NCBI RefSeq assembly: GCF_900182655.1
Contig: NZ_FXTC01000004.1
Location: 1-64,000 of the forward strand
Reading direction: 5' to 3'
Length of the DNA: 64,000 nt
DNA from: Chryseobacterium rhizoplanae
GTDB taxonomy: Bacteria; Bacteroidota; Bacteroidia; Flavobacteriales; Weeksellaceae
Below the pieces are notes generated by a model. It was not told the DNA's origin, searched no databases, and saw nothing but the letters and a program-made list of their open reading frames with translations. The translations under genes were made by a program, and so were the position numbers. Of this stretch, positions 1-64,000 are shown piece by piece (positions within the stretch are counted from its first letter, which is position 1; every line of letters begins with the position of its first letter).

Positions 1-86
1 TTTTTAGGTGTTTCCATAATTAAATGTAATTCTTTTTTGAAAACACTCCTTAACTTTTATACTATATACTGTCTACTTTTTGCTGA

Positions 87-383
87 CGATTTACATATGC
101 AACTATATATAATTATTTAAAGTCCATAGATAAACTTGAATATATTCTTATTGATAAAAATAAGGCAAATTCTATATATACAGTAAGAAACGAAATCAAT
201 AATACTGTAAATGAAAGTCTAAAAATTCAAGGTTATGATGAGTTATTAAATAATCTTAATCAATTTAATAGTAAAAAAGTAATTATTAGCAACTTTGATT
301 ATAACAAAAAGGATTTTACCATATTTATCAATGACAAAGAGACTGAAATATTAGGAATATTATGGCGCGATATCAATAAATAA
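87..383 (+). pseudogene. Start-less open frame, probable gene remnant
   Basis: The plus frame is open from just after a stop at 84-86 to a stop at 381-383 (about 98 codons), but it contains no ATG. The last 80 or so codons read like a small acidic/asparagine-rich protein (ending WRDINK) rather than random sequence. It lies in the AT-rich left end, ahead of small genes that resemble orphan immunity genes. The likeliest reading is a 5'-truncated or frameshifted immunity or effector gene. I do not recognise the family. A start outside the window is excluded by the in-frame stop. Confidence 0.3.
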
Positions 384-482
384 AAATAATATCCTTTGTT
401 AATGAAGAACGTACTACTTGCGTCTTTAAGTGTAATATGCCATCCTATAAGCTGGACAACAAAATAAATTGTTATTAGAGAA

Positions 483-812
483 ATGAAAGAATTAATTTAT
501 TCTAAAATAAAAGAATATGATCCTCAATTAGACGATTTTGAAATCTCATATTCAAATCATCCTTTATTGTTGGATGATGTAATTATGTCCTATAAAGGAA
601 GAAATAAATTAGCTAAAAGCGAAAGTATAAAAGAATTAACATATGAGATCTTAAATAATCTTCTTTTAATTAAAAACGAATCTGTTGAATATGTAAAATT
701 TGTTGTTGTAAGATATAATATTACGAGTAGGCTGTTTGTTTTCGCAGAAGACTATTCAAAAGTTTTTTTTGATTTTACATCTCCCACTGAAAACAATTCA
801 GAATCCAATTAG
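483..812 (+). CDS. Small hypothetical protein, possible orphan immunity protein
   Basis: A 109-residue acidic protein with no signal peptide or membrane segment and a mix of hydrophobic strand-like stretches (YVKFVVVRYN, RLFVFAED). The ATG at 483 follows AT-rich sequence. I do not recognise the family. Its size, acidity, low GC and position between a gene remnant and a CPCC-family gene, upstream of an RHS-core fragment, are what one sees for immunity genes stacked downstream of polymorphic toxins. That role is inference. A perfect hairpin terminator follows at 858-888. Confidence 0.55.
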   Translation: MKELIYSKIKEYDPQLDDFEISYSNHPLLLDDVIMSYKGRNKLAKSESIKELTYEILNNLLLIKNESVEYVKFVVVRYNITSRLFVFAEDYSKVFFDFTSPTENNSESN

Positions 813-857
813 AAATTAAAGAAAAAAAACATATTTGTTTCAGACATATTGCTAATA

Positions 858-890
858 AATTAGAGTATTGATTTTCAATACTCTAATTTT
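858..890 (+). terminator. Perfect 13-bp hairpin after the 483-812 gene
   Basis: AATTAGAGTATTG (858-870) pairs exactly with CAATACTCTAATT (876-888) around an ATTTT loop, followed by TT and then A-rich sequence. It lies 46 bases past the stop codon. The core AGTATTG-loop-CAATACT recurs in the hairpin at 1681-1704. Confidence 0.6.
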
Positions 891-926
891 AAAAATATTA
901 GTAAAATGTAAAGTTGAGTTATTATT

Positions 927-1163
927 GTGGATAGCCAAAATCAATATTTAAAACTAGCGAAAAATTTTGCTGGTGAAACCGGTGAACATATTCAGGAACA
1001 AGTTGTGGGTAAATTTTTAGTTAAATTTAATAGCAATACACAGGAAATTCTTGTTGGAAGAACGGATTTAAGAGAGATCAGAACGTTTTATAAAGCAAAC
1101 TCTAATATAAGTACGACTCCTTTCCAAGATGCTCTTGATTTAGCAGCTAGTTTAACAAAATAA
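927..1163 (+). CDS. Small protein, possible toxin C-terminal fragment
   Basis: A 78-residue frame starting at GTG (927), only 10 bases after an in-frame stop at 915-917, with no obvious ribosome-binding site. Its second half (EILVGRT...IRTFYKA...FQDALDLA) resembles the C-terminal end of a secreted nuclease-type toxin module more than a free-standing protein. This, plus the weak start, suggests the 3' remainder of an RHS toxin C-terminus that has lost its carrier. The gene is separated by only 5 bases from the CPCC-family gene, the usual toxin-immunity spacing. The family is not identified and the toxin reading is inference. Confidence 0.4.
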   Translation: MDSQNQYLKLAKNFAGETGEHIQEQVVGKFLVKFNSNTQEILVGRTDLREIRTFYKANSNISTTPFQDALDLAASLTK

Positions 1164-1168
1164 AAAGT

Positions 1169-1633
1169 ATGATAAAAATAGAATTAAATACGGTAATAAA
1201 TATACTGTCATTCAATGAACTTTCAGGAATGACTGAAGAGGAACGAGAAGAATTCATTGAAAACGAAGGAATTGAGAAAGAAGAAATCTTTGAATATTTA
1301 AAAGAAAAATATATTGGAGTAAAAGTTTCTTATATTGAAGAAAAAATTAAAAATTTATATCAATTACCTATTACTGTTATTGGAGTAGCAGAAAAACTAA
1401 ATCAGTGTCCTTGTTGTAATTTCAGAACAATTTTTGAAACAGGGAATTATCAAATTTGTCCAGTGTGCTTTTGGGAAGACGATGGGAATACGGATGATAT
1501 GAAAATTAGTTCTGTTAACCATATGACATTAAAAGAAGCAAGAGATAATTTTAAGACAAAAGGTGCTATTTCAGATCAATTTTTGAAATTTGTGGATAAA
1601 GAAGCTGTACTTAAGTATTATAAAGATATTTAG
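1169..1633 (+). CDS. CPCC-family cysteine-rich protein, probable immunity protein
   Basis: A 154-residue protein. The N-terminal ~80 residues are acidic and helical (MTEEEREEFIENEG). The C-terminal half carries the CPCC-family signature: CPCC near residue 80, then CPVCFWEDDG and a late LKEARDNF motif. Paired cysteines suggest a zinc ribbon. Members of this family (Pfam Cys_rich_CPCC) are frequently encoded next to polymorphic toxins and treated as immunity proteins, so a role in neutralising the toxin encoded by the preceding short gene is plausible. The gene starts 5 bases after that gene and is followed by a hairpin at 1681-1704 and an RHS-core remnant. Confidence 0.75.
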   Translation: MIKIELNTVINILSFNELSGMTEEEREEFIENEGIEKEEIFEYLKEKYIGVKVSYIEEKIKNLYQLPITVIGVAEKLNQCPCCNFRTIFETGNYQICPVCFWEDDGNTDDMKISSVNHMTLKEARDNFKTKGAISDQFLKFVDKEAVLKYYKDI

Positions 1634-1680
1634 TATAATCCTTCCCAAGCCGGCTGAAATGTTCTAAACATATATTAAAT

Positions 1681-1710
1681 ATAGTATTGGTTTTTCAATA
1701 CTATAGTTTT
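1681..1710 (+). terminator. Hairpin after the CPCC-family gene
   Basis: ATAGTATTG (1681-1689) pairs with CAATACTAT (1696-1704) around a short T-rich loop, followed by AGTTTT. It shares its stem core with the hairpin at 858-888, so these look like repeated module-boundary terminators. Confidence 0.5.
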
Positions 1711-1712
1711 AA

Positions 1713-1835
1713 TATAACAGCAAAGAGCTTCAAGGAACCGGGATGTATAGTTACGGCTGGAGAGACCATATCCCGGATATTGCAAGATGGAATGGATGTA
1801 CGTCAAGGTTCATCCATACACCAAGTACCATATGA
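1713..1835 (+). pseudogene. RHS repeat-associated core domain fragment
   Basis: The plus frame 1713-1835 encodes about 40 residues beginning YNSKELQGTGMYSYGWRDH and continuing IPDIARWNG. This matches the hallmark end of the RHS repeat-associated core (consensus YNGKELQ..TGMYDYGAR.Y.PDIGRW). An in-frame TAA lies directly upstream, so nothing of the RHS barrel or its N-terminus remains, and after the core the frame degrades to a stop at 1833-1835. It is the debris of an RHS/YD-repeat toxin gene and explains the orphan immunity-like genes upstream. The rest of 1634-2098 holds only the terminator at 1823-1850 and AT-rich leader sequence. Confidence 0.75.
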
Positions 1836-1858
1836 TCACATATGGTACTTTTTCTTTT
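1823..1858 (+). terminator. Rho-independent terminator after the RHS remnant
   Basis: AAGTACCATATG (1823-1834) pairs perfectly with CATATGGTACTT (1839-1850), loop ATCA, followed directly by a T-rich run (TTTCTTTT). Confidence 0.75.
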
Positions 1859-2098
1859 CATAATGCCCCTTACTTCCTTCAAAATCCGAAATTCACTTCA
1901 ATTTATTTGAAATAAACAGAGATATACCTTTATTGTCAAATTTACTATAATGGATTACAAAATTATTTCGTATTTTGCTTTACTTATTAAAATAATAATT
2001 TAAAGTACCTAAAAATGTTTAAAATATAAACTTTAAGGCTCTGATTATCATTTTTTAATAATCAAAAAAAGAAAAATCTCTAATCATTGAAATAATAT

Positions 2099-5000
2099 AT
2101 GAAGAAGTATCCAATTCCTGCAAATGAAGAAGCCCGAATGAGGAAACTGGAGTTTTTTGATCTTTTGAACCTTGAAAAAGATCCCCAGTTAGACATTTTT
2201 GCAGAGACGGCATGCCTGGTGACCGATTGTCCCGCAGCACTTATTGCAATGATGGAAAGTGAAACCCAAACCATCCAAAGCTGTGTGGGTCTTGCCCTCG
2301 ATTTTGTAGACCGGAAAAATACGGTATGCCAATATTCTATTGCAAGTGGGGACATTGTAATTATCAATGATACTTTATTAGACGAAAGATCTTCTGATAA
2401 CGCAATTATTCTGGCGGGAGGAATCAGGTTTTATGCAGGAGTACCCCTGATTGATGATGAAGGATTCGTATTAGGAACCATCTGCGTTATCGATTATAAG
2501 CCTAAAACAATTACAGATGATCAGATTTCAACCCTGAAAAAAATAGGAGAGGCGATCACAAAAGTCCTGATGGGGAAAAGAAAAAATATTCAGGCTGAAT
2601 ACTTTCAACAGACCTTCAGTATTTCCAATAACCTGATCTGTGTTTTGGATAAGGATTTCACTATAAAAGAAGTCAATCCGGCTTTTGAAAGTACTTTTCA
2701 ATTGGAGAAGTCTCAGGTTATTAATCAGAATTTCCTCACTATTTTAGGCAGCCATAATTCCCAATTGCAATTACTTACCAAAAATCTGCCTATTACAGAT
2801 GGAGAAGTAACATTTACCACTTCTACAAACATAGATGATACACAGACTATTATTGTAGAATGGTCTCTGAAATTAAATCAGAAGCATTCTGAAATTTTCT
2901 GTTTCGGGATCAATATTACCCAGCGTATCGATGAAAAACTCAAACTTGAAAGTTCTGAACGCCGTTTCAGAAGCTTCTTCGAAAATGCAATAGGCCTGAT
3001 GAGTATGCATGATATGGAAGGGAATATTATTGCCGTAAACGAAAAAGGAAGAGAAACCCTGCAGTATTCCACAGAAGAAGTGGAAGGATTGAACCTAAAA
3101 GATCTTGTCCCTGAAAAAAACTGGCCGCTGCTGGAACAATACCTGGAAAGAATCAACAAAAATCAGGAAGACTTCGGAACCATGATCCTGAAAACCAAAG
3201 GAGGTGAAGAGGTCATCTGGATGTACCACAATCTGGTAGAAATCAACAAAGAAGGAAAACCTTATGTAGTAAGTACCGCACTGAATGTCACTGAAAGAAT
3301 GACGCTGGAAAAAGATCTTGTTCATACCAAAAAAATGCTGGAACAGACAAGTGCTGTGGCACAGGTGGGAGGATGGGAAGTGAATCTTAAAAAGAATACT
3401 GTATTCTGGTCACAATCTACCAGAGAGATACATAAAATAGATAAAACATTCCAGCCCGACCTGGAAAATGCACTGGGCTTCTATAGCGAAAAAAGCCGGG
3501 AAAAACTGAAATTATTATTCGAAAGAGCTGTAAAAGAAGGTATTCCCTACGATGAAGAGTTACAGCTTATCCGTAATGATGGTGTGATGATCTGGGTAAG
3601 GGTAAAAGGAATACCCGAGTTTGAGGAAGGAGCCTGTACCAGAGTATATGGAATCATTCAGGATATCGATAATTTCAAAAAAATCTACCTTGAACTGGCC
3701 AAAAAAGAGGCGATGCTTCAGTCATTCGTTACCTATGTTCCTGCAACGGTGGCTATGTTTGACAAAGAACTTAACTACCTTTCAGTAAGCAGCAGCTGGA
3801 AAGATGAGTTCCAGATGAATGACATCAGGCTGATTGGAGAAAATATGTTCAAAATTTCACCTAATGTACCGGATGAAAGAATAAAGATATATCAGGATGC
3901 CTTGGCAGGAATTGCCTATAAAAATGAAGACATGGCCATAGAAATTCCTGGTAAAGAAGTCATTCAGCATTACAATATAGAAGTTACGCCATGGTATCTT
4001 TCCACTCATACAATAGGCGGGATCATTGTTTCTGCACAAAATATTACAGCATCCGTAAGAATCAATGAAGAGCTTAAAAATGCCAAGAAAATGGCTGATA
4101 TTGCCAATAAAGCAAAATCTGAATTTCTGGCGAATATGAGCCATGAGATCAGGACTCCGTTGAATGGTGTCATCGGGTTCTCAGACCTTCTGCTAAAAAC
4201 TCCGTTGAATGAGATACAGACGCAATACCTCAATTATATTAATGAATCCGGAGAGAACCTGCTAAGCATCATCAATGATATTCTTGACTTTTCCAAAATA
4301 GAATCCGGAAAAATGGATTTTTCAATTGAGAGATCCAATGTGTATGATATTGTAAACCAGGTGATCAACGTGATCCTCTATCAGTCGCAGAAAAAGAATA
4401 TAGAATTACTGTTAAATATAGAGCCGGGACTTCCTGAAACCATTTGGGTGGATGAATCCAGACTGAAACAGATTCTGATCAACCTTCTCGGAAATGCTGT
4501 CAAATTTACAGCACAGGGAGAAATAGAACTTAAAGTAGAAAAGCTGAAGCTTGACCATAAAGATATCACCTTAAGATTTTCAGTGCGGGACACCGGAATT
4601 GGCATTCCTAAAGAGAAGCAGCAGTTTATTTTTGATGCCTTCACCCAGGAAAACAGCTCTATCAGCAAACGTTATGGCGGAACAGGACTTGGACTTACCA
4701 TCTCAAACAATATTCTGAAATATATGGGAAGCAGCCTGTCTTTGGTAAGCGAGGTTGATAAAGGTTCTGTTTTCTATTTTGACATTCAGATTCCTTGTGA
4801 AATGACAGAACGCCATGAAGATGAAGATCTGAAAATAAACAGAGTTCTTATTGTTGATGATAACGAAGCCAACAGAGTGATTCTCCAGCATATGCTTGCC
4901 TATAAAAATATAGATTCAAAGCTTGCTGCCAATGGTATGGAAGCCCTTCAGATACTTCTTGCAGGGGAACGCTTCGATGTTATTCTTATGGATTACCATA

Positions 5001-6007
5001 TGCCGATCATTTCGGGGTTGGAAACGATAGAAAAAATCAAGGAAATGTTTAACAAGCAAAATGAACTTTCACCTTTGGTTATCCTTCATACCTCTTCCGA
5101 AGAGCATGATGTCATCAATTCTTTCCGCCAGGAAAACAATTCTTACTTCCTGCTGAAGCCTATCAAATCTGAAGAGTTGTATAAAACATTGAAACAGGCC
5201 GTAAAGTTCACAGAAAAAGAAATCAGTCAAACTCCACAACCAGAAACAGAAGCTTCAGTACTGATGCAGGCACCTCAGGTTTTACTGGTAGATGACAACC
5301 CTGTAAATATGGTCCTGAACCACAAAATGGTGCGTTCCCTGATTCCCGATGCGGAGCTCACAGAAGCTACGGACGGCCTTCAGGCTTGGGAACAGTGCAA
5401 AGAAAAAACATTCAATATCATTTTAATGGATGTGCAGATGCCGGTAATGGATGGTATTGAAGCTACAAAACAGATTCGTTTACTGCCTGGCTATGCCGAT
5501 GTTCCGATTATTGGAGTAACAGCCGGAAATGTATTGGGTGAAAAAGAAAAATGCATGAATTCCGGGATGAATGATTTTCTGCCTAAACCTTTACGACAGG
5601 CCGATCTTCTGGAAATGCTGAAAAAATACATCATGAATAAAAATCATAAGGTCTCTGAGGATGCTCTGGACCAGACAAAATACCTTGACATCAATCTTTT
5701 GAATGAACAGATAGGCGATGATGATGAAGATTTCAGAAAAGTATTTTTGGATCTCGTAATACAGCAACTTACCCAAGCTGAAGAGGATATTAAAAAAAGT
5801 ACAGCTGAAAAAGACAGTACCACCCTGAAATTGATCCTTCACAAGCTTAAAGGAACAGCAGGAACAGCAGGATTGGTAAAGCTTACAAAAAATGCAGCCA
5901 GCTGGGAAAATAAAGCAGAACCCGACATGGATTTTATCGCCATGGAAAAAGAAATGATCCAGGAAATAACAACAGGATTACAATTAATTAAAAATTTAAT
6001 ACAATAA
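2099..6007 (+). CDS. Hybrid sensor histidine kinase, GAF-PAS(4)-HisKA-HATPase-REC-REC-Hpt
   Basis: A 1302-residue cytosolic phosphorelay protein with no signal peptide or membrane segment. In order: GAF domain (about 20-165), four PAS/PAC units (about 170-660), HisKA with phospho-His682 in SHEIRTPLNG, HATPase_c with N box (LINLLGNAVKFT), DTGIGIP and GGTGLGL, receiver 1 with Asp965 (LMDYHMP), receiver 2 with Asp1111 (LMDVQMP), and an Hpt domain with His1248 (LHKLKGTAGTAG). Every relay residue is present. It begins a run of four tightly spaced plus-strand genes (gaps of 12, 9 and -7 bases) ending in a glycosyltransferase-phosphotransferase fusion, so it probably tunes exopolysaccharide output. 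The lack of membrane segments suggests cytoplasmic cues; the ligand is unknown. Confidence 0.93.
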   Translation: MKKYPIPANEEARMRKLEFFDLLNLEKDPQLDIFAETACLVTDCPAALIAMMESETQTIQSCVGLALDFVDRKNTVCQYSIASGDIVIINDTLLDERSSDNAIILAGGIRFYAGVPLIDDEGFVLGTICVIDYKPKTITDDQISTLKKIGEAITKVLMGKRKNIQAEYFQQTFSISNNLICVLDKDFTIKEVNPAFESTFQLEKSQVINQNFLTILGSHNSQLQLLTKNLPITDGEVTFTTSTNIDDTQTIIVEWSLKLNQKHSEIFCFGINITQRIDEKLKLESSERRFRSFFENAIGLMSMHDMEGNIIAVNEKGRETLQYSTEEVEGLNLKDLVPEKNWPLLEQYLERINKNQEDFGTMILKTKGGEEVIWMYHNLVEINKEGKPYVVSTALNVTERMTLEKDLVHTKKMLEQTSAVAQVGGWEVNLKKNTVFWSQSTREIHKIDKTFQPDLENALGFYSEKSREKLKLLFERAVKEGIPYDEELQLIRNDGVMIWVRVKGIPEFEEGACTRVYGIIQDIDNFKKIYLELAKKEAMLQSFVTYVPATVAMFDKELNYLSVSSSWKDEFQMNDIRLIGENMFKISPNVPDERIKIYQDALAGIAYKNEDMAIEIPGKEVIQHYNIEVTPWYLSTHTIGGIIVSAQNITASVRINEELKNAKKMADIANKAKSEFLANMSHEIRTPLNGVIGFSDLLLKTPLNEIQTQYLNYINESGENLLSIINDILDFSKIESGKMDFSIERSNVYDIVNQVINVILYQSQKKNIELLLNIEPGLPETIWVDESRLKQILINLLGNAVKFTAQGEIELKVEKLKLDHKDITLRFSVRDTGIGIPKEKQQFIFDAFTQENSSISKRYGGTGLGLTISNNILKYMGSSLSLVSEVDKGSVFYFDIQIPCEMTERHEDEDLKINRVLIVDDNEANRVILQHMLAYKNIDSKLAANGMEALQILLAGERFDVILMDYHMPIISGLETIEKIKEMFNKQNELSPLVILHTSSEEHDVINSFRQENNSYFLLKPIKSEELYKTLKQAVKFTEKEISQTPQPETEASVLMQAPQVLLVDDNPVNMVLNHKMVRSLIPDAELTEATDGLQAWEQCKEKTFNIILMDVQMPVMDGIEATKQIRLLPGYADVPIIGVTAGNVLGEKEKCMNSGMNDFLPKPLRQADLLEMLKKYIMNKNHKVSEDALDQTKYLDINLLNEQIGDDDEDFRKVFLDLVIQQLTQAEEDIKKSTAEKDSTTLKLILHKLKGTAGTAGLVKLTKNAASWENKAEPDMDFIAMEKEMIQEITTGLQLIKNLIQ

Positions 6008-6019
6008 AAAAATAAAACG

Positions 6020-6373
6020 ATGTTGATTCTAATCGCCGAAGACGACGAACTGATTCTAAAAACAATAGAGCACAAATTATTAAAAGAAGGGCACGAAGTA
6101 ATCCTTACCCGCAATGGTAAAGATGCGATCGAAACCCTTAAAACCAAAGAGGTAGATCTGGCTATCACAGATATTATGATGCCCTTTGCCTCCGGAATTG
6201 AAATACTTTCTGCCATCAAAACAATGGGCAAGCAGATCCCGGTGATCATGCTCTCCAGTATGGGGCAGGAAGAAGTGGTACTGAATGCTTTTGACCTCGG
6301 AGCTGCCGATTTCATTGTCAAACCATTCAGCCCCAATGAATTGATATTAAGAATAAAAAGATTTTCAAAATAA
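6020..6373 (+). CDS. Single-domain response regulator (CheY-like)
   Basis: A 117-residue stand-alone receiver. The acidic pocket EDDE (residues 7-10), phospho-acceptor Asp51 (ITDIMMP), the conserved Ser/Thr (MLSS) and Lys in IVKPF are all visible. No output domain follows. It starts 12 bases after the hybrid kinase and 9 bases before the HEAT-repeat gene, so it is almost certainly the kinase's downstream partner. With no DNA-binding domain it must act by protein contact; the HEAT-repeat protein or the glycosyltransferase downstream is the obvious candidate target, which is inference from gene order. Confidence 0.92.
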   Translation: MLILIAEDDELILKTIEHKLLKEGHEVILTRNGKDAIETLKTKEVDLAITDIMMPFASGIEILSAIKTMGKQIPVIMLSSMGQEEVVLNAFDLGAADFIVKPFSPNELILRIKRFSK

Positions 6374-6382
6374 AATTCAGCC

Positions 6383-7447
6383 ATGTTTCTCACCACTTCT
6401 GTGCATTTTCTTTTTCTCGTATTTATGGGAATGCTTTCCTTGGTACTCTTACTGATCATAGCCGTGCTCATTTACAGCTTTTATCAGTATAGAGAATCCC
6501 TCCATATTTTCAGGTGGTCAGAAATGATCAATAAAAGAATCTCAGAAGTGATTGTATATGGTGAAGAAACCTCTGCAGATCATAACTTTTCGGCAGCCTC
6601 CGGAAATTCTTTATTCAGAAATTTATTCCTTCAGAAGCTGGCCGAATCCGAGAAGAAATTTTCCGGGGCAGCACAGCATACACTCAAAGGTCTTTTCCAG
6701 GAATATGGTCTTCAGGAAGAAGCATTAAAAAAACTGAATCAGAAAAAGATACATTTAATTGCCGGAGGCATACAGGAACTTACAGCAATGAATGTAGAAG
6801 AAGCACTGCCAAAGATTTCCACATTTTTAACGCATCCTTCAGCACAGGTTTACCAGGAAGCACAATATGCGATGGTTCATTTTAAAGGATTTGAAGGGCT
6901 TCATTTCCTGAACAGCATTTCAACAAAAATATCAGAATGGCAGCAGCTTCGTCTGCTTATTTCAGTCACCAGCATTCCTGAGGATTCCAGTGATAGTATT
7001 AAAAGCTGGGTTGAAAGTTCAAATGATTCAGTGGTCATTTTTACCCTTAATCTGTTAAGAAAATTTCAGGTATTATCACTTTATCCCACAGTTATTGATG
7101 TGCTGGATCATCCTTCTGTTGATGTTCGGCTACAGGCAGTACAGACATTGTTGTCCCTTGAAAATTCTTCAACCGTTGCCCACCTCATGGAAGTGTATCC
7201 TCAGCAGCCTCTTGAAGTGCAGAAAGAAATCCTTAAAGTAATGAAGAAGTCAAAAGACCAGTGCTCCGTAGACTTTCTGAAAGATCAATTGTTAAACAAC
7301 ACTGATTCAGGAATAAAAGTCTATGCAGCAGAAGCCCTATGTTCATTGGAAAAACAGGAATTCCTTGTAGAAACATCTAAAAACAACACTTCATCAGAAG
7401 AATTAATTCAAATCATTAAATACGCTTTACAGGAAAAAGTATGTTAG
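6383..7447 (+). CDS. Membrane-anchored HEAT-repeat protein
   Basis: A 354-residue protein with one N-terminal membrane segment (about residues 8-32), a linker, and a C-terminal array of HEAT-like helical repeats (for example PTVIDVLDHPSVDVRLQAVQ and IKVYAAEALCSLEK). HEAT arrays are protein-binding scaffolds. It lies between the lone receiver and the glycosyltransferase-phosphotransferase fusion and overlaps the latter by 7 bases, implying translational coupling. A reasonable reading is an adaptor that couples the phosphorelay to the membrane synthase; no catalytic motif is visible. The domain call rests on repeat pattern, not on a search. Confidence 0.82.
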   Translation: MFLTTSVHFLFLVFMGMLSLVLLLIIAVLIYSFYQYRESLHIFRWSEMINKRISEVIVYGEETSADHNFSAASGNSLFRNLFLQKLAESEKKFSGAAQHTLKGLFQEYGLQEEALKKLNQKKIHLIAGGIQELTAMNVEEALPKISTFLTHPSAQVYQEAQYAMVHFKGFEGLHFLNSISTKISEWQQLRLLISVTSIPEDSSDSIKSWVESSNDSVVIFTLNLLRKFQVLSLYPTVIDVLDHPSVDVRLQAVQTLLSLENSSTVAHLMEVYPQQPLEVQKEILKVMKKSKDQCSVDFLKDQLLNNTDSGIKVYAAEALCSLEKQEFLVETSKNNTSSEELIQIIKYALQEKVC

Positions 7448-10400
7448 AATTCTCACACATCATCTATGAAGTTGTTATCTGGGTGTTTCTGATTTACGGA
7501 ACAGCAATAACCCTTATCTATGGCTGGATAGGAATCTATGCACTTGGAGCTGTACTTCGTTATAAAAAAGAAAATACATTTACAGATTACAGCATTATTG
7601 CGGCCAATCCCAATGCTCCGGTATTCAGTGTTATTGCTCCGGCTTATAATGAGGGCATGACCATTGTAGAAAACGTCCGTTCTCTGTTATCCCTTTACTA
7701 TCATAATCTGGAAATTATCATTGTGAATGACGGAAGTAAGGATGACTCTATCCAAAAGCTTATTGAAGCTTACGAATTGGAATCCATAGCGTACTTCATC
7801 CAGGGAAAAATAGAAACCAATACGGTAAGAGGTGTTTATAAAAGTAAAAATCCTGCCTTTAAAAAGCTGATTGTTGTTGATAAAGAAAACGGAGGAAAAG
7901 CAGATGCCCTGAATGTGGGAGTGAATATTTCTTCCGGTGAATATCTGGTTTGTATTGACGTAGACTGTATTCTGGAGCAGGATGCGATTCTGAAACTCGC
8001 AAAACCAATGCTGGAACAGACTGATAAAAAGTTCATCGCCTGCGGTGGAGTCATTCGTCTGGCCAATAACTGCGTGATAGAAAATGGTAAAATAGTAAGT
8101 GTCAACATGCCGAAAACGCTTTTGGGCAGAACCCAGGCATTAGAATACATCAGAGCCTTTGTACTAGGACGTATGGCATGGTCCAGGGCATCAGGATTGA
8201 TTCTGATCTCCGGTGCTTTCGGAGTTTTTGACAGAAAAATAGTACTCGCTTGCGGTGGTTATGATAAAAACACAGTGGGAGAGGACATGGAGCTGGTGGT
8301 AAGAATGAGAAAGTACATGGAAGAAAAGAATGAACCTTATGAAGTACTTACCATTCCGGATCCTTTATGCTGGACAGAAGTTCCCGAATCTAAAGATATT
8401 CTCAGAAAACAGCGCAACAGATGGATGCGCGGAACGATGGAAACCCTGTGGAAGCACAGAAAAATGATGTTCAATCCAAAATACGGAAAATTAGGAATGA
8501 TCAGTCTTCCTTATTGGTTCTTTTTTGAATTTCTGGGTCCGTTAGTTGAGTTTTCAGGGTATATTATCTTTATTGTTTTTTTACTGCTGGGAATTATCAA
8601 CTGGCCATTCTTTACGGTTCTGTTTGCCCTCGTGATCTCAATGGGGTTTCTTTATTCTATCTATTCCATATTGGTAGATCTTGTAAGCCATCAGGTGTAT
8701 ACCAAAAGAAAAGATTTTCTCGCTCTCATTGTTACCGCCTTTTCGGAACCTTTTTATTTCCATCCTATTGTGGTAAAAGCAGGAGTAAGCGGGTTTATAG
8801 ATTATTTCAAAAAATCTCACGGATGGGGCGAAATGACAAGACAGGGCTTCAATCAAAGCACACAGCATTTACCTTTTAAAGAAAGAATGCTTGCTATTCT
8901 TCAGTCTGGCCTTAAAAGATGGGGAATACTCGCATTGGTTTTCTTTGCATTATTTTTAGTGGGAGTAACTGCAGAATGGTTATGGTACCGGTATACTTTT
9001 CCTAAATTTGATACCCCCGCGATTGTAGGGAATCTTTTCACAGAGAATATTTTATTTGCCCTAAGGTTCACATTTTGTGTTGGAGTTGCTTATCTGATTA
9101 TTAATTTCATCAAAGAAGGCTGGGCAAAGACCCTGGCAACTGTGGCTTTGCTTATTGTAACCGTTACCCAGTATATTTTATTCCTGTATTTCTCAGAAAC
9201 CCGGAATGTATTGGGGGCAGACCTTTTGTACTACAGTAAAGAAGAGATGAAGCAGATTTTACAGGCAAGCGGAATGCTTAATTTTAAGAACTTTGCCCTG
9301 CTGGGTATTTTAATAACAGCCTCTCTTGTTCCTATATGGATAGCCGGTAAAGCAGCCTTAAAATCCATTTATCCGGGACTTGTATTACTTGTTTTCGGAT
9401 TAGCAGCCTTTTTCATTCCATCCAATATATTAGGATCCAAAACCTTGAGCTCTGAGAATGAATTTAATCAAAATGCAGCAAAAAGTAAATGGGCATATTT
9501 CTTTAAATCCAATGAAGACAATTTCATCAGTGATCATCCTGAACTGAATGAGTTACTAAGTGAAAATGAAGATTTCACCACCAATGCTGAAATGCTCAAT
9601 AAAAATTTCCCTTTCTGGAGGAAAGAAAATACCCCGGATTTTTTAGGATCTTATTTTAACCGATCTGAGAAAGCTCCCAACCTTGTTTTTCTTATCATGG
9701 AAGGTTTCGGACATGCGTATACTTCACCAAAAGGATATATCGGGAACTTTACCCCTTACATGGATTCTCTGTCCGGCAAAGCATTGTATTGGGAAAGCGC
9801 TTTAAGCTCAGCGGGAAGAACATTTGGAGCATTGCCATCAATCACAGGATCGCTTCCTTTTGGAAAAAACGGATTCCTTGAAATTGAAAAAACACCGGAA
9901 AATTTCAATCTTTATAATATCCTGAAAGCTAACGGGTTTGAAACAGGTTTTTATTATGGAGGTCATACATCCTTTGACCGTTACCGTGAATTTCTTGAAT
10001 ATAGCGGGGTAGATCATATCATAGATGAACCCTCATTCAGCAGTCCTTACCGTAAGCTTCCCGCCAATAACGGAGAAAGCTGGGGATATGAAGATCAGGC
10101 AGTTTTTGGTAAAATGCAGCAACAGCAAAAGCCGCAGGACAGACCCTATTTCAATATGATTCTTACCCTTTCAACACATAATCCTTTTTTAATCAACAAT
10201 AAAGATTATTATGAAAAGCTCTACAATCAAAGACTAAATTCAGGTATTCTAACTTCTGAACAGAAGAAATGGGCCACAGTGCACAAAGACCAGCTGATTT
10301 CGGTTCTTAATGCCGATGATGCCATCAAAGGATTCTTTGAAAGTTACAGTAAACGTCCGGATTTCAAGAATACCATTTTTGTGATCACGGGAGATCACAG

Positions 10401-10878
10401 TATGCCTGAGATCACATTAGAATCTAAAATTGACAGATTCCATGTACCTTTAATCATCTATTCACCCTTATTGAAAGAATCAAAACGTTTCTATAAAACG
10501 GTAAGCCATTTTGATATTGCACCTTCTATTTTGGCTTATTACCGAAATAATTATAAGCTCAGTACACCCTCTACAGTAACATGGGTAGGAAGAGGGTTTT
10601 CTCCGGATTCCGAAATCAGCAAAACCGGAATTCCAATGATGCAGAGTAAAAACCAGCTGATTGATTTTGTTTCTGAAAAGTATTATATCCATGACGGACA
10701 GCTTTTCACCCTGAAAGACATGGAAGAAGATGCCTCCAATGATAACGCAGCCCTGAATAAGATCAACGGCAGATTCAACCAGTACAAAAGCATGAATTCT
10801 CAGTTTTATTCTACTAAAAAACTGATGCCTGATTCGGTAATGGTCAACTTTAAGAAAAAAGTAAAATCAAAGTTCTAA
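7441..10878 (+). CDS. Family-2 glycosyltransferase fused to LtaS-like phosphotransferase
   Basis: A 1145-residue membrane protein with two enzymes in one chain. The N-terminal half (about 1-480) is a processive GT2 of the BcsA/PgaC/NodC type: Asp97 in NDGSKDD, DVD at 173-175, GED at 280-282 and QRNRW at 324-328, flanked by membrane helices. Further helices (about 490-660) lead to an alkaline-phosphatase-superfamily domain (about 745-1090) like lipoteichoic-acid synthase: Glu754 (MEGFG), presumed nucleophile Thr794 (GRTFGALPS), His913 (THNPF), Asp985-His986 (GDHS) and a late histidine in SHFD. It would polymerise a beta-linked glycan and then add or transfer a phospho-linked group. The gene overlaps the HEAT-repeat gene by 7 bases and ends 4 bases into the opposing YaiO-family gene. 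The polymer and modification are not known. Confidence 0.9.
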   Translation: MLEFSHIIYEVVIWVFLIYGTAITLIYGWIGIYALGAVLRYKKENTFTDYSIIAANPNAPVFSVIAPAYNEGMTIVENVRSLLSLYYHNLEIIIVNDGSKDDSIQKLIEAYELESIAYFIQGKIETNTVRGVYKSKNPAFKKLIVVDKENGGKADALNVGVNISSGEYLVCIDVDCILEQDAILKLAKPMLEQTDKKFIACGGVIRLANNCVIENGKIVSVNMPKTLLGRTQALEYIRAFVLGRMAWSRASGLILISGAFGVFDRKIVLACGGYDKNTVGEDMELVVRMRKYMEEKNEPYEVLTIPDPLCWTEVPESKDILRKQRNRWMRGTMETLWKHRKMMFNPKYGKLGMISLPYWFFFEFLGPLVEFSGYIIFIVFLLLGIINWPFFTVLFALVISMGFLYSIYSILVDLVSHQVYTKRKDFLALIVTAFSEPFYFHPIVVKAGVSGFIDYFKKSHGWGEMTRQGFNQSTQHLPFKERMLAILQSGLKRWGILALVFFALFLVGVTAEWLWYRYTFPKFDTPAIVGNLFTENILFALRFTFCVGVAYLIINFIKEGWAKTLATVALLIVTVTQYILFLYFSETRNVLGADLLYYSKEEMKQILQASGMLNFKNFALLGILITASLVPIWIAGKAALKSIYPGLVLLVFGLAAFFIPSNILGSKTLSSENEFNQNAAKSKWAYFFKSNEDNFISDHPELNELLSENEDFTTNAEMLNKNFPFWRKENTPDFLGSYFNRSEKAPNLVFLIMEGFGHAYTSPKGYIGNFTPYMDSLSGKALYWESALSSAGRTFGALPSITGSLPFGKNGFLEIEKTPENFNLYNILKANGFETGFYYGGHTSFDRYREFLEYSGVDHIIDEPSFSSPYRKLPANNGESWGYEDQAVFGKMQQQQKPQDRPYFNMILTLSTHNPFLINNKDYYEKLYNQRLNSGILTSEQKKWATVHKDQLISVLNADDAIKGFFESYSKRPDFKNTIFVITGDHSMPEITLESKIDRFHVPLIIYSPLLKESKRFYKTVSHFDIAPSILAYYRNNYKLSTPSTVTWVGRGFSPDSEISKTGIPMMQSKNQLIDFVSEKYYIHDGQLFTLKDMEEDASNDNAALNKINGRFNQYKSMNSQFYSTKKLMPDSVMVNFKKKVKSKF

Positions 10879-12107
10879 AACTTTCTGGTATAGCCTAGTG
10901 TAATATCAAACTGATTCCCTTTTTCACCCGGACGGTATTCCTGGTTATAATACATGGTTCCTATAGAAAACAGATTGGAATGGTAGGAGAAATTGTATTC
11001 ACCTCCTATTTTAAACGTTTTAAGCTTAAAGGTTTCATTTTCCAGAAGGTTGTTGCGGTTTTCTTCCGGACTGATCCCGGTTCCGATCTGAAAAGCAAAA
11101 TAATCTTGGGCACCTTTTGTATAATACCTTACAGTTCCCGTATAAGAATGTGAAATATTCTTGCTATCTGGAGTGATATAAGTACGCAGATTAAACCAGA
11201 AATTTTTATAATATTTCCCTACGGCAGCGGTATACATCCAGATACTGCTGCTGAAATAAAGCTGGCGGTATCCTATTTCTGCTTCAAAACTATGGGGAAG
11301 ATTGGCATTCAAGGAAACTCCGGTTCTGTACTTCGGAAACAAGCCGACATCATCAGAATATCCTCCGCCAACATACAGGTAGAATATTTTAGAAAGCCGT
11401 GGGTAAGCCTCCAGTTCAATCTGTGTGCCGCCCTGGGCAAATTTATTGGCATAATTTCCGCGAAGAATCACAGAACCAATAGGAGTAATTCTCTTATAAC
11501 TTACTCCTACAATATGCCAGTCATCATCAAACTGCTTGTCGAAGTGAGAATAATTATAAACAATTCCTATGGCATTTTTAGAATTAAGCTCATTGATTCT
11601 TACCGCAAGAGCCCTTGCTTCAGTATTTTTAGGATTGATGGACAAAAGCGTAGTTACAGCTTTATCCGCTTCCTCATAATTATCCATCCCAAAATACACT
11701 TTCGCTTTCAGCAATAACAATGTTTCAGATTTAGGATGATAGGAGAGTCCTTTATCTAAGATTTCAATAGCTTTTGTATTCTGGTCATTCCAGTATTCCA
11801 ATGAAGCATAAGCCAGAAAATAATCTTCATCCTGAACTTCTTTTTTTCCAAGCTCTTCAAATACAGCCCTTGCAGAAACCAGGTCTTTGTTCCAGGTATA
11901 CAGCCTTCCCAGGAAAACTGAAATATCCGTATAATTAGGCGCTTTTTCCAATGCCTCTTTAGCCAGAGCAATAGATGCAGGATAATCTTTCTGTTCAAAA
12001 GCAGCATTCCGGGCTTTAAGGAATAATTCATCAGCGGATAAATTCTGCTGACTATACATTGTGATTGGAAAAAGTAATGCAAATAAAAAGGTTGAATATC
12101 TTTTCAT
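10875..12107 (-). CDS. TPR plus YaiO-family outer-membrane beta-barrel protein
   Basis: A 410-residue exported protein: signal peptide (about 1-19, ending MYSQQ), TPR-like repeats (about 20-165), and a C-terminal outer-membrane barrel of alternating aromatic strands ending in LGYTRKF, typical of the YaiO family. TPR-plus-barrel proteins such as PgaA and BcsC export polysaccharides, and in E. coli yaiO neighbours the GT2 gene yaiP. It converges on the GT2-phosphotransferase gene with a 4-base 3' overlap, so the two can affect each other's transcript ends. Export of the polymer made by that enzyme is a context-based inference. Confidence 0.85.
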   Translation of the reverse strand: MKRYSTFLFALLFPITMYSQQNLSADELFLKARNAAFEQKDYPASIALAKEALEKAPNYTDISVFLGRLYTWNKDLVSARAVFEELGKKEVQDEDYFLAYASLEYWNDQNTKAIEILDKGLSYHPKSETLLLLKAKVYFGMDNYEEADKAVTTLLSINPKNTEARALAVRINELNSKNAIGIVYNYSHFDKQFDDDWHIVGVSYKRITPIGSVILRGNYANKFAQGGTQIELEAYPRLSKIFYLYVGGGYSDDVGLFPKYRTGVSLNANLPHSFEAEIGYRQLYFSSSIWMYTAAVGKYYKNFWFNLRTYITPDSKNISHSYTGTVRYYTKGAQDYFAFQIGTGISPEENRNNLLENETFKLKTFKIGGEYNFSYHSNLFSIGTMYYNQEYRPGEKGNQFDITLGYTRKF

Positions 12108-12296
12108 TGAAAGTTTAATTATTAATGAACTTCTGGTATCACAAATATATTGAACTTTTACATCACAGCCCAGAGATTATTCGTCAAAACTTATATTTTT
12201 TAGATTATTTTTCAATTAAACAACCCATAAAAAACAGTTATGATGGAATAATTATTGCCGTAATTAAAAAAATCTGATTTATTCAAAAATCTCATC

Positions 12297-13076
12297 ATGA
12301 AAATAGCCACTTATAATGTCAACGGAGTCAACGGACGCCTGCCTGTTTTACTGAAATGGCTGAAAGAAGCCTCACCGGATATTGTCTGCCTTCAGGAACT
12401 AAAAGCACCTCAGGAACGTTTTCCTGTAGAGGAAATTAACAAAGCAGGTTATGAGGCTATCTGGAATGGACAAAAAAGCTGGAACGGCGTTGCTATACTG
12501 GCAAAAAACAGAGAAATTACAGAGGTACAAAGATCTTTACCCGGAGATCCCGAAGACATTCAAAGCCGTTATATTGAAGCCATCATTGATAAAATGGTCA
12601 TCTGCTGTCTTTATCTCCCGAATGGCAATCCTTACCCCGGACCTAAATTCGATTATAAGTTATCCTGGATCAAACGTTTTAAAAGAAGAACCAGCCAGCT
12701 TATTACCATGGAACTTCCCGCCATCCTTATCGGTGATTTTAATATTATTCCGGAACCCATTGACGTGTACAAACCTGAACGCTGGGAAAATGATGCCCTG
12801 TACAGAACAGAGGTAAGAAAAGCCTACAAAGATCTTCAGAAGAAAGGATGGCTTGATTCGATACGCAGTCTTTATCCTGAAGAAAAAATATACACCTTCT
12901 GGGACTACTTATATAAAGCTTACGACAGGAATGCAGGCATGAGGCTGGACCATATTTTACTGAGTCCTTATCTGCAGAACCGGCTGCAGTCCGGTGGAGT
13001 AGACAGTCATGTACGCGGCTGGGAAAAAAGCAGCGATCATGCTCCGGTATGGATTGAGCTCGCAGACGAGTTGTAG
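12297..13076 (+). CDS. xth: Exodeoxyribonuclease III
   Basis: A 259-residue EEP-superfamily nuclease of normal length for the ExoIII/APE1 family. Asn7 (YNVNG), Glu34 (LQELK), the IGDFNI motif and the C-terminal LDHILLS and SSDHAPVW motifs supply the metal-binding and catalytic residues. It removes 3'-blocking groups and cleaves abasic sites in base-excision repair. It is transcribed alone, divergent from the YaiO-family gene, with a 189-base intergenic region. Confidence 0.93.
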   Translation: MKIATYNVNGVNGRLPVLLKWLKEASPDIVCLQELKAPQERFPVEEINKAGYEAIWNGQKSWNGVAILAKNREITEVQRSLPGDPEDIQSRYIEAIIDKMVICCLYLPNGNPYPGPKFDYKLSWIKRFKRRTSQLITMELPAILIGDFNIIPEPIDVYKPERWENDALYRTEVRKAYKDLQKKGWLDSIRSLYPEEKIYTFWDYLYKAYDRNAGMRLDHILLSPYLQNRLQSGGVDSHVRGWEKSSDHAPVWIELADEL

Positions 13077-13106
13077 CTCAAAAATAGTAAGATTATATAT
13101 TAAACT

Positions 13107-13137
13107 ATACTCCCGGTTTATTAAAAATCAGGAGTAT
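13107..13137. terminator. Possible bidirectional hairpin between xth and the repressor gene
   Basis: ATACTCC (13107-13113) pairs with GGAGTAT (13131-13137) across a 17-base A/T-rich loop, lying between two convergent genes. The stem is short and lacks a strong T tract, so the call is tentative. Confidence 0.35.
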
Positions 13138-13169
13138 GAGTATATAATAAAGTTGATTGAAGACTAAGA

Positions 13170-13952
13170 CTATTTGCGGCGGCGACCGGAAACCTTTTTA
13201 TCAAGATCCCTGATGTCCTGTCTCAGCTCACGGAACATTTCTTTAAAATTATAGCTTTCATAGTCACCAGGCTCAAAATCTTCCGGAAAAATTCCTGAAG
13301 CATACTGCCAGATTTCTACAACTTCTTCAAACGGAATCTCATAAGGCTCATAAAAAGAATTATCAGCGCTTACACAGATTGCGTTTTCTTTTCTTTCCTT
13401 AAAACGTTTATAGGTAATCCCATCATTCAATGTAACGAAAACATAGGTTTTTCCCTGTTTCAAATCATTAATTCCTTCCACATATTTTCCTACGATATAG
13501 GAACCACTTCTGAATGGAGGCATAGAATCTCCATCCGCAGGGAATGCTCTGTATTTTCCATTCGTAAGAAAAGGAAGAGCAATACGCTGAAGACTTTCAA
13601 TATAATCTACATCACTGTAACCTTCCAGATATCCCATAGAAGCTTTTTGAGGGATAATCTCTATAGTATCATTCCCATGTGTGTCTACCGCCACCGGAAG
13701 CACAATTCTGTTGTCCGGCAGTTTCAGCATATCATCCATAGGATACTTCTGAATATCTACTGACAGCATAAGATCAATGCTCACATGAAAATATTTGGAG
13801 ATTTTTACAAGCAGTTCAATAGGAGGTTCAGATATTCCGTTCTCATATTTTGAATAACGGACTCTGGAGATCATCAGTTCATCAGCTACATTTTGTTGGG
13901 AGAGCTTTCTCCTGGCTCTTAAGAAGCGTATATTATTTGAAAAAATTGACAT
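13170..13952 (-). CDS. XRE-type repressor with S24 (LexA-like) peptidase domain
   Basis: About 260 residues. An N-terminal helix-turn-helix (LRARRKLSQQNVADELMISRVRYSKYENG) precedes a C-terminal S24 domain with the Ser in PADGDSMPP and a Lys in ITYKRFKE, the Ser-Lys dyad of LexA/CI-like proteins. This family represses its targets and, in many members, self-cleaves on DNA damage. The frame extends upstream to 14075, but ATG 13952 is preferred: the extension lacks HTH homology and a good promoter (TTG-N19-TATTTTTG at 13999-13970) ends 18 bases before 13952. It has no phage genes nearby, so the target is unknown. Confidence 0.85.
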   Translation of the reverse strand: MSIFSNNIRFLRARRKLSQQNVADELMISRVRYSKYENGISEPPIELLVKISKYFHVSIDLMLSVDIQKYPMDDMLKLPDNRIVLPVAVDTHGNDTIEIIPQKASMGYLEGYSDVDYIESLQRIALPFLTNGKYRAFPADGDSMPPFRSGSYIVGKYVEGINDLKQGKTYVFVTLNDGITYKRFKERKENAICVSADNSFYEPYEIPFEEVVEIWQYASGIFPEDFEPGDYESYNFKEMFRELRQDIRDLDKKVSGRRRK

Positions 13953-13969
13953 TGATAAAAGTATGTAAG

Positions 13970-13999
13970 CAAAAATACAAAATTTGTATGCGTTACCAA
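13970..13999 (-). promoter_or_regulatory. Promoter of the LexA-like repressor gene
   Basis: On the minus strand TATTTTTG (13977-13970) matches the Bacteroidota -7 element TAnnTTTG, with TTG (13999-13997) exactly 19 bases upstream. It gives a very short leader before ATG 13952 and lies inside the upstream extension of the open frame, deciding the start. Confidence 0.7.
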
Positions 14000-14187
14000 T
14001 CACCCAACCGGGTTTTACTACAAGATATAAGAAAATTTGGCTAATCATTTCTTCATTTTTAATAAAACGAGACAATTTTCACGGTTGAATATTCAATTTT
14101 TGCATGCTAAAAAATAGATTTCTGATTAAATATACAAGGCTTCACACAGGTTAAATAATAATCATTAATAAATAGAATTTAGTACAG

Positions 14188-14228
14188 AAATAATAACTCT
14201 AAATTTCGCGAATTGAGTTATTATTTTT
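14188..14228. terminator. Long AT-rich hairpin upstream of the bacteriocin-like gene
   Basis: AAATAATAACTC (14188-14199) pairs perfectly with GAGTTATTATTT (14215-14226), with further AATT pairing inside a TCGCG-containing loop. T-rich sequence follows on the plus strand. It sits in the 449-base AT-rich gap between the repressor and the peptide gene, in which I see no other gene. It could end a short upstream transcript or structure a long leader. Confidence 0.45.
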
Positions 14229-14401
14229 AACATTTAGTAAATCAATCACATATAAGTGAAAATCATATTTTTATTAAAACACAGATATATTAATGAAATA
14301 TTAAATAATAAAAACATATAATTAATTTATTGAAAATAATTTGCAATTGTAATATTATTATTCATATATTCGTGATGTAATAATCATATAAAATTATAGT
14401 T

Positions 14402-14686
14402 ATGAAAAACTTAAAAAAATTAGACAGAAACGAATTAAAAGCTATTTCAGGTAACGGATTACTAGATCCAATCGGCGGACTTCTAGGTGGACTAGGAGGT
14501 GTTGTAGGTGGAGTAGTAGGCGGAGTAGGTACTATCGTTGGTGGCGTAGTTACTGGCGTAGGATCTACAGTAGGTGGTGTAGTTGGCGGTGTAAGCACTG
14601 TTGTAACTAACGCTTTATGCCAGACACAATGTGTTGTTAATGGTGTAATCCACATCAAATTACTTGAGTGCGGATCAACTTGCTAG
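14402..14686 (+). CDS. Bacteriocin-like secreted peptide with glycine zipper and CX3C pairs
   Basis: A 94-residue precursor. Residues 1-18 (MKNLKKLDRNELKAISGN) match the leader shared by Chryseobacterium bacteriocin-like peptides, which normally ends in a double glycine before cleavage by a peptidase-containing ABC transporter; here it ends GNG. The core (about 20-70) is almost wholly Gly, Val, Leu and Thr in GGVVGG/GGVGT repeats, a glycine zipper suited to membrane insertion. The tail has C73-X3-C77 and C90-X3-C94, likely two disulfides of a helical hairpin. No modification enzyme, transporter or immunity gene is adjacent. A strong terminator follows. Antibacterial activity is inferred. Confidence 0.8.
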   Translation: MKNLKKLDRNELKAISGNGLLDPIGGLLGGLGGVVGGVVGGVGTIVGGVVTGVGSTVGGVVGGVSTVVTNALCQTQCVVNGVIHIKLLECGSTC

Positions 14687-14714
14687 TCAGTAAGCATTAC
14701 ATGTAAAAAATCAG

Positions 14715-14742
14715 ACCGCTCTTTTCAGAGCGGTTTTCTTTT
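14715..14742 (+). terminator. Rho-independent terminator of the peptide gene
   Basis: ACCGCTC (14715-14721) pairs with GAGCGGT (14728-14734) around TTTTCA, followed by TTTCTTTT. It lies 29 bases after the peptide stop codon. Confidence 0.85.
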
Positions 14743-14759
14743 ATATATGTCCAGTATAT

Positions 14760-14980
14760 TTGATTTTAATAAAGCTTCTCAAGATTTCAAAAGTAAGCAT
14801 ATTTGGAACTTGCCACCAGACTAAAATCGAGTATTCTCTTATAAGAATTAATGTGAAAAGACTTATTTTTTATCTAGTATGTTCAAAACCTAAAATAAGA
14901 GAAGCAAAATATGATGAGCAAAGAAAAAGTTTAAAGAATTAAAAAAAGAACTTGCTCCGATTATTAACAACAATAACTAA
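14760..14980 (+). pseudogene. Possible frameshifted small gene
   Basis: One frame runs from 14760 and ends at 14942 after ...AKYDEQRKSLKN; the neighbouring frame continues in the same style (ELKKELAPIINNNN) from 14936 to a stop at 14978-14980. The two pieces join at an A-rich run, as expected for a single-base indel in a small basic protein gene. No homologue is recognised. The remaining sequence to 15198 shows no gene. Confidence 0.25.
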
Positions 14981-15266
14981 GAATTATACTTTTATTGGTA
15001 AAGAGAAGTAATATTGTGATCACTTACTTTCAGGTTATTTTAACAAACGAAAAACGTAATGAAATTTTCCAAATCAAAAAAAGATCATTTGAGATTTGAA
15101 AATCTAAACCATATACAATTTAACATAATATAAATTATAGGATTTTTATTATTACGCTTGAAAGAGTGTACTAAGCGCTCCAGAACCTCTTATTCTTATC
15201 ATTTTCCTTTCAAATATTCTTTAACCGATTCTAAGAACTCTTTGTTGACAATAAACCGAAACTGAG

Positions 15267-15509
15267 CTAGAAAATCTTCCATGCTTCCTTCGTTTCAAAC
15301 TTTTGAAAATAAACTTCATGATCTGTCCTGTACACCATAAGATTTTCCTGATCAGATCTTATAAACAACAAAATGATCAGGATACCGTAAAAATAAAAAA
15401 AGATAAGTTCCATTTCAAAGCCTCCTACAATTTCTTGTATTTCATATTCATTTATAAGGCTGCCCAATTCTTCGTAATCCTCTGTAGCGTCTGCGTTTCC
15501 TCCTAACAT
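15267..15509 (-). CDS. Small membrane protein of unknown function, perhaps frameshifted
   Basis: An 80-residue frame: an acidic N-terminal stretch ending EYEIQEIVGG (residues ~20-30), one strongly hydrophobic segment (LIFFYFYGILIILLFI), then a hydrophilic tail. A second minus frame (15282-15199, 27 codons, MEDFLAQFRFIVNKEF...) begins inside its last codons and has convincing protein character, so the real gene may run through a frameshift to 15199. The N-terminal part ends in a double glycine like a peptide leader, but what follows is a membrane segment. Function unknown. Confidence 0.35.
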   Translation of the reverse strand: MLGGNADATEDYEELGSLINEYEIQEIVGGFEMELIFFYFYGILIILLFIRSDQENLMVYRTDHEVYFQKFETKEAWKIF

Positions 15510-15681
15510 TTTGATTTAATAATAATACCCTAAGGCACGCTTCTATAATTTATTTTCGTTATATATTATGTTAAATTGAAGCCATTGAGAACTCTCTCTT
15601 AAAAAATATAAAATCTTGTCACATGACAGTTTTTATCATGATGAAACTCAATACCTTTATCCTAACCAAAAATAAAATAAT

Positions 15682-16077
15682 ATGAAACCTAAAATGATTT
15701 GGGCCAATCTGGCCGTAGCCGACCTTGAACGCACTCGGAAATTTTATACAGAACTGGGATTCAAGCCCAATAACCCGCACACTTCTAATGAATTGGTAAG
15801 CTTTTTTGCAGGTGAAAATGAATTTATTATTCACTTTTTCTTACAAAATATCATAGAAAGGAATCTAAAAACAATGAAATTTGGAGATCCTCAAACTTCC
15901 AATGAGATCATCTTTACCCTTTCCGCATCAAGTAAAGAACAGGTAAATGAATGGGCTCAAGAGGTTAAAAATGCCGGAGGAACTATTGTTTCAGAACCTG
16001 AGAGTTTTGGAGAAAACTATTATGGATTTGTATTTGCAGACCCTGATGGGCACAAGTTTAATGTTTTTTATATGTAA
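15682..16077 (+). CDS. VOC-superfamily (glyoxalase/bleomycin-resistance fold) protein
   Basis: A 131-residue protein of typical single VOC-domain length with two beta-alpha-beta-beta-beta modules: IWANLAVADLERTRKFYTELGF at the start and GFVFADPDGHKFNVFYM at the end. The late E/H positions of the metal site are partly visible (DPDGHKFNVF). VOC proteins include dioxygenases, isomerases and antibiotic-binding proteins, so the substrate cannot be assigned. It stands alone; a TGTCA-CA-TGACA palindrome lies about 60 bases upstream and might be an operator. Confidence 0.85.
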   Translation: MKPKMIWANLAVADLERTRKFYTELGFKPNNPHTSNELVSFFAGENEFIIHFFLQNIIERNLKTMKFGDPQTSNEIIFTLSASSKEQVNEWAQEVKNAGGTIVSEPESFGENYYGFVFADPDGHKFNVFYM

Positions 16078-16276
16078 GTATTTAAAATATTTTTCTTTAT
16101 ATTTGACATTCAACAGATACATATGAACCGCTCGAACTGTCTGCCTCCTCCGGCACCTTAATATTTTCAAATTAATTTGAAGTGTACTTATGTTGTTAAC
16201 CAATTTACAACCCAATTCGTTATGCTTCTAATTCTAACAAAAAATATTAATTCAAATCTTTACAGTTCATTATCTA

Positions 16277-17152
16277 ATGAAAAAATCATATTTATTATTA
16301 CACCTGGCCGTAGTATTGGCCGGATTTACAGGGGTATTCGGAAAATTAATATCACTTAATGAGGGTCTTTTAACCTGGTACAGAGTTCTATTTTCCTGTA
16401 TTATTCTGTTTTTCATCCTGAAAATATTCAAAATTCCCAATACTGCTTCAGGAAAAGAAAAACTGAAAATCGCTCAGGCAGGACTTCTTATTACTCTACA
16501 TTGGGTTCTGTTCTATGCAAGTATCAAATATTCCAATATATCAATTGGAGTTGTATGCTATTGTCTCACAAGCTTTTTTACAGCTTTATTTAAACCAGTT
16601 ATTGAACGACAGAAATTCAGGTTATCAGAATTGGGACTCAGTGCTTTGACACTGCTGGGAATCAGTCTCATCTTTCATTTTGATGCATCTTACCAGCTGG
16701 GAATTATTCTAGGGGTATTTTCTTCTGCAGTTGCCGCGCTTTATACTATTTATAATGAACGTCTGGCTCAGCGTTTTGACAGTATTGTTATCAACTATTA
16801 CCAGATGCTTGCCGGTACTGTATGCCTCGGAGCAATTTTGCCCATATACCTCCTCTATTTCAAAGCAGATAGCATAGTTCCTGACTTAAAAGATACAGCT
16901 TATTTGGGGCTTTTAGCACTTTTTTGTACTGTAGGGCTGTATGTGATATTTGCTGAAGTTTTAAAGAAAATTCCGGCCTTTACAGTTAACTTAACTTTCA
17001 ATCTGGAGCCGATATATGCTATTATTATTGCTTTCTTATTTTTCGATGAGAGCAAAGAAGTTAACCTTTCATTTTATATCGGATTGGCATTTATTATTGC
17101 TTCTGTAGTTTTGCAGACATTGATTTCGATTAAGAAAGCAAAAAATAAATAA
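16277..17152 (+). CDS. EamA/DMT-family transporter
   Basis: A 291-residue integral membrane protein with about ten hydrophobic segments arranged as two EamA repeats, the standard architecture of drug/metabolite transporters. The second repeat ends with the typical NLEPIYAIIIAFLFFDE motif. It probably moves a small metabolite across the inner membrane; direction and substrate are not predictable. A strong shared terminator lies between it and the convergent ElyC/SanA-like gene. Confidence 0.9.
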   Translation: MKKSYLLLHLAVVLAGFTGVFGKLISLNEGLLTWYRVLFSCIILFFILKIFKIPNTASGKEKLKIAQAGLLITLHWVLFYASIKYSNISIGVVCYCLTSFFTALFKPVIERQKFRLSELGLSALTLLGISLIFHFDASYQLGIILGVFSSAVAALYTIYNERLAQRFDSIVINYYQMLAGTVCLGAILPIYLLYFKADSIVPDLKDTAYLGLLALFCTVGLYVIFAEVLKKIPAFTVNLTFNLEPIYAIIIAFLFFDESKEVNLSFYIGLAFIIASVVLQTLISIKKAKNK

Positions 17153-17180
17153 GTAGTTTAAATCATTTTATTTAAACAAA

Positions 17181-17220
17181 AACCGGACACCTAAAGTTAA
17201 TTTGAGTGTCCGGTTTTATT
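17181..17220. terminator. Bidirectional terminator
   Basis: AACCGGACAC (17181-17190) pairs with GTGTCCGGTT (17206-17215), with A-rich sequence before and T-rich sequence after. It lies between convergent genes ending at 17152 and 17241. Confidence 0.85.
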
Positions 17221-17240
17221 TATAATAAGCTGAAAAAATA

Positions 17241-18023
17241 TTATTTATTCACTCCCAAACTGTTATATAACTGCACCTGCCATATTCCCACGACCTCTTT
17301 AAGCATAACAAAAGTAAATGCTGCATTATAACTGTTGGGAAAGATGGTTATTTCAGTATCAATAAAATCTGATGCCTGCGGAATAGGTTTTAAGCCAAAT
17401 ATCTGAAACAAAGAAACAGACCTTTTCATGTGAAAACCCGAAGTAACCAGATACACACTTGCAGGAGCCAGCTTTTTTATAATCGGGCTTGAGAATTTTG
17501 CATTTTGATACGTATTCATGCTTTTATCTTCCTTAATGATATCAGCATCTGATACTCCCATTTTTTTAAAGTTTTCATTGAATAATTCTGCTTCACTGGT
17601 ATGGCCTCTTCCCTTTCCGGAAATTACTATTTTACAAGGCGTATTATTTTTCCTGAATTCATGATACAACTGATAAGCAGTGACGATTCTGGAATAAGAC
17701 ATCGTATGCAGTTTTTCAGTATTATTAACATCTACAACTCCACCTCCAAGTACAACAATAACGGGATTCTGAGCAGCTGTATTCTTCACTTCTGAAGTAT
17801 GGGTATAACTATTCTGCAAATATCCTGAGATGAGTTTCCCCAGAAAACCATTTCCAATAAAAATAATGATTAAAACTACCGATATACCAATTCCTATTCT
17901 CAGATTTTTGCGCTTGTTTTTTCTTTTCAACAGACCCATTATAACTACTGCAAGAAATAATAAGAAATAAGGTTCTGTAAAAAGCTGTAAAACACGAAAT
18001 AAAAGGTCCAGTAAAAATTTCAT
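17241..18023 (-). CDS. YdcF/ElyC/SanA-family (DUF218) membrane protein
   Basis: A 260-residue protein with two N-terminal membrane segments (about 5-25 and 40-60) and a DUF218 domain starting at PVIVVLGGG and including VISGKGRGHTSEAE, the MNTYQNA stretch and VTSGFHMKRS. SanA/ElyC-type proteins are tied to envelope integrity and cell-wall metabolism in Gram-negative bacteria; their chemistry is poorly defined. It is monocistronic, with a terminator shared with the EamA gene. Confidence 0.87.
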   Translation of the reverse strand: MKFLLDLLFRVLQLFTEPYFLLFLAVVIMGLLKRKNKRKNLRIGIGISVVLIIIFIGNGFLGKLISGYLQNSYTHTSEVKNTAAQNPVIVVLGGGVVDVNNTEKLHTMSYSRIVTAYQLYHEFRKNNTPCKIVISGKGRGHTSEAELFNENFKKMGVSDADIIKEDKSMNTYQNAKFSSPIIKKLAPASVYLVTSGFHMKRSVSLFQIFGLKPIPQASDFIDTEITIFPNSYNAAFTFVMLKEVVGIWQVQLYNSLGVNK

Positions 18024-18229
18024 CTATGATAATATTGATTAATGTATAGAAAACACAGGACTACAAAGGTAGACATTTTCATAAGGACTGCTTTTCTCAA
18101 TGGTCAGACAGGCAATTTTTACTTGTTATTCTAATCATAACCCGGTTTTTGCATTTCCATACAGCCATACAATGTATTTGAAGTAACAAATAGTTAAAAA
18201 TTATTGGAATATTTCATTTAATTTATCTT

Positions 18230-18258
18230 TTTGTTTATACAATTATTTTATACATTTG
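18230..18258 (+). promoter_or_regulatory. Strong Bacteroidota promoter without a clear gene
   Basis: TTTG (18230-18233), a 17-base spacer and TACATTTG (18251-18258) match the -33/-7 promoter consensus. Transcription would start near 18265 and run into 18265-18602, which contains only short frames and two hairpins. Confidence 0.65.
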
Positions 18259-18264
18259 CAGCCA

Positions 18265-18602
18265 TTAAACAACACACTTTTTAGTGTGCTAATAAAAATA
18301 CCAAATACCTACCCAAGTGAAAAAGCAGAATAGCATCAACGTTTTTATGACCGTAATCCATATATTTTTGGACAGACATTTTTGTAAAGAAAAAAACAAA
18401 AACCCCTCCTTAAATATAAAGAAACGATTTCAACTTTAAACGGTAAAAATATCCTTAAACCTATTTCATGATTATAAAAAGGTTCATCTGCAGGAAAGAA
18501 ATAAGGACTTTTTTCAGACAGATGATTATTTTTTATACAATCGCATTATAGTATTTTCATAATATAATACTATATGTTTCGGCCGCCTTTGGCGGCCGAA
18601 AC
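18265..18602 (+). ncRNA. Candidate non-coding RNA or short-peptide transcript
   Basis: A roughly 340-base stretch downstream of a strong promoter. It holds a short hairpin at 18281-18296 (CACACT-loop-AGTGTG), two frames of marginal size (40 codons from GTG 18317 to 18439; 27 codons from ATG 18468) and ends in two adjacent hairpins at 18548-18601. It does not resemble tmRNA, RNase P RNA, SRP RNA or a tRNA. Either a structured RNA or a small-peptide mRNA fits. Nothing else is visible between 18024 and the methyltransferase gene except sequence from 18600 to 18690 that vaguely resembles the 336-base repeats downstream. Confidence 0.3.
18548..18601 (+). terminator. Two adjacent hairpins, the second an 11-bp perfect GC palindrome
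   Basis: ATAGTATT (18548-18555) pairs with AATACTAT (18566-18573); three bases later TTTCGGCCGCC (18577-18587) pairs perfectly with GGCGGCCGAAA (18591-18601) around TTT. The second stem is strikingly GC-rich for this region. There is no T tract, so it may be an RNA 3' end, a processing stop or a protein-binding site. Confidence 0.5.
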
Positions 18603-18774
18603 AATTTCTACTCCAACATCTCATCATTTTACCAGACCTACTTATCTACCTAAAATAAGGCATCTCATCATTTAAAAGTCTGTGCCAAATTAACGGATTA
18701 TAGTATTAAAAAATCTTGAACAGATTTAATATAAAAATTAATATTGTCTCAACGCAATATAGATTTTAAAAAAA

Positions 18775-18782
18775 TACATTTG
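18775..18782 (+). promoter_or_regulatory. -7 element of the methyltransferase gene
   Basis: TACATTTG matches TAnnTTTG; no good TTG is found at the right spacing. It lies downstream of the alternative TTG start at 18744 and 28 bases before ATG 18810, supporting the ATG as the real start. Confidence 0.45.
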
Positions 18783-18809
18783 TCTTGTAACTTTAATATA
18801 ATCAATGAA

Positions 18810-19574
18810 ATGTCAACAGTTCTCAAAACATTTGTAGCGTATCTCAGAAGACCTGCTCTTTATCCTGAACTGGGCAGAAAAATCATTAAAAATACGATAA
18901 GCAGAAGAAGTCCATTCAAAGGAAAAGAAAAAACAAATTCCTGGGCTGCATCCATAGCCGTTTCTCAAAAAATAGCAGTTTCCTGGCTTTTCTCTATGGA
19001 TACTGATCAATTCAGAAATACCTATGCTGATATTCTGGAAAAAGCAATTGCAAAAGAAGCACAATGCCCTATTACAATGGGTGGCCCCGGCGCACTGGAG
19101 CTTATTTATTATGCATGTGAATATACAAAAGCTCAGAATGTCCTTGAAACAGGAGTAGCTTATGGATGGTCTTCTTTGGCCATATTACTTTCACTTCAAA
19201 AGAGAGACGGAACACTATACAGCTCGGATATGCCTTATCTTGCTCAGGACGGTGATGAGTATGTAGGATACGTTGTTCCTGAAAACCTTAAAAAATATTG
19301 GAAGCTATTCCGTTTTGCAGATAGAGAATCTTTACCGAAAATTTTCAAACAGGTTTCTTCTTTTGATGTTTTTCACTATGATTCTGACAAAAGCTACCAC
19401 GGAAGAATGTGGGCTTATCATCAAATTTATAAAAGGTTGAAACCCGGTGCAGTCTTTATCAGTGATGATATTGGCGACAATTCTGCCTACCAGGATTTCT
19501 GTGCTAAAAAAAATATTAATACTACTGTTGTAGAATATAGCGGAAAATACATTGGTGTATTTATAAAACAATAA
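18810..19574 (+). CDS. Class I SAM-dependent methyltransferase
   Basis: About 254 residues. The SAM-binding motif I is VLETGVAYGWSSLAI, followed by an acidic motif II (LYSSDMPY) and a late VFHYDSDKSYHGRMWAY block and GAVFISDDI typical of Methyltransf_24-type enzymes that modify sugars or secondary metabolites. The frame is open from a TTG at 18744, but a -7 box between the two makes ATG 18810 more likely. It is flanked by noncoding repeats on both sides and has no biosynthetic partners, so the substrate is unknown. Confidence 0.83.
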   Translation: MSTVLKTFVAYLRRPALYPELGRKIIKNTISRRSPFKGKEKTNSWAASIAVSQKIAVSWLFSMDTDQFRNTYADILEKAIAKEAQCPITMGGPGALELIYYACEYTKAQNVLETGVAYGWSSLAILLSLQKRDGTLYSSDMPYLAQDGDEYVGYVVPENLKKYWKLFRFADRESLPKIFKQVSSFDVFHYDSDKSYHGRMWAYHQIYKRLKPGAVFISDDIGDNSAYQDFCAKKNINTTVVEYSGKYIGVFIKQ

Positions 19575-19583
19575 TCTCTCACA

Positions 19584-20275
19584 CATCAGGCAAATATCTC
19601 AGATTAATTAATACACTTCAAAAATCCGCTAATTTCAAAATATGTGGAAAACGTCTACACCGCTTCATCAGACAAATTCACTTGCCCACTCTTTGCTCCC
19701 TAAAATGAAGTACCTCATCGCATAAAAACTTTGCGTTTATAAAAAAACAAAATCAGGATGAGTGTATCTATTAAACCATTAAGAATATATTAAGCTGTTA
19801 AGAATATTAAGAAATATCTAAAGACATTTGTTAAGCACACTGCTTTATTCAAATTTATTTGAACTTTAATGTTCCTTAAAAACTAAAACCTCCTTAATGG
19901 TTTAAAAAAATATTCTCTCAATATCAAGCAATATCTCAGATTAAATAATACACTTCAAAAATCCGCTAATCTCAAAATATGCGGAAACGATCCACACCGC
20001 TTCATCAGGCAAATTCACTTGCCCACTCTTTGCTCCCTAAAATGAAGTACCTCATCGCATAAAAACTTTGCGTTAAAAAAAATCAAAATCAGGATAAGTG
20101 TATCTATTAAACCATTAAGAATATATTAAGCTGTTAAGAATATTAAGAAAATATCTAAAGACATTTATTAAGCACACTACTTTATTCAAATTTATTTGAA
20201 CCTTAATGTTCCTTTAAAACTTAAACTTCCTTAATGGTTAAAAAAAATTCTCTCAATAGTAATCAAATATCTCAG
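19584..20275. repeat. 336-base noncoding tandem repeat, two copies plus a partial third
   Basis: The element beginning near 19594 recurs at 19931 and partly at 20267 (periods 337 and 336). The two full units are nearly identical over most of their length and code for nothing. Each includes a sub-element bounded by an inverted repeat: TTAAACCATTAAG (19771-19783) with CTTAATGGTTTAA (19893-19905), perfect over 13 bases; the second copy (20107-20119 and 20230-20242) has one mismatch. An internal TTCAAAT/ATTTGAA palindrome is kept in both. This fills the gap 19575-20380, in which there is no gene. Confidence 0.85.
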
Positions 20276-20389
20276 ATCAATTTTTACAAAAACATTATTT
20301 ACATAACAAAATGGAGAGCATTAAGTTCTCCATTTTTCGTTTAATGATCATAATTACACAGACTTCAATAAAATTTCTTCAAAAAAAAC

Positions 20390-20435
20390 TTGCGTAGCTA
20401 AATAACTACACATATATTTGTAGTCAAATAACTAC
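20390..20435 (+). promoter_or_regulatory. ArsR-type promoter and operator
   Basis: TTG (20390-20392), 20 bases, and TATATTTG (20413-20420) form a Bacteroidota promoter. The -7 box lies inside the inverted repeat ACTACA-N8-TGTAGT (20405-20424), and a second palindrome GTAGT-N6-ACTAC (20420-20435) overlaps it just before ATG 20439. Such overlapping half-sites are expected of autoregulation by the ArsR-family product. Confidence 0.65.
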
Positions 20436-20438
20436 ATA

Positions 20439-20771
20439 ATGAATTTAAGAAGAGATGTTTTTCAGGCAATAGCAGATCCTACGAGACGATCTATATTGAT
20501 GTTGGTGGCGGCACAGTCGATGACAGCGGGAGCCATTGCTTCTAATTTTGATACGGCAAGACCTACCGTTTCAAAGCATCTCCAGATCCTTACAGAATGC
20601 GAACTGCTAAGATCTGAACAAAACGGCCGCGAAATAATCTATCACCTAAATCCCAATAAAATGAAAGAAATAGCCGATTTTATAGAACCCTTCCGCAAAA
20701 TGTGGGACGAGAAATTCAATAAGCTGGAAAGTGTAATGAAAGCGTACCAAAGTAATAGTGATAAGAGATAA
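20439..20771 (+). CDS. ArsR-family transcriptional regulator
   Basis: A 110-residue winged-helix protein ([27 protein letters not shown]; recognition region [12 protein letters not shown]; wing [11 protein letters not shown]). No cysteine cluster for metal sensing is present, as is usual for the SdpR-like ArsR members paired with SRPBCC/AHSA1 proteins. The next gene is such an SRPBCC protein, and the promoter bears overlapping palindromes, so self-repression of this operon is likely. The inducing signal is unknown. Confidence 0.9.
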
Positions 20772-20985
20772 AAAGATAATAGACGAAGAGATGAGAGACA
20801 ATGGACGTTAAAGCTCAAATTGTGAATGCTAATAGTGAATGTTGCTTTGCAAATGAATTGTCAATCACCTTTGAAAGGATAACAACGTTGAACATTAAAC
20901 TTTAAACCTTGAACGATTGTATTCTCAAACTCTGGAACTCTCCCACTCTAATACTCTGAAAACCCTCAAACACCAAAACTCAAAA
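20771..20985 (+). repeat. Intergenic repeat, copy 1 of a three-copy family
   Basis: A noncoding run starting GATAATAGACGAAGAGATG and containing AAGCTCAAATTGTGAATG, a GAAAGGATAACAAC block and TTGAACATTAAACTTTAAACC. The same order of motifs recurs after the SRPBCC gene at about 21455 and 21670. It separates the ArsR and SRPBCC genes, probably without ending the transcript. Confidence 0.75.
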
Positions 20986-20986
20986 T

Positions 20987-21457
20987 ATGGAACTTAAAAC
21001 AAAAATCCACGCAGAAGACGGAAAACAGGAAATTTTCATCACCCGAGAATTTGATCTTCCGGTAGAACTTCTTTTCAAAGCCTATACAGAAGCTGAACTC
21101 TTTGAACAATGGATGGGCACCAAAGTGACAAAATTTGAAAACAAACAACACGGAAGTTACCGTTTTGAAACCTTCAATCCGCAAGGTGACGTAGTTTTCA
21201 GCGCCAATGGAACCATTCACGAAGTAATAGATAATGAGAAAATTATAAGAACTTTTCAGATGGAAAACACTCCTTTTCCTGTTCAGATTGAGTTTTTAGA
21301 ATTTGAAAAAATAACGGATACCACCAGTAAAATAACGATCCAGACGATCTATAAATCCGTAGATTACAGAGACCAGATGTTGAAATTGCCGTTCGCACAG
21401 GGAATTAATATGGCGCATAATCGTTTGCAGGAAATGTTTAAAAGAGAAAATAGATAA
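20987..21457 (+). CDS. SRPBCC (AHSA1/CalC-like) domain protein
   Basis: A 156-residue START-like protein: FITREFDLPVELLFKAYTEAELFEQWMGT at the start and ...GINMAHNRLQEMFKRENR at the end are the usual Aha1-homology pattern. These proteins bind hydrophobic ligands in a helix-grip fold; no ligand can be named. It is the usual partner of the upstream ArsR gene. Its last codons are duplicated downstream at 21640-21668 as part of a 218-base tandem duplication. Confidence 0.87.
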   Translation: MELKTKIHAEDGKQEIFITREFDLPVELLFKAYTEAELFEQWMGTKVTKFENKQHGSYRFETFNPQGDVVFSANGTIHEVIDNEKIIRTFQMENTPFPVQIEFLEFEKITDTTSKITIQTIYKSVDYRDQMLKLPFAQGINMAHNRLQEMFKRENR

Positions 21458-21857
21458 TAGACGAAGAGATGAGAGACAATGAACGACAAAGCTCAAATTG
21501 TGAATGCTAATAGTAAATTTGCTTTGCAAGTGACTCATCAATTACCCTTGAAAGGATAACAACCTTGAACATTAAACTTTAAACCTTGAACGTTTATATT
21601 CTCAAACTCTAGAACCCTCAAACCTAAAACATATGAATCCGTTTGCAGGAAATGTTTAAAAGAGAAAAGAGATAATAGACGAAGAGATGAGAGACAATGA
21701 ATGACAAAGCTCAAATTGTGAATGTTAATAGTAAATTTGCTTTGCAAGTGACTCATCAATTACCCTAGAAAGGATAACAACCTTGAACATTAAACTTTAA
21801 ACCTTGAACGTTTATATTCTCAAACTCTAGAACCCTCCCACTCTAATACTCTCAAAC
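21422..21857 (+). repeat. 218-base tandem duplication joining gene ends
   Basis: CGTTTGCAGGAAATGTTTAA inside the 3' end of the SRPBCC gene (21422) recurs at 21640, and the intergenic repeat behind it recurs as well (period 218). The junction fuses ATGAATCC, the start of the next gene, to the SRPBCC tail. The duplicated block therefore ran from the SRPBCC 3' end to the first codons of the YdeI-like gene, leaving both genes whole. Confidence 0.85.
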
Positions 21858-21866
21858 CCAAAACAC

Positions 21867-22451
21867 ATGAATCCAAAAGTTAATTTCTTCTTTGATAAAA
21901 GCCAGCAATGGAACAAAGAATTTGAAAAATTAAGAACAATAGCCCTAAGCACTGAACTTGTAGAAGATTTAAAATGGGGATGCCCGTGTTATACCTATGA
22001 AGGGAAAAATATTTTCCTGATCCACGGTTTTAAAGAATACTGTGCAATCCTCTTCTTCAAAGGCGCTTTGATGAAAGACCCGGACCATATTCTGATCCAG
22101 CAGTCTAAAAATGTACAGGCTGCAAGGCAGGTTCGCTTTACAAACATAGAGCAAATCAATGATTTGGAAGATGTTCTTCGCAATTATATGTTTGAGGCCG
22201 TTGAGATTGAAGAATCTGGTGCTAAAGTTGAAATGAAGAAAACTAAAGAATTTGAAATGGCTGAAGAGTTTCAGAATAAGCTGGATCAGGATCCGGCATT
22301 GCAGGAAGCTTTTAAGGCATTAACTCCGGGAAGACAAAGAGCATACCTGCTCCACTTTTCCTCTGCCAAACAGTCCAAAACCCGCGAAGCCCGCATTGAA
22401 AAATGCATTCCACAGATCATGGACGGAATAGGATTAAACGATTCACTATAA
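21867..22451 (+). CDS. YdeI/OmpD-associated (DUF1801 plus OmdA) family protein
   Basis: A 194-residue protein. A DUF1801-like domain (ELVEDLKWGCPCYTYEGKNIFLIHGFKEYCAILFF) occupies the first ~110 residues, and the C-terminal region (LTPGRQRAYLLHFSSAKQSKTREARIEKC) is the OmdA signature. Function is undefined across the family; despite the name, members lack export signals and are probably cytosolic. It sits downstream of the ArsR/SRPBCC pair and 11 bases before a DoxX gene, so these four are probably co-transcribed. Confidence 0.87.
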   Translation: MNPKVNFFFDKSQQWNKEFEKLRTIALSTELVEDLKWGCPCYTYEGKNIFLIHGFKEYCAILFFKGALMKDPDHILIQQSKNVQAARQVRFTNIEQINDLEDVLRNYMFEAVEIEESGAKVEMKKTKEFEMAEEFQNKLDQDPALQEAFKALTPGRQRAYLLHFSSAKQSKTREARIEKCIPQIMDGIGLNDSL

Positions 22452-22462
22452 AAAAATAAATC

Positions 22463-22861
22463 ATGAACACTCCACAACAATCACAAAAAAGAACAAAGAT
22501 CATCTATTGGGTATTCACACTTTGGATGGCCTTGGGAATGGTTTCCACAGCAATTGTACAGTTGATGAAAAGCAAAGATGAACTACTCAAATTCACCAAT
22601 TTGGGTTATCCTTCTTACCTGATGACCATTATCGGAACATGGAAAATATTGGGTGTTATTGCCATCCTGATTCCCAAACGTCTTCTGTTAAAAGAATGGG
22701 CTTATGCCGGATTTTTCTTCGTGATGTCAGGCGCTGTGATTTCCCATCTTATTGTGGGTGATACGGCAGGAAGAACTTTTCCCGCAGTATTATTATTCGT
22801 ACTGGTCATTATTTCCTGGTACTTCAGACCTGCAGACAGAAAAATTACTATTATTGATTAA
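22463..22861 (+). CDS. DoxX-family membrane protein
   Basis: A 132-residue protein with four hydrophobic segments (about 12-32, 50-72, 78-98, 104-122) and the DoxX-like spacing and GTWKILGVIAIL/FVMSGAVISHL motifs. DoxX proteins are small quinone- or redox-linked membrane proteins of poorly known function. It is 11 bases downstream of the YdeI-like gene and likely part of the same ArsR-controlled operon. The 135 bases after it hold no gene. Confidence 0.85.
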   Translation: MNTPQQSQKRTKIIYWVFTLWMALGMVSTAIVQLMKSKDELLKFTNLGYPSYLMTIIGTWKILGVIAILIPKRLLLKEWAYAGFFFVMSGAVISHLIVGDTAGRTFPAVLLFVLVIISWYFRPADRKITIID

Positions 22862-22996
22862 TAATTTTTAGATAAGAAATCAAAGATTTTATCACAGATA
22901 AAATCCTTGCGCCTTAAAAAAATCTTATTTGTAAAACTTGCGCCTTTGCGATTATCCAACACTACAAACCAATTTAATCAATAAGAAAAATTTGAT

Positions 22997-23551
22997 ATGA
23001 AAAATAAACTCACCCCAGAACAAATCAACAACCTTTTACAAACATTAAAAGCCCGTTTTGAAAAAAATATGAACCGTCATAAGGACCTGAAATGGGAGAA
23101 AATCCAGCAAAAACTGGAAGCCAACCCTGAGAAAATCTGGTCTTTACACGAAATGGAAACTACGGAAGGTGAACCCGACATCGTAGATTACAATAAGAAA
23201 ACAGATGAATACTCTTTTGTTGACTGTTCCCCGGAAAGCCCGAAACGCAGAAGCCTTTGCTATGATTATCCAGCCTGGGATGCCCGAAAAGCCAACAAAC
23301 CAGAAAGCAACGTCATCGACAAAGCTAAAGAAATGGGTATTGAGCTTTTAACAGAGGAACAATACCGCAGCCTTCAGGAACTTGGAAAGTTCGATCAAAA
23401 GACCTCAAGCTGGATAAAAACGCCATCACAGGTAAGAGAACTTGGCGGCGCCCTTTTCTGTGACAGAAGATACAACACTGTATTCACTTACCACAATGGT
23501 GCAGATTCTTATTATGCAGCAAGGGGGTTTAGAGGAATATTAAAAGTATAA
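22997..23551 (+). CDS. DUF4256 family protein
   Basis: A 184-residue soluble protein. Typical features of this family are the start LTPEQINNLLQTLKARFEKNMNRH, EKIWSLHEMETTEGEPD, the CSPESPKRRSLCYD-like block (here DCSPESPKRRSLCYD) and a late LFCDRRYNTVFTYHNGADSYY. The reaction is unknown. It runs on the same strand as the DoxX gene, 135 bases downstream, and may belong to the same transcription unit. Confidence 0.8.
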   Translation: MKNKLTPEQINNLLQTLKARFEKNMNRHKDLKWEKIQQKLEANPEKIWSLHEMETTEGEPDIVDYNKKTDEYSFVDCSPESPKRRSLCYDYPAWDARKANKPESNVIDKAKEMGIELLTEEQYRSLQELGKFDQKTSSWIKTPSQVRELGGALFCDRRYNTVFTYHNGADSYYAARGFRGILKV

Positions 23552-23576
23552 GGAGAATTATCTTTATCAGAATACA

Positions 23577-24536
23577 TCAGGAATCTCTCAACCAGGGAGA
23601 TTCCACACTCCAGAAAATAATTTTTACGCCAAGATAATGTTCAGCATATTCTACAAATTCTTCTTTGGTAAATGGTTTTTTAGTTTTTGGATTTGTATAA
23701 GTAAGGGTCGGTTCCTGAACCGCCATGGCGACTAAAGGCAGCTTTCCTTTGTATTGATTAAAGAAAGGATAAGAGTTTTTCATCTGGCCTTTTTTATTCG
23801 GAACAATATCTGGTCCTCCCAGCCCTATATTATTTTTATAAGCAAAATCAAAAAGCCTGGACATGTACTGATGATCATTGTCCCACTCACAGGGAAAGAA
23901 ATTGACATACTGCAATACATTGGATTGATGGAAAGCATTCCTCGCAAACTTCAGATTTTCAAGCTCAGCCTGAAAATAGCGGTCACAGCTAAAGCCGGTT
24001 TTATCTGCTTTCATTTCTATATCTATTGATGTTTCCGGAAGATTAATTCCTTGAATTCTGCCGTCAAACTTTTGTGCCAATGCTCCTATAAGCTTCTGGA
24101 ATCTCTCCCGGACAGCAGGATTCCATTGCTGGGTAACCCATCCGCTTCCTACAGGTTTATTTTCCCCCGGATTATCATATTGAGGAACCAATCCTCCTGT
24201 ATACTCTTTATCATTCAATACATAATCAGGAATATATCTGGCCTGTGGCTCAAAAAACCTGTCCTGAAGCTGAATAAATAGTTTTCTATTGAGGGAAGTT
24301 AAATATTCCAGGTCTTTTTCAATCGCAGAAAAATCATACACATCTTTTGAGGTTTCCAAAGCTCTCCAGTTATAAACAATCTGTACTCCTCCGATATCCT
24401 GACGGGTAATTATTTTTTCTATTTTCCTAAGGTCTCCTGAAGAAGTATAAATATAATTCTGAGGGGTCTGCCCTGAGATAAAATGCAGCCCAAGCATAAG
24501 CAATCCCAGTCCCAGCGCTTTAGTAATCTTTTTCAT
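23577..24536 (-). CDS. Exported glycoside-hydrolase-like TIM-barrel protein
   Basis: About 319 residues from ATG 24536 (the frame extends to 24563, but a lysine-rich signal peptide begins MKKITKALGLGLLMLG). After the signal peptide comes a barrel-like sequence with alternating hydrophobic strands; VQIVYNWRALE, GINLPETSIDIEM and VAMAVQEPTLTY supply candidate catalytic glutamates at strand ends, as in clan GH-A enzymes. I cannot name a GH family. It probably acts on a glycan in the periplasm or at the cell surface. It stands alone, convergent with the DUF4256 gene. Confidence 0.6.
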   Translation of the reverse strand: MKKITKALGLGLLMLGLHFISGQTPQNYIYTSSGDLRKIEKIITRQDIGGVQIVYNWRALETSKDVYDFSAIEKDLEYLTSLNRKLFIQLQDRFFEPQARYIPDYVLNDKEYTGGLVPQYDNPGENKPVGSGWVTQQWNPAVRERFQKLIGALAQKFDGRIQGINLPETSIDIEMKADKTGFSCDRYFQAELENLKFARNAFHQSNVLQYVNFFPCEWDNDHQYMSRLFDFAYKNNIGLGGPDIVPNKKGQMKNSYPFFNQYKGKLPLVAMAVQEPTLTYTNPKTKKPFTKEEFVEYAEHYLGVKIIFWSVESPWLRDS

Positions 24537-24689
24537 TACAATCAATTTTGCATAGTCAATCATTTTCCGTGCCTAAAATATTCCGAACAATGAGCTTTAG
24601 AAAATTATTCTTATTTATTAGCAATATTCTTTATTCTATAAATAGTTTATTATTTTTGAGCTTCAAAATTTGATTTAACAATTAAGGAT

Positions 24690-25193
24690 ATGAAAAAATT
24701 AATCTTATTGGGTACTGTATCAGCTTTTTTAATCAACTGTAATAAGAAAACTGAAGCTCCGGCTCCCAAGACAGTGGCAGACACCATCGCTGTTGAAGGA
24801 CCTGTAATAGATACTCTGGGACCGAAATCGTTCTGCTATATCGGGGTAACAGGAAAAGACAGTGTTTTTGCTTCCATTGATGACAATTTAGGAACCATCA
24901 CCGGAAAGTTATCTTATAAAAACAGTGAGAAAGACAGTTCAACAGGAGATGTAACCGGTTTCAAATCCGGAGATACCCTGAAACTGACTTACGAATTTGC
25001 CTCAGAGGGTAAAAAAAGCAAAAGAGATATTTACTTCCTACAGAAAGACAATGCTTTGACGGAAGGAATTGGAGATCATAAAGAGGAAGACGGACAGTCT
25101 AAATATGCCGATGAGAAAAAAATCAGCTATAAAGACGGACAAAAGCTAAATACTGCAGACTGTAAAGTAGTGAGTAAAGCTTTAAAAAAATAA
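24690..25193 (+). CDS. Small lipoprotein of unknown function
   Basis: A 167-residue protein with a lipoprotein signal peptide: FLINC places the lipidated cysteine at about residue 17. The mature part is lysine- and aspartate-rich and mostly beta-like (KDSVFASIDDNLGTITGKLSY). No domain is recognised. It would be anchored in the inner or outer membrane. An imperfect palindrome follows at 25206-25341. Confidence 0.78.
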   Translation: MKKLILLGTVSAFLINCNKKTEAPAPKTVADTIAVEGPVIDTLGPKSFCYIGVTGKDSVFASIDDNLGTITGKLSYKNSEKDSSTGDVTGFKSGDTLKLTYEFASEGKKSKRDIYFLQKDNALTEGIGDHKEEDGQSKYADEKKISYKDGQKLNTADCKVVSKALKK

Positions 25194-25205
25194 TTCATGA
25201 TCAAT

Positions 25206-25341
25206 AAAAAAGTTGTCTCAAAAATGTCATTCTGAACGAAATAAAATGTAGTGAAGAATCTCATATTCTTGTTTTAGATGAGATTCTTCCTTCGTCAGAA
25301 TGACAAACGTCTATTATTTTGACTTTTGAGACATCTTTTTT
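25206..25341. repeat. REP-like imperfect palindrome between convergent genes
   Basis: AAAAAAGTTGTCTCAAAA at the left and TTTTGAGACATCTTTTTT at the right form the outer stem; inside, GTCATTCTGAACGAAA and GAAGAATCTCAT pair with ATGAGATTCTTC and CGTCAGAATGAC. The GTCATTCTGA...GAAGAATCTC motif is common in intergenic palindromes of Chryseobacterium-like genomes. Placement between convergent ends suggests a double terminator. Confidence 0.8.
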
Positions 25342-25345
25342 ATTA

Positions 25346-26377
25346 CTATAATTCCGTTTCAATGATTTCAATAAATCGGTTTACTGCTTCATCACCTGTA
25401 TTCCAGGAAGTAATAAGACGTATTGCCGAAGAATTCTCATCTACTTTTTTCCAGACAAAAAATTCAAAACTTTCAGACAGTACGCTTATAAGTTCATTGC
25501 TTATAATAGGAAAAATCTGATTGGTGTAGGTATCTGCAAGAAATGCTACTCCTTTTTTCTGCAATGCATTCTTAATTTTCATAGCCTGCTGATTGGCATG
25601 TTTCGCCAGATCAAAATACAGATTGTCTTTCATCAGCTCCATAAACTGTATTCCCAGCAGTCTTCCTTTAGCTAGTAACGCCCCTTTCTGTTTGATATTA
25701 AATGCAAAATCCTCCTGAAGAACGGGATTATTAATGACAATAGCCTCTCCTATCAACGCCCCGTTTTTGGTTCCTCCAAGGTAGAAAACATCCGTCAGAA
25801 GCGCTACTTTTTCCAGGGTAAGATCACTGATTTCTGAAGTCAGCCCATGTCCCAGCCTTGCTCCATCCATAAACAGGTACAATTTCTTTTCTTTACAAAA
25901 TGCTGAAAGCTCTTCCAGTTCTTTTGCCTGATAAATGGTTCCCAGCTCTGTAGAATTGGATATATACACCAGCTTAGGCATTACCTGATGCGGTACATTA
26001 CTATGCCCTTCCAAAACCGGAATGATGTCCGAAGGTCTTAGTTTTCCATCTGGAGTTTCAATGCTCAATACTTTATGACCTGTGGCTTCAATAGCTCCTG
26101 TTTCATTATTCAGAATATGGCCGGGAGCGGCAGAAATTGCGCATTGATATGGCTTTAAGATCGCTGAAATAACGATTAAGTTCGCCTGCGTCCCTCCTGA
26201 AACCAGAAAAACTTCAGAATCCTGATTGTTGATTTTTTCTTTAATTAATGTTTTAGCTTTTAATGAATACTCATCTTCTCCATATCCGGCCTGCTGTTCA
26301 AAATTACTTTTTGTAAGCGCTTGTAGAATATTCGGGTGACATCCCTCTGAATAGTCGTTTTTGAATGAAAATTTCAT
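25346..26377 (-). CDS. ltaE: Low-specificity L-threonine aldolase family enzyme
   Basis: A 343-residue PLP enzyme of fold type I (beta-eliminating lyase family). The lysine in YLGGTKNGALIGEA fits the PLP-binding position and MDGARLGHG is the conserved substrate/PLP aspartate region. It cleaves L-threonine or L-allo-threonine to glycine and acetaldehyde. It is transcribed divergently from the MntR/DtxR-type regulator gene with an 85-base shared upstream region. Tyrosine-lyase-like activity cannot be fully excluded, but the motif set favours threonine aldolase. Confidence 0.85.
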   Translation of the reverse strand: MKFSFKNDYSEGCHPNILQALTKSNFEQQAGYGEDEYSLKAKTLIKEKINNQDSEVFLVSGGTQANLIVISAILKPYQCAISAAPGHILNNETGAIEATGHKVLSIETPDGKLRPSDIIPVLEGHSNVPHQVMPKLVYISNSTELGTIYQAKELEELSAFCKEKKLYLFMDGARLGHGLTSEISDLTLEKVALLTDVFYLGGTKNGALIGEAIVINNPVLQEDFAFNIKQKGALLAKGRLLGIQFMELMKDNLYFDLAKHANQQAMKIKNALQKKGVAFLADTYTNQIFPIISNELISVLSESFEFFVWKKVDENSSAIRLITSWNTGDEAVNRFIEIIETEL

Positions 26378-26431
26378 AGAGTAAAAGTAAAAAAAGTTAA
26401 AATAACAAGAGTAAACTTTTCATTTTATTTT

Positions 26432-26459
26432 GTTAGATTTGTAATGAAAATCATCTAAC
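26432..26459 (+). promoter_or_regulatory. Operator/promoter of the metalloregulator gene
   Basis: GTTAGAT (26432-26438) and ATCTAAC (26453-26459) form an inverted repeat that overlaps the -7 element TAGATTTG (26434-26441). It ends 3 bases before the TTG start, consistent with metal-dependent autorepression. Confidence 0.55.
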
Positions 26460-26462
26460 ATT

Positions 26463-27116
26463 TTGAAAACAACCCTAACAGAAGAGAATTACCTGAAAGC
26501 TTTGTTTCATTTAGTTGACAATGAAGGAAAGGTTACGATTAATGAGCTCAGCAAATTTTTGAATGTAAAAATGCCGAGTGTCAATAATATGATGAAAAAG
26601 TTTGCAGAGAAAAAGTGGGTCATTTATGAAACCTACAAACCGCTAATCGTTACCGAAAGCGGAAGACGGGAAGCAGCTCTGGTAGTCCGAAAACACAGAC
26701 TTACCGAAATGTTTCTGGTTAAAAAAATGAATTTTGGATGGGAAAATGTTCACGAAATTGCCGAGCAGCTTGAACACGTACATTCTCAAATCTTCTTTGA
26801 TAAAATGGATGAAATTCTGGATTATCCAAAATTTGATCCCCACGGAGAACCTATTCCTGATAAAGACGGAAATATTATTTCCCAGGATCTGCAGAAACTG
26901 AGCCACTGTGAGCCTGGTGAAAATGTTACTTTTGCCTCTGTCACTTTATCTGACGATGCTTTTTTAACCTATCTCAACGATCGGAAACTACTCCTCAATA
27001 CCAAAGTAAAAATTGTTAAAGTAGAAAGTTTTGATAAATCAATGACGATAGAAATTGATGGGAAAACGGAAATTTTAAGCAAAAAAGCGACTGAAAAAAT
27101 ATTAGTTAAGAAATAA
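26463..27116 (+). CDS. DtxR/MntR-family metal-dependent repressor
   Basis: A 217-residue regulator: N-terminal winged helix (LTEENYLKALFHLVD...VKMPSVNNMMKKFAEKKWV), a dimerisation domain with metal-ligand residues (RKHRLTEMFLVKKM, EQLEHVHSQIF, LSHCEPGE) and a C-terminal FeoA-like SH3 domain. The start is TTG, fixed by homology and the short leader. With bound Mn(II) or Fe(II) this family represses metal uptake genes. None is adjacent, so its regulon lies elsewhere apart from a likely self-site. Confidence 0.9.
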   Translation: MKTTLTEENYLKALFHLVDNEGKVTINELSKFLNVKMPSVNNMMKKFAEKKWVIYETYKPLIVTESGRREAALVVRKHRLTEMFLVKKMNFGWENVHEIAEQLEHVHSQIFFDKMDEILDYPKFDPHGEPIPDKDGNIISQDLQKLSHCEPGENVTFASVTLSDDAFLTYLNDRKLLLNTKVKIVKVESFDKSMTIEIDGKTEILSKKATEKILVKK

Positions 27117-27135
27117 CCTTAACAATCAAAATAAG

Positions 27136-27168
27136 CCTCACAGATATTAAACCTGTGAGGTTTTTTCA
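27136..27168 (+). terminator. Rho-independent terminator of the metalloregulator gene
   Basis: CCTCACAG (27136-27143) pairs with CTGTGAGG (27153-27160), followed by TTTTTTC. Confidence 0.88.
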
Positions 27169-27286
27169 TTCCGGCAATATCACATTAATTATTTTCTGAA
27201 CTCTTAGAAAATGTGTATTTATTTCTACAACTGTTAAAAAACGGTTAAACTCTCTTTCATAAAATACCTGAAAATTAATTTTTAAT

Positions 27287-27294
27287 TAGGTTTG
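27287..27294 (+). promoter_or_regulatory. -7 promoter element of the metallo-beta-lactamase gene
   Basis: TAGGTTTG fits TAnnTTTG 66 bases before the ATG; no clear TTG lies at the right spacing, so the promoter may be weak. Confidence 0.4.
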
Positions 27295-27359
27295 CAAAAC
27301 ATTCTACAGACTTTGTCTTTCCGACAAATACCAACATTTTAATTATTACCCAAAAAATT

Positions 27360-28100
27360 ATGAAAAAAAGCATTCCGTTTTTTATTATTTCGATGCTGTT
27401 AAGCCCATTTGCAAACGCTCAGGACACTAAGGTAAGAGATTTTGTGATTGAGCCTCAGATTAAACCTAACTTTTATATATACAAAACTTTCGGAGTATTC
27501 GGAGGTAAAGAATATTCTACCAATGCTGTTTATCTGGTTACCAAAAAAGGAGTTGTTTTATTTGATGTGCCTTGGCAAAAAACCCAATACCAAAGCTTGC
27601 TGGACACCATTCAAAAGCGTCATAATCTTCCTGTTATTGCAGTATTTGCAACGCATTCACATGAAGACAGAGCCGGAGATTTAAGCTTTTATAACAATAA
27701 AGGAATTAAAACGTATGCAACAGCAAAAACCAATGAACTGCTAAAGAAAGATGGAAAAGCTACTTCTACAGAAATCATCAAAACAGGGAAACCTTATCGT
27801 ATTGGCGGCGAAGAATTTGTGGTAGATTTTCTTGGGGAAGGACATACGGCAGATAATGTAGTAGTTTGGTTCCCAAAATATAAAATACTGGACGGAGGAT
27901 GTCTTGTGAAAAGCAAAGCAGCAGTTGATCTTGGTTATACGGGAGAAGCCAATGTTGCACAATGGCCGCAAACCATGACAAAGCTGAAAAACAAATATTC
28001 ACAGGCCACTCTTGTAATTCCTGGTCACGATGAATGGAAAGGAGGCGGACATGTTGAACATACGCTTGACCTTCTGGACAAAAACAAAAAGCCGGAATAA
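27360..28100 (+). CDS. Subclass B1 metallo-beta-lactamase, IND/CGB type
   Basis: A 246-residue periplasmic enzyme with a signal peptide ending FANAQ. The sequence follows chromosomal IND and CGB enzymes of Chryseobacterium closely (FGVFGGKEYS, GVVLFDVPW, KTGKPYRIGGEEF). The zinc sites are complete: His99, His101 and His162 for Zn1; Asp103, Cys181 and His223 for Zn2. It hydrolyses penicillins, cephalosporins and carbapenems. The residue between His101 and Asp103 is Glu, whereas recalled IND and CGB sequences have Asp. There are no mobile elements around it, so it is intrinsic, not acquired. A shared terminator separates it from tssK. Confidence 0.93.
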   Translation: MKKSIPFFIISMLLSPFANAQDTKVRDFVIEPQIKPNFYIYKTFGVFGGKEYSTNAVYLVTKKGVVLFDVPWQKTQYQSLLDTIQKRHNLPVIAVFATHSHEDRAGDLSFYNNKGIKTYATAKTNELLKKDGKATSTEIIKTGKPYRIGGEEFVVDFLGEGHTADNVVVWFPKYKILDGGCLVKSKAAVDLGYTGEANVAQWPQTMTKLKNKYSQATLVIPGHDEWKGGGHVEHTLDLLDKNKKPE

Positions 28101-28133
28101 TAATTTATTTCCATAATCTGTATATACCATAAA

Positions 28134-28162
28134 AAATCCCGAATTTTCATTCGGGATTTATA
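28134..28162. terminator. Bidirectional terminator
   Basis: AAATCCCGAA (28134-28143) pairs with TTCGGGATTT (28150-28159); A-run before, T-rich sequence after. It separates the convergent lactamase and tssK genes. Confidence 0.88.
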
Positions 28163-28180
28163 TTTTAATGATGGGCTGTA

Positions 28181-29320
28181 TTAATCTAATACACTCCAAC
28201 CTCTTTTAGGATTCGTATTGGTAGAAACCTCTTGCTCGTTAACGATGATGTTTTCTTTTCTCTGACCGATGTAATCAAGCTCACTCAGTTTAGAAAAAAT
28301 GGTTTCAAGGCTTCTCAGCATCTGTTGAATATAAAGCAAAGGCTCACCACAGTTATGATGATCGTAATTGGTCTCTGCTACAATAGAAAGCTGGTTCAAT
28401 AAAGTGTGAGGAGCAATTTCACTCCACTCCAGGCTATAGTTCAGCATTTCTTCCAATTCAGCAGGAACTAGAAGCTGGGTTGAATTATATAAATGAAGCG
28501 CCAGTCTTGCAAAAGATTCAATCAGAAATACTGGCGGCTGCCAAGGCGTAATATTTCTGAACTGGAAATACATATCTCCAAAGGTATTCACCATGGTGCT
28601 GCACAGGAACTTAACATTTTGTGCCAAAGCTGTATTTTGATTTTTATGAGAAGTCTTCTGAATAATTTTAAATGCATACTGCTGAAGATTCCCGATAGAT
28701 TTTGCATAGCTGCTGTAATATTCCACTAATGCCGGATGGCTCTGTACAGACGTACAAGGTGGAATAAAATTGGAATCTACCTGAGCAATATTCCCTTTTA
28801 AATCTACTTTTCCAATGATAAGGTAATTACCTCCCGAATAGCTGCTGTTCAGAGAAGTTACAGGAAGCAGTTCAATATGGTGATTCGGCTGAGCACTTGG
28901 ATGGCGCGGCGGAATTTCCTCAGGGTCAATATCTCCGAAAGGAACTTTATCAAAAGGATTGACAGAGATTAAGATATAATATTCTCCGTCTGCCTGCTCT
29001 TCGTTCATGGATTTCGCCAAAGACTTTACGCTAATTCTTCTGTCTGTCAGCTCAATACGGTAACCTGCCATGGTCACAGCGCTGCAACGCTTGATGACAA
29101 GCTGTACATCATTGGTTGCCGTATTGTGAACATCAAAAATGGTACGGTCTGTAAATTCATTGGAAATAGGCAGAAGTCCGTAGTTATATGTAGTAATTCC
29201 AAGGGAATTGGAATCTCTGATGGTATCAATTAAGAAATTATCCTGATCATTAAGATGTCTCTGGGAAACCTTCATCCCATCCACCCAGTTGATTGCAAAA
29301 TGTTTAATAGGCTGTATCAT
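28181..29320 (-). CDS. tssK: Type VI secretion baseplate protein TssK
   Basis: A 379-residue protein matching Bacteroidota (T6SS subtype iii) TssK: the start INWVDGMKVSQRHLNDQDNFL is the family's N-terminal shell-domain pattern, and the C-terminal ~120 residues are helical as in the TssK head domain. TssK joins the baseplate to the membrane complex. It is the last gene of a tssG-tssN-tssK run with gaps of 54 and 26 bases and ends at a terminator shared with the lactamase gene. Confidence 0.85.
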   Translation of the reverse strand: MIQPIKHFAINWVDGMKVSQRHLNDQDNFLIDTIRDSNSLGITTYNYGLLPISNEFTDRTIFDVHNTATNDVQLVIKRCSAVTMAGYRIELTDRRISVKSLAKSMNEEQADGEYYILISVNPFDKVPFGDIDPEEIPPRHPSAQPNHHIELLPVTSLNSSYSGGNYLIIGKVDLKGNIAQVDSNFIPPCTSVQSHPALVEYYSSYAKSIGNLQQYAFKIIQKTSHKNQNTALAQNVKFLCSTMVNTFGDMYFQFRNITPWQPPVFLIESFARLALHLYNSTQLLVPAELEEMLNYSLEWSEIAPHTLLNQLSIVAETNYDHHNCGEPLLYIQQMLRSLETIFSKLSELDYIGQRKENIIVNEQEVSTNTNPKRGWSVLD

Positions 29321-29346
29321 GTTTAATACTTTTTAATTTTTTGTGA

Positions 29347-30249
29347 TTATGATTTTCTTGCGACTCCCTCCTCTTCATGCTGAATGACTCTCTTACAAAT
29401 CACCACTTCATTTTCAGAAATGCTGTTTGTTGTAATGTCGTGGTCGAAATCTATATATTTTCTGAAACTGAAAAACGATTTTTTAGTGTAAAAGATCCAG
29501 TAATAAGGTTCATTTCCTTCATCTGAAAGATGAATAACAGAACCCGGGTTCTTATGGTTGTAATCATCTACTACCCTGTAGAACCAATCTCCGAAAGTAA
29601 CTCCCGTTGGAAGGGTTTTTGCTTTGATTCTGAAACGGTTGGTATCTTCTAATTTTTTGCTCAATTCAACATTCAATACCATTAACCTGTCAAAATCTGC
29701 TCCTTCAAAATCTGGAAGTTTCTGCTCCGGTGAATATCTCCATGTTTTATAAATATCAAAAGGAATGGTGATAAACTGGATATAGCAGTAATAAAATACC
29801 ATGGGAACCACAAAGATCAGCATACTTGTTGCCGCCATTACAGCATATCCTGTTCCTTTGCTCATCCAGTTAAAGATCAAAGTAAAAAGATATCCTCCCA
29901 AAGCAATACACGTCAATGAAAGCAGAGACTCAAACAGAATACTCATTGCCAGAGAATCAATATGCTTTTTGAAATATTTATGCAGTAAATTAACATGAAT
30001 AATCCCAAAAATAAGGTAAATAACCTGTGCGATGAGATACCAGTACGGATTAAAGAGATTTCCGGCAAATCCGAAAAATCCAGGAATAGCCAGGCATAAA
30101 CTGCACAGAAGCACGTATATAATAATTACTTTAATTTTGATCGCAGGTTTATTTCTCCTGATTACACCCAGTATAACCATCATAATAATTGCGATTAAAG
30201 GCATTAAGATATACCTTAAAAAAATACCTTTTACTGAAGAAATTTCCAT
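29347..30249 (-). CDS. tssN: Type VI secretion membrane protein TssN
   Basis: A 300-residue protein with about six hydrophobic segments in its first 175 residues and a soluble C-terminal part (LPDFEGADFDRLMVLNVELSKKLE...YRVVDDYNHKNPGS). This layout matches TssN, a subunit found only in Bacteroidota T6SS (subtype iii), thought to substitute for parts of the TssJLM membrane complex. It lies between tssG and tssK. Confidence 0.82.
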   Translation of the reverse strand: MEISSVKGIFLRYILMPLIAIIMMVILGVIRRNKPAIKIKVIIIYVLLCSLCLAIPGFFGFAGNLFNPYWYLIAQVIYLIFGIIHVNLLHKYFKKHIDSLAMSILFESLLSLTCIALGGYLFTLIFNWMSKGTGYAVMAATSMLIFVVPMVFYYCYIQFITIPFDIYKTWRYSPEQKLPDFEGADFDRLMVLNVELSKKLEDTNRFRIKAKTLPTGVTFGDWFYRVVDDYNHKNPGSVIHLSDEGNEPYYWIFYTKKSFFSFRKYIDFDHDITTNSISENEVVICKRVIQHEEEGVARKS

Positions 30250-30303
30250 TTGTTTCTTTTCGAATTTATACTTTGTTGGTAGTTGTAAATATAGTAAAAT
30301 AAT

Positions 30304-31245
30304 TTAGAGGAATGTAGAGTATCCAAGGCGGCTGGCATTTCTTCCATCGTCTTCAAGGCTGAATGAATATTCCTCTTTTTCTGTAACAAAATTCTCTTCC
30401 ACATCCACTGTTACCGGAAGAAAATAATCATACAGTGCCTGAAGTACATTTCTGAACGGACTTCCCGGGATATATTTTTTCATATCTTCATAAGGAATAG
30501 GACCAATGTTTACCACCCAGTTTCGCTGCCCGTCCATATGTGGACCACTTGGAATGTAAGTAACTCCTAATCTTGAATTTCCCAATAACATGGAATTATC
30601 ATTTTTCTCAATCCTATCAATGATGTTGGGTGAAAAAGTAACGTTTACCGGCACCTGCAGAAAAGCGGTCATACATCTTTCAAACCATTTTTTATCCCCC
30701 CTTATCTGGTGGAAAAACGGCAGGATATGCATGAAGATATAAGCATTCTGCTTATCCAGCATTTTTATCAGAGGCCAAAGCTCACTTACGGTTTCCAATA
30801 AAGAATCTGTATTGCTTGTAATATCAAATTCAGATTCTTTAAGTAAAGCACTGATTTCCGTAAAAAAAACCTCCAGTTCAAAAGGCCGGAAAAACTTACG
30901 GGCATCATCTTCTACTCTTTTCTGTTTACGGATTTCCCGTACCACAGTATCTACATTCTTTCTGGAAGCTCCAAGAGACGGCGGATGGAATAAACCCTCC
31001 GGAAGATAATCATAAATGCCTTCCCTGTAACTCTCTATGGTAAATACTTCTTCGTCAAATCCTAAATAACTGCTTGAAATACTCTTAATATCCTTCAGGT
31101 AAGCACGGTCGTTCACGCCAACACGCTCAATGAATATATTGCTTACCGCACGGTGGTATTTCAATAGATTAACAGCCACAGCTTCAGCCTTAAAGTCTGT
31201 CTGCAGCTTATTGTAATGCATATCTACAATATTAGTCTCATACAT
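30304..31245 (-). CDS. tssG: Type VI secretion baseplate protein TssG
   Basis: A 313-residue protein. Its C-terminal end (LGNSRLGVTYIPSG...RNWVVNIGPIPYEDMKKYIPG...RLGYSTFL) parallels the TssG family ending (LG-x-RLG..., GPL...FLPG, RLGW-T-L). TssG is a baseplate wedge subunit that binds TssF and TssK. It heads the three-gene run; no other tss gene is found upstream, and the 470 bases to the S1/P1 nuclease hold only AT-rich sequence. Confidence 0.8.
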   Translation of the reverse strand: MYETNIVDMHYNKLQTDFKAEAVAVNLLKYHRAVSNIFIERVGVNDRAYLKDIKSISSSYLGFDEEVFTIESYREGIYDYLPEGLFHPPSLGASRKNVDTVVREIRKQKRVEDDARKFFRPFELEVFFTEISALLKESEFDITSNTDSLLETVSELWPLIKMLDKQNAYIFMHILPFFHQIRGDKKWFERCMTAFLQVPVNVTFSPNIIDRIEKNDNSMLLGNSRLGVTYIPSGPHMDGQRNWVVNIGPIPYEDMKKYIPGSPFRNVLQALYDYFLPVTVDVEENFVTEKEEYSFSLEDDGRNASRLGYSTFL

Positions 31246-31715
31246 AGTGTTTCCTCTGATTATGACTTGTAAAGATAATATATCTCATAAGTTTGAAAAA
31301 ATATTTTGCTAATAATTTTATCCTAAAAATAATAATTATTGACATTAAAAGGAATAATTTCAAGCAAATTCCGTAAAAATACGGTAAATAGAAGGTATAT
31401 TTGTTTTTATAATTTAAAATTAACTATTCAAAATCAAATGGTTAAAGGCTAACCATCCATAGTTTGATGCAGAAATAATTTTTTTATTTTATTCCTTCTT
31501 ATAAATAAAGATGTAGTTCTTTCTACACCCTCCTACTTCAGATATCATTTATCTTTTAGTCTTTCTGACAAAATATAAGCTTTCAAACGTAGTACAATTA
31601 CATCTTTTACGTAAATTAAATTTTATTAACATCATCTTATAGAATAAATTCAGGATAATGCATGCTCATTCCGAAAGCGGGCCGTATCTTTGCAGACTGA
31701 AAATTGTTATTTAAA
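31246..31715. other. Gene-free AT-rich spacer
   Basis: No open frame of interest is seen. It contains the upstream regions of tssG (minus) and of the S1/P1 nuclease gene (plus). TATCTTTG at 31685-31692 is a good -7 element for the nuclease gene; no matching -33 box is evident. No clear promoter for tssG was found. Confidence 0.5.
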
Positions 31716-32507
31716 ATGAAAAGTATCTATTCTAAAATTCTGATTTTAGCATTCATGGCCTCTTCACTTTATTCTTATGCATGGGGATTAACGGGACACA
31801 GGGTTATTGCAGACATTGCAGAAAACCATCTTTCCCGTAAAGCGAGAAGAGAAATTAAAAAGATTATGGGAAAAGAACGTCTGGCTTACTGGGCGAACTG
31901 GCCGGATTTCATTAAATCTGATACCACAGGAGCATGGAAGCAGGCTTCATCATGGCATTATGTAAACATTGATCCGATGACTGACTTTAAAGCTTTTGAA
32001 CAAAACCTAAAAGCACAGGCAGGACCAAGCCTTTATACTCAGGTAAACACACTATCCAGCCAGATCAAAGACAAAAACACTTCTGAAAAAGACAGAAAAA
32101 TTGCTTTAATCTTCCTTATCCATATTATGGGAGATCTTGCACAACCCCTTCACGTGGGAAGAGCAGAAGATTTGGGTGGAAACAAGATCAACGTTACCTA
32201 TTTCGGGGATAAAACCAATTTACACTCAGTTTGGGACGGAAAACTGGTAGATTCTCAAAAATACAGCTACACAGAATATTCTAAGCTTTTAGATATCAAA
32301 TCTAAAGAAGAAGTAGCACAGATACAGTCCGGGACACTGGAAGACTGGTTATATGATTCTCACAAGATTGCCAACAAAATCTATGCACAGACTCCCAATG
32401 ACTCTAAATTATCTTTTGACTACCAGTATAAATTCAATGATACTTTGGAAAGACAGCTTCTATATGGAGGATTGAGACTGGCAAAAGTATTAAACGAGCT
32501 TTTCTAA
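31716..32507 (+). CDS. Secreted S1/P1-type nuclease
   Basis: A 263-residue exported protein from ATG 31716 (the frame is open from TTG 31704). After the signal peptide (ending SLYSYA) the mature protein begins WGLTGHRVIADIAE: an N-terminal Trp and a nearby His are zinc ligands in this family. HIMGDLAQPLHVG and NLHSVWDG hold the others. S1/P1 enzymes are three-zinc nucleases that degrade single-stranded DNA and RNA. It is monocistronic and secreted to the periplasm or outside, perhaps for nutrient recycling. Confidence 0.92.
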   Translation: MKSIYSKILILAFMASSLYSYAWGLTGHRVIADIAENHLSRKARREIKKIMGKERLAYWANWPDFIKSDTTGAWKQASSWHYVNIDPMTDFKAFEQNLKAQAGPSLYTQVNTLSSQIKDKNTSEKDRKIALIFLIHIMGDLAQPLHVGRAEDLGGNKINVTYFGDKTNLHSVWDGKLVDSQKYSYTEYSKLLDIKSKEEVAQIQSGTLEDWLYDSHKIANKIYAQTPNDSKLSFDYQYKFNDTLERQLLYGGLRLAKVLNELF

Positions 32508-32597
32508 ATACGGGTTTCGAGTTGCGGGTTGATTAACCAAAGGCGGCTTAAAATTGTATTTCAAGATATAAAAACGGGACTTCGGTTTCGTTTTTTT

Positions 32598-32654
32598 GTT
32601 TAAGGTTTAAGGTTTAAGGTTTAAGGTTTAAGGTTTAAGGTTTAAGGTTTAAGG
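32598..32654 (+). repeat. Heptanucleotide microsatellite (GTTTAAG)8
   Basis: Eight perfect copies of GTTTAAG from 32598 to 32653, followed by one extra G, about 90 bases after the nuclease gene. It contains no protein-coding frame and is prone to slippage. Confidence 0.95.
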
Positions 32655-32697
32655 AAATTACAGTTTTTATTATTGACACATGTTTTAATTTAAAAAA

Positions 32698-32943
32698 AAT
32701 AAAACACTCATTATCAATCAATTAATATCATTCTCGCAAATCTAAATTTTTCCAAACCGGAACAAAACAACTGATTATCAGTAAATTAATCAATTCACAA
32801 TACACTTATACATTTTACTTCGGACATTATACAAAAAAAACGCCTTTTTAAAATTTAAATAAAACACTGAATATCATGAATTTAAACCAACATATAAAGA
32901 TATTCATACATTTTACTTTTTACATTGTATAAAAAATACGCTA
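32698..32943 (+). repeat. Degenerate duplicated segment upstream of rpoD
   Basis: AATAAAACACT at 32698 and 32858, and ACATTTTACT at 32810 and 32908, each followed by similar sequence ending ACGC, show that one ~150-base AT-rich segment was duplicated and the second copy shortened by ~60 bases. The region 32508-33010 holds no gene. The rpoD promoter must lie within or just after it, but no clean TAnnTTTG was found. Confidence 0.6.
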
Positions 32944-33010
32944 CCTCGTGTAACCTTTTTACCTTTTCATACGTATATATTATAGTAACTCTTTTTTGAG
33001 GATAAAATAA

Positions 33011-33877
33011 ATGAGACAATTAAAAATCACTAAGCAGGTTACCAACAGGGAAACGGCTTCATTAGACAAGTATTTGCAGGAAATTGGTAAAGTGGAACTG
33101 ATCACTGCGGACGAAGAAGTAGAATTGGCACAAAGAATACGTGCTGGCGACAGAGCCGCACTGGAGAAATTAATCAAAGCCAACCTTCGTTTCGTAGTTT
33201 CTGTATCCAAGCAATACCAAAATCAAGGTCTTTCTTTACCCGATTTGATCAATGAAGGTAACCTAGGATTGATGAAAGCGGCAAAAAGGTACGATGAAAC
33301 TAGAGGTTTCAAATTTATCTCTTATGCAGTATGGTGGATCCGTCAATCAATTTTACAGGCATTGGCTGAACAGTCAAGAATTGTAAGACTACCATTGAAC
33401 AAAATTGGTTCCATCAATAAAATTAATAAAGCTTACGCTCACCTTGAGCAGGAAAATGAAAGACCACCTTCTCCGGAAGAATTGGCTGAAGTTCTTGACA
33501 TGAGCGAGGAAGATATTAAAGAATCAATGAAAAACTCCGGAAGACACCTGTCTATGGATGCACCTTTAGTAGAAGGTGAAGATTCTAATCTTTATGATGT
33601 ATTACGTTCAGGAGAATCTCCAAGTCCTGATAAAGATCTGATGCTTGAATCTCTACAAATCGAGATTGAAAGAGCATTGAATACTTTGACGCCAAGAGAG
33701 GCTGATTTGGTAAGATTGTACTTCGGACTGAACGGAAAACACCCAATGACTTTAGAAGAAATTGGTGAGACTTTCGATCTTACAAGAGAGAGAGTTCGTC
33801 AGATCAAAGAAAAAGCAATTAAGAGACTAAAACACAATACCAGAAGCAAGATCCTAAAATCTTACCTGGGTAAATAA
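33011..33877 (+). CDS. rpoD: RNA polymerase primary sigma factor (RpoD, Bacteroidota type)
   Basis: A 288-residue sigma-70 of the short Bacteroidota kind lacking the long region 1.1. Region 1.2 ([22 protein letters not shown]), region 2 ([50 protein letters not shown]), region 3 and region 4 ([16 protein letters not shown]-like block; [20 protein letters not shown]) are all complete. It directs RNA polymerase to the TAnnTTTG promoters seen across this window. A strong terminator follows directly. Confidence 0.95.
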
Positions 33878-33902
33878 TTTTTAGCGTAAAAAATTTTATA
33901 GG

Positions 33903-33935
33903 CGGAGTCTGTTTTCAGGCTCCGTTTTTTTTATT
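33903..33935 (+). terminator. Rho-independent terminator of rpoD
   Basis: CGGAGTCTG (33903-33911) pairs with CAGGCTCCG (33916-33924), one mismatch, followed by eight Ts. Confidence 0.88.
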
Positions 33936-34093
33936 TAGATAGTATTATACATCCAATCTGCAGACTTCTGTAACATTTTTCACCGTTTATTCAACTAATT
34001 AAAATCATATCCTTTACTCATTTGCGATAAATTCTAAATGATTAATTTTAGTTGACGCGATATGATGTTGAGAACACCAAAATAAAACAGACT

Positions 34094-34696
34094 ATGAAAA
34101 AAATACTTTTCGCTTCTATACTTGCGTTATCCTTTCTTTCCTGCAGAGAAAATAAATCGCAACAAGTTCCTGCAATAGAAAATGCAGTTGATAATGCAGA
34201 ATCTTCAGTTTCAAGTTCTATTAGGAAAAATACATATTCGCGTGATGGAAATCTTGTTCATGAAATCTATCAGGAGCTGATAAAAAATGATAAAGCTTTA
34301 CAGGATCTTGATAAAAGAATAACGGTTATTAATCAGGAAACCGAGGATGCAATGACCGAATATGATGATGTTATTCAAAAATCAGAAACATACTATAATG
34401 ATGCAAAGGCACTATCAAATTCGGTAACCGATTCTGTTACAAAGAAACAAATTGAAAAAGAGATAAAGGCCAGCTCTGGAAAATATGATATAAAAACACA
34501 AACTATCCGAGACCTCATCGTCAAAATAAAAGCAAACAGGACAACAGTTCATGATCAATACCTTGTATTCAAGATCAGAAAAACACTTCCTGAAATTGAA
34601 AAGTATCAGAATGCACATCCTCTGAAAACAGACAGCCTCAATCAATTCATCAATAAGCAAAACCAACTGCTGGAAGAATTGAAAAAATTAAAATAA
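34094..34696 (+). CDS. Coiled-coil lipoprotein of unknown function
   Basis: About 200 residues from ATG 34094; the frame is open back to TTG 34052, but MKKILFASILALSFLSC is a clean lipoprotein signal peptide with the lipidated Cys at residue 17. The mature part is helical and rich in Lys, Asp and Glu, with heptad-like spacing, suggesting coiled coils. No domain is recognised. It is followed after 15 bases by a GNAT gene. Confidence 0.75.
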   Translation: MKKILFASILALSFLSCRENKSQQVPAIENAVDNAESSVSSSIRKNTYSRDGNLVHEIYQELIKNDKALQDLDKRITVINQETEDAMTEYDDVIQKSETYYNDAKALSNSVTDSVTKKQIEKEIKASSGKYDIKTQTIRDLIVKIKANRTTVHDQYLVFKIRKTLPEIEKYQNAHPLKTDSLNQFINKQNQLLEELKKLK

Positions 34697-34711
34697 ATAC
34701 CAACACACCTC

Positions 34712-35212
34712 ATGAAATATACTACAAAATGGCTCACTGATAAAGCCCGCGTTAAAGAACTGGTAGACTTTTTTATTACCCATAAAACAGATTCTTATAT
34801 TTCCCATGGTGAAATGATGTCCGGCAGAGCCATCGATTCCCATCATTGGAATCCGGATCTTGAACTGATTCTTACTGAACAGCTGATTACTGATTTTAAT
34901 TCTGATGGCAGTTCCAGACTGAATATTCTGATTGCAGAAAATGAAAATGGGGAAATTGTCGGAATGATGGTTTTCAATGTGATCAACAGTCCTTTTAAAA
35001 AGTATGCAATTTTAGAAGATATGCTTCTGGATCAGTCTGTAAGAGGCCAGTCACTGGGAAGTAAACTGTTAGAGAAAGCCATCCATGAATCTAAAAACTG
35101 GAATATCAGTTTTATCCTATTGGAAAGCGGAGTCAACAATCATGGAGCGCACAACTTTTTTAGTAAGTATGGTTTCAAAAAGGTATCGGAAAGCTATATT
35201 TTAACAATATAA
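34712..35212 (+). CDS. GNAT-family N-acetyltransferase
   Basis: A 166-residue protein. The acetyl-CoA-binding motif A is visible as LLDQSVRGQSLGSKLLEKAI (Q-x-x-G-x-G/S-like), followed by ILLESGVNNHGAHNFFSKYGFKK, the usual GNAT motif B. The substrate is unknown. It lies 15 bases downstream of the lipoprotein gene and may be co-transcribed. Confidence 0.85.
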   Translation: MKYTTKWLTDKARVKELVDFFITHKTDSYISHGEMMSGRAIDSHHWNPDLELILTEQLITDFNSDGSSRLNILIAENENGEIVGMMVFNVINSPFKKYAILEDMLLDQSVRGQSLGSKLLEKAIHESKNWNISFILLESGVNNHGAHNFFSKYGFKKVSESYILTI

Positions 35213-35246
35213 ATTAAATGATATCTTATGAACAGAAGCCTTTGAA

Positions 35247-35588
35247 ATGTGGGGAAAAGGAAAACGTTTTGGATTTGTAAAAATTTCTGATCAAAAAGTA
35301 TACTGGTATGCCCGTGTCAATGAAAAAAGTTTTGGGAGATCTCTTGAAATTGCAGAGATTTTTAATGATTTTGATCCTTTGGTTTTACAACTGAATGAAG
35401 CTACAGCTAACGAGAATATTATTTGTAATACGATTTCCGACCTCGCTCCTATTCCCAAATGATATTCTGAAAATCTATGCCTGATTGGAGATGCCGCTCA
35501 TCCTACAACTCCCAATATGGGACAAAGTGCCTGCCAGGCGATTGAAGATGCTTATATCATCGGAAAATTGCTGGAAAAAAATGGCTAA
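35247..35588 (+). pseudogene. FAD-dependent monooxygenase, 3' remnant with an in-frame TGA
   Basis: The frame starts within a monooxygenase of the UbiH/PhzS type: MWGKGKRFGFVKISDQKVYWYA, then NTISDLAPIPK, then TGA (35460-35462) where the family usually has Trp, and in the same frame YSENLCLIGDAAHPTTPNMGQ and ACQAIEDAYIIGKLLEKNG to a stop at 35586-35588. GDAAH-TTP-GQ-A-EDA is the FAD-binding signature. The N-terminal two thirds are missing. Deletion plus a nonsense change make it a decayed gene. Confidence 0.85.
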
Positions 35589-35687
35589 GAAGATTATAGA
35601 ACTGGAAATGTAGAAATCCTTTTTAGGAAAAAATAAAATTTCAAAAAATTATATCCGATTTATTAATAACAACTAAAAATTAAAAAC

Positions 35688-37718
35688 ATGAAAAAAATCT
35701 TTTATGTATTGCTCTTATTCATGGGAGTACATACAGCACGAGCACAGGAGGTCCCGGTACTGGACAGAGGATTATTTTTTGGAAACCCGGAAATTTCCGG
35801 AGGACAGTTGAGCCCGGATGGAAAATGGATTTCCTTTACAAAAGAATATGGCGGTATCATGAATATATGGGTAAAAAAAATTGATGAACCTTTTGAAAAA
35901 GCCCGTCCACTTACAGACAGCAAACGCCCGATGAACGGATATTTCTGGTCGGAAGACGGAAAGTATATTCTTTATGTAAAAGATGGTAATGGTGATGAAA
36001 ACATGAATATTTTTGCTGTAGATCCTATGGCAAAAGTAACCACCGGAGCTCCGGAATCAAGGAATTTAACTCCGCTTAAAGAAGTAACAGCTCAAATCTA
36101 CATGGTAAGCAGAAAAGATCCTGATTTGCTGATGGTGGGATTAAATAACCGTGATAAAGCATGGCATGATTTATATTCATTGAAAATTTCTACAGGTGAA
36201 CTGAAAAAGATTTATGAAAATACAGACCGAATCACAAGCTATGAATTTGACTGGGATGAAAAATTAAGAGTGCTGTCCAAAACAGATGACAAAGGAACTA
36301 CCCAGTTTTTTTATAAAGAAGGAGATAAGCTTACGCCTATTTATGAAACATTGGTAACGGAAAGCGCCTATATTTCAAACTGGAATGAAGATAATTCTAA
36401 ATTCTATCTTGTAACGAACAAAGGGAATCTTGATAAATCAACCCTATTCCTGATGGATCCGAAAACCAAACAGATCACAAAAATAGAAAGCGATCCTAAA
36501 GATAAAGTAGATTTTGGAGGACTTTTTCTTGACAGAAATACAAGAAAGATGATCTATACTTCTTACACCGGAGATAAAACAGAGTACTACTGGAAAGACA
36601 AAACGTGGGAAGAAAATTATAAATTTCTGCAAAGTAAATTTCCTGGAAGAGAAGTTAATTTTTCAAGTTCTACCAATGATTATTCCAAATTCTTAGTTGC
36701 TGTTGGAGGTGATAAATATGCGTCTGAAGCGTACTTCTTTGATGCAAAAACAAAACAGCTGATTTTCCAGTATACACCAAGAACAGAATTGAAAAAAGTT
36801 GAGAAGTACCTGGCTGCCATGACTCCTGTTTCTTATAAAAGCAGTGACGGACTTGAAATTCCAGCCTATCTGACTTTACCTGTAGGTTCATCCGGTAAAA
36901 ATGTTCCTGTAGTTGTTTTGGTTCATGGAGGTCCGAAAGGTCCAAGAGATTATTGGGGATACAATTCAACCGTACAGTTTTTAGCCAACAGAGGATATGC
37001 GGTATTACAGCCCAACTTCAGAGCGAGTGGCGGATATGGTAAAAAGTTCCAGAACGGCGGAGATCTTCAGTGGGGAAAACTAATGCAGGACGATATCACC
37101 TGGGGCGTAAAATACCTGATTGACCAGGGAATTGCAGACAAAAATAAAGTAGTAATTATGGGAGGAAGCTACGGTGGATATGCAACACTCGCAGGTTTAG
37201 CATTCACTCCTGATGTATACGCTGCCGGAGTAGATATTGTAGGGCCAAGCAACCTCTTTACTTTATTGGATTCTGTCCCTGCTTACTGGGAAGCCGCCCG
37301 TGCCTTCCTTTACGGAATGGTAGGTGATCCTAAAACTGAAGAAGGAAAAAAACGTATGCATGATGCCAGCCCATTGTTCAGTGTAGATAAGATCAACAAG
37401 CCATTACTGATTGTTCAGGGAGCTAATGATCCAAGAGTAAAGCAGGCTGAAGCGGATCAGATTGTCATTGCACTGCGTGATAAAGGTAAAAAGGTAAATT
37501 ATATCCTTGCTGATGATGAAGGCCACGGATTCCGTAAGCCGGTTAACAGCATGGCGATGTATGCTGAAACCGAGAAATTCCTTGCTGAAGTCATTGGAGG
37601 AAGATACCAGAAAGAAATGCCTGATAATGTGGCAAAGCGCCTGAAGGAAATGACGGTTGATATTTCGAAAGTTACTTATACACCAAAAAGCGAAAAAACT
37701 GCAGGAGCGTCTAAATAA
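35688..37718 (+). CDS. S9-family prolyl-oligopeptidase-type peptidase
   Basis: A 676-residue exported serine peptidase: signal peptide (about 1-19, ending ARAQE), an N-terminal beta-propeller-like region with WD-type repeats (about 30-380), and a C-terminal alpha/beta-hydrolase domain. Ser494 (GGSYGGY), Asp581 (GANDPRV) and His613 (DEGHGF) form the triad. It removes dipeptides or short peptides from proline-containing substrates in the periplasm. A perfect terminator follows, shared with the copper operon's last gene. Confidence 0.93.
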
Positions 37719-37738
37719 AGCTTCCATATAATAAAACA

Positions 37739-37775
37739 AAGCCATCTCACTTTCACGAGATGGCTTTTGTTTTTA
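37739..37775. terminator. Bidirectional terminator
   Basis: AAGCCATCTC (37739-37748) pairs with GAGATGGCTT (37757-37766), then TTGTTTTT. It separates the peptidase from the convergent haem-binding gene. Confidence 0.9.
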
Positions 37776-37780
37776 AGTTC

Positions 37781-38245
37781 TTATTTTTCCTTTTCAGCCT
37801 GCGTCAGCTCTATCCAATGAACTATTTCTTCTATCTGTTTTTCGGAAAGTTTCGCTTCCGGATGAAGATAAGTATAAGAAGTAAGCGGCATTTTTTTCTG
37901 CTGTATTTGATTGACAATAGATTCTAATTTATTGGCCTGTTTACGACGGCTGTAGCTCCCCCATTCATTAAAATTCAATTCTTCTTTTCCTTTTTTAATA
38001 TGCTTTTCAAGATAATAACTTAAAGGCTGTATATAAGAATAAAATGGATAATGAGTAGAATTGCTGTGACAGTCATAGCAGGAATTTCTAAGAACAGACT
38101 GCACATTCGCAGGAAGTTTGTAAACCTTTGAAATATCTGTAGAAGGAACCTGCCCGTAATCAATATTACGGGCAGGCTGAATAATCTGAATAAGTAAAAA
38201 AATTAGAACAAACCCTAGCAATATGTTTTTCATGTGTCGGTTCAT
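37781..38245 (-). CDS. Haem-binding domain protein with CXXCH motif
   Basis: A 154-residue protein with an N-terminal membrane segment (about 8-22) and the Haem_bd domain: RNSCYDCHSNSTHYPFYSYIQPL contains the CYDCH covalent haem site, followed by KHIKKGKEELNFNEW. It would be a periplasmic monohaem protein. It is the last gene of the copper operon, 14 bases after the DUF3347 gene; ATG 38233 is an alternative start. Confidence 0.85.
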   Translation of the reverse strand: MNRHMKNILLGFVLIFLLIQIIQPARNIDYGQVPSTDISKVYKLPANVQSVLRNSCYDCHSNSTHYPFYSYIQPLSYYLEKHIKKGKEELNFNEWGSYSRRKQANKLESIVNQIQQKKMPLTSYTYLHPEAKLSEKQIEEIVHWIELTQAEKEK

Positions 38246-38259
38246 CTCTTTTTACTATT

Positions 38260-38874
38260 TTAAAATACTTTTTTTATAGATCCGCAGTTAATCATTTTCT
38301 GTCCTTCATATGGATTGATAATCTCTTCCGATTCACTGATCCAGGTTCCGCCTTTTCCATTATTGTACATTGGACAGAAGTCCTGGTATAGTTTTAATCC
38401 GCCAGTTCCCTTCTCTTTTATTAAATCGGTAATATCATTACTCAGGGATAGCAGATGTTCTCTCTGATGAGCTATATCATCAGATTTTTCACCGATATGT
38501 TCTGCATTTTCTGCTGCGCTTTCCAAAATATCTTTTACTTCGGAACTTAGTTTACTTACATCCTGCTTTTTTAACACAGAATATAATTTTTTAGCTTCTG
38601 ATGAGGCTGTTTTAGAATCATCCTTAGTTAAAGCATTTTTTAAAGGAAGATAACTCTCAACAATCTGTTTTATTGAAAATGCTGCAGAAACTGTTGATTC
38701 TTTTTTACTTTCTTCCGGGCTTTCTTTTACCTCCTGATTTGAGATTTCAGCAGGTTCAGTTTTGTCCGTCGTTTTAATTTCCGGTTCTGCTTTCTTTTCA
38801 GATATTTTACTGTCGGGTTTATTACAAGAGTATAATGTAGCTCCCACAAACAGTACGGTTATTATATTTTTCAT
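38260..38874 (-). CDS. DUF3347 lipoprotein
   Basis: A 204-residue lipoprotein (TLYSCN gives the lipidated Cys), with a charged linker (residues 20-65) and a DUF3347 domain ending FCPMYNNGKGGTWISESEEIINPYEGQKMINCGS. This domain also occurs at the end of CusB-type copper efflux adaptors; its Cys, Met and His are plausible Cu(I) ligands. It lies 29 bases downstream of the multicopper oxidase gene. Confidence 0.87.
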   Translation of the reverse strand: MKNIITVLFVGATLYSCNKPDSKISEKKAEPEIKTTDKTEPAEISNQEVKESPEESKKESTVSAAFSIKQIVESYLPLKNALTKDDSKTASSEAKKLYSVLKKQDVSKLSSEVKDILESAAENAEHIGEKSDDIAHQREHLLSLSNDITDLIKEKGTGGLKLYQDFCPMYNNGKGGTWISESEEIINPYEGQKMINCGSIKKVF

Positions 38875-38903
38875 TATTTCTTAAATAATATGGTTAAAAA
38901 AAA

Positions 38904-41642
38904 TTAATACGTTAAAGTAACACCTGCACCCCAGCCCATTTCATTATCATAGTTTCCGGAAACGGATAACCATTTTTGAAGAATATACCTCATTCCGGTT
39001 GAAAATTCACCATCAGAATTGACGCTGAAGTTTCCTCTCAGTCTTCTTGAAAGTGGAATATCCTCACGGCTCAGTTCTAACAGTACTTTTCCGTTTTGGT
39101 CTACACTTGCATCAGCTGTAATCAACATGGGAAGTACATACTGCATACCTACCATGAATGCAAATTTGTTTTTGGAAGCTTTCTGCTGTCCGAACCAGGT
39201 CTTTTTCCCATGAAAATCCATACCCATATCCTCTGCCATCTGTCTTTCCATGATCTCATGATTTTTTTGAACTCTTACTCCTGCATAAGGAAGCGCCCAC
39301 TGGAATTTTCCTAAAAATCGTCCTACTTTTGCACTTCCTTCAAAATGATCAAAATTCCAGTTAGAATGAAACTCATTCAGGTTAGCCCATCTCGGTCCGA
39401 ACATTGTCATTGTTTCTGCATGGATCTTATTGCTTGCTACATCCAGCATTGCCATAGAACTGGTCATTTTATTATCCTGTATAAAGTTCTTCCAGGCTAA
39501 CTTTCTGTTCGGAAGCTGTGGATTGGGTTTAGAGTTTTCATAACTAAAGATTCTTCCCATTCCCGCCATCATATGGTATAAGATATGGCAGTGGAAAAAC
39601 CAGTCACCATCCTGATTGGCAGCGAATTCTATCGTTACGGTTTCCATTGGCATGATATCTACCACATTTTTCAATGGAGAATATTCCCCTTTTGAATTGA
39701 TCAATCTGAAATCATGACCGTGAAGGTGCATCGGGTGGCGCATCATAGAATTATTATATAGTTTAATTCTAACAATCTCTCCTTTTTTGATCAGGATTTT
39801 ATCTGTTTCCGTTACGGTTTTATTATCCAGCGTCCACAGATAATGGTTCATATTCCCTTCAAGCGTAAATTTCATTTCACGGATGCTGTCTGTAGGAAGA
39901 ATGGTTTTTTCCGGAGATTTTAAAATATTGTAAGACAATCTTTTAATAGTTTTCTCTTCTCCCATATCCATTCCTGAGTGTTGAGAATGATCCTCTTTTT
40001 TATCTTCCTTCGTCTTCACTCCCATCATCTCATTGATATGCTTTGCTGTAGTTTTCCTTTGATTTTCAGATAATTCCGGGTACATTACTTCGTTCATATC
40101 CATCATCTGGTTTCCCATCGTCATGGTCATAGGCTTCATATTTCCGCTCATTTCCATCATGCCGTTCATCATTTTCATTCCTTCAAAAAGCATCAGCCTT
40201 GGAAGATTGGGAGCTTCTACCTTCTCACCTGAACCCAGCCAAAGGGAAGCATGTCCTATTCTGTCTTCTGAAGTCGCTCTGAATTCAAAGCTTTTATTCT
40301 CCTGAATCGTGACTTCAATATCATAGGTTTCTGAAACACCGACAATCAAACGGTCAACTTCTGTCGGAACTACATCATTTCCATCATTTCCGACTACTTT
40401 TATCTTTCCACCTCCGTAATTCAGCCAGAAATAGGTAGATGAACCTCCGTTGGCCACTCTTAATCTTACTTTGTCTCCAGGCTTTAGATTGGAATAATCT
40501 GAACTGGGAGTTCCATTGATCAGGAATTTATCATAATAAACATCACTCACATCCATCGCCTCCATCCTTTTCCATTCATTCAATGCTTTTGTTCCTAAAT
40601 TTCCGGATTTGATGGCTTCCCAGTAACTCTGTACTGCATTTTTCTTTACAGCATACCAGTCTGTATTGGCCATGTGAAGTCTTCTTGCAATCTGCATCGG
40701 ATCATCATCGCTCCAATCTCCCAGCAATACCGGAATCTCTGCATTATATTCTGTTTTGGGTTCACCTTCTCTTTTTTTGAAAACCAAAATCCCATTCATT
40801 CCTATCTGCTCCTGAAGGGCTTCGTGGGAATGATACCAATACGTTCCGTTTTGGGAAACTCTGAATTTGTATAAGTGGGTTTCTCCTGGCGTTACAGGTT
40901 TTGTTGTAAGATATGGAACTCCGTCATGCTCATTAGGAAGAATTACTCCATGCCAGTGCAATCCTGTATTTTCCTTAAGCATATTGTGCAGGTAAATTTC
41001 GGCTGTATCTCCTTCCGTAAAATATAAAGTCGGAGCCTGAAGTTTCCCGTTGATCGCAATTGCTCTCCTGTTTTTTCCGGTGAAATTGACAATGGTGTCT
41101 TTTACATACAGATCATAACGAACCGTTTTCCCACCAAAAGTAATTCTTCCGTTTTCTGAATTACGTTTTAAAACAGATTTTTCCTCCTTGGGATTTTCAG
41201 TTTGTGAATGACAATGATCTTCTTTCTCTACCAGATCCATCCCGCATTTAGGGCATTTTCCCGGTTTATCCGAAACTATTTCAGGATGCATCGGGCATGT
41301 ATAAGTAGTTTCAGCTTTAGCTGATGATACAACTTTTTTTTCTGGCTGAACAGAAGGCTTTATTACTTTTACTTTTTCAACCTTAGTTGTTTCCTTTGGT
41401 TTATTTGCCTTATTTATTTTTGTTTCTGCAGGTTTTGCCTTTGTTTCTGTTTTAGCTGCAGGTTTCACTTCCTGTTTTACAATGGCTGTTTTTTTAACCA
41501 GAGTCATTCCGCATTTCGGACAGTCTCCAGGTTTTGAGGAGACCACTTCAGCGTGCATCGGACAGGTATAATACGTTTTTGTATTTTGTGCGAAAGTAAA
41601 AACAGAGAATAACAGCACCAGAAACATTATCAGTTTTTTCAT
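38904..41642 (-). CDS. Multicopper oxidase fused to HMBD repeats and CopB-like barrel
   Basis: A 912-residue exported protein. After a signal peptide come two heavy-metal-binding motifs (YTCPMHAEVVSSKPG...CPKCGM and YTCPMHPEIVSDKPG...CPKCGM, about residues 25-50 and 112-137), then three cupredoxin domains with the copper motifs HWHG, WYHSH, HPMHLHGHDFR and HCHILYHMMAGM. A methionine-rich strip (MKMMNGMMEMSGNM...) near residue 495 and a C-terminal beta-barrel (about 690-912) like CopB complete it. It would oxidise Cu(I) to Cu(II) and join two roles that are separate CopA and CopB in many bacteria. It is the centre of the copper operon. Confidence 0.9.
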   Translation of the reverse strand: MKKLIMFLVLLFSVFTFAQNTKTYYTCPMHAEVVSSKPGDCPKCGMTLVKKTAIVKQEVKPAAKTETKAKPAETKINKANKPKETTKVEKVKVIKPSVQPEKKVVSSAKAETTYTCPMHPEIVSDKPGKCPKCGMDLVEKEDHCHSQTENPKEEKSVLKRNSENGRITFGGKTVRYDLYVKDTIVNFTGKNRRAIAINGKLQAPTLYFTEGDTAEIYLHNMLKENTGLHWHGVILPNEHDGVPYLTTKPVTPGETHLYKFRVSQNGTYWYHSHEALQEQIGMNGILVFKKREGEPKTEYNAEIPVLLGDWSDDDPMQIARRLHMANTDWYAVKKNAVQSYWEAIKSGNLGTKALNEWKRMEAMDVSDVYYDKFLINGTPSSDYSNLKPGDKVRLRVANGGSSTYFWLNYGGGKIKVVGNDGNDVVPTEVDRLIVGVSETYDIEVTIQENKSFEFRATSEDRIGHASLWLGSGEKVEAPNLPRLMLFEGMKMMNGMMEMSGNMKPMTMTMGNQMMDMNEVMYPELSENQRKTTAKHINEMMGVKTKEDKKEDHSQHSGMDMGEEKTIKRLSYNILKSPEKTILPTDSIREMKFTLEGNMNHYLWTLDNKTVTETDKILIKKGEIVRIKLYNNSMMRHPMHLHGHDFRLINSKGEYSPLKNVVDIMPMETVTIEFAANQDGDWFFHCHILYHMMAGMGRIFSYENSKPNPQLPNRKLAWKNFIQDNKMTSSMAMLDVASNKIHAETMTMFGPRWANLNEFHSNWNFDHFEGSAKVGRFLGKFQWALPYAGVRVQKNHEIMERQMAEDMGMDFHGKKTWFGQQKASKNKFAFMVGMQYVLPMLITADASVDQNGKVLLELSREDIPLSRRLRGNFSVNSDGEFSTGMRYILQKWLSVSGNYDNEMGWGAGVTLTY

Positions 41643-41661
41643 AATATTTCAAAGTTTTTAG

Positions 41662-41706
41662 AAGTTGTATAACTTAAAGTCAATTATAACTTAAGCTATA
41701 CAACTT
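41662..41706 (-). promoter_or_regulatory. Intercistronic hairpin upstream of the multicopper oxidase gene
   Basis: AAGTTGTATA and CTTAA (41662-41677) pair with TTAAG and TATACAACTT (41691-41706), with one unpaired position in each arm. No T tract follows on the minus strand, so it looks like a processing or stability element rather than a terminator. Confidence 0.5.
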
Positions 41707-41731
41707 GTTATTTTAAAGAATAATAGACTAA

Positions 41732-42205
41732 TTATTTAATTTCTGACTTTACACTTCCGCATGAGAGCATAGACTTCCCGTAGTATGGGTTGGCAATCTG
41801 TTTTTCATCGCTCAGCCAGCTGCCGTCTGCCATTGGACAATATTGTACATAGACTGGATTTTCAGAAAGTTTGAACTCCTTGGTTAAAGCGATCATATTG
41901 TCTGAAAGGTTGAGAAATGTTTCTCTTTGGGCAGTAACATTTCTTGCTTCGGAAATAACAGAAGCATCTTTTCTAAGAACATTAAGATTCCCTTCCGAAA
42001 CCATTTTATAGTCAATGGTTGAAGCTGTTTTAATGAATTCTGTTGCGGCTTTTGAAGTTTTGTCAGCATCATCTGAAGCGAGTGCTGATTTGATTGCGAT
42101 ATAGTTCTGATACAGCTTAGAAACCTGAGCATCCTTTTTAGATTGTGCTGATAGTGAGATAACTGAGAATATAGATAAGGCTGCTGTGATGATATATTTT
42201 TTCAT
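41732..42205 (-). CDS. DUF3347 periplasmic protein
   Basis: A 157-residue protein with a signal peptide (ending SLSAQ) and a DUF3347 domain (LYQNYIAIKSALASDDADKTSKAA; YCPMADGSWLSDEKQIANPYYGKSMLSCGS). It is a paralogue of the DUF3347 lipoprotein two genes downstream but lacks the lipobox. Copper binding or shuttling is likely from context. It lies between the HYC_CC_PP gene and the multicopper oxidase. Confidence 0.87.
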   Translation of the reverse strand: MKKYIITAALSIFSVISLSAQSKKDAQVSKLYQNYIAIKSALASDDADKTSKAATEFIKTASTIDYKMVSEGNLNVLRKDASVISEARNVTAQRETFLNLSDNMIALTKEFKLSENPVYVQYCPMADGSWLSDEKQIANPYYGKSMLSCGSVKSEIK

Positions 42206-42324
42206 TGTTTTAAATTTTAGAATTAATTTTTAATAAAGAATAATGGTAACGCATCAGGAATATGCGTCAGGACATGTCGCCTGTAACTGTACATGGTAAT
42301 GATACAGAAAACGACAGACGAATT

Positions 42325-42705
42325 CTAAATTCTAAAATTACAATGATTGATGTAGATTGGTACCGGCTGGTATTCAGGCGGTGCATTAATCTGGATTTGA
42401 GTAAATTTGGTAGCAGAAAAAGACTTATCAATAACAGCAAACTGATGTTTCACCGGAATTTCTGAAATCTGGCCTAAAAAGTCAATTTTAAGCAAATCTG
42501 ATTTCTGGGAATCATCTACTTTTACTACTTTGATCTCTGTTTTGCAGCATCCTTTTTTTTCTTTAACGCCGCATTTAGCACAGATACCATCTGTTTTCTG
42601 GCTTACAGAAACAAATTCCTTCATGCAATAATGAATGCTAAAAGCTGCTCCGGAAGAAAACCCGAAGTAGAAAATAGAAAACAATATGGCAAGAATCTTT
42701 TTCAT
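42325..42705 (-). CDS. HYC_CC_PP family protein
   Basis: About 126 residues from ATG 42705 (a longer frame extends to 42876 but lacks the signal peptide start). The family's three signatures are all present: HYC (SIHYCMKE), CC (KKGCCKTE) and PP (NAPPEYQP). With a signal peptide and paired cysteines it probably binds Cu or assists copper handling. A TATCTTTG -7 element lies just upstream. It heads the five-gene minus-strand copper operon (gaps of 119, 89, 29 and 14 bases). Confidence 0.85.
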   Translation of the reverse strand: MKKILAILFSIFYFGFSSGAAFSIHYCMKEFVSVSQKTDGICAKCGVKEKKGCCKTEIKVVKVDDSQKSDLLKIDFLGQISEIPVKHQFAVIDKSFSATKFTQIQINAPPEYQPVPIYINHCNFRI

Positions 42706-42948
42706 TGATAGGACAAAGATAAAAATATCCCTGGGACCGTTGTTATAAAATTTGGTAATGTTGTTACAAAATTCGGAAAACAGAATACCAATTTGTTTTG
42801 CTTGTTTAACTTCATTTTTAACATGTTCAGGTTTAATAAATTTACAAACAGGTTGTATTGGATTATTCTGAAACAATGATAAGAATAAACCTTCAGAAAT
42901 TAACTTTTCAACAATTCCATTGACTTCTCAATTTCCACTCATTTTATT

Positions 42949-43356
42949 TTAATATTCTCTTTGGATTATAAATGCTTCTGAAATTCTTTTCATCCCAATT
43001 TTATGGTAGAAATTGAATGCATCTTCTGAAGAATGGAGAATTATTTTACATTCTTTTCCTGCATGTTCTTTTGTTATTTCAATTAATCTTTTTCCAATAT
43101 TTAAATGCCTGAATTCTTTGTTCACACAAATATCAGATAAGTAACAACAATAACTAAAGTCGCATAATGACCGGGCAATACCCACTAATTTATTTTCTGA
43201 CCACGCAGATACAACAAGATTTGCATTGTCAAACATTTTTTGTAAACGAAAGTCATCATTCATATTGCTAATTGGTAAATAATTGGACATGAAAAACAGA
43301 TCTTTAATTGTTTTAATTTCTATCTTTTCGTTTATTTTAAATATAATATTGCTCAT
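42949..43356 (-). CDS. GNAT-family N-acetyltransferase
   Basis: About 135 residues from the second good ATG (43356); the frame is open to 43413. Motif A reads LSDICVNKEFRHLNIGKRLIEIT and motif B FNFYHKIGMKRISEAF, as in GNAT enzymes of the PhnO/YjcF-like group. Substrate unknown. It is monocistronic between the copper operon and the TonB-dependent receptor. Confidence 0.82.
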   Translation of the reverse strand: MSNIIFKINEKIEIKTIKDLFFMSNYLPISNMNDDFRLQKMFDNANLVVSAWSENKLVGIARSLCDFSYCCYLSDICVNKEFRHLNIGKRLIEITKEHAGKECKIILHSSEDAFNFYHKIGMKRISEAFIIQREY

Positions 43357-43526
43357 AACATTTCTACTAACCTTCAAATTTACATATTCCATCAATATAA
43401 TATGCCCTTCCACTTATAAATTAACTAATTTAAAATCAATCAATTGTTGCTATTATATTGTACATTTTTGAAAATTAAGAGGTACTATATCAGAGAAACC
43501 AAAGTGATAAAATTTCAGGCAAAAAA

Positions 43527-43560
43527 AATCCTCCGAATTATTTTTCAGAGGATCTTTTTA
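43527..43560 (-). terminator. Terminator of the TonB-dependent receptor gene
   Basis: A stem of AATCCTC with a partner GAGGATC (43527-43553), with an A-run at 43521-43528 that reads as a T tract on the minus strand. It lies about 45 bases past the receptor stop. Confidence 0.6.
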
Positions 43561-43600
43561 TTTTTTCATCTTCTCGCAGATAATTCTGATTGAGTAGATT

Positions 43601-45838
43601 TTACAGTTTAAATTCTAATTTCACATTAAAGAAACGTCCTGTAAGACGTACCGGAACAGGATACATATAATTACTGTTATAATCAGTGATCCATTGGTTC
43701 GCCACCGTGTTGTTGATGTTGAATGCGTTGAAAACCTGAACTCCTAATGTCAGCTCCTCAAAATTACCCCAGAATCCTGATCTCTTATTTTTTTCTTTCG
43801 GATCGATGAATACTTTTGTCAGTCCCAAATCTACTCTTTTATAAGAAGGAAGCGTCTGCTGATAATTATAAGCAGAACCAAAATCCGGTTGTCCGTTACT
43901 GTTAAATAGCACAGGAGCCCCCGTTGGCAATCCCATAGCATAGACCAAAGTAAGATTCACACGCATAGACGGAAAGCTTGGCATATAATCCTGGTAGAAC
44001 ATAGCAAATCTCAATCTCTGATCTGTAGGTCTCGGAATATCACCTTTTCCATCAATATTTTCGTATACTCTAGCATAACTCGCAGACAACCAAGAATCTA
44101 CACCAGGAACAAATTCTCCGAATAATCTTGTATCAATACCATACGCATATCCTTTGGAATTATTCTGCCCGGAATAACGGATTCTCACATTATCCATATA
44201 ATACGGAATCAGATTATCCATTTTCTTATAGTAAAGCTCTGTCGTAAGCTTAAATGGTCTGTCATACATCTGGAACTCATAATCATTGGCAAGAATCACC
44301 TGAATAGAGCGCTGTGACTTTATATTGGAGTTAAAATTACCGTCTAGATCTTTAATTTCTTTATAGAAAGGAGCCTGATAATAGATTCCCCCTGAAATTT
44401 TGAACAACATATCGCTGTCCCAATCAGGTTTTATGGCGAATTGAGCTCTTGGAGAGAATATCGTTTCTTTATTGAAACTCCAATTCGCTACACGTACTCC
44501 GGCATTTACAAACACTTTACTGGCTCCCCAGTAGAATTTCTGTGAATATTGTGCATATGCTGAAACTCTTGTAGGTTCAATATTATTCTGTCCTGCAATA
44601 TAATACGCCAGTTTAAGGTCACCGGTAGTTCCTGTTCTCGGATCGATAATTTCCGGTCTTGGAAGGCTGTATCCTGCGGAATCTACCAATTTCCATTCAT
44701 TGGTAAGATCTTTCAGATTTTCTTTTTCATATTTAAATCCAACCTCAAAATCAGTGTTGACATTGGGCGAAAATTTAGCTCTGAACTGGGTTCCGTATGT
44801 TCTTACAAATAAATCATTTCTTGCGTGTTCTATCTGTCCGCCAACATCGAAAGAGGTCACAGGCTGCTGTGTTACCGGATCAAACGTCTGAAGCTCATAT
44901 GCTGACTGAATGGTATAATATTCTCTTTCTCTGTTCTGATAGGCAAAAGCATCCAAGGTAAGCTTCCAGTTATCAGCTGGCTTATAATTCATGGAGAATG
45001 TCCCCATCATATTTTTATACTGGTCGTTTTCTTTACCCGCATATCCTATATTTACTGTAATAGGTTGCTGAAGACTTCCGAAAGTAACACTTTTTGCCTT
45101 AGGGATCATCTCGTAATCATTCTTGGAATAATATCCGATAAATGACATGGAGAATTTATCACTGACATGATAATTCAGATAAGACTGGAAATCCCAATAC
45201 GTTGGGTTAAAGTCCGTATCTTCCTTTAAGGTATTAAGAACAAGATTGGTGTTTCTGTATCTTCCCGAAAATAAGGCTGTAAATTTTTTATTTTTTGAAG
45301 CCAGACCTGTTGTCAATCTACCTCCAATTAAACTGGCCTCTCCTGAAACTTCAAATTTTTCAGGTTCACGGTAATAGATATTTAAAGCAGAAGACATTTT
45401 ATCACCATACTTGGCTTCAAATCCTCCTGCAGAGAAATTGACTGCAGAAACCATATCCGGATTGATGATACTCATCCCCTCCTGTTGTGAGTTTCTGATC
45501 AGGAAAGGTCTGTAGATCTCAATATCATTGATGTAGATAAGGTTTTCATCATAGTTTCCACCACGAACCATATATTGGGAAGACAGCTCGGTATTGGAGT
45601 TTACGGAAGGAAGTGTCTTAAGCAATCCTTCAATTCCACCGTTGATAGAAGCTACAGATTTTGCTTCTTTTGCTGAAATTCTCACATTGGTAAGGTCGTT
45701 TGTTCTTCCTGTTGCTTTTTTCTGGAAGACAACTTCCTCTATATCGGTTACTCTAGTGGTCGCTGTATCCTTTTTTCTTTGTTGGGAGAAAATAAGAAAC
45801 GGGACCATAAGGCTTAGCGGTAAAACTAGTTTTTTCAA
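43601..45838 (-). CDS. TonB-dependent outer-membrane receptor
   Basis: A 745-residue protein with a signal peptide (ending FLIFSQ), a plug domain (SVASINGGIEGLLKTLPSVNSNTELSSQYMVRGGNYDENLIYINDIEIYRPFL...) and a long beta-barrel ending in NVKLEFKL with the usual terminal aromatic. There is no SusD partner and no N-terminal carboxypeptidase-like domain, so it is not a Sus-type polysaccharide importer. It probably imports a siderophore, cobalamin or metal complex; the ligand cannot be assigned. Confidence 0.9.
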   Translation of the reverse strand: MKKLVLPLSLMVPFLIFSQQRKKDTATTRVTDIEEVVFQKKATGRTNDLTNVRISAKEAKSVASINGGIEGLLKTLPSVNSNTELSSQYMVRGGNYDENLIYINDIEIYRPFLIRNSQQEGMSIINPDMVSAVNFSAGGFEAKYGDKMSSALNIYYREPEKFEVSGEASLIGGRLTTGLASKNKKFTALFSGRYRNTNLVLNTLKEDTDFNPTYWDFQSYLNYHVSDKFSMSFIGYYSKNDYEMIPKAKSVTFGSLQQPITVNIGYAGKENDQYKNMMGTFSMNYKPADNWKLTLDAFAYQNREREYYTIQSAYELQTFDPVTQQPVTSFDVGGQIEHARNDLFVRTYGTQFRAKFSPNVNTDFEVGFKYEKENLKDLTNEWKLVDSAGYSLPRPEIIDPRTGTTGDLKLAYYIAGQNNIEPTRVSAYAQYSQKFYWGASKVFVNAGVRVANWSFNKETIFSPRAQFAIKPDWDSDMLFKISGGIYYQAPFYKEIKDLDGNFNSNIKSQRSIQVILANDYEFQMYDRPFKLTTELYYKKMDNLIPYYMDNVRIRYSGQNNSKGYAYGIDTRLFGEFVPGVDSWLSASYARVYENIDGKGDIPRPTDQRLRFAMFYQDYMPSFPSMRVNLTLVYAMGLPTGAPVLFNSNGQPDFGSAYNYQQTLPSYKRVDLGLTKVFIDPKEKNKRSGFWGNFEELTLGVQVFNAFNINNTVANQWITDYNSNYMYPVPVRLTGRFFNVKLEFKL

Positions 45839-45881
45839 AAGAAATGTTTTAGAATTTCTAAAATTAATGTTTTTTTAACAA

Positions 45882-46691
45882 TTACAAAATCGATTCTCTA
45901 ATTCTTGTCAATTTTTGTAACAAATCTTCTAATAAATCTAATCTTAACATGTTGGCGCCATCAGATAAAGCGGTTTCCGGTGTAGGATGTGTTTCAATGA
46001 AAATTCCGTCTGCTCCTACTGCAATTCCAGCTTTAGCAACAGTTTCAATAAGATCCGGTCTTCCACCTGTAACCCCTGAATTCTGGTTAGGCTGCTGCAG
46101 AGAGTGTGTAACATCTAAAATAACCGGAGCATATTCTCTCATGGTAGGAATTCCTCTGTAATCCACGATAAGGTCTGTATATCCGAAAGAATTTCCTCTT
46201 TCAATAATCGCTACTTTCTGGTTATCAGAATCTGTTACTTTCTGAACGGCAAACTTCATTGCTTCCGGTGAAAGGAACTGTCCTTTTTTAAGGGTAACAC
46301 ATTTTCCTGTTTTCGCAGCTGCGATTAATAAATCAGTCTGACGAACAAGGAATGCCGGAATCTGCAGAACATCTACATATTGTGCTGCCAGCGCGGCATG
46401 CTCATTTTCATGAATGTCCGTTGTTGTAGGAATATTGAAGGTTTCTCCTACCTTTTTAAGGATTTCAAGAGATTTTTCTTCACCAATGGTTGTGAAAGAG
46501 TCTACACGGCTTCTGTTAGCCTTTTTGAAACTCCCTTTGAAAATATATGGAATATTATATTTATCTGTGATATTGATTACTTTTTCAGCAATTCTCAATG
46601 CCATATCTTCCCCTTCAATAATACAAGGTCCGGCAATAAGGAAAAAGTTTTTTGAATCTTTGTGCGAAATATTATCTAAATACTGAATCAT
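45882..46691 (-). CDS. kdsA: 3-deoxy-8-phosphooctulonate synthase (KdsA)
   Basis: A 269-residue DAHP/KDO-8-P synthase-family enzyme. LIAGPCIIEG, FKGSFKKANRSRVDSF, TTDIHE and the C-terminal IETHPTPETALSDG are family motifs. It condenses arabinose-5-phosphate with phosphoenolpyruvate to give KDO-8-phosphate, the precursor of lipopolysaccharide inner core. Its start codon lies in AT-rich sequence 128 bases from the REP cluster. Confidence 0.95.
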   Translation of the reverse strand: MIQYLDNISHKDSKNFFLIAGPCIIEGEDMALRIAEKVINITDKYNIPYIFKGSFKKANRSRVDSFTTIGEEKSLEILKKVGETFNIPTTTDIHENEHAALAAQYVDVLQIPAFLVRQTDLLIAAAKTGKCVTLKKGQFLSPEAMKFAVQKVTDSDNQKVAIIERGNSFGYTDLIVDYRGIPTMREYAPVILDVTHSLQQPNQNSGVTGGRPDLIETVAKAGIAVGADGIFIETHPTPETALSDGANMLRLDLLEDLLQKLTRIRESIL

Positions 46692-46818
46692 TTTGTTGTA
46701 ATTAAAAAGTTCAGTAAAAATACTGAGAAAGTTTCACAAATGGAAATTATTTGGTTGCTTTAACAGGCTATGGTTGCAATAGTTTTTAACTCTTTTGGAT
46801 TTTTGATTATGAATGATA

Positions 46819-47332
46819 GGTGCTTCGACAGGCTCAGCATGACAACTCTGATACTAGCTGTTTTTATTAACGTGTACCTTACAATAGACAATATGATAAT
46901 CAAAAGAATCTTGAATTTCTGGTTATGAATTGACAGATGCTTCGACAGGCTCAGCATGACAACTCTAATACTAGCTGTTTTTAAATAAATGAATCAGACG
47001 ATAGACATATGGTAATCAAAAGAATTTTGAATTTCTGGTTATAAATTGATGGATGCTTCGACAGGCTCAGCATGACAACTCTAATACTAACTGCTTTATT
47101 TAGCAAATCAGTCTTTACGGGCTTTGCCGAGTAATAAAGTATAAAATAAGGTTAATTTTTAGCGATGTCATGCTGAGCTTGTCGAAGCATTTATAAAACA
47201 CTCAATAACATTGCAATCAATAGCTTATGATTGTTTTATTCAAAAAATGAATATTTCATGGGCTTTGCTGAATGATAATGTCATTATAAACAAGGTTAAT
47301 TATAGCGGTGTCATGCTGAGCTTGTCTAAGCA
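46819..47332. repeat. REP-like cluster: three direct and two inverted copies
   Basis: The core TGCTTCGACAGGCTCAGCAT followed by GAC lies at 46821-46843, 46938-46960 and 47054-47076 (periods 117 and 116), each followed by AACTCTGATACTAGCTG-like sequence. Reverse copies (GTCATGCTGAGCTTGTCG...) lie at 47167-47189 and 47310-47332. The two sets can pair into long stems. This fills the gene-free stretch 46692-47347 between kdsA and the DUF1697 gene. Not a CRISPR: units are long and repeats face both ways. Confidence 0.9.
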
Positions 47333-47347
47333 TCCGCAATAATTTAT

Positions 47348-47872
47348 TTAGAATTTCTTCAAAATCTTCTCAAATGTATTCACATTCCTGCTGGTCAACT
47401 GATCTTTAAGGCTTTTTTTACCCAACACCTTTCCGAAGGTAGAATCCAACGTGTTCCCTTTCGGGACCTGCCAATAAAATATATCATTGATAATCTCAGC
47501 CTTTTCGCCTTCTGCCCGGGCTGCTTTTTGAAACTCCTCCATCAAAACTTTTTCAACGCCTGGAATTCCAACAAAACTATAAATATGGAAGTTTTCATTC
47601 TTCTCAAAAGGAATACTCTTCCAGAAAACCTCTGTCTCTGCCTGAGATTTTACAAACAGAAAAGCTTCATACGAAAAATGTTCTGACATCGCTTTTTCAA
47701 GGACGGTCTTTAGCTCTTCCACACTTTTATCTGAAGAAAACACAATATTTCCGGAAGCCAGTATTGAACTCACGTCTTTCATGCCGGCATCTTTAAAAAC
47801 CTGGCAGACATCAGCCATTTTCATATTGGTTCCTTTTACATTGACGCCACGGAGAAAAGCACAGTATTTCAT
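47348..47872 (-). CDS. DUF1697 family protein
   Basis: A 174-residue soluble protein with the family's opening KYCAFLRGVNVKGTNMKMADV, SILASGNIVFSS and closing LTSRNVNTFEKILKKF. Its function is not established. It stands alone between the REP cluster and the GT-C gene. Confidence 0.88.
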   Translation of the reverse strand: MKYCAFLRGVNVKGTNMKMADVCQVFKDAGMKDVSSILASGNIVFSSDKSVEELKTVLEKAMSEHFSYEAFLFVKSQAETEVFWKSIPFEKNENFHIYSFVGIPGVEKVLMEEFQKAARAEGEKAEIINDIFYWQVPKGNTLDSTFGKVLGKKSLKDQLTSRNVNTFEKILKKF

Positions 47873-47974
47873 TTTTTTGGGATTGGGTATTAGATACTAG
47901 GTTGCAGGTTGTAAGTTTGAGGGTTTGAGAGTTTGAGGGTAAAAAGTTACGAGGACTCCTTATTTTTCAATCTT

Positions 47975-49468
47975 TTAATCAACCCTAATGTACAAATTAT
48001 AGTCCGTTCCGGAAGGTTTCAGATGGTAAATTTTTTCTAAAATCTTATTATCACTTTTCAGATGATCTTTTACCCTGAATTCCTTCAAAAGTCTATAATG
48101 GGTTTGATAATAGTATGAATTCGCATTGTTTCCTTCGTATAGATTTTGGTACGAAAGAAGATATTTCGGTTTTCTTGTTTTTACGGTATTGATCCAGTAG
48201 TTTACTTTATCTTTCTTAATCTCTTCCTGAATCTGTTTATCAACCAATCCAACCTCATCAATTGTTTTTAATCCTGAAAAGTAAGGAACATAACCAGCGG
48301 GTTCCAGTAAGATCCATTGGTTTTTATCTCTTTCATATTGGTTTAAAAAGGTTCCGATTGTTCTGCGGTAGTTCCACTCTCCGTTTCCTGTTGCAATACA
48401 GTGAACAGTCTGGAAGACAAGCATCGGGAAAATATAAAATACAACAAGTAATGACAGCCATAAATTTCTCTTCTCTTTCTGCTCTAATACAAAAATAAGA
48501 ACCGGAACAAAGAGTAAAAGCTGCGGCACCCAGTAATACCAGTCGAACAAGCTCTTTTGAGAAATAAAAATTATTTGTTTTACCCATCCGAAAATAAAGA
48601 TCATCCATAAGAAATAGTTTCTCTGTTCTCTTTGTCTGATCAGATAAATAAAGCAAAGCAATTCAAAGGTCAGCACTACGACCGTTATCGGATTAAAATC
48701 TCCCGGAAGTTTCAGCATTCCCCAAAAGTTTCCAAAACTCTTAAAAAAGTAGCCGATATGCTGCTGGATCGTAAAGTTCTCACTGTAAAGAAGCTTTTTG
48801 GCTGTAATCGTATTGTTAACCAACTCGCCAAAGTAAAACCAGTTGAAAGCAAACGTTGATAAAACACCCAGAATGCCTCCAAAAATGTAATTCCATCTGA
48901 TTTTTCTGTTCCAGAAGATATCTACCAGAAATACAATTCCCAGGAATATTACCGTATCAATTCTTGTAAACATTATTAAAATGGGAAGAAGTGTCAGCAC
49001 CCATTTTTTTCCTTTATGAAAACCATAATACAGCAATGCCATCTCGAGGAAAAACAGGATTCCGTACTCCATTCCGAGAATTGATATTTTAATGGCTGGT
49101 GGTAAAATACCGATCAAAAATATAAAGATTGCTTTATGCCACGGGTTTTTAAGAACCAAATGGGAAAGCAGTAAAGTTCCTATTATAAACAGTGTGGAAT
49201 TAAAAATCAAAAGAGGCTCAATAAAGTTTTCTTTTCCAAAAACAAGATTGAAAATATATGATACAAACACATAAAAATGGGTGGTAGAAGCAGAGATTTT
49301 AGTATCTCCATTGAAGCCAATCACACCATAATCCAAAAGATTCTGGGCTACTCTCCAGGTAATAAATGCATCTTCCTGAATGTAGTGCGTCAATAAAAAA
49401 AGTAGTTTAAAAAGAACCGTAACAATTACGGCATAGATTGGGAATTTGCTATTTTGTGTTTCAGCCAT
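47975..49468 (-). CDS. GT-C-type membrane glycosyltransferase
   Basis: A 497-residue protein with about ten to eleven membrane segments. Soon after the first lies QEDAFITWRVAQNLLDYG, the acidic loop motif of GT-C enzymes that use lipid-linked sugars (compare DDAFISFRYARNL-type motifs). A soluble C-terminal domain follows (about 360-497). It would transfer a sugar to an envelope glycan at the periplasmic face. It is transcribed toward the REP cluster, 87 bases downstream of a terminator of the next gene. Acceptor unknown. Confidence 0.75.
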   Translation of the reverse strand: MAETQNSKFPIYAVIVTVLFKLLFLLTHYIQEDAFITWRVAQNLLDYGVIGFNGDTKISASTTHFYVFVSYIFNLVFGKENFIEPLLIFNSTLFIIGTLLLSHLVLKNPWHKAIFIFLIGILPPAIKISILGMEYGILFFLEMALLYYGFHKGKKWVLTLLPILIMFTRIDTVIFLGIVFLVDIFWNRKIRWNYIFGGILGVLSTFAFNWFYFGELVNNTITAKKLLYSENFTIQQHIGYFFKSFGNFWGMLKLPGDFNPITVVVLTFELLCFIYLIRQREQRNYFLWMIFIFGWVKQIIFISQKSLFDWYYWVPQLLLFVPVLIFVLEQKEKRNLWLSLLVVFYIFPMLVFQTVHCIATGNGEWNYRRTIGTFLNQYERDKNQWILLEPAGYVPYFSGLKTIDEVGLVDKQIQEEIKKDKVNYWINTVKTRKPKYLLSYQNLYEGNNANSYYYQTHYRLLKEFRVKDHLKSDNKILEKIYHLKPSGTDYNLYIRVD

Positions 49469-49524
49469 TATGTATTTTTACTTTCACAAATATAGCCTTA
49501 ATATTCAGGAATCCCAATAATAAA

Positions 49525-49550
49525 AAAACGGGACCGAAGTCCCGTTTTAA
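49525..49550 (-). terminator. Terminator of the GT117 gene
   Basis: AAAACGGGAC (49525-49534) pairs with GTCCCGTTTT (49539-49548); the A-run at the left is the T tract on the minus strand. It lies 8 bases past the gene's stop. Confidence 0.85.
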
Positions 49551-49555
49551 GTATT

Positions 49556-52500
49556 TTATTTAGTTGCTTTGATAATCGCAGTAGTAATCTGATTTTCTTT
49601 TTCTTTTGAATAAGTAGAATCATAAGGTTCCATGACATCAAATAAATACTGATAGAATGGCGTGATCTGCTGTACATTTTCAGACTCTTTCATCGCCTTA
49701 TCTCTGCCCATCTCCTGAAGATCTTTAACAAATACATTGAACTTCTTATCAATAGGCTCAATAGATTTTACCAGATAAGCATACGCTTTTTCTTTCTGTC
49801 CGATCTTAGTGTAAGCATCCGTTACAGCAGCTACTACAAGAGAATATTCCATAGGTTTTGTTCTCATTTGTCTTCTCAGGTAGCTTTGGTCTGCTTTGGA
49901 AAGGCTTAAATAATAATCGTATTCTTCAAAGATTCCTTTTTTAAGAACCTCAGCAAGTTGAAGGCCTTTCTGCTCCTGTCCTGCAATGATGTATCCTGAT
50001 ACAATTGAGCTTAATGAACGAGGGTCGTTATATTTCTCAGCAGGAATTTCTTTGGCTGCAAGATCCAGAATTTCTAAAGCTTTAGCTTTTTGTCCGTTTA
50101 ATGCAAGTGCCGCTGCAGCTCTGCTCGCTGACATTCTGTAGCTGATGATATTGGAAGTAGCCGTTTCATCAAAGTGAGCATTTAAGTTTTTGAAGTTCCC
50201 CCATCTGAAGTTTTTCACCACATTATAAAGAGAATTCGCATCTACTCTTCCCATATCGCCATCAGCCGTCGGAGGCGTTTGGATAGGGATTAATCTGTAA
50301 CTGAATCCGTCAAACTGAAGGTAATCGTTAAGATAGAAAATGTTTTCACTGTCATAAATACCTCCTGATGAGAAGTTGATAGGACGTTTCCAGTCGAAGT
50401 TCGCTAAAAGATCCATCAAAATCAGGTTATTCTTATACAATGTATTTCCTTTGTAAGTAATCATAATCTGATTGGCTACATTCGGAAGATCTTCTTTGTT
50501 GATGATTCCTGCTTTTAAAGCATTTTCTTTATTGACAGGAAGAATGAATTTGTTTACCGGAAGGATATTGTATTTTTCAAATTTCTCTTCCCCGAAGTAC
50601 ATTTTCAATAATTCGTCTTTTTCAGGAGATTTGAATTTAATGAATTCAATGGCTTGTTTCAATGTTAAAGAATCCTGAGTAAGATATTTTCTGAAAGACT
50701 GGAATTCTGTTTCCGGTGCTCCCTGTTCTTTCAACATAGAGAAAACACCTTCCCAATCTTCTTTCTTCATCATATAGATCTGGTCATTTACACCATCTCT
50801 GTAATCTTCGTGGGTCAGCTGGCTAGGGATTCCCATAGCGTTGTAAGTTCTTCTCTTGATCTGATCAAGGTTCCAGGGCGTTGAAGCAAGGGTAAAGTTT
50901 ACTACCTTCACATCATCTCTGAATCTTTCTGTCTCCTGAATTGCCCAAACCGGATAAGTATCGTTATCTCCGTAAACGAAAAGGATATCGTCTTTCGGTA
51001 ATGATTTTAAAACTGAATATGCATAATCGTAAGCGGTATATCTGTTGCTTCTGTCATGAACATTGTAGTTCTGGAAGCCCATCATGAAAGGAACTCCTAA
51101 TAAAACCACACCTAGAGCAATGTTTGCTCCATTTGACTTTATTTTAGACTGCAGGAACCATAGAATTGCTCCTGCTCCCATACCAATCCATATTGCAAAT
51201 GCGTAGAATGAGCCTACCATTGCGTAATCTCTTTCTCTCGGTTCAAAAGGTTTTACCCCTGTATAGAAAATAATTCCTACACTTGTTAATATAAATAAAG
51301 ATAACAGTGCATAGAATCTTCCGAAGTCCCTGTTTAACTGGAAAAAGAATCCAATAAGACCTAAAATTAACGGAAGGAAGAAGAATTTTACCGTACTTTC
51401 ATTTTTGAATTTAGCAGGCAGTTTATCCTGGTTTCCTACATTTACATTATCTATAAAAGGAATACCGGAAATCCAGTTCCCTTTTGTACTTTCCATATTT
51501 CCTTCAAGGTCGTTCTGTCTTCCTACGTAGTTCCACATCAGGTATCTTACGAAGTAATATCCGTTCTGGAAAGAAATGAAATACTCCATATTCTGAAGGA
51601 ATGAAGGCTTCTGAACATTGATAAGGTTATAAGGTTTTACTTTCAGATAATCTGCAGCAGTGATTGACTTGTCTTCATATTTTGCTCTCAGCTCATCAAA
51701 AATCTGCTTAGCCTGTGGGTTATCTGCCACATCTTCATTTCCATAATTGAATGTAAAATCAGGAGCTCCATACATTGAAATATAGTTAGCCATTACATCT
51801 TTATCCTCGTTAAACATTCTAGGCATTAAGCTTACCTGAGATTTGTTGAAGACATAATTGAAACGGTCTCCTGTCTTTCTGTATGTTCCGGTTTTCTCGT
51901 CTTTTTCATAGATCTCACCGGTTTTTTGGGTCTTAAAGCTTCCGTCTTCATTCTTTTCAATTCCGTTAGCATCAAGGAATGCTGTATAGTTCTGTCCGTA
52001 GATCGTAGGCCAGTCACCATACTGCTCTCTGTTATAATAATCCAGCATACCAATTGCAGTATCAGGATCATTAAGATTCATTGGCGGATTAGCATTGGCT
52101 CTGATAGGAATAACCATCCAGCAAGAGAACCCAATCATCATGAAAACCACAGATAATGCAGCAGTCTGATAGATGTTTTTCTTTGCTTTTCTTGCATATT
52201 TGATTAAGAAATAACAGATTGCTACCATTAAAACAAAAGCGGCAATTGTTCCGGAATGGAAAGGAAGTCCAAGACCATTCACAAAGAAAATCTCAAGTCT
52301 TCCGAACATCGTCATAATCAAAGGGAAGATAATTTTGAAAACAATAATCAAAATCCCCAGCGTAATAAGGTTAGCCCAGATAAAGTTTTTCCAGGTAAAC
52401 TTATAGTTTCTTGCATAATATACCAGACATACTGCAGGAATTGCCAGCATACCCATCATATGCACCCCTACAGAAAGTCCTAAAACGAAGAAAATAAGAA

Positions 52501-53041
52501 TAATCCATCTTTCACTGTCTCCCGCTTTGTACTCATTCTCCCATTTGGTGATTAACCAGACCAAAAGCGCGATAAACATAGAAGCCATAGAGTAAACCTC
52601 TCCTTCTACTGCAGAGAACCAGAATGTATCTGAGAAGGTAAAGCAAAGTGCTCCTACTGCTCCTGCAAATAAAATAGAGATTTCCTGATGTTTTGTAATT
52701 TCTTCAAAATCTTTGTTCAGAAGTCTTCTCACAAAATGTGTGATCGTCCAGAACAAAAATAAAATAGTCAGCGCACTGAACAATGCAGACATCGCGTTGA
52801 TTACGATGGAATAATTTTCGCCTTTCCCTAATGCAAAAATGGCTGCCACGGCACCCACTATCTGGAATAAAGCTGCTCCGGGAGCATGCGTTACTTCAAG
52901 TTTTACTGCAGAAGAAATGTACTCGCCACAATCCCAAAAACTGAAATTGGGTTCTATGGTGGACAAGTACGTGAAAAACGCAATGACGAAAATCACCCAT
53001 CCTAAAACGGTGTTCCATTGCCTAAAAGTCCAATTTTTCAT
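49556..53041 (-). CDS. GT117 (DUF2723) membrane protein, probable O-glycosyltransferase
   Basis: An 1161-residue protein. The start (WNTVLGWVIFVIAFFTYLSTIEPNFSFWDCGEYISSAVKLEVTHAPGAALF) is the GT117/DUF2723 signature with an acidic CGEY/WDCGE catalytic loop; about eleven to twelve membrane segments follow, then a large soluble C-terminal region with TPR-like repeats (about 950-1120). Animal homologue TMEM260 adds mannose to proteins. In Bacteroidota it is linked to the general protein O-glycosylation or another envelope glycan. It stands alone. Confidence 0.85.
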   Translation of the reverse strand: MKNWTFRQWNTVLGWVIFVIAFFTYLSTIEPNFSFWDCGEYISSAVKLEVTHAPGAALFQIVGAVAAIFALGKGENYSIVINAMSALFSALTILFLFWTITHFVRRLLNKDFEEITKHQEISILFAGAVGALCFTFSDTFWFSAVEGEVYSMASMFIALLVWLITKWENEYKAGDSERWIILIFFVLGLSVGVHMMGMLAIPAVCLVYYARNYKFTWKNFIWANLITLGILIIVFKIIFPLIMTMFGRLEIFFVNGLGLPFHSGTIAAFVLMVAICYFLIKYARKAKKNIYQTAALSVVFMMIGFSCWMVIPIRANANPPMNLNDPDTAIGMLDYYNREQYGDWPTIYGQNYTAFLDANGIEKNEDGSFKTQKTGEIYEKDEKTGTYRKTGDRFNYVFNKSQVSLMPRMFNEDKDVMANYISMYGAPDFTFNYGNEDVADNPQAKQIFDELRAKYEDKSITAADYLKVKPYNLINVQKPSFLQNMEYFISFQNGYYFVRYLMWNYVGRQNDLEGNMESTKGNWISGIPFIDNVNVGNQDKLPAKFKNESTVKFFFLPLILGLIGFFFQLNRDFGRFYALLSLFILTSVGIIFYTGVKPFEPRERDYAMVGSFYAFAIWIGMGAGAILWFLQSKIKSNGANIALGVVLLGVPFMMGFQNYNVHDRSNRYTAYDYAYSVLKSLPKDDILFVYGDNDTYPVWAIQETERFRDDVKVVNFTLASTPWNLDQIKRRTYNAMGIPSQLTHEDYRDGVNDQIYMMKKEDWEGVFSMLKEQGAPETEFQSFRKYLTQDSLTLKQAIEFIKFKSPEKDELLKMYFGEEKFEKYNILPVNKFILPVNKENALKAGIINKEDLPNVANQIMITYKGNTLYKNNLILMDLLANFDWKRPINFSSGGIYDSENIFYLNDYLQFDGFSYRLIPIQTPPTADGDMGRVDANSLYNVVKNFRWGNFKNLNAHFDETATSNIISYRMSASRAAAALALNGQKAKALEILDLAAKEIPAEKYNDPRSLSSIVSGYIIAGQEQKGLQLAEVLKKGIFEEYDYYLSLSKADQSYLRRQMRTKPMEYSLVVAAVTDAYTKIGQKEKAYAYLVKSIEPIDKKFNVFVKDLQEMGRDKAMKESENVQQITPFYQYLFDVMEPYDSTYSKEKENQITTAIIKATK

Positions 53042-53226
53042 AGTATTAAATCAATTATGCGAAAATAAGGCTTTTATCTTATTTTATGCGGGTTTTAACA
53101 AAATTTAAAAATTTTGGCGTAGTATTTGCGATTATAGACGTGTCAAAACTGTAAATACGAAAATAACTTTTTACAAAACTATGCCCTAGAAATCAAACAA
53201 AAGTTTAGTAATTATTTATTTTTTTG

Positions 53227-53234
53227 TATTTTTG
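53227..53234 (+). promoter_or_regulatory. -7 element of the cysteate synthase gene
   Basis: TATTTTTG matches TAnnTTTG, 31 bases before the ATG at 53265; only a weak TTTAG element stands at the -33 distance. Confidence 0.5.
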
Positions 53235-53264
53235 CAGTCAGATTTTTATTGAAAATAACAAATA

Positions 53265-54302
53265 ATGAGTAATGTTTACGATAATATTCTTGGCCTGATA
53301 GGACACACTCCGATGGTGAAGCTAAATACTGTTACAAAAGATATTCCAGCAACCGTTTACGCCAAGTTAGAATCATATAATCCTGGACATTCTACCAAAG
53401 ACCGAATCGCACTTCATATTATAGAGAACGCAGAGAGAAAAGGCCTTTTAAAAGAAGATTCTGTAGTTGTAGAAACTACATCCGGTAATACCGGGTTTTC
53501 TATTGCGATGGTATGTATCATTAAGGGATATAAATGTATTCTTGCAGTAAGTGATAAAACAAAACCTGAGAAAATTGCTTATCTGAAAGCATTGGGTGCT
53601 ACGGTGTATATATGCCCAGCCAATGTACCGGCAGATGATCCGAGATCATACTATGAAGTTGCTAAAAGAATCGCTCAGGAAACGCCTAATTCTATTTACA
53701 TCAATCAATATTTTAACGAGCTGAATATTGATGCGCACTATCAGACTACAGGTCCCGAGATCTGGGAACAGACGGAAGGTAAGATCACTCACCTTTTCGC
53801 CTGCACCGGAACCGGAGGTACGCTATCGGGTTCAGCAAAGTTTTTGAAAGAGAAAAACCCGAATATCAAGATTATCGGAGTAGATGCGGATGGCTCTATA
53901 CTAAAAAGCTATCACGAAACAGGGGAAATTCACAAAGAAGATGTACATCCTTATCAGATTGAAGGAATGGGTAAAAACCTGATCCCTGCTGCCCTGCTTT
54001 TCGACAAGGTGGATGAGTTTGTAAGGGTAAATGATGAAATGTCCGCGTACAGAACCCGCGAAATTGCTTTGAAAGAAGCCATTATGGGGGGGTATACTAC
54101 CGGAGCTGTAACACAGGGATTGATGCAGTATGCACAGTCTCATGAGCTTACAGAAAATGACTTGGTTGTTTTAATATATCCTGACCACGGTTCAAGATAC
54201 ATCACTAAAGTTTACAGTGATCAATGGATGGCCGAACAGGGATTTGTCAACAACTGTGTTCACAATTATGACGAAGTTTTCAAAACGGAGTTTATCAAAT
54301 AA
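53265..54302 (+). CDS. PLP-dependent cysteine synthase-family enzyme, probable cysteate synthase
   Basis: A 345-residue fold-type II PLP enzyme. Lys45 (PGHSTKDRIA) is the PLP lysine; TTSGNTGFS binds the substrate carboxylate; CTGTGGTLSGSAKF binds the PLP phosphate. By sequence alone it is like CysK/CysM. Its tight pairing with an alpha-oxoamine synthase is the arrangement of Bacteroidota sulfonolipid loci, where the CysK-like enzyme joins O-phosphoserine and sulfite to L-cysteate. I therefore favour cysteate synthase; plain cysteine synthase is the alternative. Confidence 0.8.
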   Translation: MSNVYDNILGLIGHTPMVKLNTVTKDIPATVYAKLESYNPGHSTKDRIALHIIENAERKGLLKEDSVVVETTSGNTGFSIAMVCIIKGYKCILAVSDKTKPEKIAYLKALGATVYICPANVPADDPRSYYEVAKRIAQETPNSIYINQYFNELNIDAHYQTTGPEIWEQTEGKITHLFACTGTGGTLSGSAKFLKEKNPNIKIIGVDADGSILKSYHETGEIHKEDVHPYQIEGMGKNLIPAALLFDKVDEFVRVNDEMSAYRTREIALKEAIMGGYTTGAVTQGLMQYAQSHELTENDLVVLIYPDHGSRYITKVYSDQWMAEQGFVNNCVHNYDEVFKTEFIK

Positions 54303-54328
54303 GAACGAATAAAATCACGATACAAATA

Positions 54329-54368
54329 AATAAAGCCTTTTGCGTATTCAGACAAAAAAGGCTTTATT
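54329..54368 (+). promoter_or_regulatory. 13-bp intercistronic hairpin
   Basis: AATAAAGCCTTTT (54329-54341) pairs perfectly with AAAAGGCTTTATT (54356-54368). No T tract follows; the hairpin ends 19 bases before the acyltransferase ATG and is bracketed by ACGATACAA copies. It may partially terminate or protect the mRNA, adjusting the ratio of the two enzymes. Confidence 0.6.
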
Positions 54369-54387
54369 ACTTAAAAATTACGATACA

Positions 54388-55662
54388 ATGTTGGATATTT
54401 TTGAAAGGATAAAAGAAAATCCAGGACCACTTGGACAATTTGCAGATTATGGTGAAGGCTATTTTATTTTCCCGAGATTAGAGGGACCCATCGGCCCTAG
54501 AATGCAGTTTCAGGGGAGAGAAGTAATTTTCTGGAGTGCCAATGACTATTTAGGATTGTGTAATCATCCTGAAGTAATAGAAGCGGATGCAAAAGCGGCT
54601 GCAGAATATGGAATGTTCTATCCAATGGGAGCAAGAGCAATGTCTGGAGAAACAGATCAGCACCTTCAGCTGGAAAGAGAATTGGCAGACTTTGTAAAAA
54701 AAGAATCAGCATACTTATTGAACTTCGGTTACCAGGGAATGGTTTCTACCATTGATGCTTTGGTGAGCAGAAATGATGTAATTGTTTATGATATGGATTC
54801 TCATGCCTGCATCGTAGATGGGGTAAGACTTCATTCCGGGAAGAGATTTACCTATAAGCACAACGATATGGCAAGTCTGGAGAAAAACCTTCAGAGAGCA
54901 ACTAAAGTAGCTGAAGAAACAGGAGGTGGTATTCTTGTGATTACAGAAGGTGTTTTCGGGATGAGAGGCCAGCAGGGGAAAATCAAAGAAATCTGCGATC
55001 TTAAATCTAAATATCAGTTCAGATTATTGGTAGATGATGCCCATGGTTTCGGGACACTTGGTAAAACAGGTGCCGGTGTAGGTGAAGAACAGGACTGTAA
55101 TGATCAGATTGATGTATACTTCTCTACGTTTGCTAAATCAATGGCTGGTTTCGGAGCATTCCTTGCGGGTGACAAAGAAATCATCAGATATCTGAAATTC
55201 AACCTTAGATCACAAATCTTTGCAAAATCTCTTACAATGCCAATGGTAATCGGAGGATTAAAAAGATTGGAGCTGTTGAGATCAAAACCTGAGATCAAAG
55301 CTAAACTTTGGGAGAATGTTTACAAACTACAGAACGGGCTTAAAGAAAGAGGATTCAATATTGGAGATACCAACACTTGTGTAACTCCGGTCATGATGCA
55401 GGGAACTCCGGTAGAAGCTACTCTATTGGTAAAAGATTTAAGAGAGAAATACGGTATCTTCACATCTGTGGTAGTATATCCGGTAATTCCAAAGGGAATG
55501 ATTCTTTTAAGATTAATTCCTACCGCTTCCCATACGGATGCAGAGATTAATGAAACTCTGGCTGCATTTGAAGCAATTCATGATAAACTAGTAAGTGGTT
55601 ACTATAAAGAGCAGGAACAAAAATTACTGCAGGAACAAGGATTAAGTTTTAAACCGATTTAA
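54388..55662 (+). CDS. Alpha-oxoamine synthase, probable cysteate acyltransferase
   Basis: About 424 residues from ATG 54388 (the frame is open from 54340 through the hairpin). A fold-type I PLP enzyme of the KBL/BioF/serine palmitoyltransferase family: SANDYLGLCNHPEV, GARAMSGETDQHLQLE, DDAHGFGTLGKTGAG and Lys250 in FSTFAKSMAGFGAF. Close homologues in Flavobacterium, Alistipes and Chryseobacterium condense cysteate with an acyl thioester to 3-ketocapnine, the sulfonolipid precursor. The upstream cysteate synthase-like gene supports this; a plain serine palmitoyltransferase is less likely. A terminator follows directly. Confidence 0.85.
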   Translation: MLDIFERIKENPGPLGQFADYGEGYFIFPRLEGPIGPRMQFQGREVIFWSANDYLGLCNHPEVIEADAKAAAEYGMFYPMGARAMSGETDQHLQLERELADFVKKESAYLLNFGYQGMVSTIDALVSRNDVIVYDMDSHACIVDGVRLHSGKRFTYKHNDMASLEKNLQRATKVAEETGGGILVITEGVFGMRGQQGKIKEICDLKSKYQFRLLVDDAHGFGTLGKTGAGVGEEQDCNDQIDVYFSTFAKSMAGFGAFLAGDKEIIRYLKFNLRSQIFAKSLTMPMVIGGLKRLELLRSKPEIKAKLWENVYKLQNGLKERGFNIGDTNTCVTPVMMQGTPVEATLLVKDLREKYGIFTSVVVYPVIPKGMILLRLIPTASHTDAEINETLAAFEAIHDKLVSGYYKEQEQKLLQEQGLSFKPI

Positions 55663-55675
55663 TTTAAAAATAAAA

Positions 55676-55708
55676 AAACCACTGATTGATTCAGTGGTTT
55701 TTTATTTA
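55676..55708 (+). terminator. Rho-independent terminator of the sulfonolipid pair
   Basis: AAACCACTGA (55676-55685) pairs with TCAGTGGTTT (55691-55700), followed by TTTATTT. Confidence 0.9.
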
Positions 55709-55725
55709 AATACCGATAACAATAC

Positions 55726-56604
55726 ATGAAACTTAAAGGTTACGCATTGGGGATTCTATCAGCTGTTTCCTATGGACTGATTCCGATTTTTATTCTGCCT
55801 ATCAAGCAGGCACATTTTTCATTGGACATTACCCTGTTCTATAGATTTTTCTTTTCAGCCTTAATGGTTGGAGGATATTTGCTGTATTCCAAAGAAAGTT
55901 TTAAAATCAATAGAAAAGAAGCGTTAATCCTGGCCATACTTGGAGTCTGCTATGCTCTTTCTTCGGAGTTTTTGTTTTTAGGGTATGATTTTCTTACTGC
56001 CGGAATTGCTTCTACTGTTTTATTTATTTATCCGGTTATCGTAGCCTTGATTATGTTTTTCTTTTACAAGGAGAAGCTTACCAGGTTATCCGTTGTTTCT
56101 TTGCTTCTTGCTTTCACCGGAGTTATTGTGTTATGTCTGAAAGGTAACGGATTGGAAATTAATTTTACAGGATTGGGAATTGTAATGCTCAGCTCATTAT
56201 TCTATGCGTTGTATATGGTTATTGTGAACAAATCGAATATGAAGGTTTCCGGATTTAAGCTTACTTTCTACTCTATGCTTTTCACATCCACGTTCTTTAT
56301 GACCAAAGCTGTGGCGGCTAATGAGTCGTTCGCTATTCCTTCAGCAGAAATATTTTTTAACTTTCTTATTTTTGCATTCCTTACTACAGTGATCTCCAGC
56401 CTTTGTCTTGTGTATGCAATCAAATATATCGGATCTACTCCTGTATCTATTCTAGGTGCTCTTGAACCGGTAGTTGCTGTACTGATCAGTGTACTGATGT
56501 TCCATGAAAAGTTTACCAGCAACTTACTGATCGGAATTACCCTTATTTTGATGGGCGTTACTTTGAATGTCATTACAGACCGTAAAAATATGAATCATGC
56601 ATAA
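55726..56604 (+). CDS. EamA/DMT-family transporter
   Basis: A 292-residue integral membrane protein with ten hydrophobic segments in two EamA repeats (first ending FIYPVIVALIMFFFYKEKLT, second LGALEPVVAVLISVLMFHEKFT). It is related to, but not a close copy of, the EamA gene at 16277. Substrate unknown. It starts 17 bases after the terminator of the sulfonolipid pair and probably has its own weak promoter. Confidence 0.9.
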   Translation: MKLKGYALGILSAVSYGLIPIFILPIKQAHFSLDITLFYRFFFSALMVGGYLLYSKESFKINRKEALILAILGVCYALSSEFLFLGYDFLTAGIASTVLFIYPVIVALIMFFFYKEKLTRLSVVSLLLAFTGVIVLCLKGNGLEINFTGLGIVMLSSLFYALYMVIVNKSNMKVSGFKLTFYSMLFTSTFFMTKAVAANESFAIPSAEIFFNFLIFAFLTTVISSLCLVYAIKYIGSTPVSILGALEPVVAVLISVLMFHEKFTSNLLIGITLILMGVTLNVITDRKNMNHA

Positions 56605-56825
56605 TGATAGGCTTGTTTAGGTCTTCTTTAATAATATTTTACGATACAAATAAGATCGGTTTTATTGATCAAAAAAGAACTCATTCGTTTCCTTTATCTG
56701 ATTTGAAAAATATTAAAAAATAAAGCTGTCTCTCTGGCATAAAAAAATTTATCTGACTATATTGCAATGGTCTATTGATAGGCATTTCCTCCTATAACAG
56801 ATCAATGCATTTAGTTTAAAAGCCG

Positions 56826-57587
56826 ATGAAAGAATTACAAAAACTCACGAAAGATCAACTATATAAAAGGCTCAAAGAAAAATCCGAAAATCTATATACC
56901 ATCGCTCACGAAGCTCTGGAAAATAATTTCTTCAATGAAAGCTCTTTAGATGAAGAAAGTCTTGCCGAGTTTCTTGAAATGCTGGATGATGAAACAGCAG
57001 AAAAAATAAAAGATGCTTCACTTCACATTAATAATGAAGATGACGCTCCCGGGATTGTCCTTATAGAAAACGAAAACACTATTTCTCTTGAACTTGTTAC
57101 CGAAGAAGATGAAGGTTATAAAATCATTTTCATAGAAGATGATATTCATTTATCCAAAACCCTTTTTGTTGAAGACTTTATCGTCCTCATTGCAACAGGT
57201 AATATACAGGCAGAAAATATCATCATCAACGGTTCACTTTACTGTGCAGGAAATGTTACCAGCAAAGTATTATTCGGAGCATCAGGCAATGATAATGAAA
57301 CGTATATCGGTGGAAGTATTATGACCTCTCTGATTGCAGAAAACGGACATTATACTGTTGCTGAGGGAAATATATATTCCAGATATTTAATTAGTTTTCA
57401 TAATGAAATAACAGGAAAAACAGGAAAATTCATCGAGAATATCAGCCTGGAAAAACCTAGTGAAATTGGATTACTGAACCCCGAAATCCTGGACGAGGAC
57501 GGATACTTTGATGAAGATTCTTTTTTAAACTTTATTGACAACAATCCTCCGGATACCTTATTTGTTAAACCGACTAACTTATTTTGA
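56826..57587 (+). CDS. Unrecognised acidic protein with beta-helix-like core
   Basis: A 253-residue protein that I do not recognise. The N-terminal ~70 residues are helical and acidic. Residues ~120-195 (DFIVLIATGNIQAENIIINGSLYCAGNVTSKVLFGASGN...IGGSIMTSLIAENGHY...GNIYSRYL) show short hydrophobic turns spaced like the rungs of a right- or left-handed beta-helix, as in polymer-forming bactofilins. The rest is Asp/Glu-rich. No signal peptide or membrane segment is seen. It stands alone in AT-rich sequence, upstream of a radical SAM gene. Confidence 0.6.
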   Translation: MKELQKLTKDQLYKRLKEKSENLYTIAHEALENNFFNESSLDEESLAEFLEMLDDETAEKIKDASLHINNEDDAPGIVLIENENTISLELVTEEDEGYKIIFIEDDIHLSKTLFVEDFIVLIATGNIQAENIIINGSLYCAGNVTSKVLFGASGNDNETYIGGSIMTSLIAENGHYTVAEGNIYSRYLISFHNEITGKTGKFIENISLEKPSEIGLLNPEILDEDGYFDEDSFLNFIDNNPPDTLFVKPTNLF

Positions 57588-57765
57588 TACATCAACTATC
57601 CTAACATCATCATTCTGCAGGAGTAACTACTATTCACAATTGCTGCAGAAATGATAAAATGATTAAATCCCCATTGGAGCAGATTTTCAGAAACCAAAGT
57701 GCTAAAGACTTTTCTTCACTGTTTATAATCAGGAGAAAAAATTTTTTTCTGAAAAAACTTTAGAA

Positions 57766-57773
57766 TAACTTTG
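57766..57773 (+). promoter_or_regulatory. -7 element of the radical SAM gene
   Basis: TAACTTTG matches TAnnTTTG, 13 bases before the TTG start at 57787, implying a leader of only about 6 bases. No clear TTG lies upstream at the right spacing. Confidence 0.5.
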
Positions 57774-57786
57774 CAAAAAATTTCTG

Positions 57787-59976
57787 TTGAAAGACCTGCT
57801 TCTTATTACTCCGCCTTTTACCCAACTTAATACTCCTTATCCTGCAACGGCTTATATTAAAGGATTTTTAAATACCAAAAATATTTCCGCTTATCAGATA
57901 GATTTGGGGATTGATGTTATTTTGGAATTATTCTCAAAAGACGGAATTCAGAAAGTTTTCAGCAAAAAAATTGATCTTCAGAATATCTCTGAAAATTCTC
58001 AGAGAATCTTTGCCTTAAGAGAAGAATATATCAAAACCATAGATCAGGTAATTCTGTTTTTACAGGACAAAACGCCCACATTGGCAAGACAGATCTGCAG
58101 TATGAATTTCCTTCCCGAAGCTTCCCGTTTCAACCAGCTGGATGATATGGAATTTGCTTTTGGAAATATGGGTCTTCAGGATAAAGCCAAACACCTGGCA
58201 ACCTTATACTTAGAAGACATATCAGATTATATTGTTGAAAATATCGACTCCGATTTTGGTTTCAGCAGATATGCGGAACGTTTGGGGAAAAGTGCCAATT
58301 CTTTTGATGAATTATATTCAAAATTATCTGGTGATCTAACATTTATTGATGAATTTACATTAAAAATTCTTCGTGAAAAAATAGAAATGGTTCAGCCGAA
58401 ACTGGTTTGTTTTTCAATCCCTTTTCCCGGCAATCTGTATTCTGCTTTCAAATGTGCGCAATGGATCAAAAAAAATCATCCCCACATCAAAATTGCGATG
58501 GGCGGTGGTTTTCCCAATACCGAGTTAAGGGAAATTAAAGACCAGAGAGTTTTTGAATTCTTTGATTTTATTACCTTGGATGACGGTGAACTTCCTATTG
58601 AACTTCTTCACCAAAATTTAGAAATTCCCAATGAGGAAGGTGAATTTAAAAGAACTTTTCTCCTCGAAAATCAGGAAGTGGTTTATAAGAATAATTCTAA
58701 AAGACACGATTACAAACAGGCTGATATCGGTACTCCGGATTATACGGACTTAAGACTTGATCAATATATTTCCGTTATCGAAATCGCCAATCCCATGCAC
58801 AGTTTATGGAGCGACGGAAGATGGAACAAGCTCACGATGGCTCATGGATGCTATTGGGGAAAATGCACGTTTTGTGATATTTCATTAGATTACATCAAGA
58901 TCTACGAACCTATTTCTGCTAAAATTCTGGTAGACCGGATTGAAGAATTGATTAAAACAACGGGTGAAACCGGATTCCATTTTGTGGATGAAGCTGCACC
59001 ACCTGCCCTGATGAGAGAGGTTGCTCTGGAAATCCTCAGAAGAAATCTTGTCGTTACCTGGTGGACAAATATCCGTTTTGAAAAAAGCTTTACCCGTGAT
59101 TTATGCTATCTTCTGAAACTTTCAGGATGTGTTGCTGTTTCCGGAGGGCTTGAAGTGGCCAGTGACCGATTGTTAAAATTAATCGACAAAGGAGTTTCTG
59201 TGGAACAGGTTGCCAATGTAACAAGAAATTTTACAGAAGCCGGAATTATGGTACATGCTTATCTGATGTATGGCTACCCTACCCAAACTGTTCAGGAAAC
59301 GGTTGATTCTCTGGAAATGATTCGGCAGATGTTTGAAATGGGAATTCTTCAAAGTGGTTTCTGGCATCAGTTTGCCATGACTGCCCATTCACCTGTCGGA
59401 ATGAAGCCTGAAGATTTTGGTGTAGTTCCCGTAAAACAAGAAATTCTGTTTGCCAATAACGATATAGACTTTCAGGACAAAACCGGAATTGATCACAACA
59501 AGTTCAGCTTCGGATTAAAAAAATCTCTGTTCAATTATATGCATGGAGTAAATTTTGAACTGCCGCTTCAGGAGTGGTTTGATTTTAAAATTCCAAGAAC
59601 AACAATTCATCCGGATTATATTCACGACTGTCTTTTAGAAGATGGCCAGTTTCAATTGAAGACCAACTCCAAAGTTATCTTTCTGACCAAAAATGTAATC
59701 GCTGAGAATCGCGTAAAAAATAAAAAGAAATATTCTGGTACATATACGCTACTTACATTCCACTTAAAAACCAATATAGTGAAGGTGGAACTGGAACAGG
59801 AAAAGGCAGAATGGCTGATGAATGTATTGGGGGAAAATTCTATTGAAAACACAAAAAAACCTACTATTCAGCAACTTAAGAATCAATTTGAAGAAAAATT
59901 TGAAGATTTTGAACTATTCTGGTTTTCAAAACCGATGCAGCAATTGAAGGAAAACGGGGTGATTTTAAGTTTATAA
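57787..59976 (+). CDS. B12-binding domain radical SAM protein
   Basis: A 729-residue enzyme beginning at TTG 57787. The first ~310 residues carry a cobalamin-binding-like Rossmann region (KDLLLITPPFTQLNTPYPATAYIKGFL; KIAMGGGFPNTEL). The radical SAM barrel follows, with its iron-sulfur cysteines at C355, C360 and C363 (HGCYWGKCTFC), spacing CX4CX2C rather than the classical CX3CX2C, and GGLEVASDRLL as the GGE region. Such class B proteins methylate unactivated carbons or rearrange ligands. The substrate is unknown. No neighbour suggests it; it is transcribed alone. Confidence 0.85.
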   Translation: MKDLLLITPPFTQLNTPYPATAYIKGFLNTKNISAYQIDLGIDVILELFSKDGIQKVFSKKIDLQNISENSQRIFALREEYIKTIDQVILFLQDKTPTLARQICSMNFLPEASRFNQLDDMEFAFGNMGLQDKAKHLATLYLEDISDYIVENIDSDFGFSRYAERLGKSANSFDELYSKLSGDLTFIDEFTLKILREKIEMVQPKLVCFSIPFPGNLYSAFKCAQWIKKNHPHIKIAMGGGFPNTELREIKDQRVFEFFDFITLDDGELPIELLHQNLEIPNEEGEFKRTFLLENQEVVYKNNSKRHDYKQADIGTPDYTDLRLDQYISVIEIANPMHSLWSDGRWNKLTMAHGCYWGKCTFCDISLDYIKIYEPISAKILVDRIEELIKTTGETGFHFVDEAAPPALMREVALEILRRNLVVTWWTNIRFEKSFTRDLCYLLKLSGCVAVSGGLEVASDRLLKLIDKGVSVEQVANVTRNFTEAGIMVHAYLMYGYPTQTVQETVDSLEMIRQMFEMGILQSGFWHQFAMTAHSPVGMKPEDFGVVPVKQEILFANNDIDFQDKTGIDHNKFSFGLKKSLFNYMHGVNFELPLQEWFDFKIPRTTIHPDYIHDCLLEDGQFQLKTNSKVIFLTKNVIAENRVKNKKKYSGTYTLLTFHLKTNIVKVELEQEKAEWLMNVLGENSIENTKKPTIQQLKNQFEEKFEDFELFWFSKPMQQLKENGVILSL

Positions 59977-60099
59977 AAATTTTCAATTTTTTCTCAGGGA
60001 TTTTTAAAATTGAGAATTTTATTTGACAGGATCATAATATCTCACAAAAAACATACATCAAAATTTCTCACCATCATCGAATAAAACGGCAAAATATTC

Positions 60100-60235
60100 C
60101 CCTTCTCCGGAGGGGTGGCGAAAATTCAAAGAATTTTTGACGGGGTGGTTAGTAAAGACTAAGAGGTTTCAATAAGTTTTGGCTAAAGCCAAATGAATAT
60201 CATCTATAATAAAAAAACGGGCTAAAGCCCGTTCC
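60100..60235. repeat. Cluster of short intergenic palindromes
   Basis: In a 288-base gene-free gap: CCCCTTCTCCGGAGGGG (about 60103-60116), AAAATTC/GAATTTT around 60122-60140 followed by GACGGGGTGGTTA, TTTGGCT-AA-AGCCAAA (about 60177-60192) and AACGGGCT-AA-AGCCCGTT (60216-60233). The GGAGGGGTGGC...GACGGGGTGG arrangement is a familiar intergenic repeat in flavobacterial genomes. The last palindrome may end the radical SAM transcript. Confidence 0.65.
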
Positions 60236-60264
60236 TATTGATACAATATAAAAAATATATTTCT

Positions 60265-61083
60265 TTAATTAGGGGTTTCTTTTGAAACAGTACCCACAGA
60301 TACTTTTTCCTGAATTTTAATAAAATTTGGATCCATGATAGCCATACGTTCTGCAAGAGCCTTATAAGTTGGAAACTTCAAAATAGAAGCTCTCCCGGAC
60401 ATTTCCTTGTAAATGGTAAAAGATTTTCCACCTGCTGTTTTTAATTGCTTTGTTGTAGTAATATATCTCCCGATAAGTTTACTTTTAGCATCATAGATCT
60501 CAATATCTATGGAGGTTTTATCCATAATAGTATCATCTGAACCAAAACTTACAGGCAGATTGGTAAAATATCCTACCGGAACACCATTACTCAGGATCTC
60601 TCCTACTTTATTGACCTCAATATTCATCTTATCAATCTTTTTTCTGATGGCATAAGCATCTTTGGTCTTGGTATCCAGCTTTCTTTTCGGAACATTTGAA
60701 AAGATCTCGTCAAGGTTTTTCACATTGATCCCTTTATTATCAATGATTTTAAGGTCCTTGACCGAAGTAAAGACCGCTGACTTTTCTTCACCGGAGAATG
60801 CTGAAGGTGATGAATAATCAATTTCAATTGTTTTCTCCCGGTTATAGACTCTATTGATGCTGATATAGCTGTCGCGAACAGAATCAACGATACTTTTATC
60901 AATGAATTTTATAGTATACATCGGGGTCTCTTTCAGATCCATAAACGTATATTCGCTGGATTTGCTGGACAGTTTCGCTACCGGAATGCCATCCAGATTG
61001 ATAATTCCTCTTTTGGTCTTGATATTCTGAGCATGGAGGAAAACACCCAGAACTGTAAAGAATATGATTATGCCTCTCTTCAT
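60265..61083 (-). CDS. Exported protein of unknown function
   Basis: A 272-residue protein with a signal peptide (IIFFTVLGVFLHAQ). The mature part is lysine-rich and beta-like; two similar stretches (KRGIINLDGIPVAKLSSKSSEYTF and VNKVGEILSNGVPVGYFTNLPVSF) suggest a duplicated small fold. No known domain is evident. It is transcribed after the ATP synthase terminator on the same strand, so its link to atpDC is positional only. Confidence 0.7.
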   Translation of the reverse strand: MKRGIIIFFTVLGVFLHAQNIKTKRGIINLDGIPVAKLSSKSSEYTFMDLKETPMYTIKFIDKSIVDSVRDSYISINRVYNREKTIEIDYSSPSAFSGEEKSAVFTSVKDLKIIDNKGINVKNLDEIFSNVPKRKLDTKTKDAYAIRKKIDKMNIEVNKVGEILSNGVPVGYFTNLPVSFGSDDTIMDKTSIDIEIYDAKSKLIGRYITTTKQLKTAGGKSFTIYKEMSGRASILKFPTYKALAERMAIMDPNFIKIQEKVSVGTVSKETPN

Positions 61084-61101
61084 ACAATCAGACTTTTACA
61101 A

Positions 61102-61131
61102 ATAAAAAAAGTGTAACACAAAGTTACACTT
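61102..61131 (-). terminator. Terminator of the atpD-atpC unit
   Basis: AAGTGTAAC (61109-61117) pairs with GTTACACTT (61123-61131). The A-run at 61102-61108 reads as a T tract on the minus strand, about 30 bases past atpC. Confidence 0.85.
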
Positions 61132-61161
61132 TCTTGAAAATATATTTAGCTTTTCATTTAA

Positions 61162-61443
61162 TTATTCACAAAGGATAATTCCTTTATCATGATTAAATTC
61201 TACAACACCGCTTTTGATAGCATAAGCAAAAACAGAGTCTTTTCCAGCTTCTTTGGTAAAGTTTTTAGCAAAAGCCTCATCAATAGATTTAGCAAAAAGC
61301 TTTACATTACCTCCGACTAAAGAAGAAACAATTCCTGCGTGGTTTTTCATGATGTGAAATTCACCATTTTTTCCAGGCAACAATACTGAGTCTACTTCTC
61401 CTTCAAAAACTACGTATTCTGGTGTTAAAATTTTTATATTCAT
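61162..61443 (-). CDS. atpC: ATP synthase F1 epsilon subunit
   Basis: A 93-residue protein, shorter than the E. coli subunit because the C-terminal helical hairpin is missing, as in other Bacteroidota. The beta-sandwich is clear (MNIKILTPEYVVFEGEVDSVLLPGKNGEFHIMKNHAGIVSSL). It links the F1 head to the c-ring. It follows atpD by 98 bases containing GATTAAAA repeats. Loss of the C-terminal helices removes the inhibitory arm known from other bacteria. Confidence 0.93.
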   Translation of the reverse strand: MNIKILTPEYVVFEGEVDSVLLPGKNGEFHIMKNHAGIVSSLVGGNVKLFAKSIDEAFAKNFTKEAGKDSVFAYAIKSGVVEFNHDKGIILCE

Positions 61444-61541
61444 TTAATTTAGATTAAAAGATTAAAAGATTGAAGATTAAAAGATTTTTGACAAACATTA
61501 TATGTCTCTCATCTCATGTCTAAAAATCTTATGTCTAATTA

Positions 61542-63086
<1,545 letters not shown>

Positions 63087-63217
63087 TCATAAACCCGCAA
63101 TTGGTAAAAAAAAGATTTTTATCATGCTTTTGAGAATAGATTATTTTAGTATTATACGGATAAAACCATGAAGTAGTGCTGCAATAGTAAGGTTATAGGT
63201 ATTACGCCATTGTTATA

Positions 63218-63248
63218 TTGATACATTGGCACATTATTTCTATATTTG
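63218..63248 (+). promoter_or_regulatory. Promoter of ribF
   Basis: TTG (63218-63220), 20 bases, and TATATTTG (63241-63248) match the Bacteroidota promoter; the leader to TTG 63267 is about 10 bases. Confidence 0.7.
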
Positions 63249-63266
63249 CAGTCAAATTTTTCCGTT

Positions 63267-64000
63267 TTGAAAGTTTTCAAGAATTTTACAGATTATTCCT
63301 CTCAGAAGCCTTTAGCATTGTCTTTAGGAATGTTTGACGGGGTACATCTCGGGCATAAGAGTATTATTGATGAACTGACTAAAGTAGGTACAGAGAACAA
63401 TCTGGAAACTGCTATCCTTACTTTCTGGCCGCATCCGAGGTTTGTTTTTAATCCTAATGAAGATTTAAAACTTCTGAATACATTAGAAGAAAAAAAGCAG
63501 CTGGTTGAGAAATATGGTGTTGATAATCTGTTCCTGAAGGAGTTTGATGAAGAATTCAGAAACTTAACCGGAGAAGAATTTGTGCGTCAGATTTTAATTG
63601 ATAAGCTCAACGTTAAATACCTTATTATAGGATACGATCATTCTTTCGGAAAAAATAAAAGCGGAAATTTTGAACTTCTTCAGAAATTATCCAAAGAGCT
63701 GGATTTTGATGTGGAACAAATGGAAGCAATCAATATTCACGAAAACAATATCAGTTCCACGAAAGTACGTAATGCACTTTTAACAGGAAATATCAAGGAG
63801 GCCAACGAAATGCTGGGATACTCCTACTCTGTTTCAGGAACGGTTGTTCATGGGAAGAAAATCGGGAGAACAATTGGCTATCCCACAGCTAATATTGATA
63901 CGGAATCTATTAAGCTTTTACCTAAAAAAGGAGCTTATATTGTAGAAGTATTTGTAAAAGGCAACCAATATAAAGGAATGCTGAGTGTGGGAACCAACCC
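63267..64000 (+). CDS. ribF: Bifunctional riboflavin kinase/FAD synthetase, 5' part
   Basis: The frame runs off the right edge after 244 codons. Start is TTG 63267, set by homology: KVFKNFTDYSSQKPLALSLG leads into the nucleotidyltransferase motif GMFDGVHLGHKSIIDEL. TFWPHPRFVF, YLIIGYDHSFGKNKSG and the ISSTKVRNALLTGNIKEANEMLGY block complete the FAD synthetase module (about 1-190); the riboflavin kinase domain begins at GTVVHGKKIGRTIGYPTANI. It makes FMN and FAD from riboflavin. Confidence 0.95.
   Translation, partial: MKVFKNFTDYSSQKPLALSLGMFDGVHLGHKSIIDELTKVGTENNLETAILTFWPHPRFVFNPNEDLKLLNTLEEKKQLVEKYGVDNLFLKEFDEEFRNLTGEEFVRQILIDKLNVKYLIIGYDHSFGKNKSGNFELLQKLSKELDFDVEQMEAINIHENNISSTKVRNALLTGNIKEANEMLGYSYSVSGTVVHGKKIGRTIGYPTANIDTESIKLLPKKGAYIVEVFVKGNQYKGMLSVGTN

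Follow-up and report, generated by a model that had tools for sequence, protein, structure and literature searches.

A GT2 synthase fused to an LtaS-type transferase in a conserved, predicted exopolysaccharide gene cluster of Bacteroidota

A single gene in Chryseobacterium rhizoplanae joins a GT2 polysaccharide synthase to an LtaS-type phosphotransferase, and lies in a cluster (histidine kinase, receiver domain, HEAT-repeat protein, fusion and YaiO-type protein) that is conserved across Bacteroidota. It was identified in a stretch of 64,000 nucleotides, the whole of which is referred to here as the window. We consider it probable that this protein drives, from the inner membrane, a synthase-dependent exopolysaccharide system, the chain of which would be phospho-decorated after extrusion and exported via the YaiO-type protein. 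The component parts are of known kinds; no description of the fusion or of its conserved cluster was found in the open literature, a coverage that excludes most subscription-journal papers. From sequence and structure models, the cluster probably makes a surface polysaccharide that carries phosphate groups and has yet to be studied.

The fusion, located by its open reading frame, Pfam, AlphaFold2 and Foldseek, occupies positions 7441-10878 on the forward strand, as do the domains given below; the frame opens with ATG and runs for 1145 codons to its stop with no internal stops. An earlier note on this DNA had described a polymerase and an LtaS-like phosphotransferase in one 1145-residue polypeptide, and the intact frame bears this out. 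The GT2 motifs D97, DVD 173-175, GED 280-282 and QRNRW 324-328 are where that note had placed them, as are the LtaS-like residues E754, T794, H913 and D985-H986. Pfam matches above the gathering cut-offs were obtained for Glycos_transf_2 (residues 63-192, 74 bits), Glyco_tranf_2_3 (residues 61-331) and Sulfatase (PF00884, residues 746-1032, 109.6 bits). The GT2 catalytic domain, delimited by Pfam, motifs and fold, spans residues ~50-340 (7588-8460) and carries the D, DxD, (T/G)ED and Q(Q/R)xRW signatures; it is followed by the interface and transmembrane (TM) helices of the synthase at residues 346-456 (8476-8808; AlphaFold2 and hydropathy), the presumed polymer channel. These motifs on a GT-A domain, with TM helices behind it, place this half among the processive GT2 synthases (BcsA/HasA/PgaC-like). 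The second half consists of an LtaS-type five-TM anchor at residues 479-660 (8875-9420; hydropathy, model helices and alignment with PbgA/YejM) and an LtaS/OpgB-type catalytic domain at residues 740-1100 (9658-10740; PF00884, PDB profile and fold matches, and conservation), in which the nucleophile T794 is encoded at 9820-9822 and E754, D985, H986 and H913 are the metal/phosphate residues. Five TM helices together with an alkaline-phosphatase-fold domain bearing E, T, D and H identify it as an LtaS/OpgB-type phosphotransferase (COG1368-like). A type I sulfatase was rejected: the C/S-x-P-x-R formylglycine motif is absent, and the nucleophile region reads GRTFGALPS.

Structure prediction, a check that the earlier note had proposed, returned a hyaluronan/cellulose synthase-like half joined to a VP1736/LtaS-like half. 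The final AlphaFold2 model was built on 91 sequences (mean pLDDT 87.6, pTM 0.62) and superseded a 15-sequence model with a pLDDT of 71; at this pTM, the placement of the GT2 half relative to the LtaS half is uncertain. In the model, a long N-terminal helix leads into the GT-A domain, after which come four membrane/interface helices (346-383, 388-416, 423-435 and 440-456), a weak linker (457-478), five membrane helices (479-657) and the alkaline-phosphatase-fold domain. When compared with the PDB by Foldseek, the GT2 half matched hyaluronan synthase (8sne/7sp7) and the cellulose synthase BcsA (4p00/9b8v), and the LtaS half matched VP1736, LtaS and LtaP; the five-TM membrane part also aligns with PbgA/YejM in its full-length structures (6v8q and 6xlp). 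Hyaluronan synthases and BcsA extrude their own product chain.

Profile searches gave a compatible placement of the second half. Against PDB sequences, a profile of the LtaS part matched VP1736 (1.6e-31) and LtaS/LtaP (1e-9 to 1e-13), with no match to EptA, MCR or BcsG; against E. coli proteins, it found OpgB and not BcsG. Since the profile matches none of these three, membership by sequence in the EptA/BcsG/MCR-type branch of phosphoethanolamine (pEtN) transferases was ruled out for this half. LtaS proper, the lipoteichoic acid synthase, was likewise rejected (NF053595, 30 bits against a cut-off of 970). For the GT2 half, the best NCBIfam match was PgaC/IcaA (TIGR03937), but its 129 bits fall far below the 422-bit cut-off and the equivalog assignment was discarded.

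The first search, of 24 genus genomes, recovered the intact full-length fusion from nine: G000, the window's own, and, at 61-98% identity, the eight other Chryseobacterium genomes G002, G009, G013, G016, G018, G019, G020 and G023. A tenth has a truncated copy. The truncated form (G008:C2, ~302396-304498; L047/L147) ends after residue 701, retaining the five TM helices and losing the catalytic domain, with the YaiO gene directly behind. Open full-length frames are present in dozens of named genomes, the closest being Chryseobacterium at 92% protein identity, and the fusion is carried by, among other named relatives, Chryseobacterium, Kaistella, Sphingobacterium, Myroides, Empedobacter, Olivibacter, Hydrotalea and Sediminibacterium. 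Both halves evolve under purifying selection: within the genus, the GT2 half has a dN/dS of 0.03-0.04 and the LtaS half one of 0.06-0.14 (membrane part 0.08-0.14, catalytic part 0.06-0.09). The split forms in relatives lie only a few nucleotides apart, a spacing that a sequencing or assembly artefact could have closed; however, the full-length frames in eight other genus genomes and dozens of named genomes, and dN/dS values that are low to either side of the junction, make such an artefact extremely improbable. Because the frame is intact and full-length in nine genus genomes, the fusion is due neither to chance nor to a sequencing frameshift, and the frameshift splitting the gene that the earlier note had named as a possible refutation is excluded.

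That note had also stated that synthase and phosphotransferase are usually separate proteins, and this holds among relatives, 40 of which have the two genes side by side, with intergenic gaps of -29 to +37 nt (two samples). Across 90 Bacteroidota loci, the GT2 and LtaS genes are fused in 18, adjacent on the same strand in 12 and nearby in 11; the other 49 have no LtaS gene near the GT2 gene, so decoration is optional for the polymer. A single ancient fusion was rejected, as the GT2 tree does not admit the fused rows as one clade (p-AU 1.3e-49). A wider, rougher tree (FastTree) gave nine fused/split state changes, at least six of them forced by strong branches; some of the nine may be fissions. 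Given this co-occurrence and repeated fusion, we infer that the GT2 and LtaS-type halves serve a common product. The transferases of one flavobacterial subgroup have a C-terminal TPR tail that resembles the TPR part of YaiO (L060, L061, L070, L071 and L101), and fusions there are ordered GT2-LtaS-TPR (L049, L068, L078 and L194); the tail may dock the transferase to the exporter. Locus L090 (5000-17000) contains a tandem pair of GT2 clusters, only one of which has an LtaS-TPR gene, and related Flavobacterium fusions pair a GT2 like that of its second cluster with an LtaS-TPR like that of its first.

The catalytic residues of both halves are strongly conserved. No substitution of D97, D173, E281, D282, Q324, R325, R327 or W328 was seen in 90 related GT2 domains. 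The E/T/H/D/H set of the LtaS site is complete in 34 of 40 relatives, two more having Ser in place of Thr. A marine flavobacterial clade (L067, L073, L077 and L088) has a separate LtaS-type protein lacking the nucleophile and metal residues, possibly, from its sequence, a pseudo-enzyme with a structural role; the HEAT protein of this clade is enlarged to ~700-860 aa. We weighed whether the LtaS-type half of the fusion, like PbgA/YejM, has a chiefly structural or regulatory role that does not need catalysis. The loss of the nucleophile in that clade, the truncated G008 copy and the 49 GT2 loci without LtaS are in keeping with such a role, but the site is complete in the window protein and in all 15 fusions of alignment A1, and the catalytic domain is constrained to the dN/dS given above; we regard a mainly structural role as quite improbable. 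To judge by the nucleophile-less clade, the domain may have a structural role in addition to an enzymatic one.

To place the fusion in its genomic context, we annotated the surrounding genes. Upstream, on the forward strand, are a hybrid histidine kinase of 1302 aa (2099-6007; GAF-PAS-HisKA-HATPase-2xREC-Hpt by Pfam), which is kept upstream in same-genus loci; a stand-alone response-regulator receiver (REC) domain of 117 aa without an output domain (6020-6373; PF00072); and a 354-aa protein with an N-terminal TM helix and HEAT repeats (6383-7447; Pfam HEAT_2), whose frame overlaps that of the fusion by 7 nt. Downstream, on the reverse strand and convergent with the fusion (4-nt overlap), is a 410-aa YaiO-family outer-membrane TPR and beta-barrel protein (10875-12107; PF19413, 222.8 bits; TIGR04390, 191 bits), the presumed export channel; the assignment is by Pfam and NCBIfam, a custom YaiO profile having missed E. 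coli YaiO. Among the 90 related loci, a single-REC gene lies within four genes of the GT2 gene in 65, a HEAT gene is near it in 77 (5' of it where loci were inspected) and a YaiO-type gene in 74. By gene content, the synthase with an outer-membrane TPR/beta-barrel gene in the same locus makes this a synthase-dependent exopolysaccharide secretion system, with export predicted; family resemblance suggests that the YaiO-type protein would be the exporter. The earlier note was right to see a polymerase and an LtaS-type transferase in one protein, but the system extends beyond the fusion to the YaiO channel, the HEAT protein and the two-component regulator. No PilZ domain was found at this system, where the REC/HEAT pair is present instead. 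Several clusters include a conserved protein of ~390 aa adjoining YaiO (L057:5843-7030, L059:10048-11217 and L066:9655-10827), for which Pfam returned nothing in the three cases tested, and NCBIfam and the PDB nothing in the one case compared with them.

Together, these observations suggest the following scheme. The GT2 half would polymerize a sugar from its nucleotide form in the cytoplasm, and the chain would be threaded through the membrane helices of the synthase itself. The LtaS-type half would sit on its five-helix anchor with the catalytic domain in the periplasm, where T794 would accept the phosphate-containing head group of a membrane phospholipid and hand it on to the chain as it emerges. 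Once decorated, the polymer would leave through the YaiO-type protein, and the histidine kinase and output-less receiver would probably gate the synthase via the HEAT membrane protein, with the REC protein as the likely switch. The nascent polymer as acceptor and a phospholipid as donor are what we infer; a different molecule may be the acceptor instead of the polymer. That the chain is made and decorated in one step, as the earlier note had concluded, is unlikely: with the GT2 site expected in the cytoplasm and the transferase site in the periplasm, decoration would follow extrusion. A further alternative is that the LtaS-type half, rather than decorating the repeats of the chain, anchors or ends it by a phosphodiester bond with a lipid or an envelope component. 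One transferase per synthase would be enough for a single end-linkage, and LtaS/LtaP-type enzymes also form linkages to glycolipid anchors. We nevertheless consider anchoring unlikely, because a YaiO-type channel suggests release through the outer membrane and the precedents all decorate a glucan: cellulose in E. coli is modified by the five-TM pEtN transferase BcsG, three copies of which BcsA recruits (PMC11470070), and the donors from which OpgB and OpgE decorate periplasmic glucans are phosphatidylglycerol (PG) and phosphatidylethanolamine (PE) (PMC3818809).

For decoration of the emerging chain, the candidate donors were assessed by genomic inference. The genome of the window has Psd and a single CDP-alcohol phosphatidyltransferase, whose best match is pssA (85 bits against a 107-bit cut-off); PgpA was not found in this genome, a weak negative, as most control genomes lack it too. 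No pgsA (TIGR00560) scored above its cut-off in any of the 19 fusion-bearing genomes searched, several control genomes also missing the cut-off, and five fusion-bearing genomes have the PssA-like enzyme only. Because a PssA-like enzyme and Psd are present and PgsA was not detected, pEtN is favored; we give a PE-derived group about an even chance, PG distinctly less, and any other donor less again. PE is the major phospholipid of Chryseobacterium, for which PG is not listed (PMC5167729). All of this counts against the reading in which the LtaS-type half is an OpgB-like phosphoglycerol transferase that draws on PG and adds glycerol phosphate, the less probable alternative just graded. By sequence and fold, however, the closest characterized relatives are LtaS, LtaP and OpgB, not the pEtN transferases, and this kinship suggests phosphoglycerol. 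The studied LtaS/OpgB-type enzymes use PG, which conflicts with the apparent absence of PgsA; the fusion-bearing genomes may possibly encode a divergent PG synthase. The pocket residues of LtaS that bind glycerol phosphate (H347, D349, W354 and R356 in S. aureus numbering; PMC4973235) align with Y839, G841, D846 and Y848 of the fusion and are thus not kept. OpgB, a known phosphoglycerol enzyme, also lacks this set, so its absence does not disqualify phosphoglycerol and these residues cannot decide the donor. Many other Chryseobacterium genomes have a second CDP-alcohol phosphatidyltransferase of ~200 aa (L144:624-1223 and L145:532-1062), which is absent from five fusion-bearing genomes. Elsewhere in the genome of the window (G000:C3:206554-208733; L137, L141), another LtaS-like gene is divergent beside the only PssA-like phosphatidyltransferase gene.

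Several known systems resemble parts of this one. The E. coli type II Bcs system likewise combines a processive GT2 synthase, a five-TM periplasmic transferase of the alkaline-phosphatase fold and an outer-membrane TPR/barrel exporter, but its BcsG is a separate, EptA-type protein outside the reach of the LtaS-part profile, and Bcs uses c-di-GMP via PilZ whereas the Chryseobacterium cluster has the REC/HEAT pair. OpgH and OpgB also pair a GT2 membrane synthase with a transferase of LtaS/OpgB type that works on the synthase's glucan, and OpgB is within the profile's reach; unlike the fusion, they are encoded separately, yield a periplasmic oligosaccharide rather than an exported polymer, and use PG as donor. 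Gram-positive LtaS and LtaP share with the fusion five TM helices, an extracellular domain, the metal and nucleophile residues and the fold, but LtaS polymerizes glycerol phosphate, and the fusion lacks its pocket residues and carries a GT2 synthase. The E. coli YaiO/YaiP/YaiS and NfrA/NfrB/YbcH loci also join a GT2 synthase to an outer-membrane TPR/barrel or YaiO-domain protein, tailoring enzymes being present in the Yai system; neither locus has an LtaS-type transferase, and NfrB is controlled by c-di-GMP. PgaC/IcaA, the poly-N-acetylglucosamine (PNAG) synthase, is the nearest NCBIfam relative of the GT2 half, but only far below cut-off, and the fusion cluster has no PgaB deacetylase.

Phospho-decoration alters the charge, host recognition and biofilm properties of a polymer, and the well-known cases are few: pEtN-cellulose, osmoregulated glucans and teichoic acids. 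Repeated, independent natural fusion ties the transferase to one particular synthase across a large phylum and puts the question of donor and acceptor within one protein; it also offers a possible LtaS-type enzyme in cells seemingly without PG. We tentatively propose, at clearly less than even confidence, that one linked protein chain of synthase, LtaS-type pEtN transferase, in some lineages a TPR tail, and YaiO makes, decorates and exports an undescribed, widespread surface polysaccharide of Bacteroidota, switched by REC via HEAT and not by c-di-GMP.

The same genome has another synthase-tailoring fusion, in which a second GT2 synthase (G000:C8:54500-59500; L148:1675-4980) is joined to a NodB-type deacetylase, with an N-terminal domain that appears GH18-like by eye. 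The window also encodes, at 49556-53041 on the reverse strand, a 1161-aa protein with PF11028 (TMEM260-like protein O-mannosyltransferase).

Follow-up and report, generated by a model that had tools for sequence, protein, structure and literature searches.

A conserved glycine-zipper peptide of Chryseobacterium with a bacteriocin-like leader that appears to avoid normal cleavage

We analysed a window of 64,000 nucleotides of Chryseobacterium rhizoplanae DNA and found in it the gene of a glycine-zipper peptide precursor of 94 residues plus stop codon (14402..14686, + strand; defined by ORF translation, genus relatives and dN/dS). In our best reading, to which we give about an even chance, the product is a putative disulfide-stapled, membrane-active, bacteriocin-like peptide that is exported in trans through a shared exporter. 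The precursor joins a leader of the leader_Chryseo family, a glycine-zipper core and a four-cysteine tail.

The translation of this ORF has the 94 residues claimed in the initial annotation, and its conservation indicates that it is a genuine gene, spread genus-wide. A homology search with the window peptide found relatives at E ≤0.001 in 105 of 173 genus genomes (one genome per species); the match ran from the leader to the cysteine tail in 102 of the 105 positive genomes and was partial in G063, G119 and G165. All 30 of the 30 named records that matched the peptide as query were from Chryseobacterium. Among the matches listed, 10 genomes, the window's own included, encode the identical protein, and 8 distinct coding sequences for that protein differ by 2 to 16 bases. 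Across 76 equal-length coding sequences dN/dS was 0.174, with values of 0.092 for the leader, 0.241 for the core and 0.117 for the tail; judged by these ratios, all three parts are under purifying selection. A profile of 80 distinct proteins, run against 320 genomes of the family with at most 16 candidates scored per genome, matched 109 (107 from the genus and 2 others) and found no full-length relative in 147 genomes of 32 other genera, the 2 weak matches there being leader-side. A lack of homologues with a conserved leader and cysteines had been named as grounds for abandoning the first proposal; both features were present in 80/80 distinct proteins, which had been chosen by leader and cysteine pattern, and the attempt at refutation failed. 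Eighteen of 125 loci yielded no such protein and were left out of the alignment: paralogues, fragments, other leader peptides and one locus (L076) whose match begins at residue 5. Loci were de-duplicated over ±600 bases and alignments by identical protein; loci found through named records may duplicate genomes of the 173-genome panel. Carriage on plasmids or phages was rejected, as neither collection held a match to the peptide at E 1e-5. One genome (G140) encodes the zipper peptide four times in tandem, the copies diverging (L114:3001-4267), and has a fifth, nearly zipper-free copy at L115.

The core (residues 19–72; 14456..14617, + strand) had been described as Gly/Val-rich with GxxxG spacing, and this spacing is above chance: we counted 12 GxxxG pairs against 6.1 ± 1.7 expected from 20,000 composition shuffles of the core residues (P = 0.00035). 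Between P23 and H84 there is no proline and no charged residue. Core length ranges from 21 to 57 residues across the 80 distinct proteins, and one of the 80 has at most two GxxxG pairs, its zipper being nearly absent; the zipper is therefore a module of variable length. A structure model of the whole peptide placed a helix at residues 42–68 and strands at 72–79 and 82–89, with low confidence (pLDDT 53.6). The best profile match to a solved structure, FtbJ (E 0.00047), fell in a glycine-rich-looking stretch; we put it down to composition and did not count FtbJ as a relative. Alpha-synuclein chains matched the family profile at E 6–8.5, which is chance level. A sister set of five loci (L064, L065, L118, L123 and L125) shares the leader, a GLLDPV start and CX3C and CX4C pairs, with no zipper.

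The zipper core could also serve a non-toxic purpose. Exported by the same route as proposed for a bacteriocin-like peptide, the product might self-assemble through its zipper into aggregates on the producer's own surface or in its biofilm, and high conservation across species (the identical protein in 10 genomes among the matches listed), low dN/dS and the failure to find an immunity gene are all compatible with such a surface or matrix role. The leader family, however, carries a bacteriocin-like annotation, and the rest of its members are small peptides rich in cysteine; moreover, since one of the 80 members is almost without a zipper, aggregation is not a fixed feature of the family. We regard this role as fairly unlikely.

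The leader (residues 1–18; 14402..14455, + strand) was recognized by the NCBIfam model leader_Chryseo (NF047798) at 33.2 bits against a cut-off of 23.5, in agreement with the bacteriocin-type leader first proposed, and the model matched 80/80 distinct family proteins at E up to 1. These proteins never vary at N3, K5, K6, L7, R9, I15 or G17, nor at the four cysteines. According to the available text of PMC6363468, C39 leaders typically finish in G-G, G-A or G-S and are recognized through L-12, E-8 and L-7; the window leader has the consensus residues at all of these recognition positions (L7 = −12, E11 = −8, L12 = −7) and a hydrophobic residue at −4 (I15). Its end had been given as MKNLKKLDRNELKAISGN-G, and the residues are as described, but the leader terminates in G-N and has no double glycine. 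Instead of G, A or S, the window leader has N at −1, encoded by codon 18 (AAC, Asn; 14453..14455, + strand), the residue that would be P1 in a double-Gly site. The residue 17–18 pairs of the 80 distinct proteins are GN (50), GE (15), GD (14) and GG (1), and N, E or D in place of the G/A/S of C39 leaders, in 79/80 proteins, is a new feature. By comparison, GG, GA or GS ends 27 of the 31 leader peptides in the window's own genome, the exceptions besides the window peptide being one GN, one GK and one ending VAG. On a 95-row DNA tree computed with codon 18 excluded, position 18 required at least 13 changes, one of them into G/A/S. By the genetic code, each N, D or E codon observed is a single transition away from a Ser or Gly codon, so avoidance of G/A/S at this position is likely to be under selection. 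Because position 18 is N, E or D and not G/A/S in 79/80 proteins, normal C39 cutting of the zipper precursor is doubtful, and the leader seems to avoid it.

Taken further, these patterns might mean that selection keeps the C39 recognition residues and bars G/A/S, maintaining a standing class of leader-docking, cleavage-avoiding peptides that leave, or block, the shared exporter leader-on. Such a peptide would act by contact as a zipper toxin bound to the surface, or would slow the export of the genome's 30 other leader peptides. We think this generalization unlikely to hold. A related proposal for the window peptide itself, that it docks by its leader, cannot be cut by the C39 protease and remains leader-on, anchored to the cell or braking the shared exporter, draws on the retention of L-12, E-8, L-7 and I-4, on the avoidance of G/A/S at −1 in 79/80 proteins, with a single one of at least 13 tree changes at that site leading into G/A/S, and on the GG, GA or GS ends of 27/31 own-genome leader peptides. 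Against it, the C39 proteases of the genus may accept other residues, as the GN, GK and VAG ends of other own-genome leaders suggest, and core and tail are constrained too, which would be superfluous in a simple brake. It strikes us as distinctly improbable.

The initial annotation had also noted that no maturation genes lie nearby and that export must depend on a system elsewhere. Both points agree with what we found: the window belongs to contig C4, which has no C39 transporter, and the three C39 transporters of the genome lie on contigs C1, C2 and C14. On C14 a candidate exporter operon (L158:6274-11771) contains a C39 transporter, a VKOR–Thioredoxin_4 fusion, a leader_Chryseo peptide and an HlyD adaptor. 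The genome has 31 leader_Chryseo matches above cut-off, and many Chryseobacterium genomes hold dozens of orphan leader peptides. Of the 173 genomes, 159 had leader peptides together with the VKOR fusion and 10 had neither; 3 genomes had the fusion alone (G030, a weak match, G089 and G137) and 1 had leaders alone (G069) (Fisher P 6e-13, kinship ignored). The fusion occurred in 105/105 zipper-family-positive genomes versus 57/68 negatives (P 2e-5, again with kinship ignored), and in at least 20 other genomes, counted by eye, a leader match lay within ~3 kb of the VKOR gene. The C14 transporter was sought in 28 of the 173 genomes. It was present at ≥88% identity in 14/14 chosen positive genomes and at 87–90% in G030, G089 and G137; among 11 VKOR-less genomes, 10 had no copy at ≥50% identity, and G004 retained one at 90% with no leader peptide. 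G069 departs from the co-occurrence in having four leader_Chryseo matches and no VKOR fusion, and it gave no match to the C14 transporter covering the C39 domain at E 1e-60. From this distribution, a shared exporter encoded elsewhere in the genome probably exports the zipper peptide, and the C14 C39 transporter/VKOR-thioredoxin/HlyD operon is likely to be that exporter.

Other small peptides of the genome form clusters. Contig C2 has five in tandem (L161:15563-16807) that end in CC and have a second leader type, KRKL..ELKEINGG, ~20 kb from a pair of radical-SAM and C39 transporter genes (L160:4794-8316). On contig C3 several cysteine-rich leader_Chryseo peptides are clustered between housekeeping-like genes (L162:5485-6824), with no transporter genes seen adjoining.

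The ~130 bases before the zipper peptide gene (14272..14401, + strand) are conserved, with a mean pairwise identity of 0.758 over 28 loci (the window gene and 27 loci picked by eye as having no adjacent regulator), compared with 0.407 farther upstream, 0.355 downstream and 0.463 in shuffled sequence. Two blocks stand out, at −116 (14285-14306, + strand) and −45 (14365-14392, + strand), the second with a box, TATATTCG, that we take to resemble the Bacteroidota −7 element. The second block scored 55.3 at the window gene and at best −14.8 upstream of the 30 other own-genome leader peptides; 2 of these 30 upstream regions beat their own 50 shuffles, yet stayed far below the window gene. It occurs once in the genome at ≤3 mismatches, and the first element twice within its allowed mismatches. 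A regulon common to all leader peptides was rejected on the negative scores of the second block upstream of the 30 others, and the upstream elements look private to the zipper peptide gene. No Rfam element was found in 13900-14900. The terminator reported after the gene corresponds to a hairpin that resembles an intrinsic terminator and leads into a T run (14713..14736, + strand), a perfect-stem version of which occurs in 80/96 loci. In a survey of the neighbourhood at 94 loci that differ from one another over ±600 bases, one neighbour alone recurred widely, a divergent XRE/S24-peptidase-like regulator (13170..13952, − strand in the window; Pfam HTH_3 and Peptidase_S24), whose cluster touches 53/94 loci and which immediately adjoins the peptide gene in 50/94 (by our count). 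No immunity or maturation gene recurred among neighbours of ≥80 aa, nor did any immunity candidate among small ORFs of 40–130 aa, the commonest of which fall inside the coordinates of the regulator gene. On this arrangement the peptide gene is an orphan cassette with its own conserved upstream region and terminator. The regulator, found at about half of the loci, could mean that the peptide is a signal perceived by its own species or by related ones, and C39 transporters also export quorum-signalling peptides, as the accessible part of PMC6363468 describes. With the remaining loci lacking the regulator, no other neighbour widely recurrent, and a long hydrophobic zipper in the peptide, we find signalling very improbable.

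The tail (residues 73–94; 14618..14683, + strand) contains the cysteine pairs C73-X3-C77 and C90-X3-C94, as first read, and is predicted to form a beta-hairpin with an N80-G81 turn. The cysteine spacing is 3-12-3 in 69 of the 80 distinct proteins, 3-12-4 in 10 and 3-13-4 in 1. Modelled in isolation (34 residues, 65 sequences), the tail gave a beta-hairpin with strands at 12–19 and 22–29 (pLDDT 79.1; block pLDDT 82–91 across the last 24 residues), the same hairpin as in the full-length model. Given the two-residue turn, we infer that C73 and C77 would share one face. The cysteines had been likened to those of alpha-hairpinins, in which two helices are stapled by cysteines. The CX3C...CX3C pattern fits 69/80 proteins, but the analogy is not supported: the last pair is CX4C in 11/80, and the predicted tail has two strands rather than two helices. 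That the ORF is a chance one, or an alpha-hairpinin-like mini-protein, is hardly credible despite the CX3C-X12-CX3C of the window copy, considering genus-wide conservation, a dN/dS of 0.17, the beta-hairpin model and the CX4C pairs. Calling the cysteines unexpected on a bacteriocin-type precursor was too strong, as nearly all own-genome leader_Chryseo peptides read are cysteine-rich.

The peptide resembles several known groups. With the leader_Chryseo peptides (NF047798, 'bacteriocin-like protein'; a model that covers the 18-residue leader only) it shares a leader above cut-off, an orphan gene and core cysteines, and it differs in the long glycine zipper before the cysteines and in a residue 18 that is not Gly/Ala/Ser. 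We file it as a variant within this group; the suggestion of a possible new peptide family stands in that the combined zipper and cysteine core has no curated model of its own. Membership of the E492 microcins, which likewise have a Gly-rich core and a leader, was rejected at 13.5 bits against the NF051486 cut-off of 50, although 54/80 members match that model weakly at E up to 1. The Caulobacter glycine-zipper peptides CdzC and CdzD, which kill by contact (PMC5380434, available text), are alike in size, uninterrupted hydrophobic zipper, leader and, as proposed for the window peptide, type I export. As that text defines Cdz-like peptides, the window peptide falls in the 60–151-residue range with an uninterrupted zipper (94 aa, no proline or charge between 23 and 84). 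It is set apart by being a single peptide, by a leader end without G[G/A/S], by the lack of type I secretion genes within 10 kb (a test covering C39-domain transporters, which lie only on C1, C2 and C14), by the lack of an adjacent immunity gene, no recurrent neighbour fitting across 94 loci, and by its four-cysteine hairpin tail. The Cdz survey kept matches only where a type I secretion system lay no more than 10 kb away, and neither 'Chryseobacterium' nor 'Flavobacteri' occurs in the text of PMC5380434. Bacteroidetocins combine a C39 transporter, a thiol oxidoreductase, four cysteines and an absent immunity gene (PMC6671954, available text), and they share with the window peptide these features, a double-Gly-type leader and a host in the Bacteroidota. 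Compared by that description, which leaves zippers unmentioned, they differ in having 42-aa mature peptides cut after GG and a four-gene cluster; in our genome transporter and oxidoreductase are both on another contig. As these defining features were tested and found lacking, the zipper peptide belongs to neither Cdz nor Bacteroidetocins; by analogy, it may act like both.

Our preferred reading, a trans-exported bacteriocin-like peptide, would work as follows. The private promoter region, itself conserved, would switch the gene on, and the leader would dock in the C39 domain of the ABC transporter encoded in the C14 operon described above. The VKOR-thioredoxin protein would help to oxidize the four invariant cysteines, stapling the beta-hairpin tail. 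Outside the cell, the zipper segment could pack as an oligomerizing membrane helix or an aggregate and disturb the membranes of competitor bacteria, the hairpin finding or holding the target. Supporting this reading are the leader family, the co-occurrence of leaders with VKOR, the above-chance zipper spacing, purifying selection in all parts, the leader_Chryseo peptide within the exporter operon of the window's own genome, the tandem diverging copies in G140, and the parallels with Bacteroidetocins and Cdz peptides as far as the available texts describe these. It is weakened by N/E/D at position 18, by the want of a recurrent immunity candidate, by the exceptions G069 and G004, and by the low-confidence full-length model (pLDDT 53.6).

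Our literature search found no paper on leader_Chryseo or on a Chryseobacterium bacteriocin-like protein. Co-occurrence now links the orphan leader peptides to a single exporter that comes with an enzyme for making disulfides, and the C14 operon is a candidate for the shared export and oxidation of those of the genus; this link makes leader-peptide export directly testable. Among these peptides, the zipper peptide is the leader_Chryseo member whose design suggests membrane activity, with a promoter region of its own and an apparently cleavage-avoiding leader.
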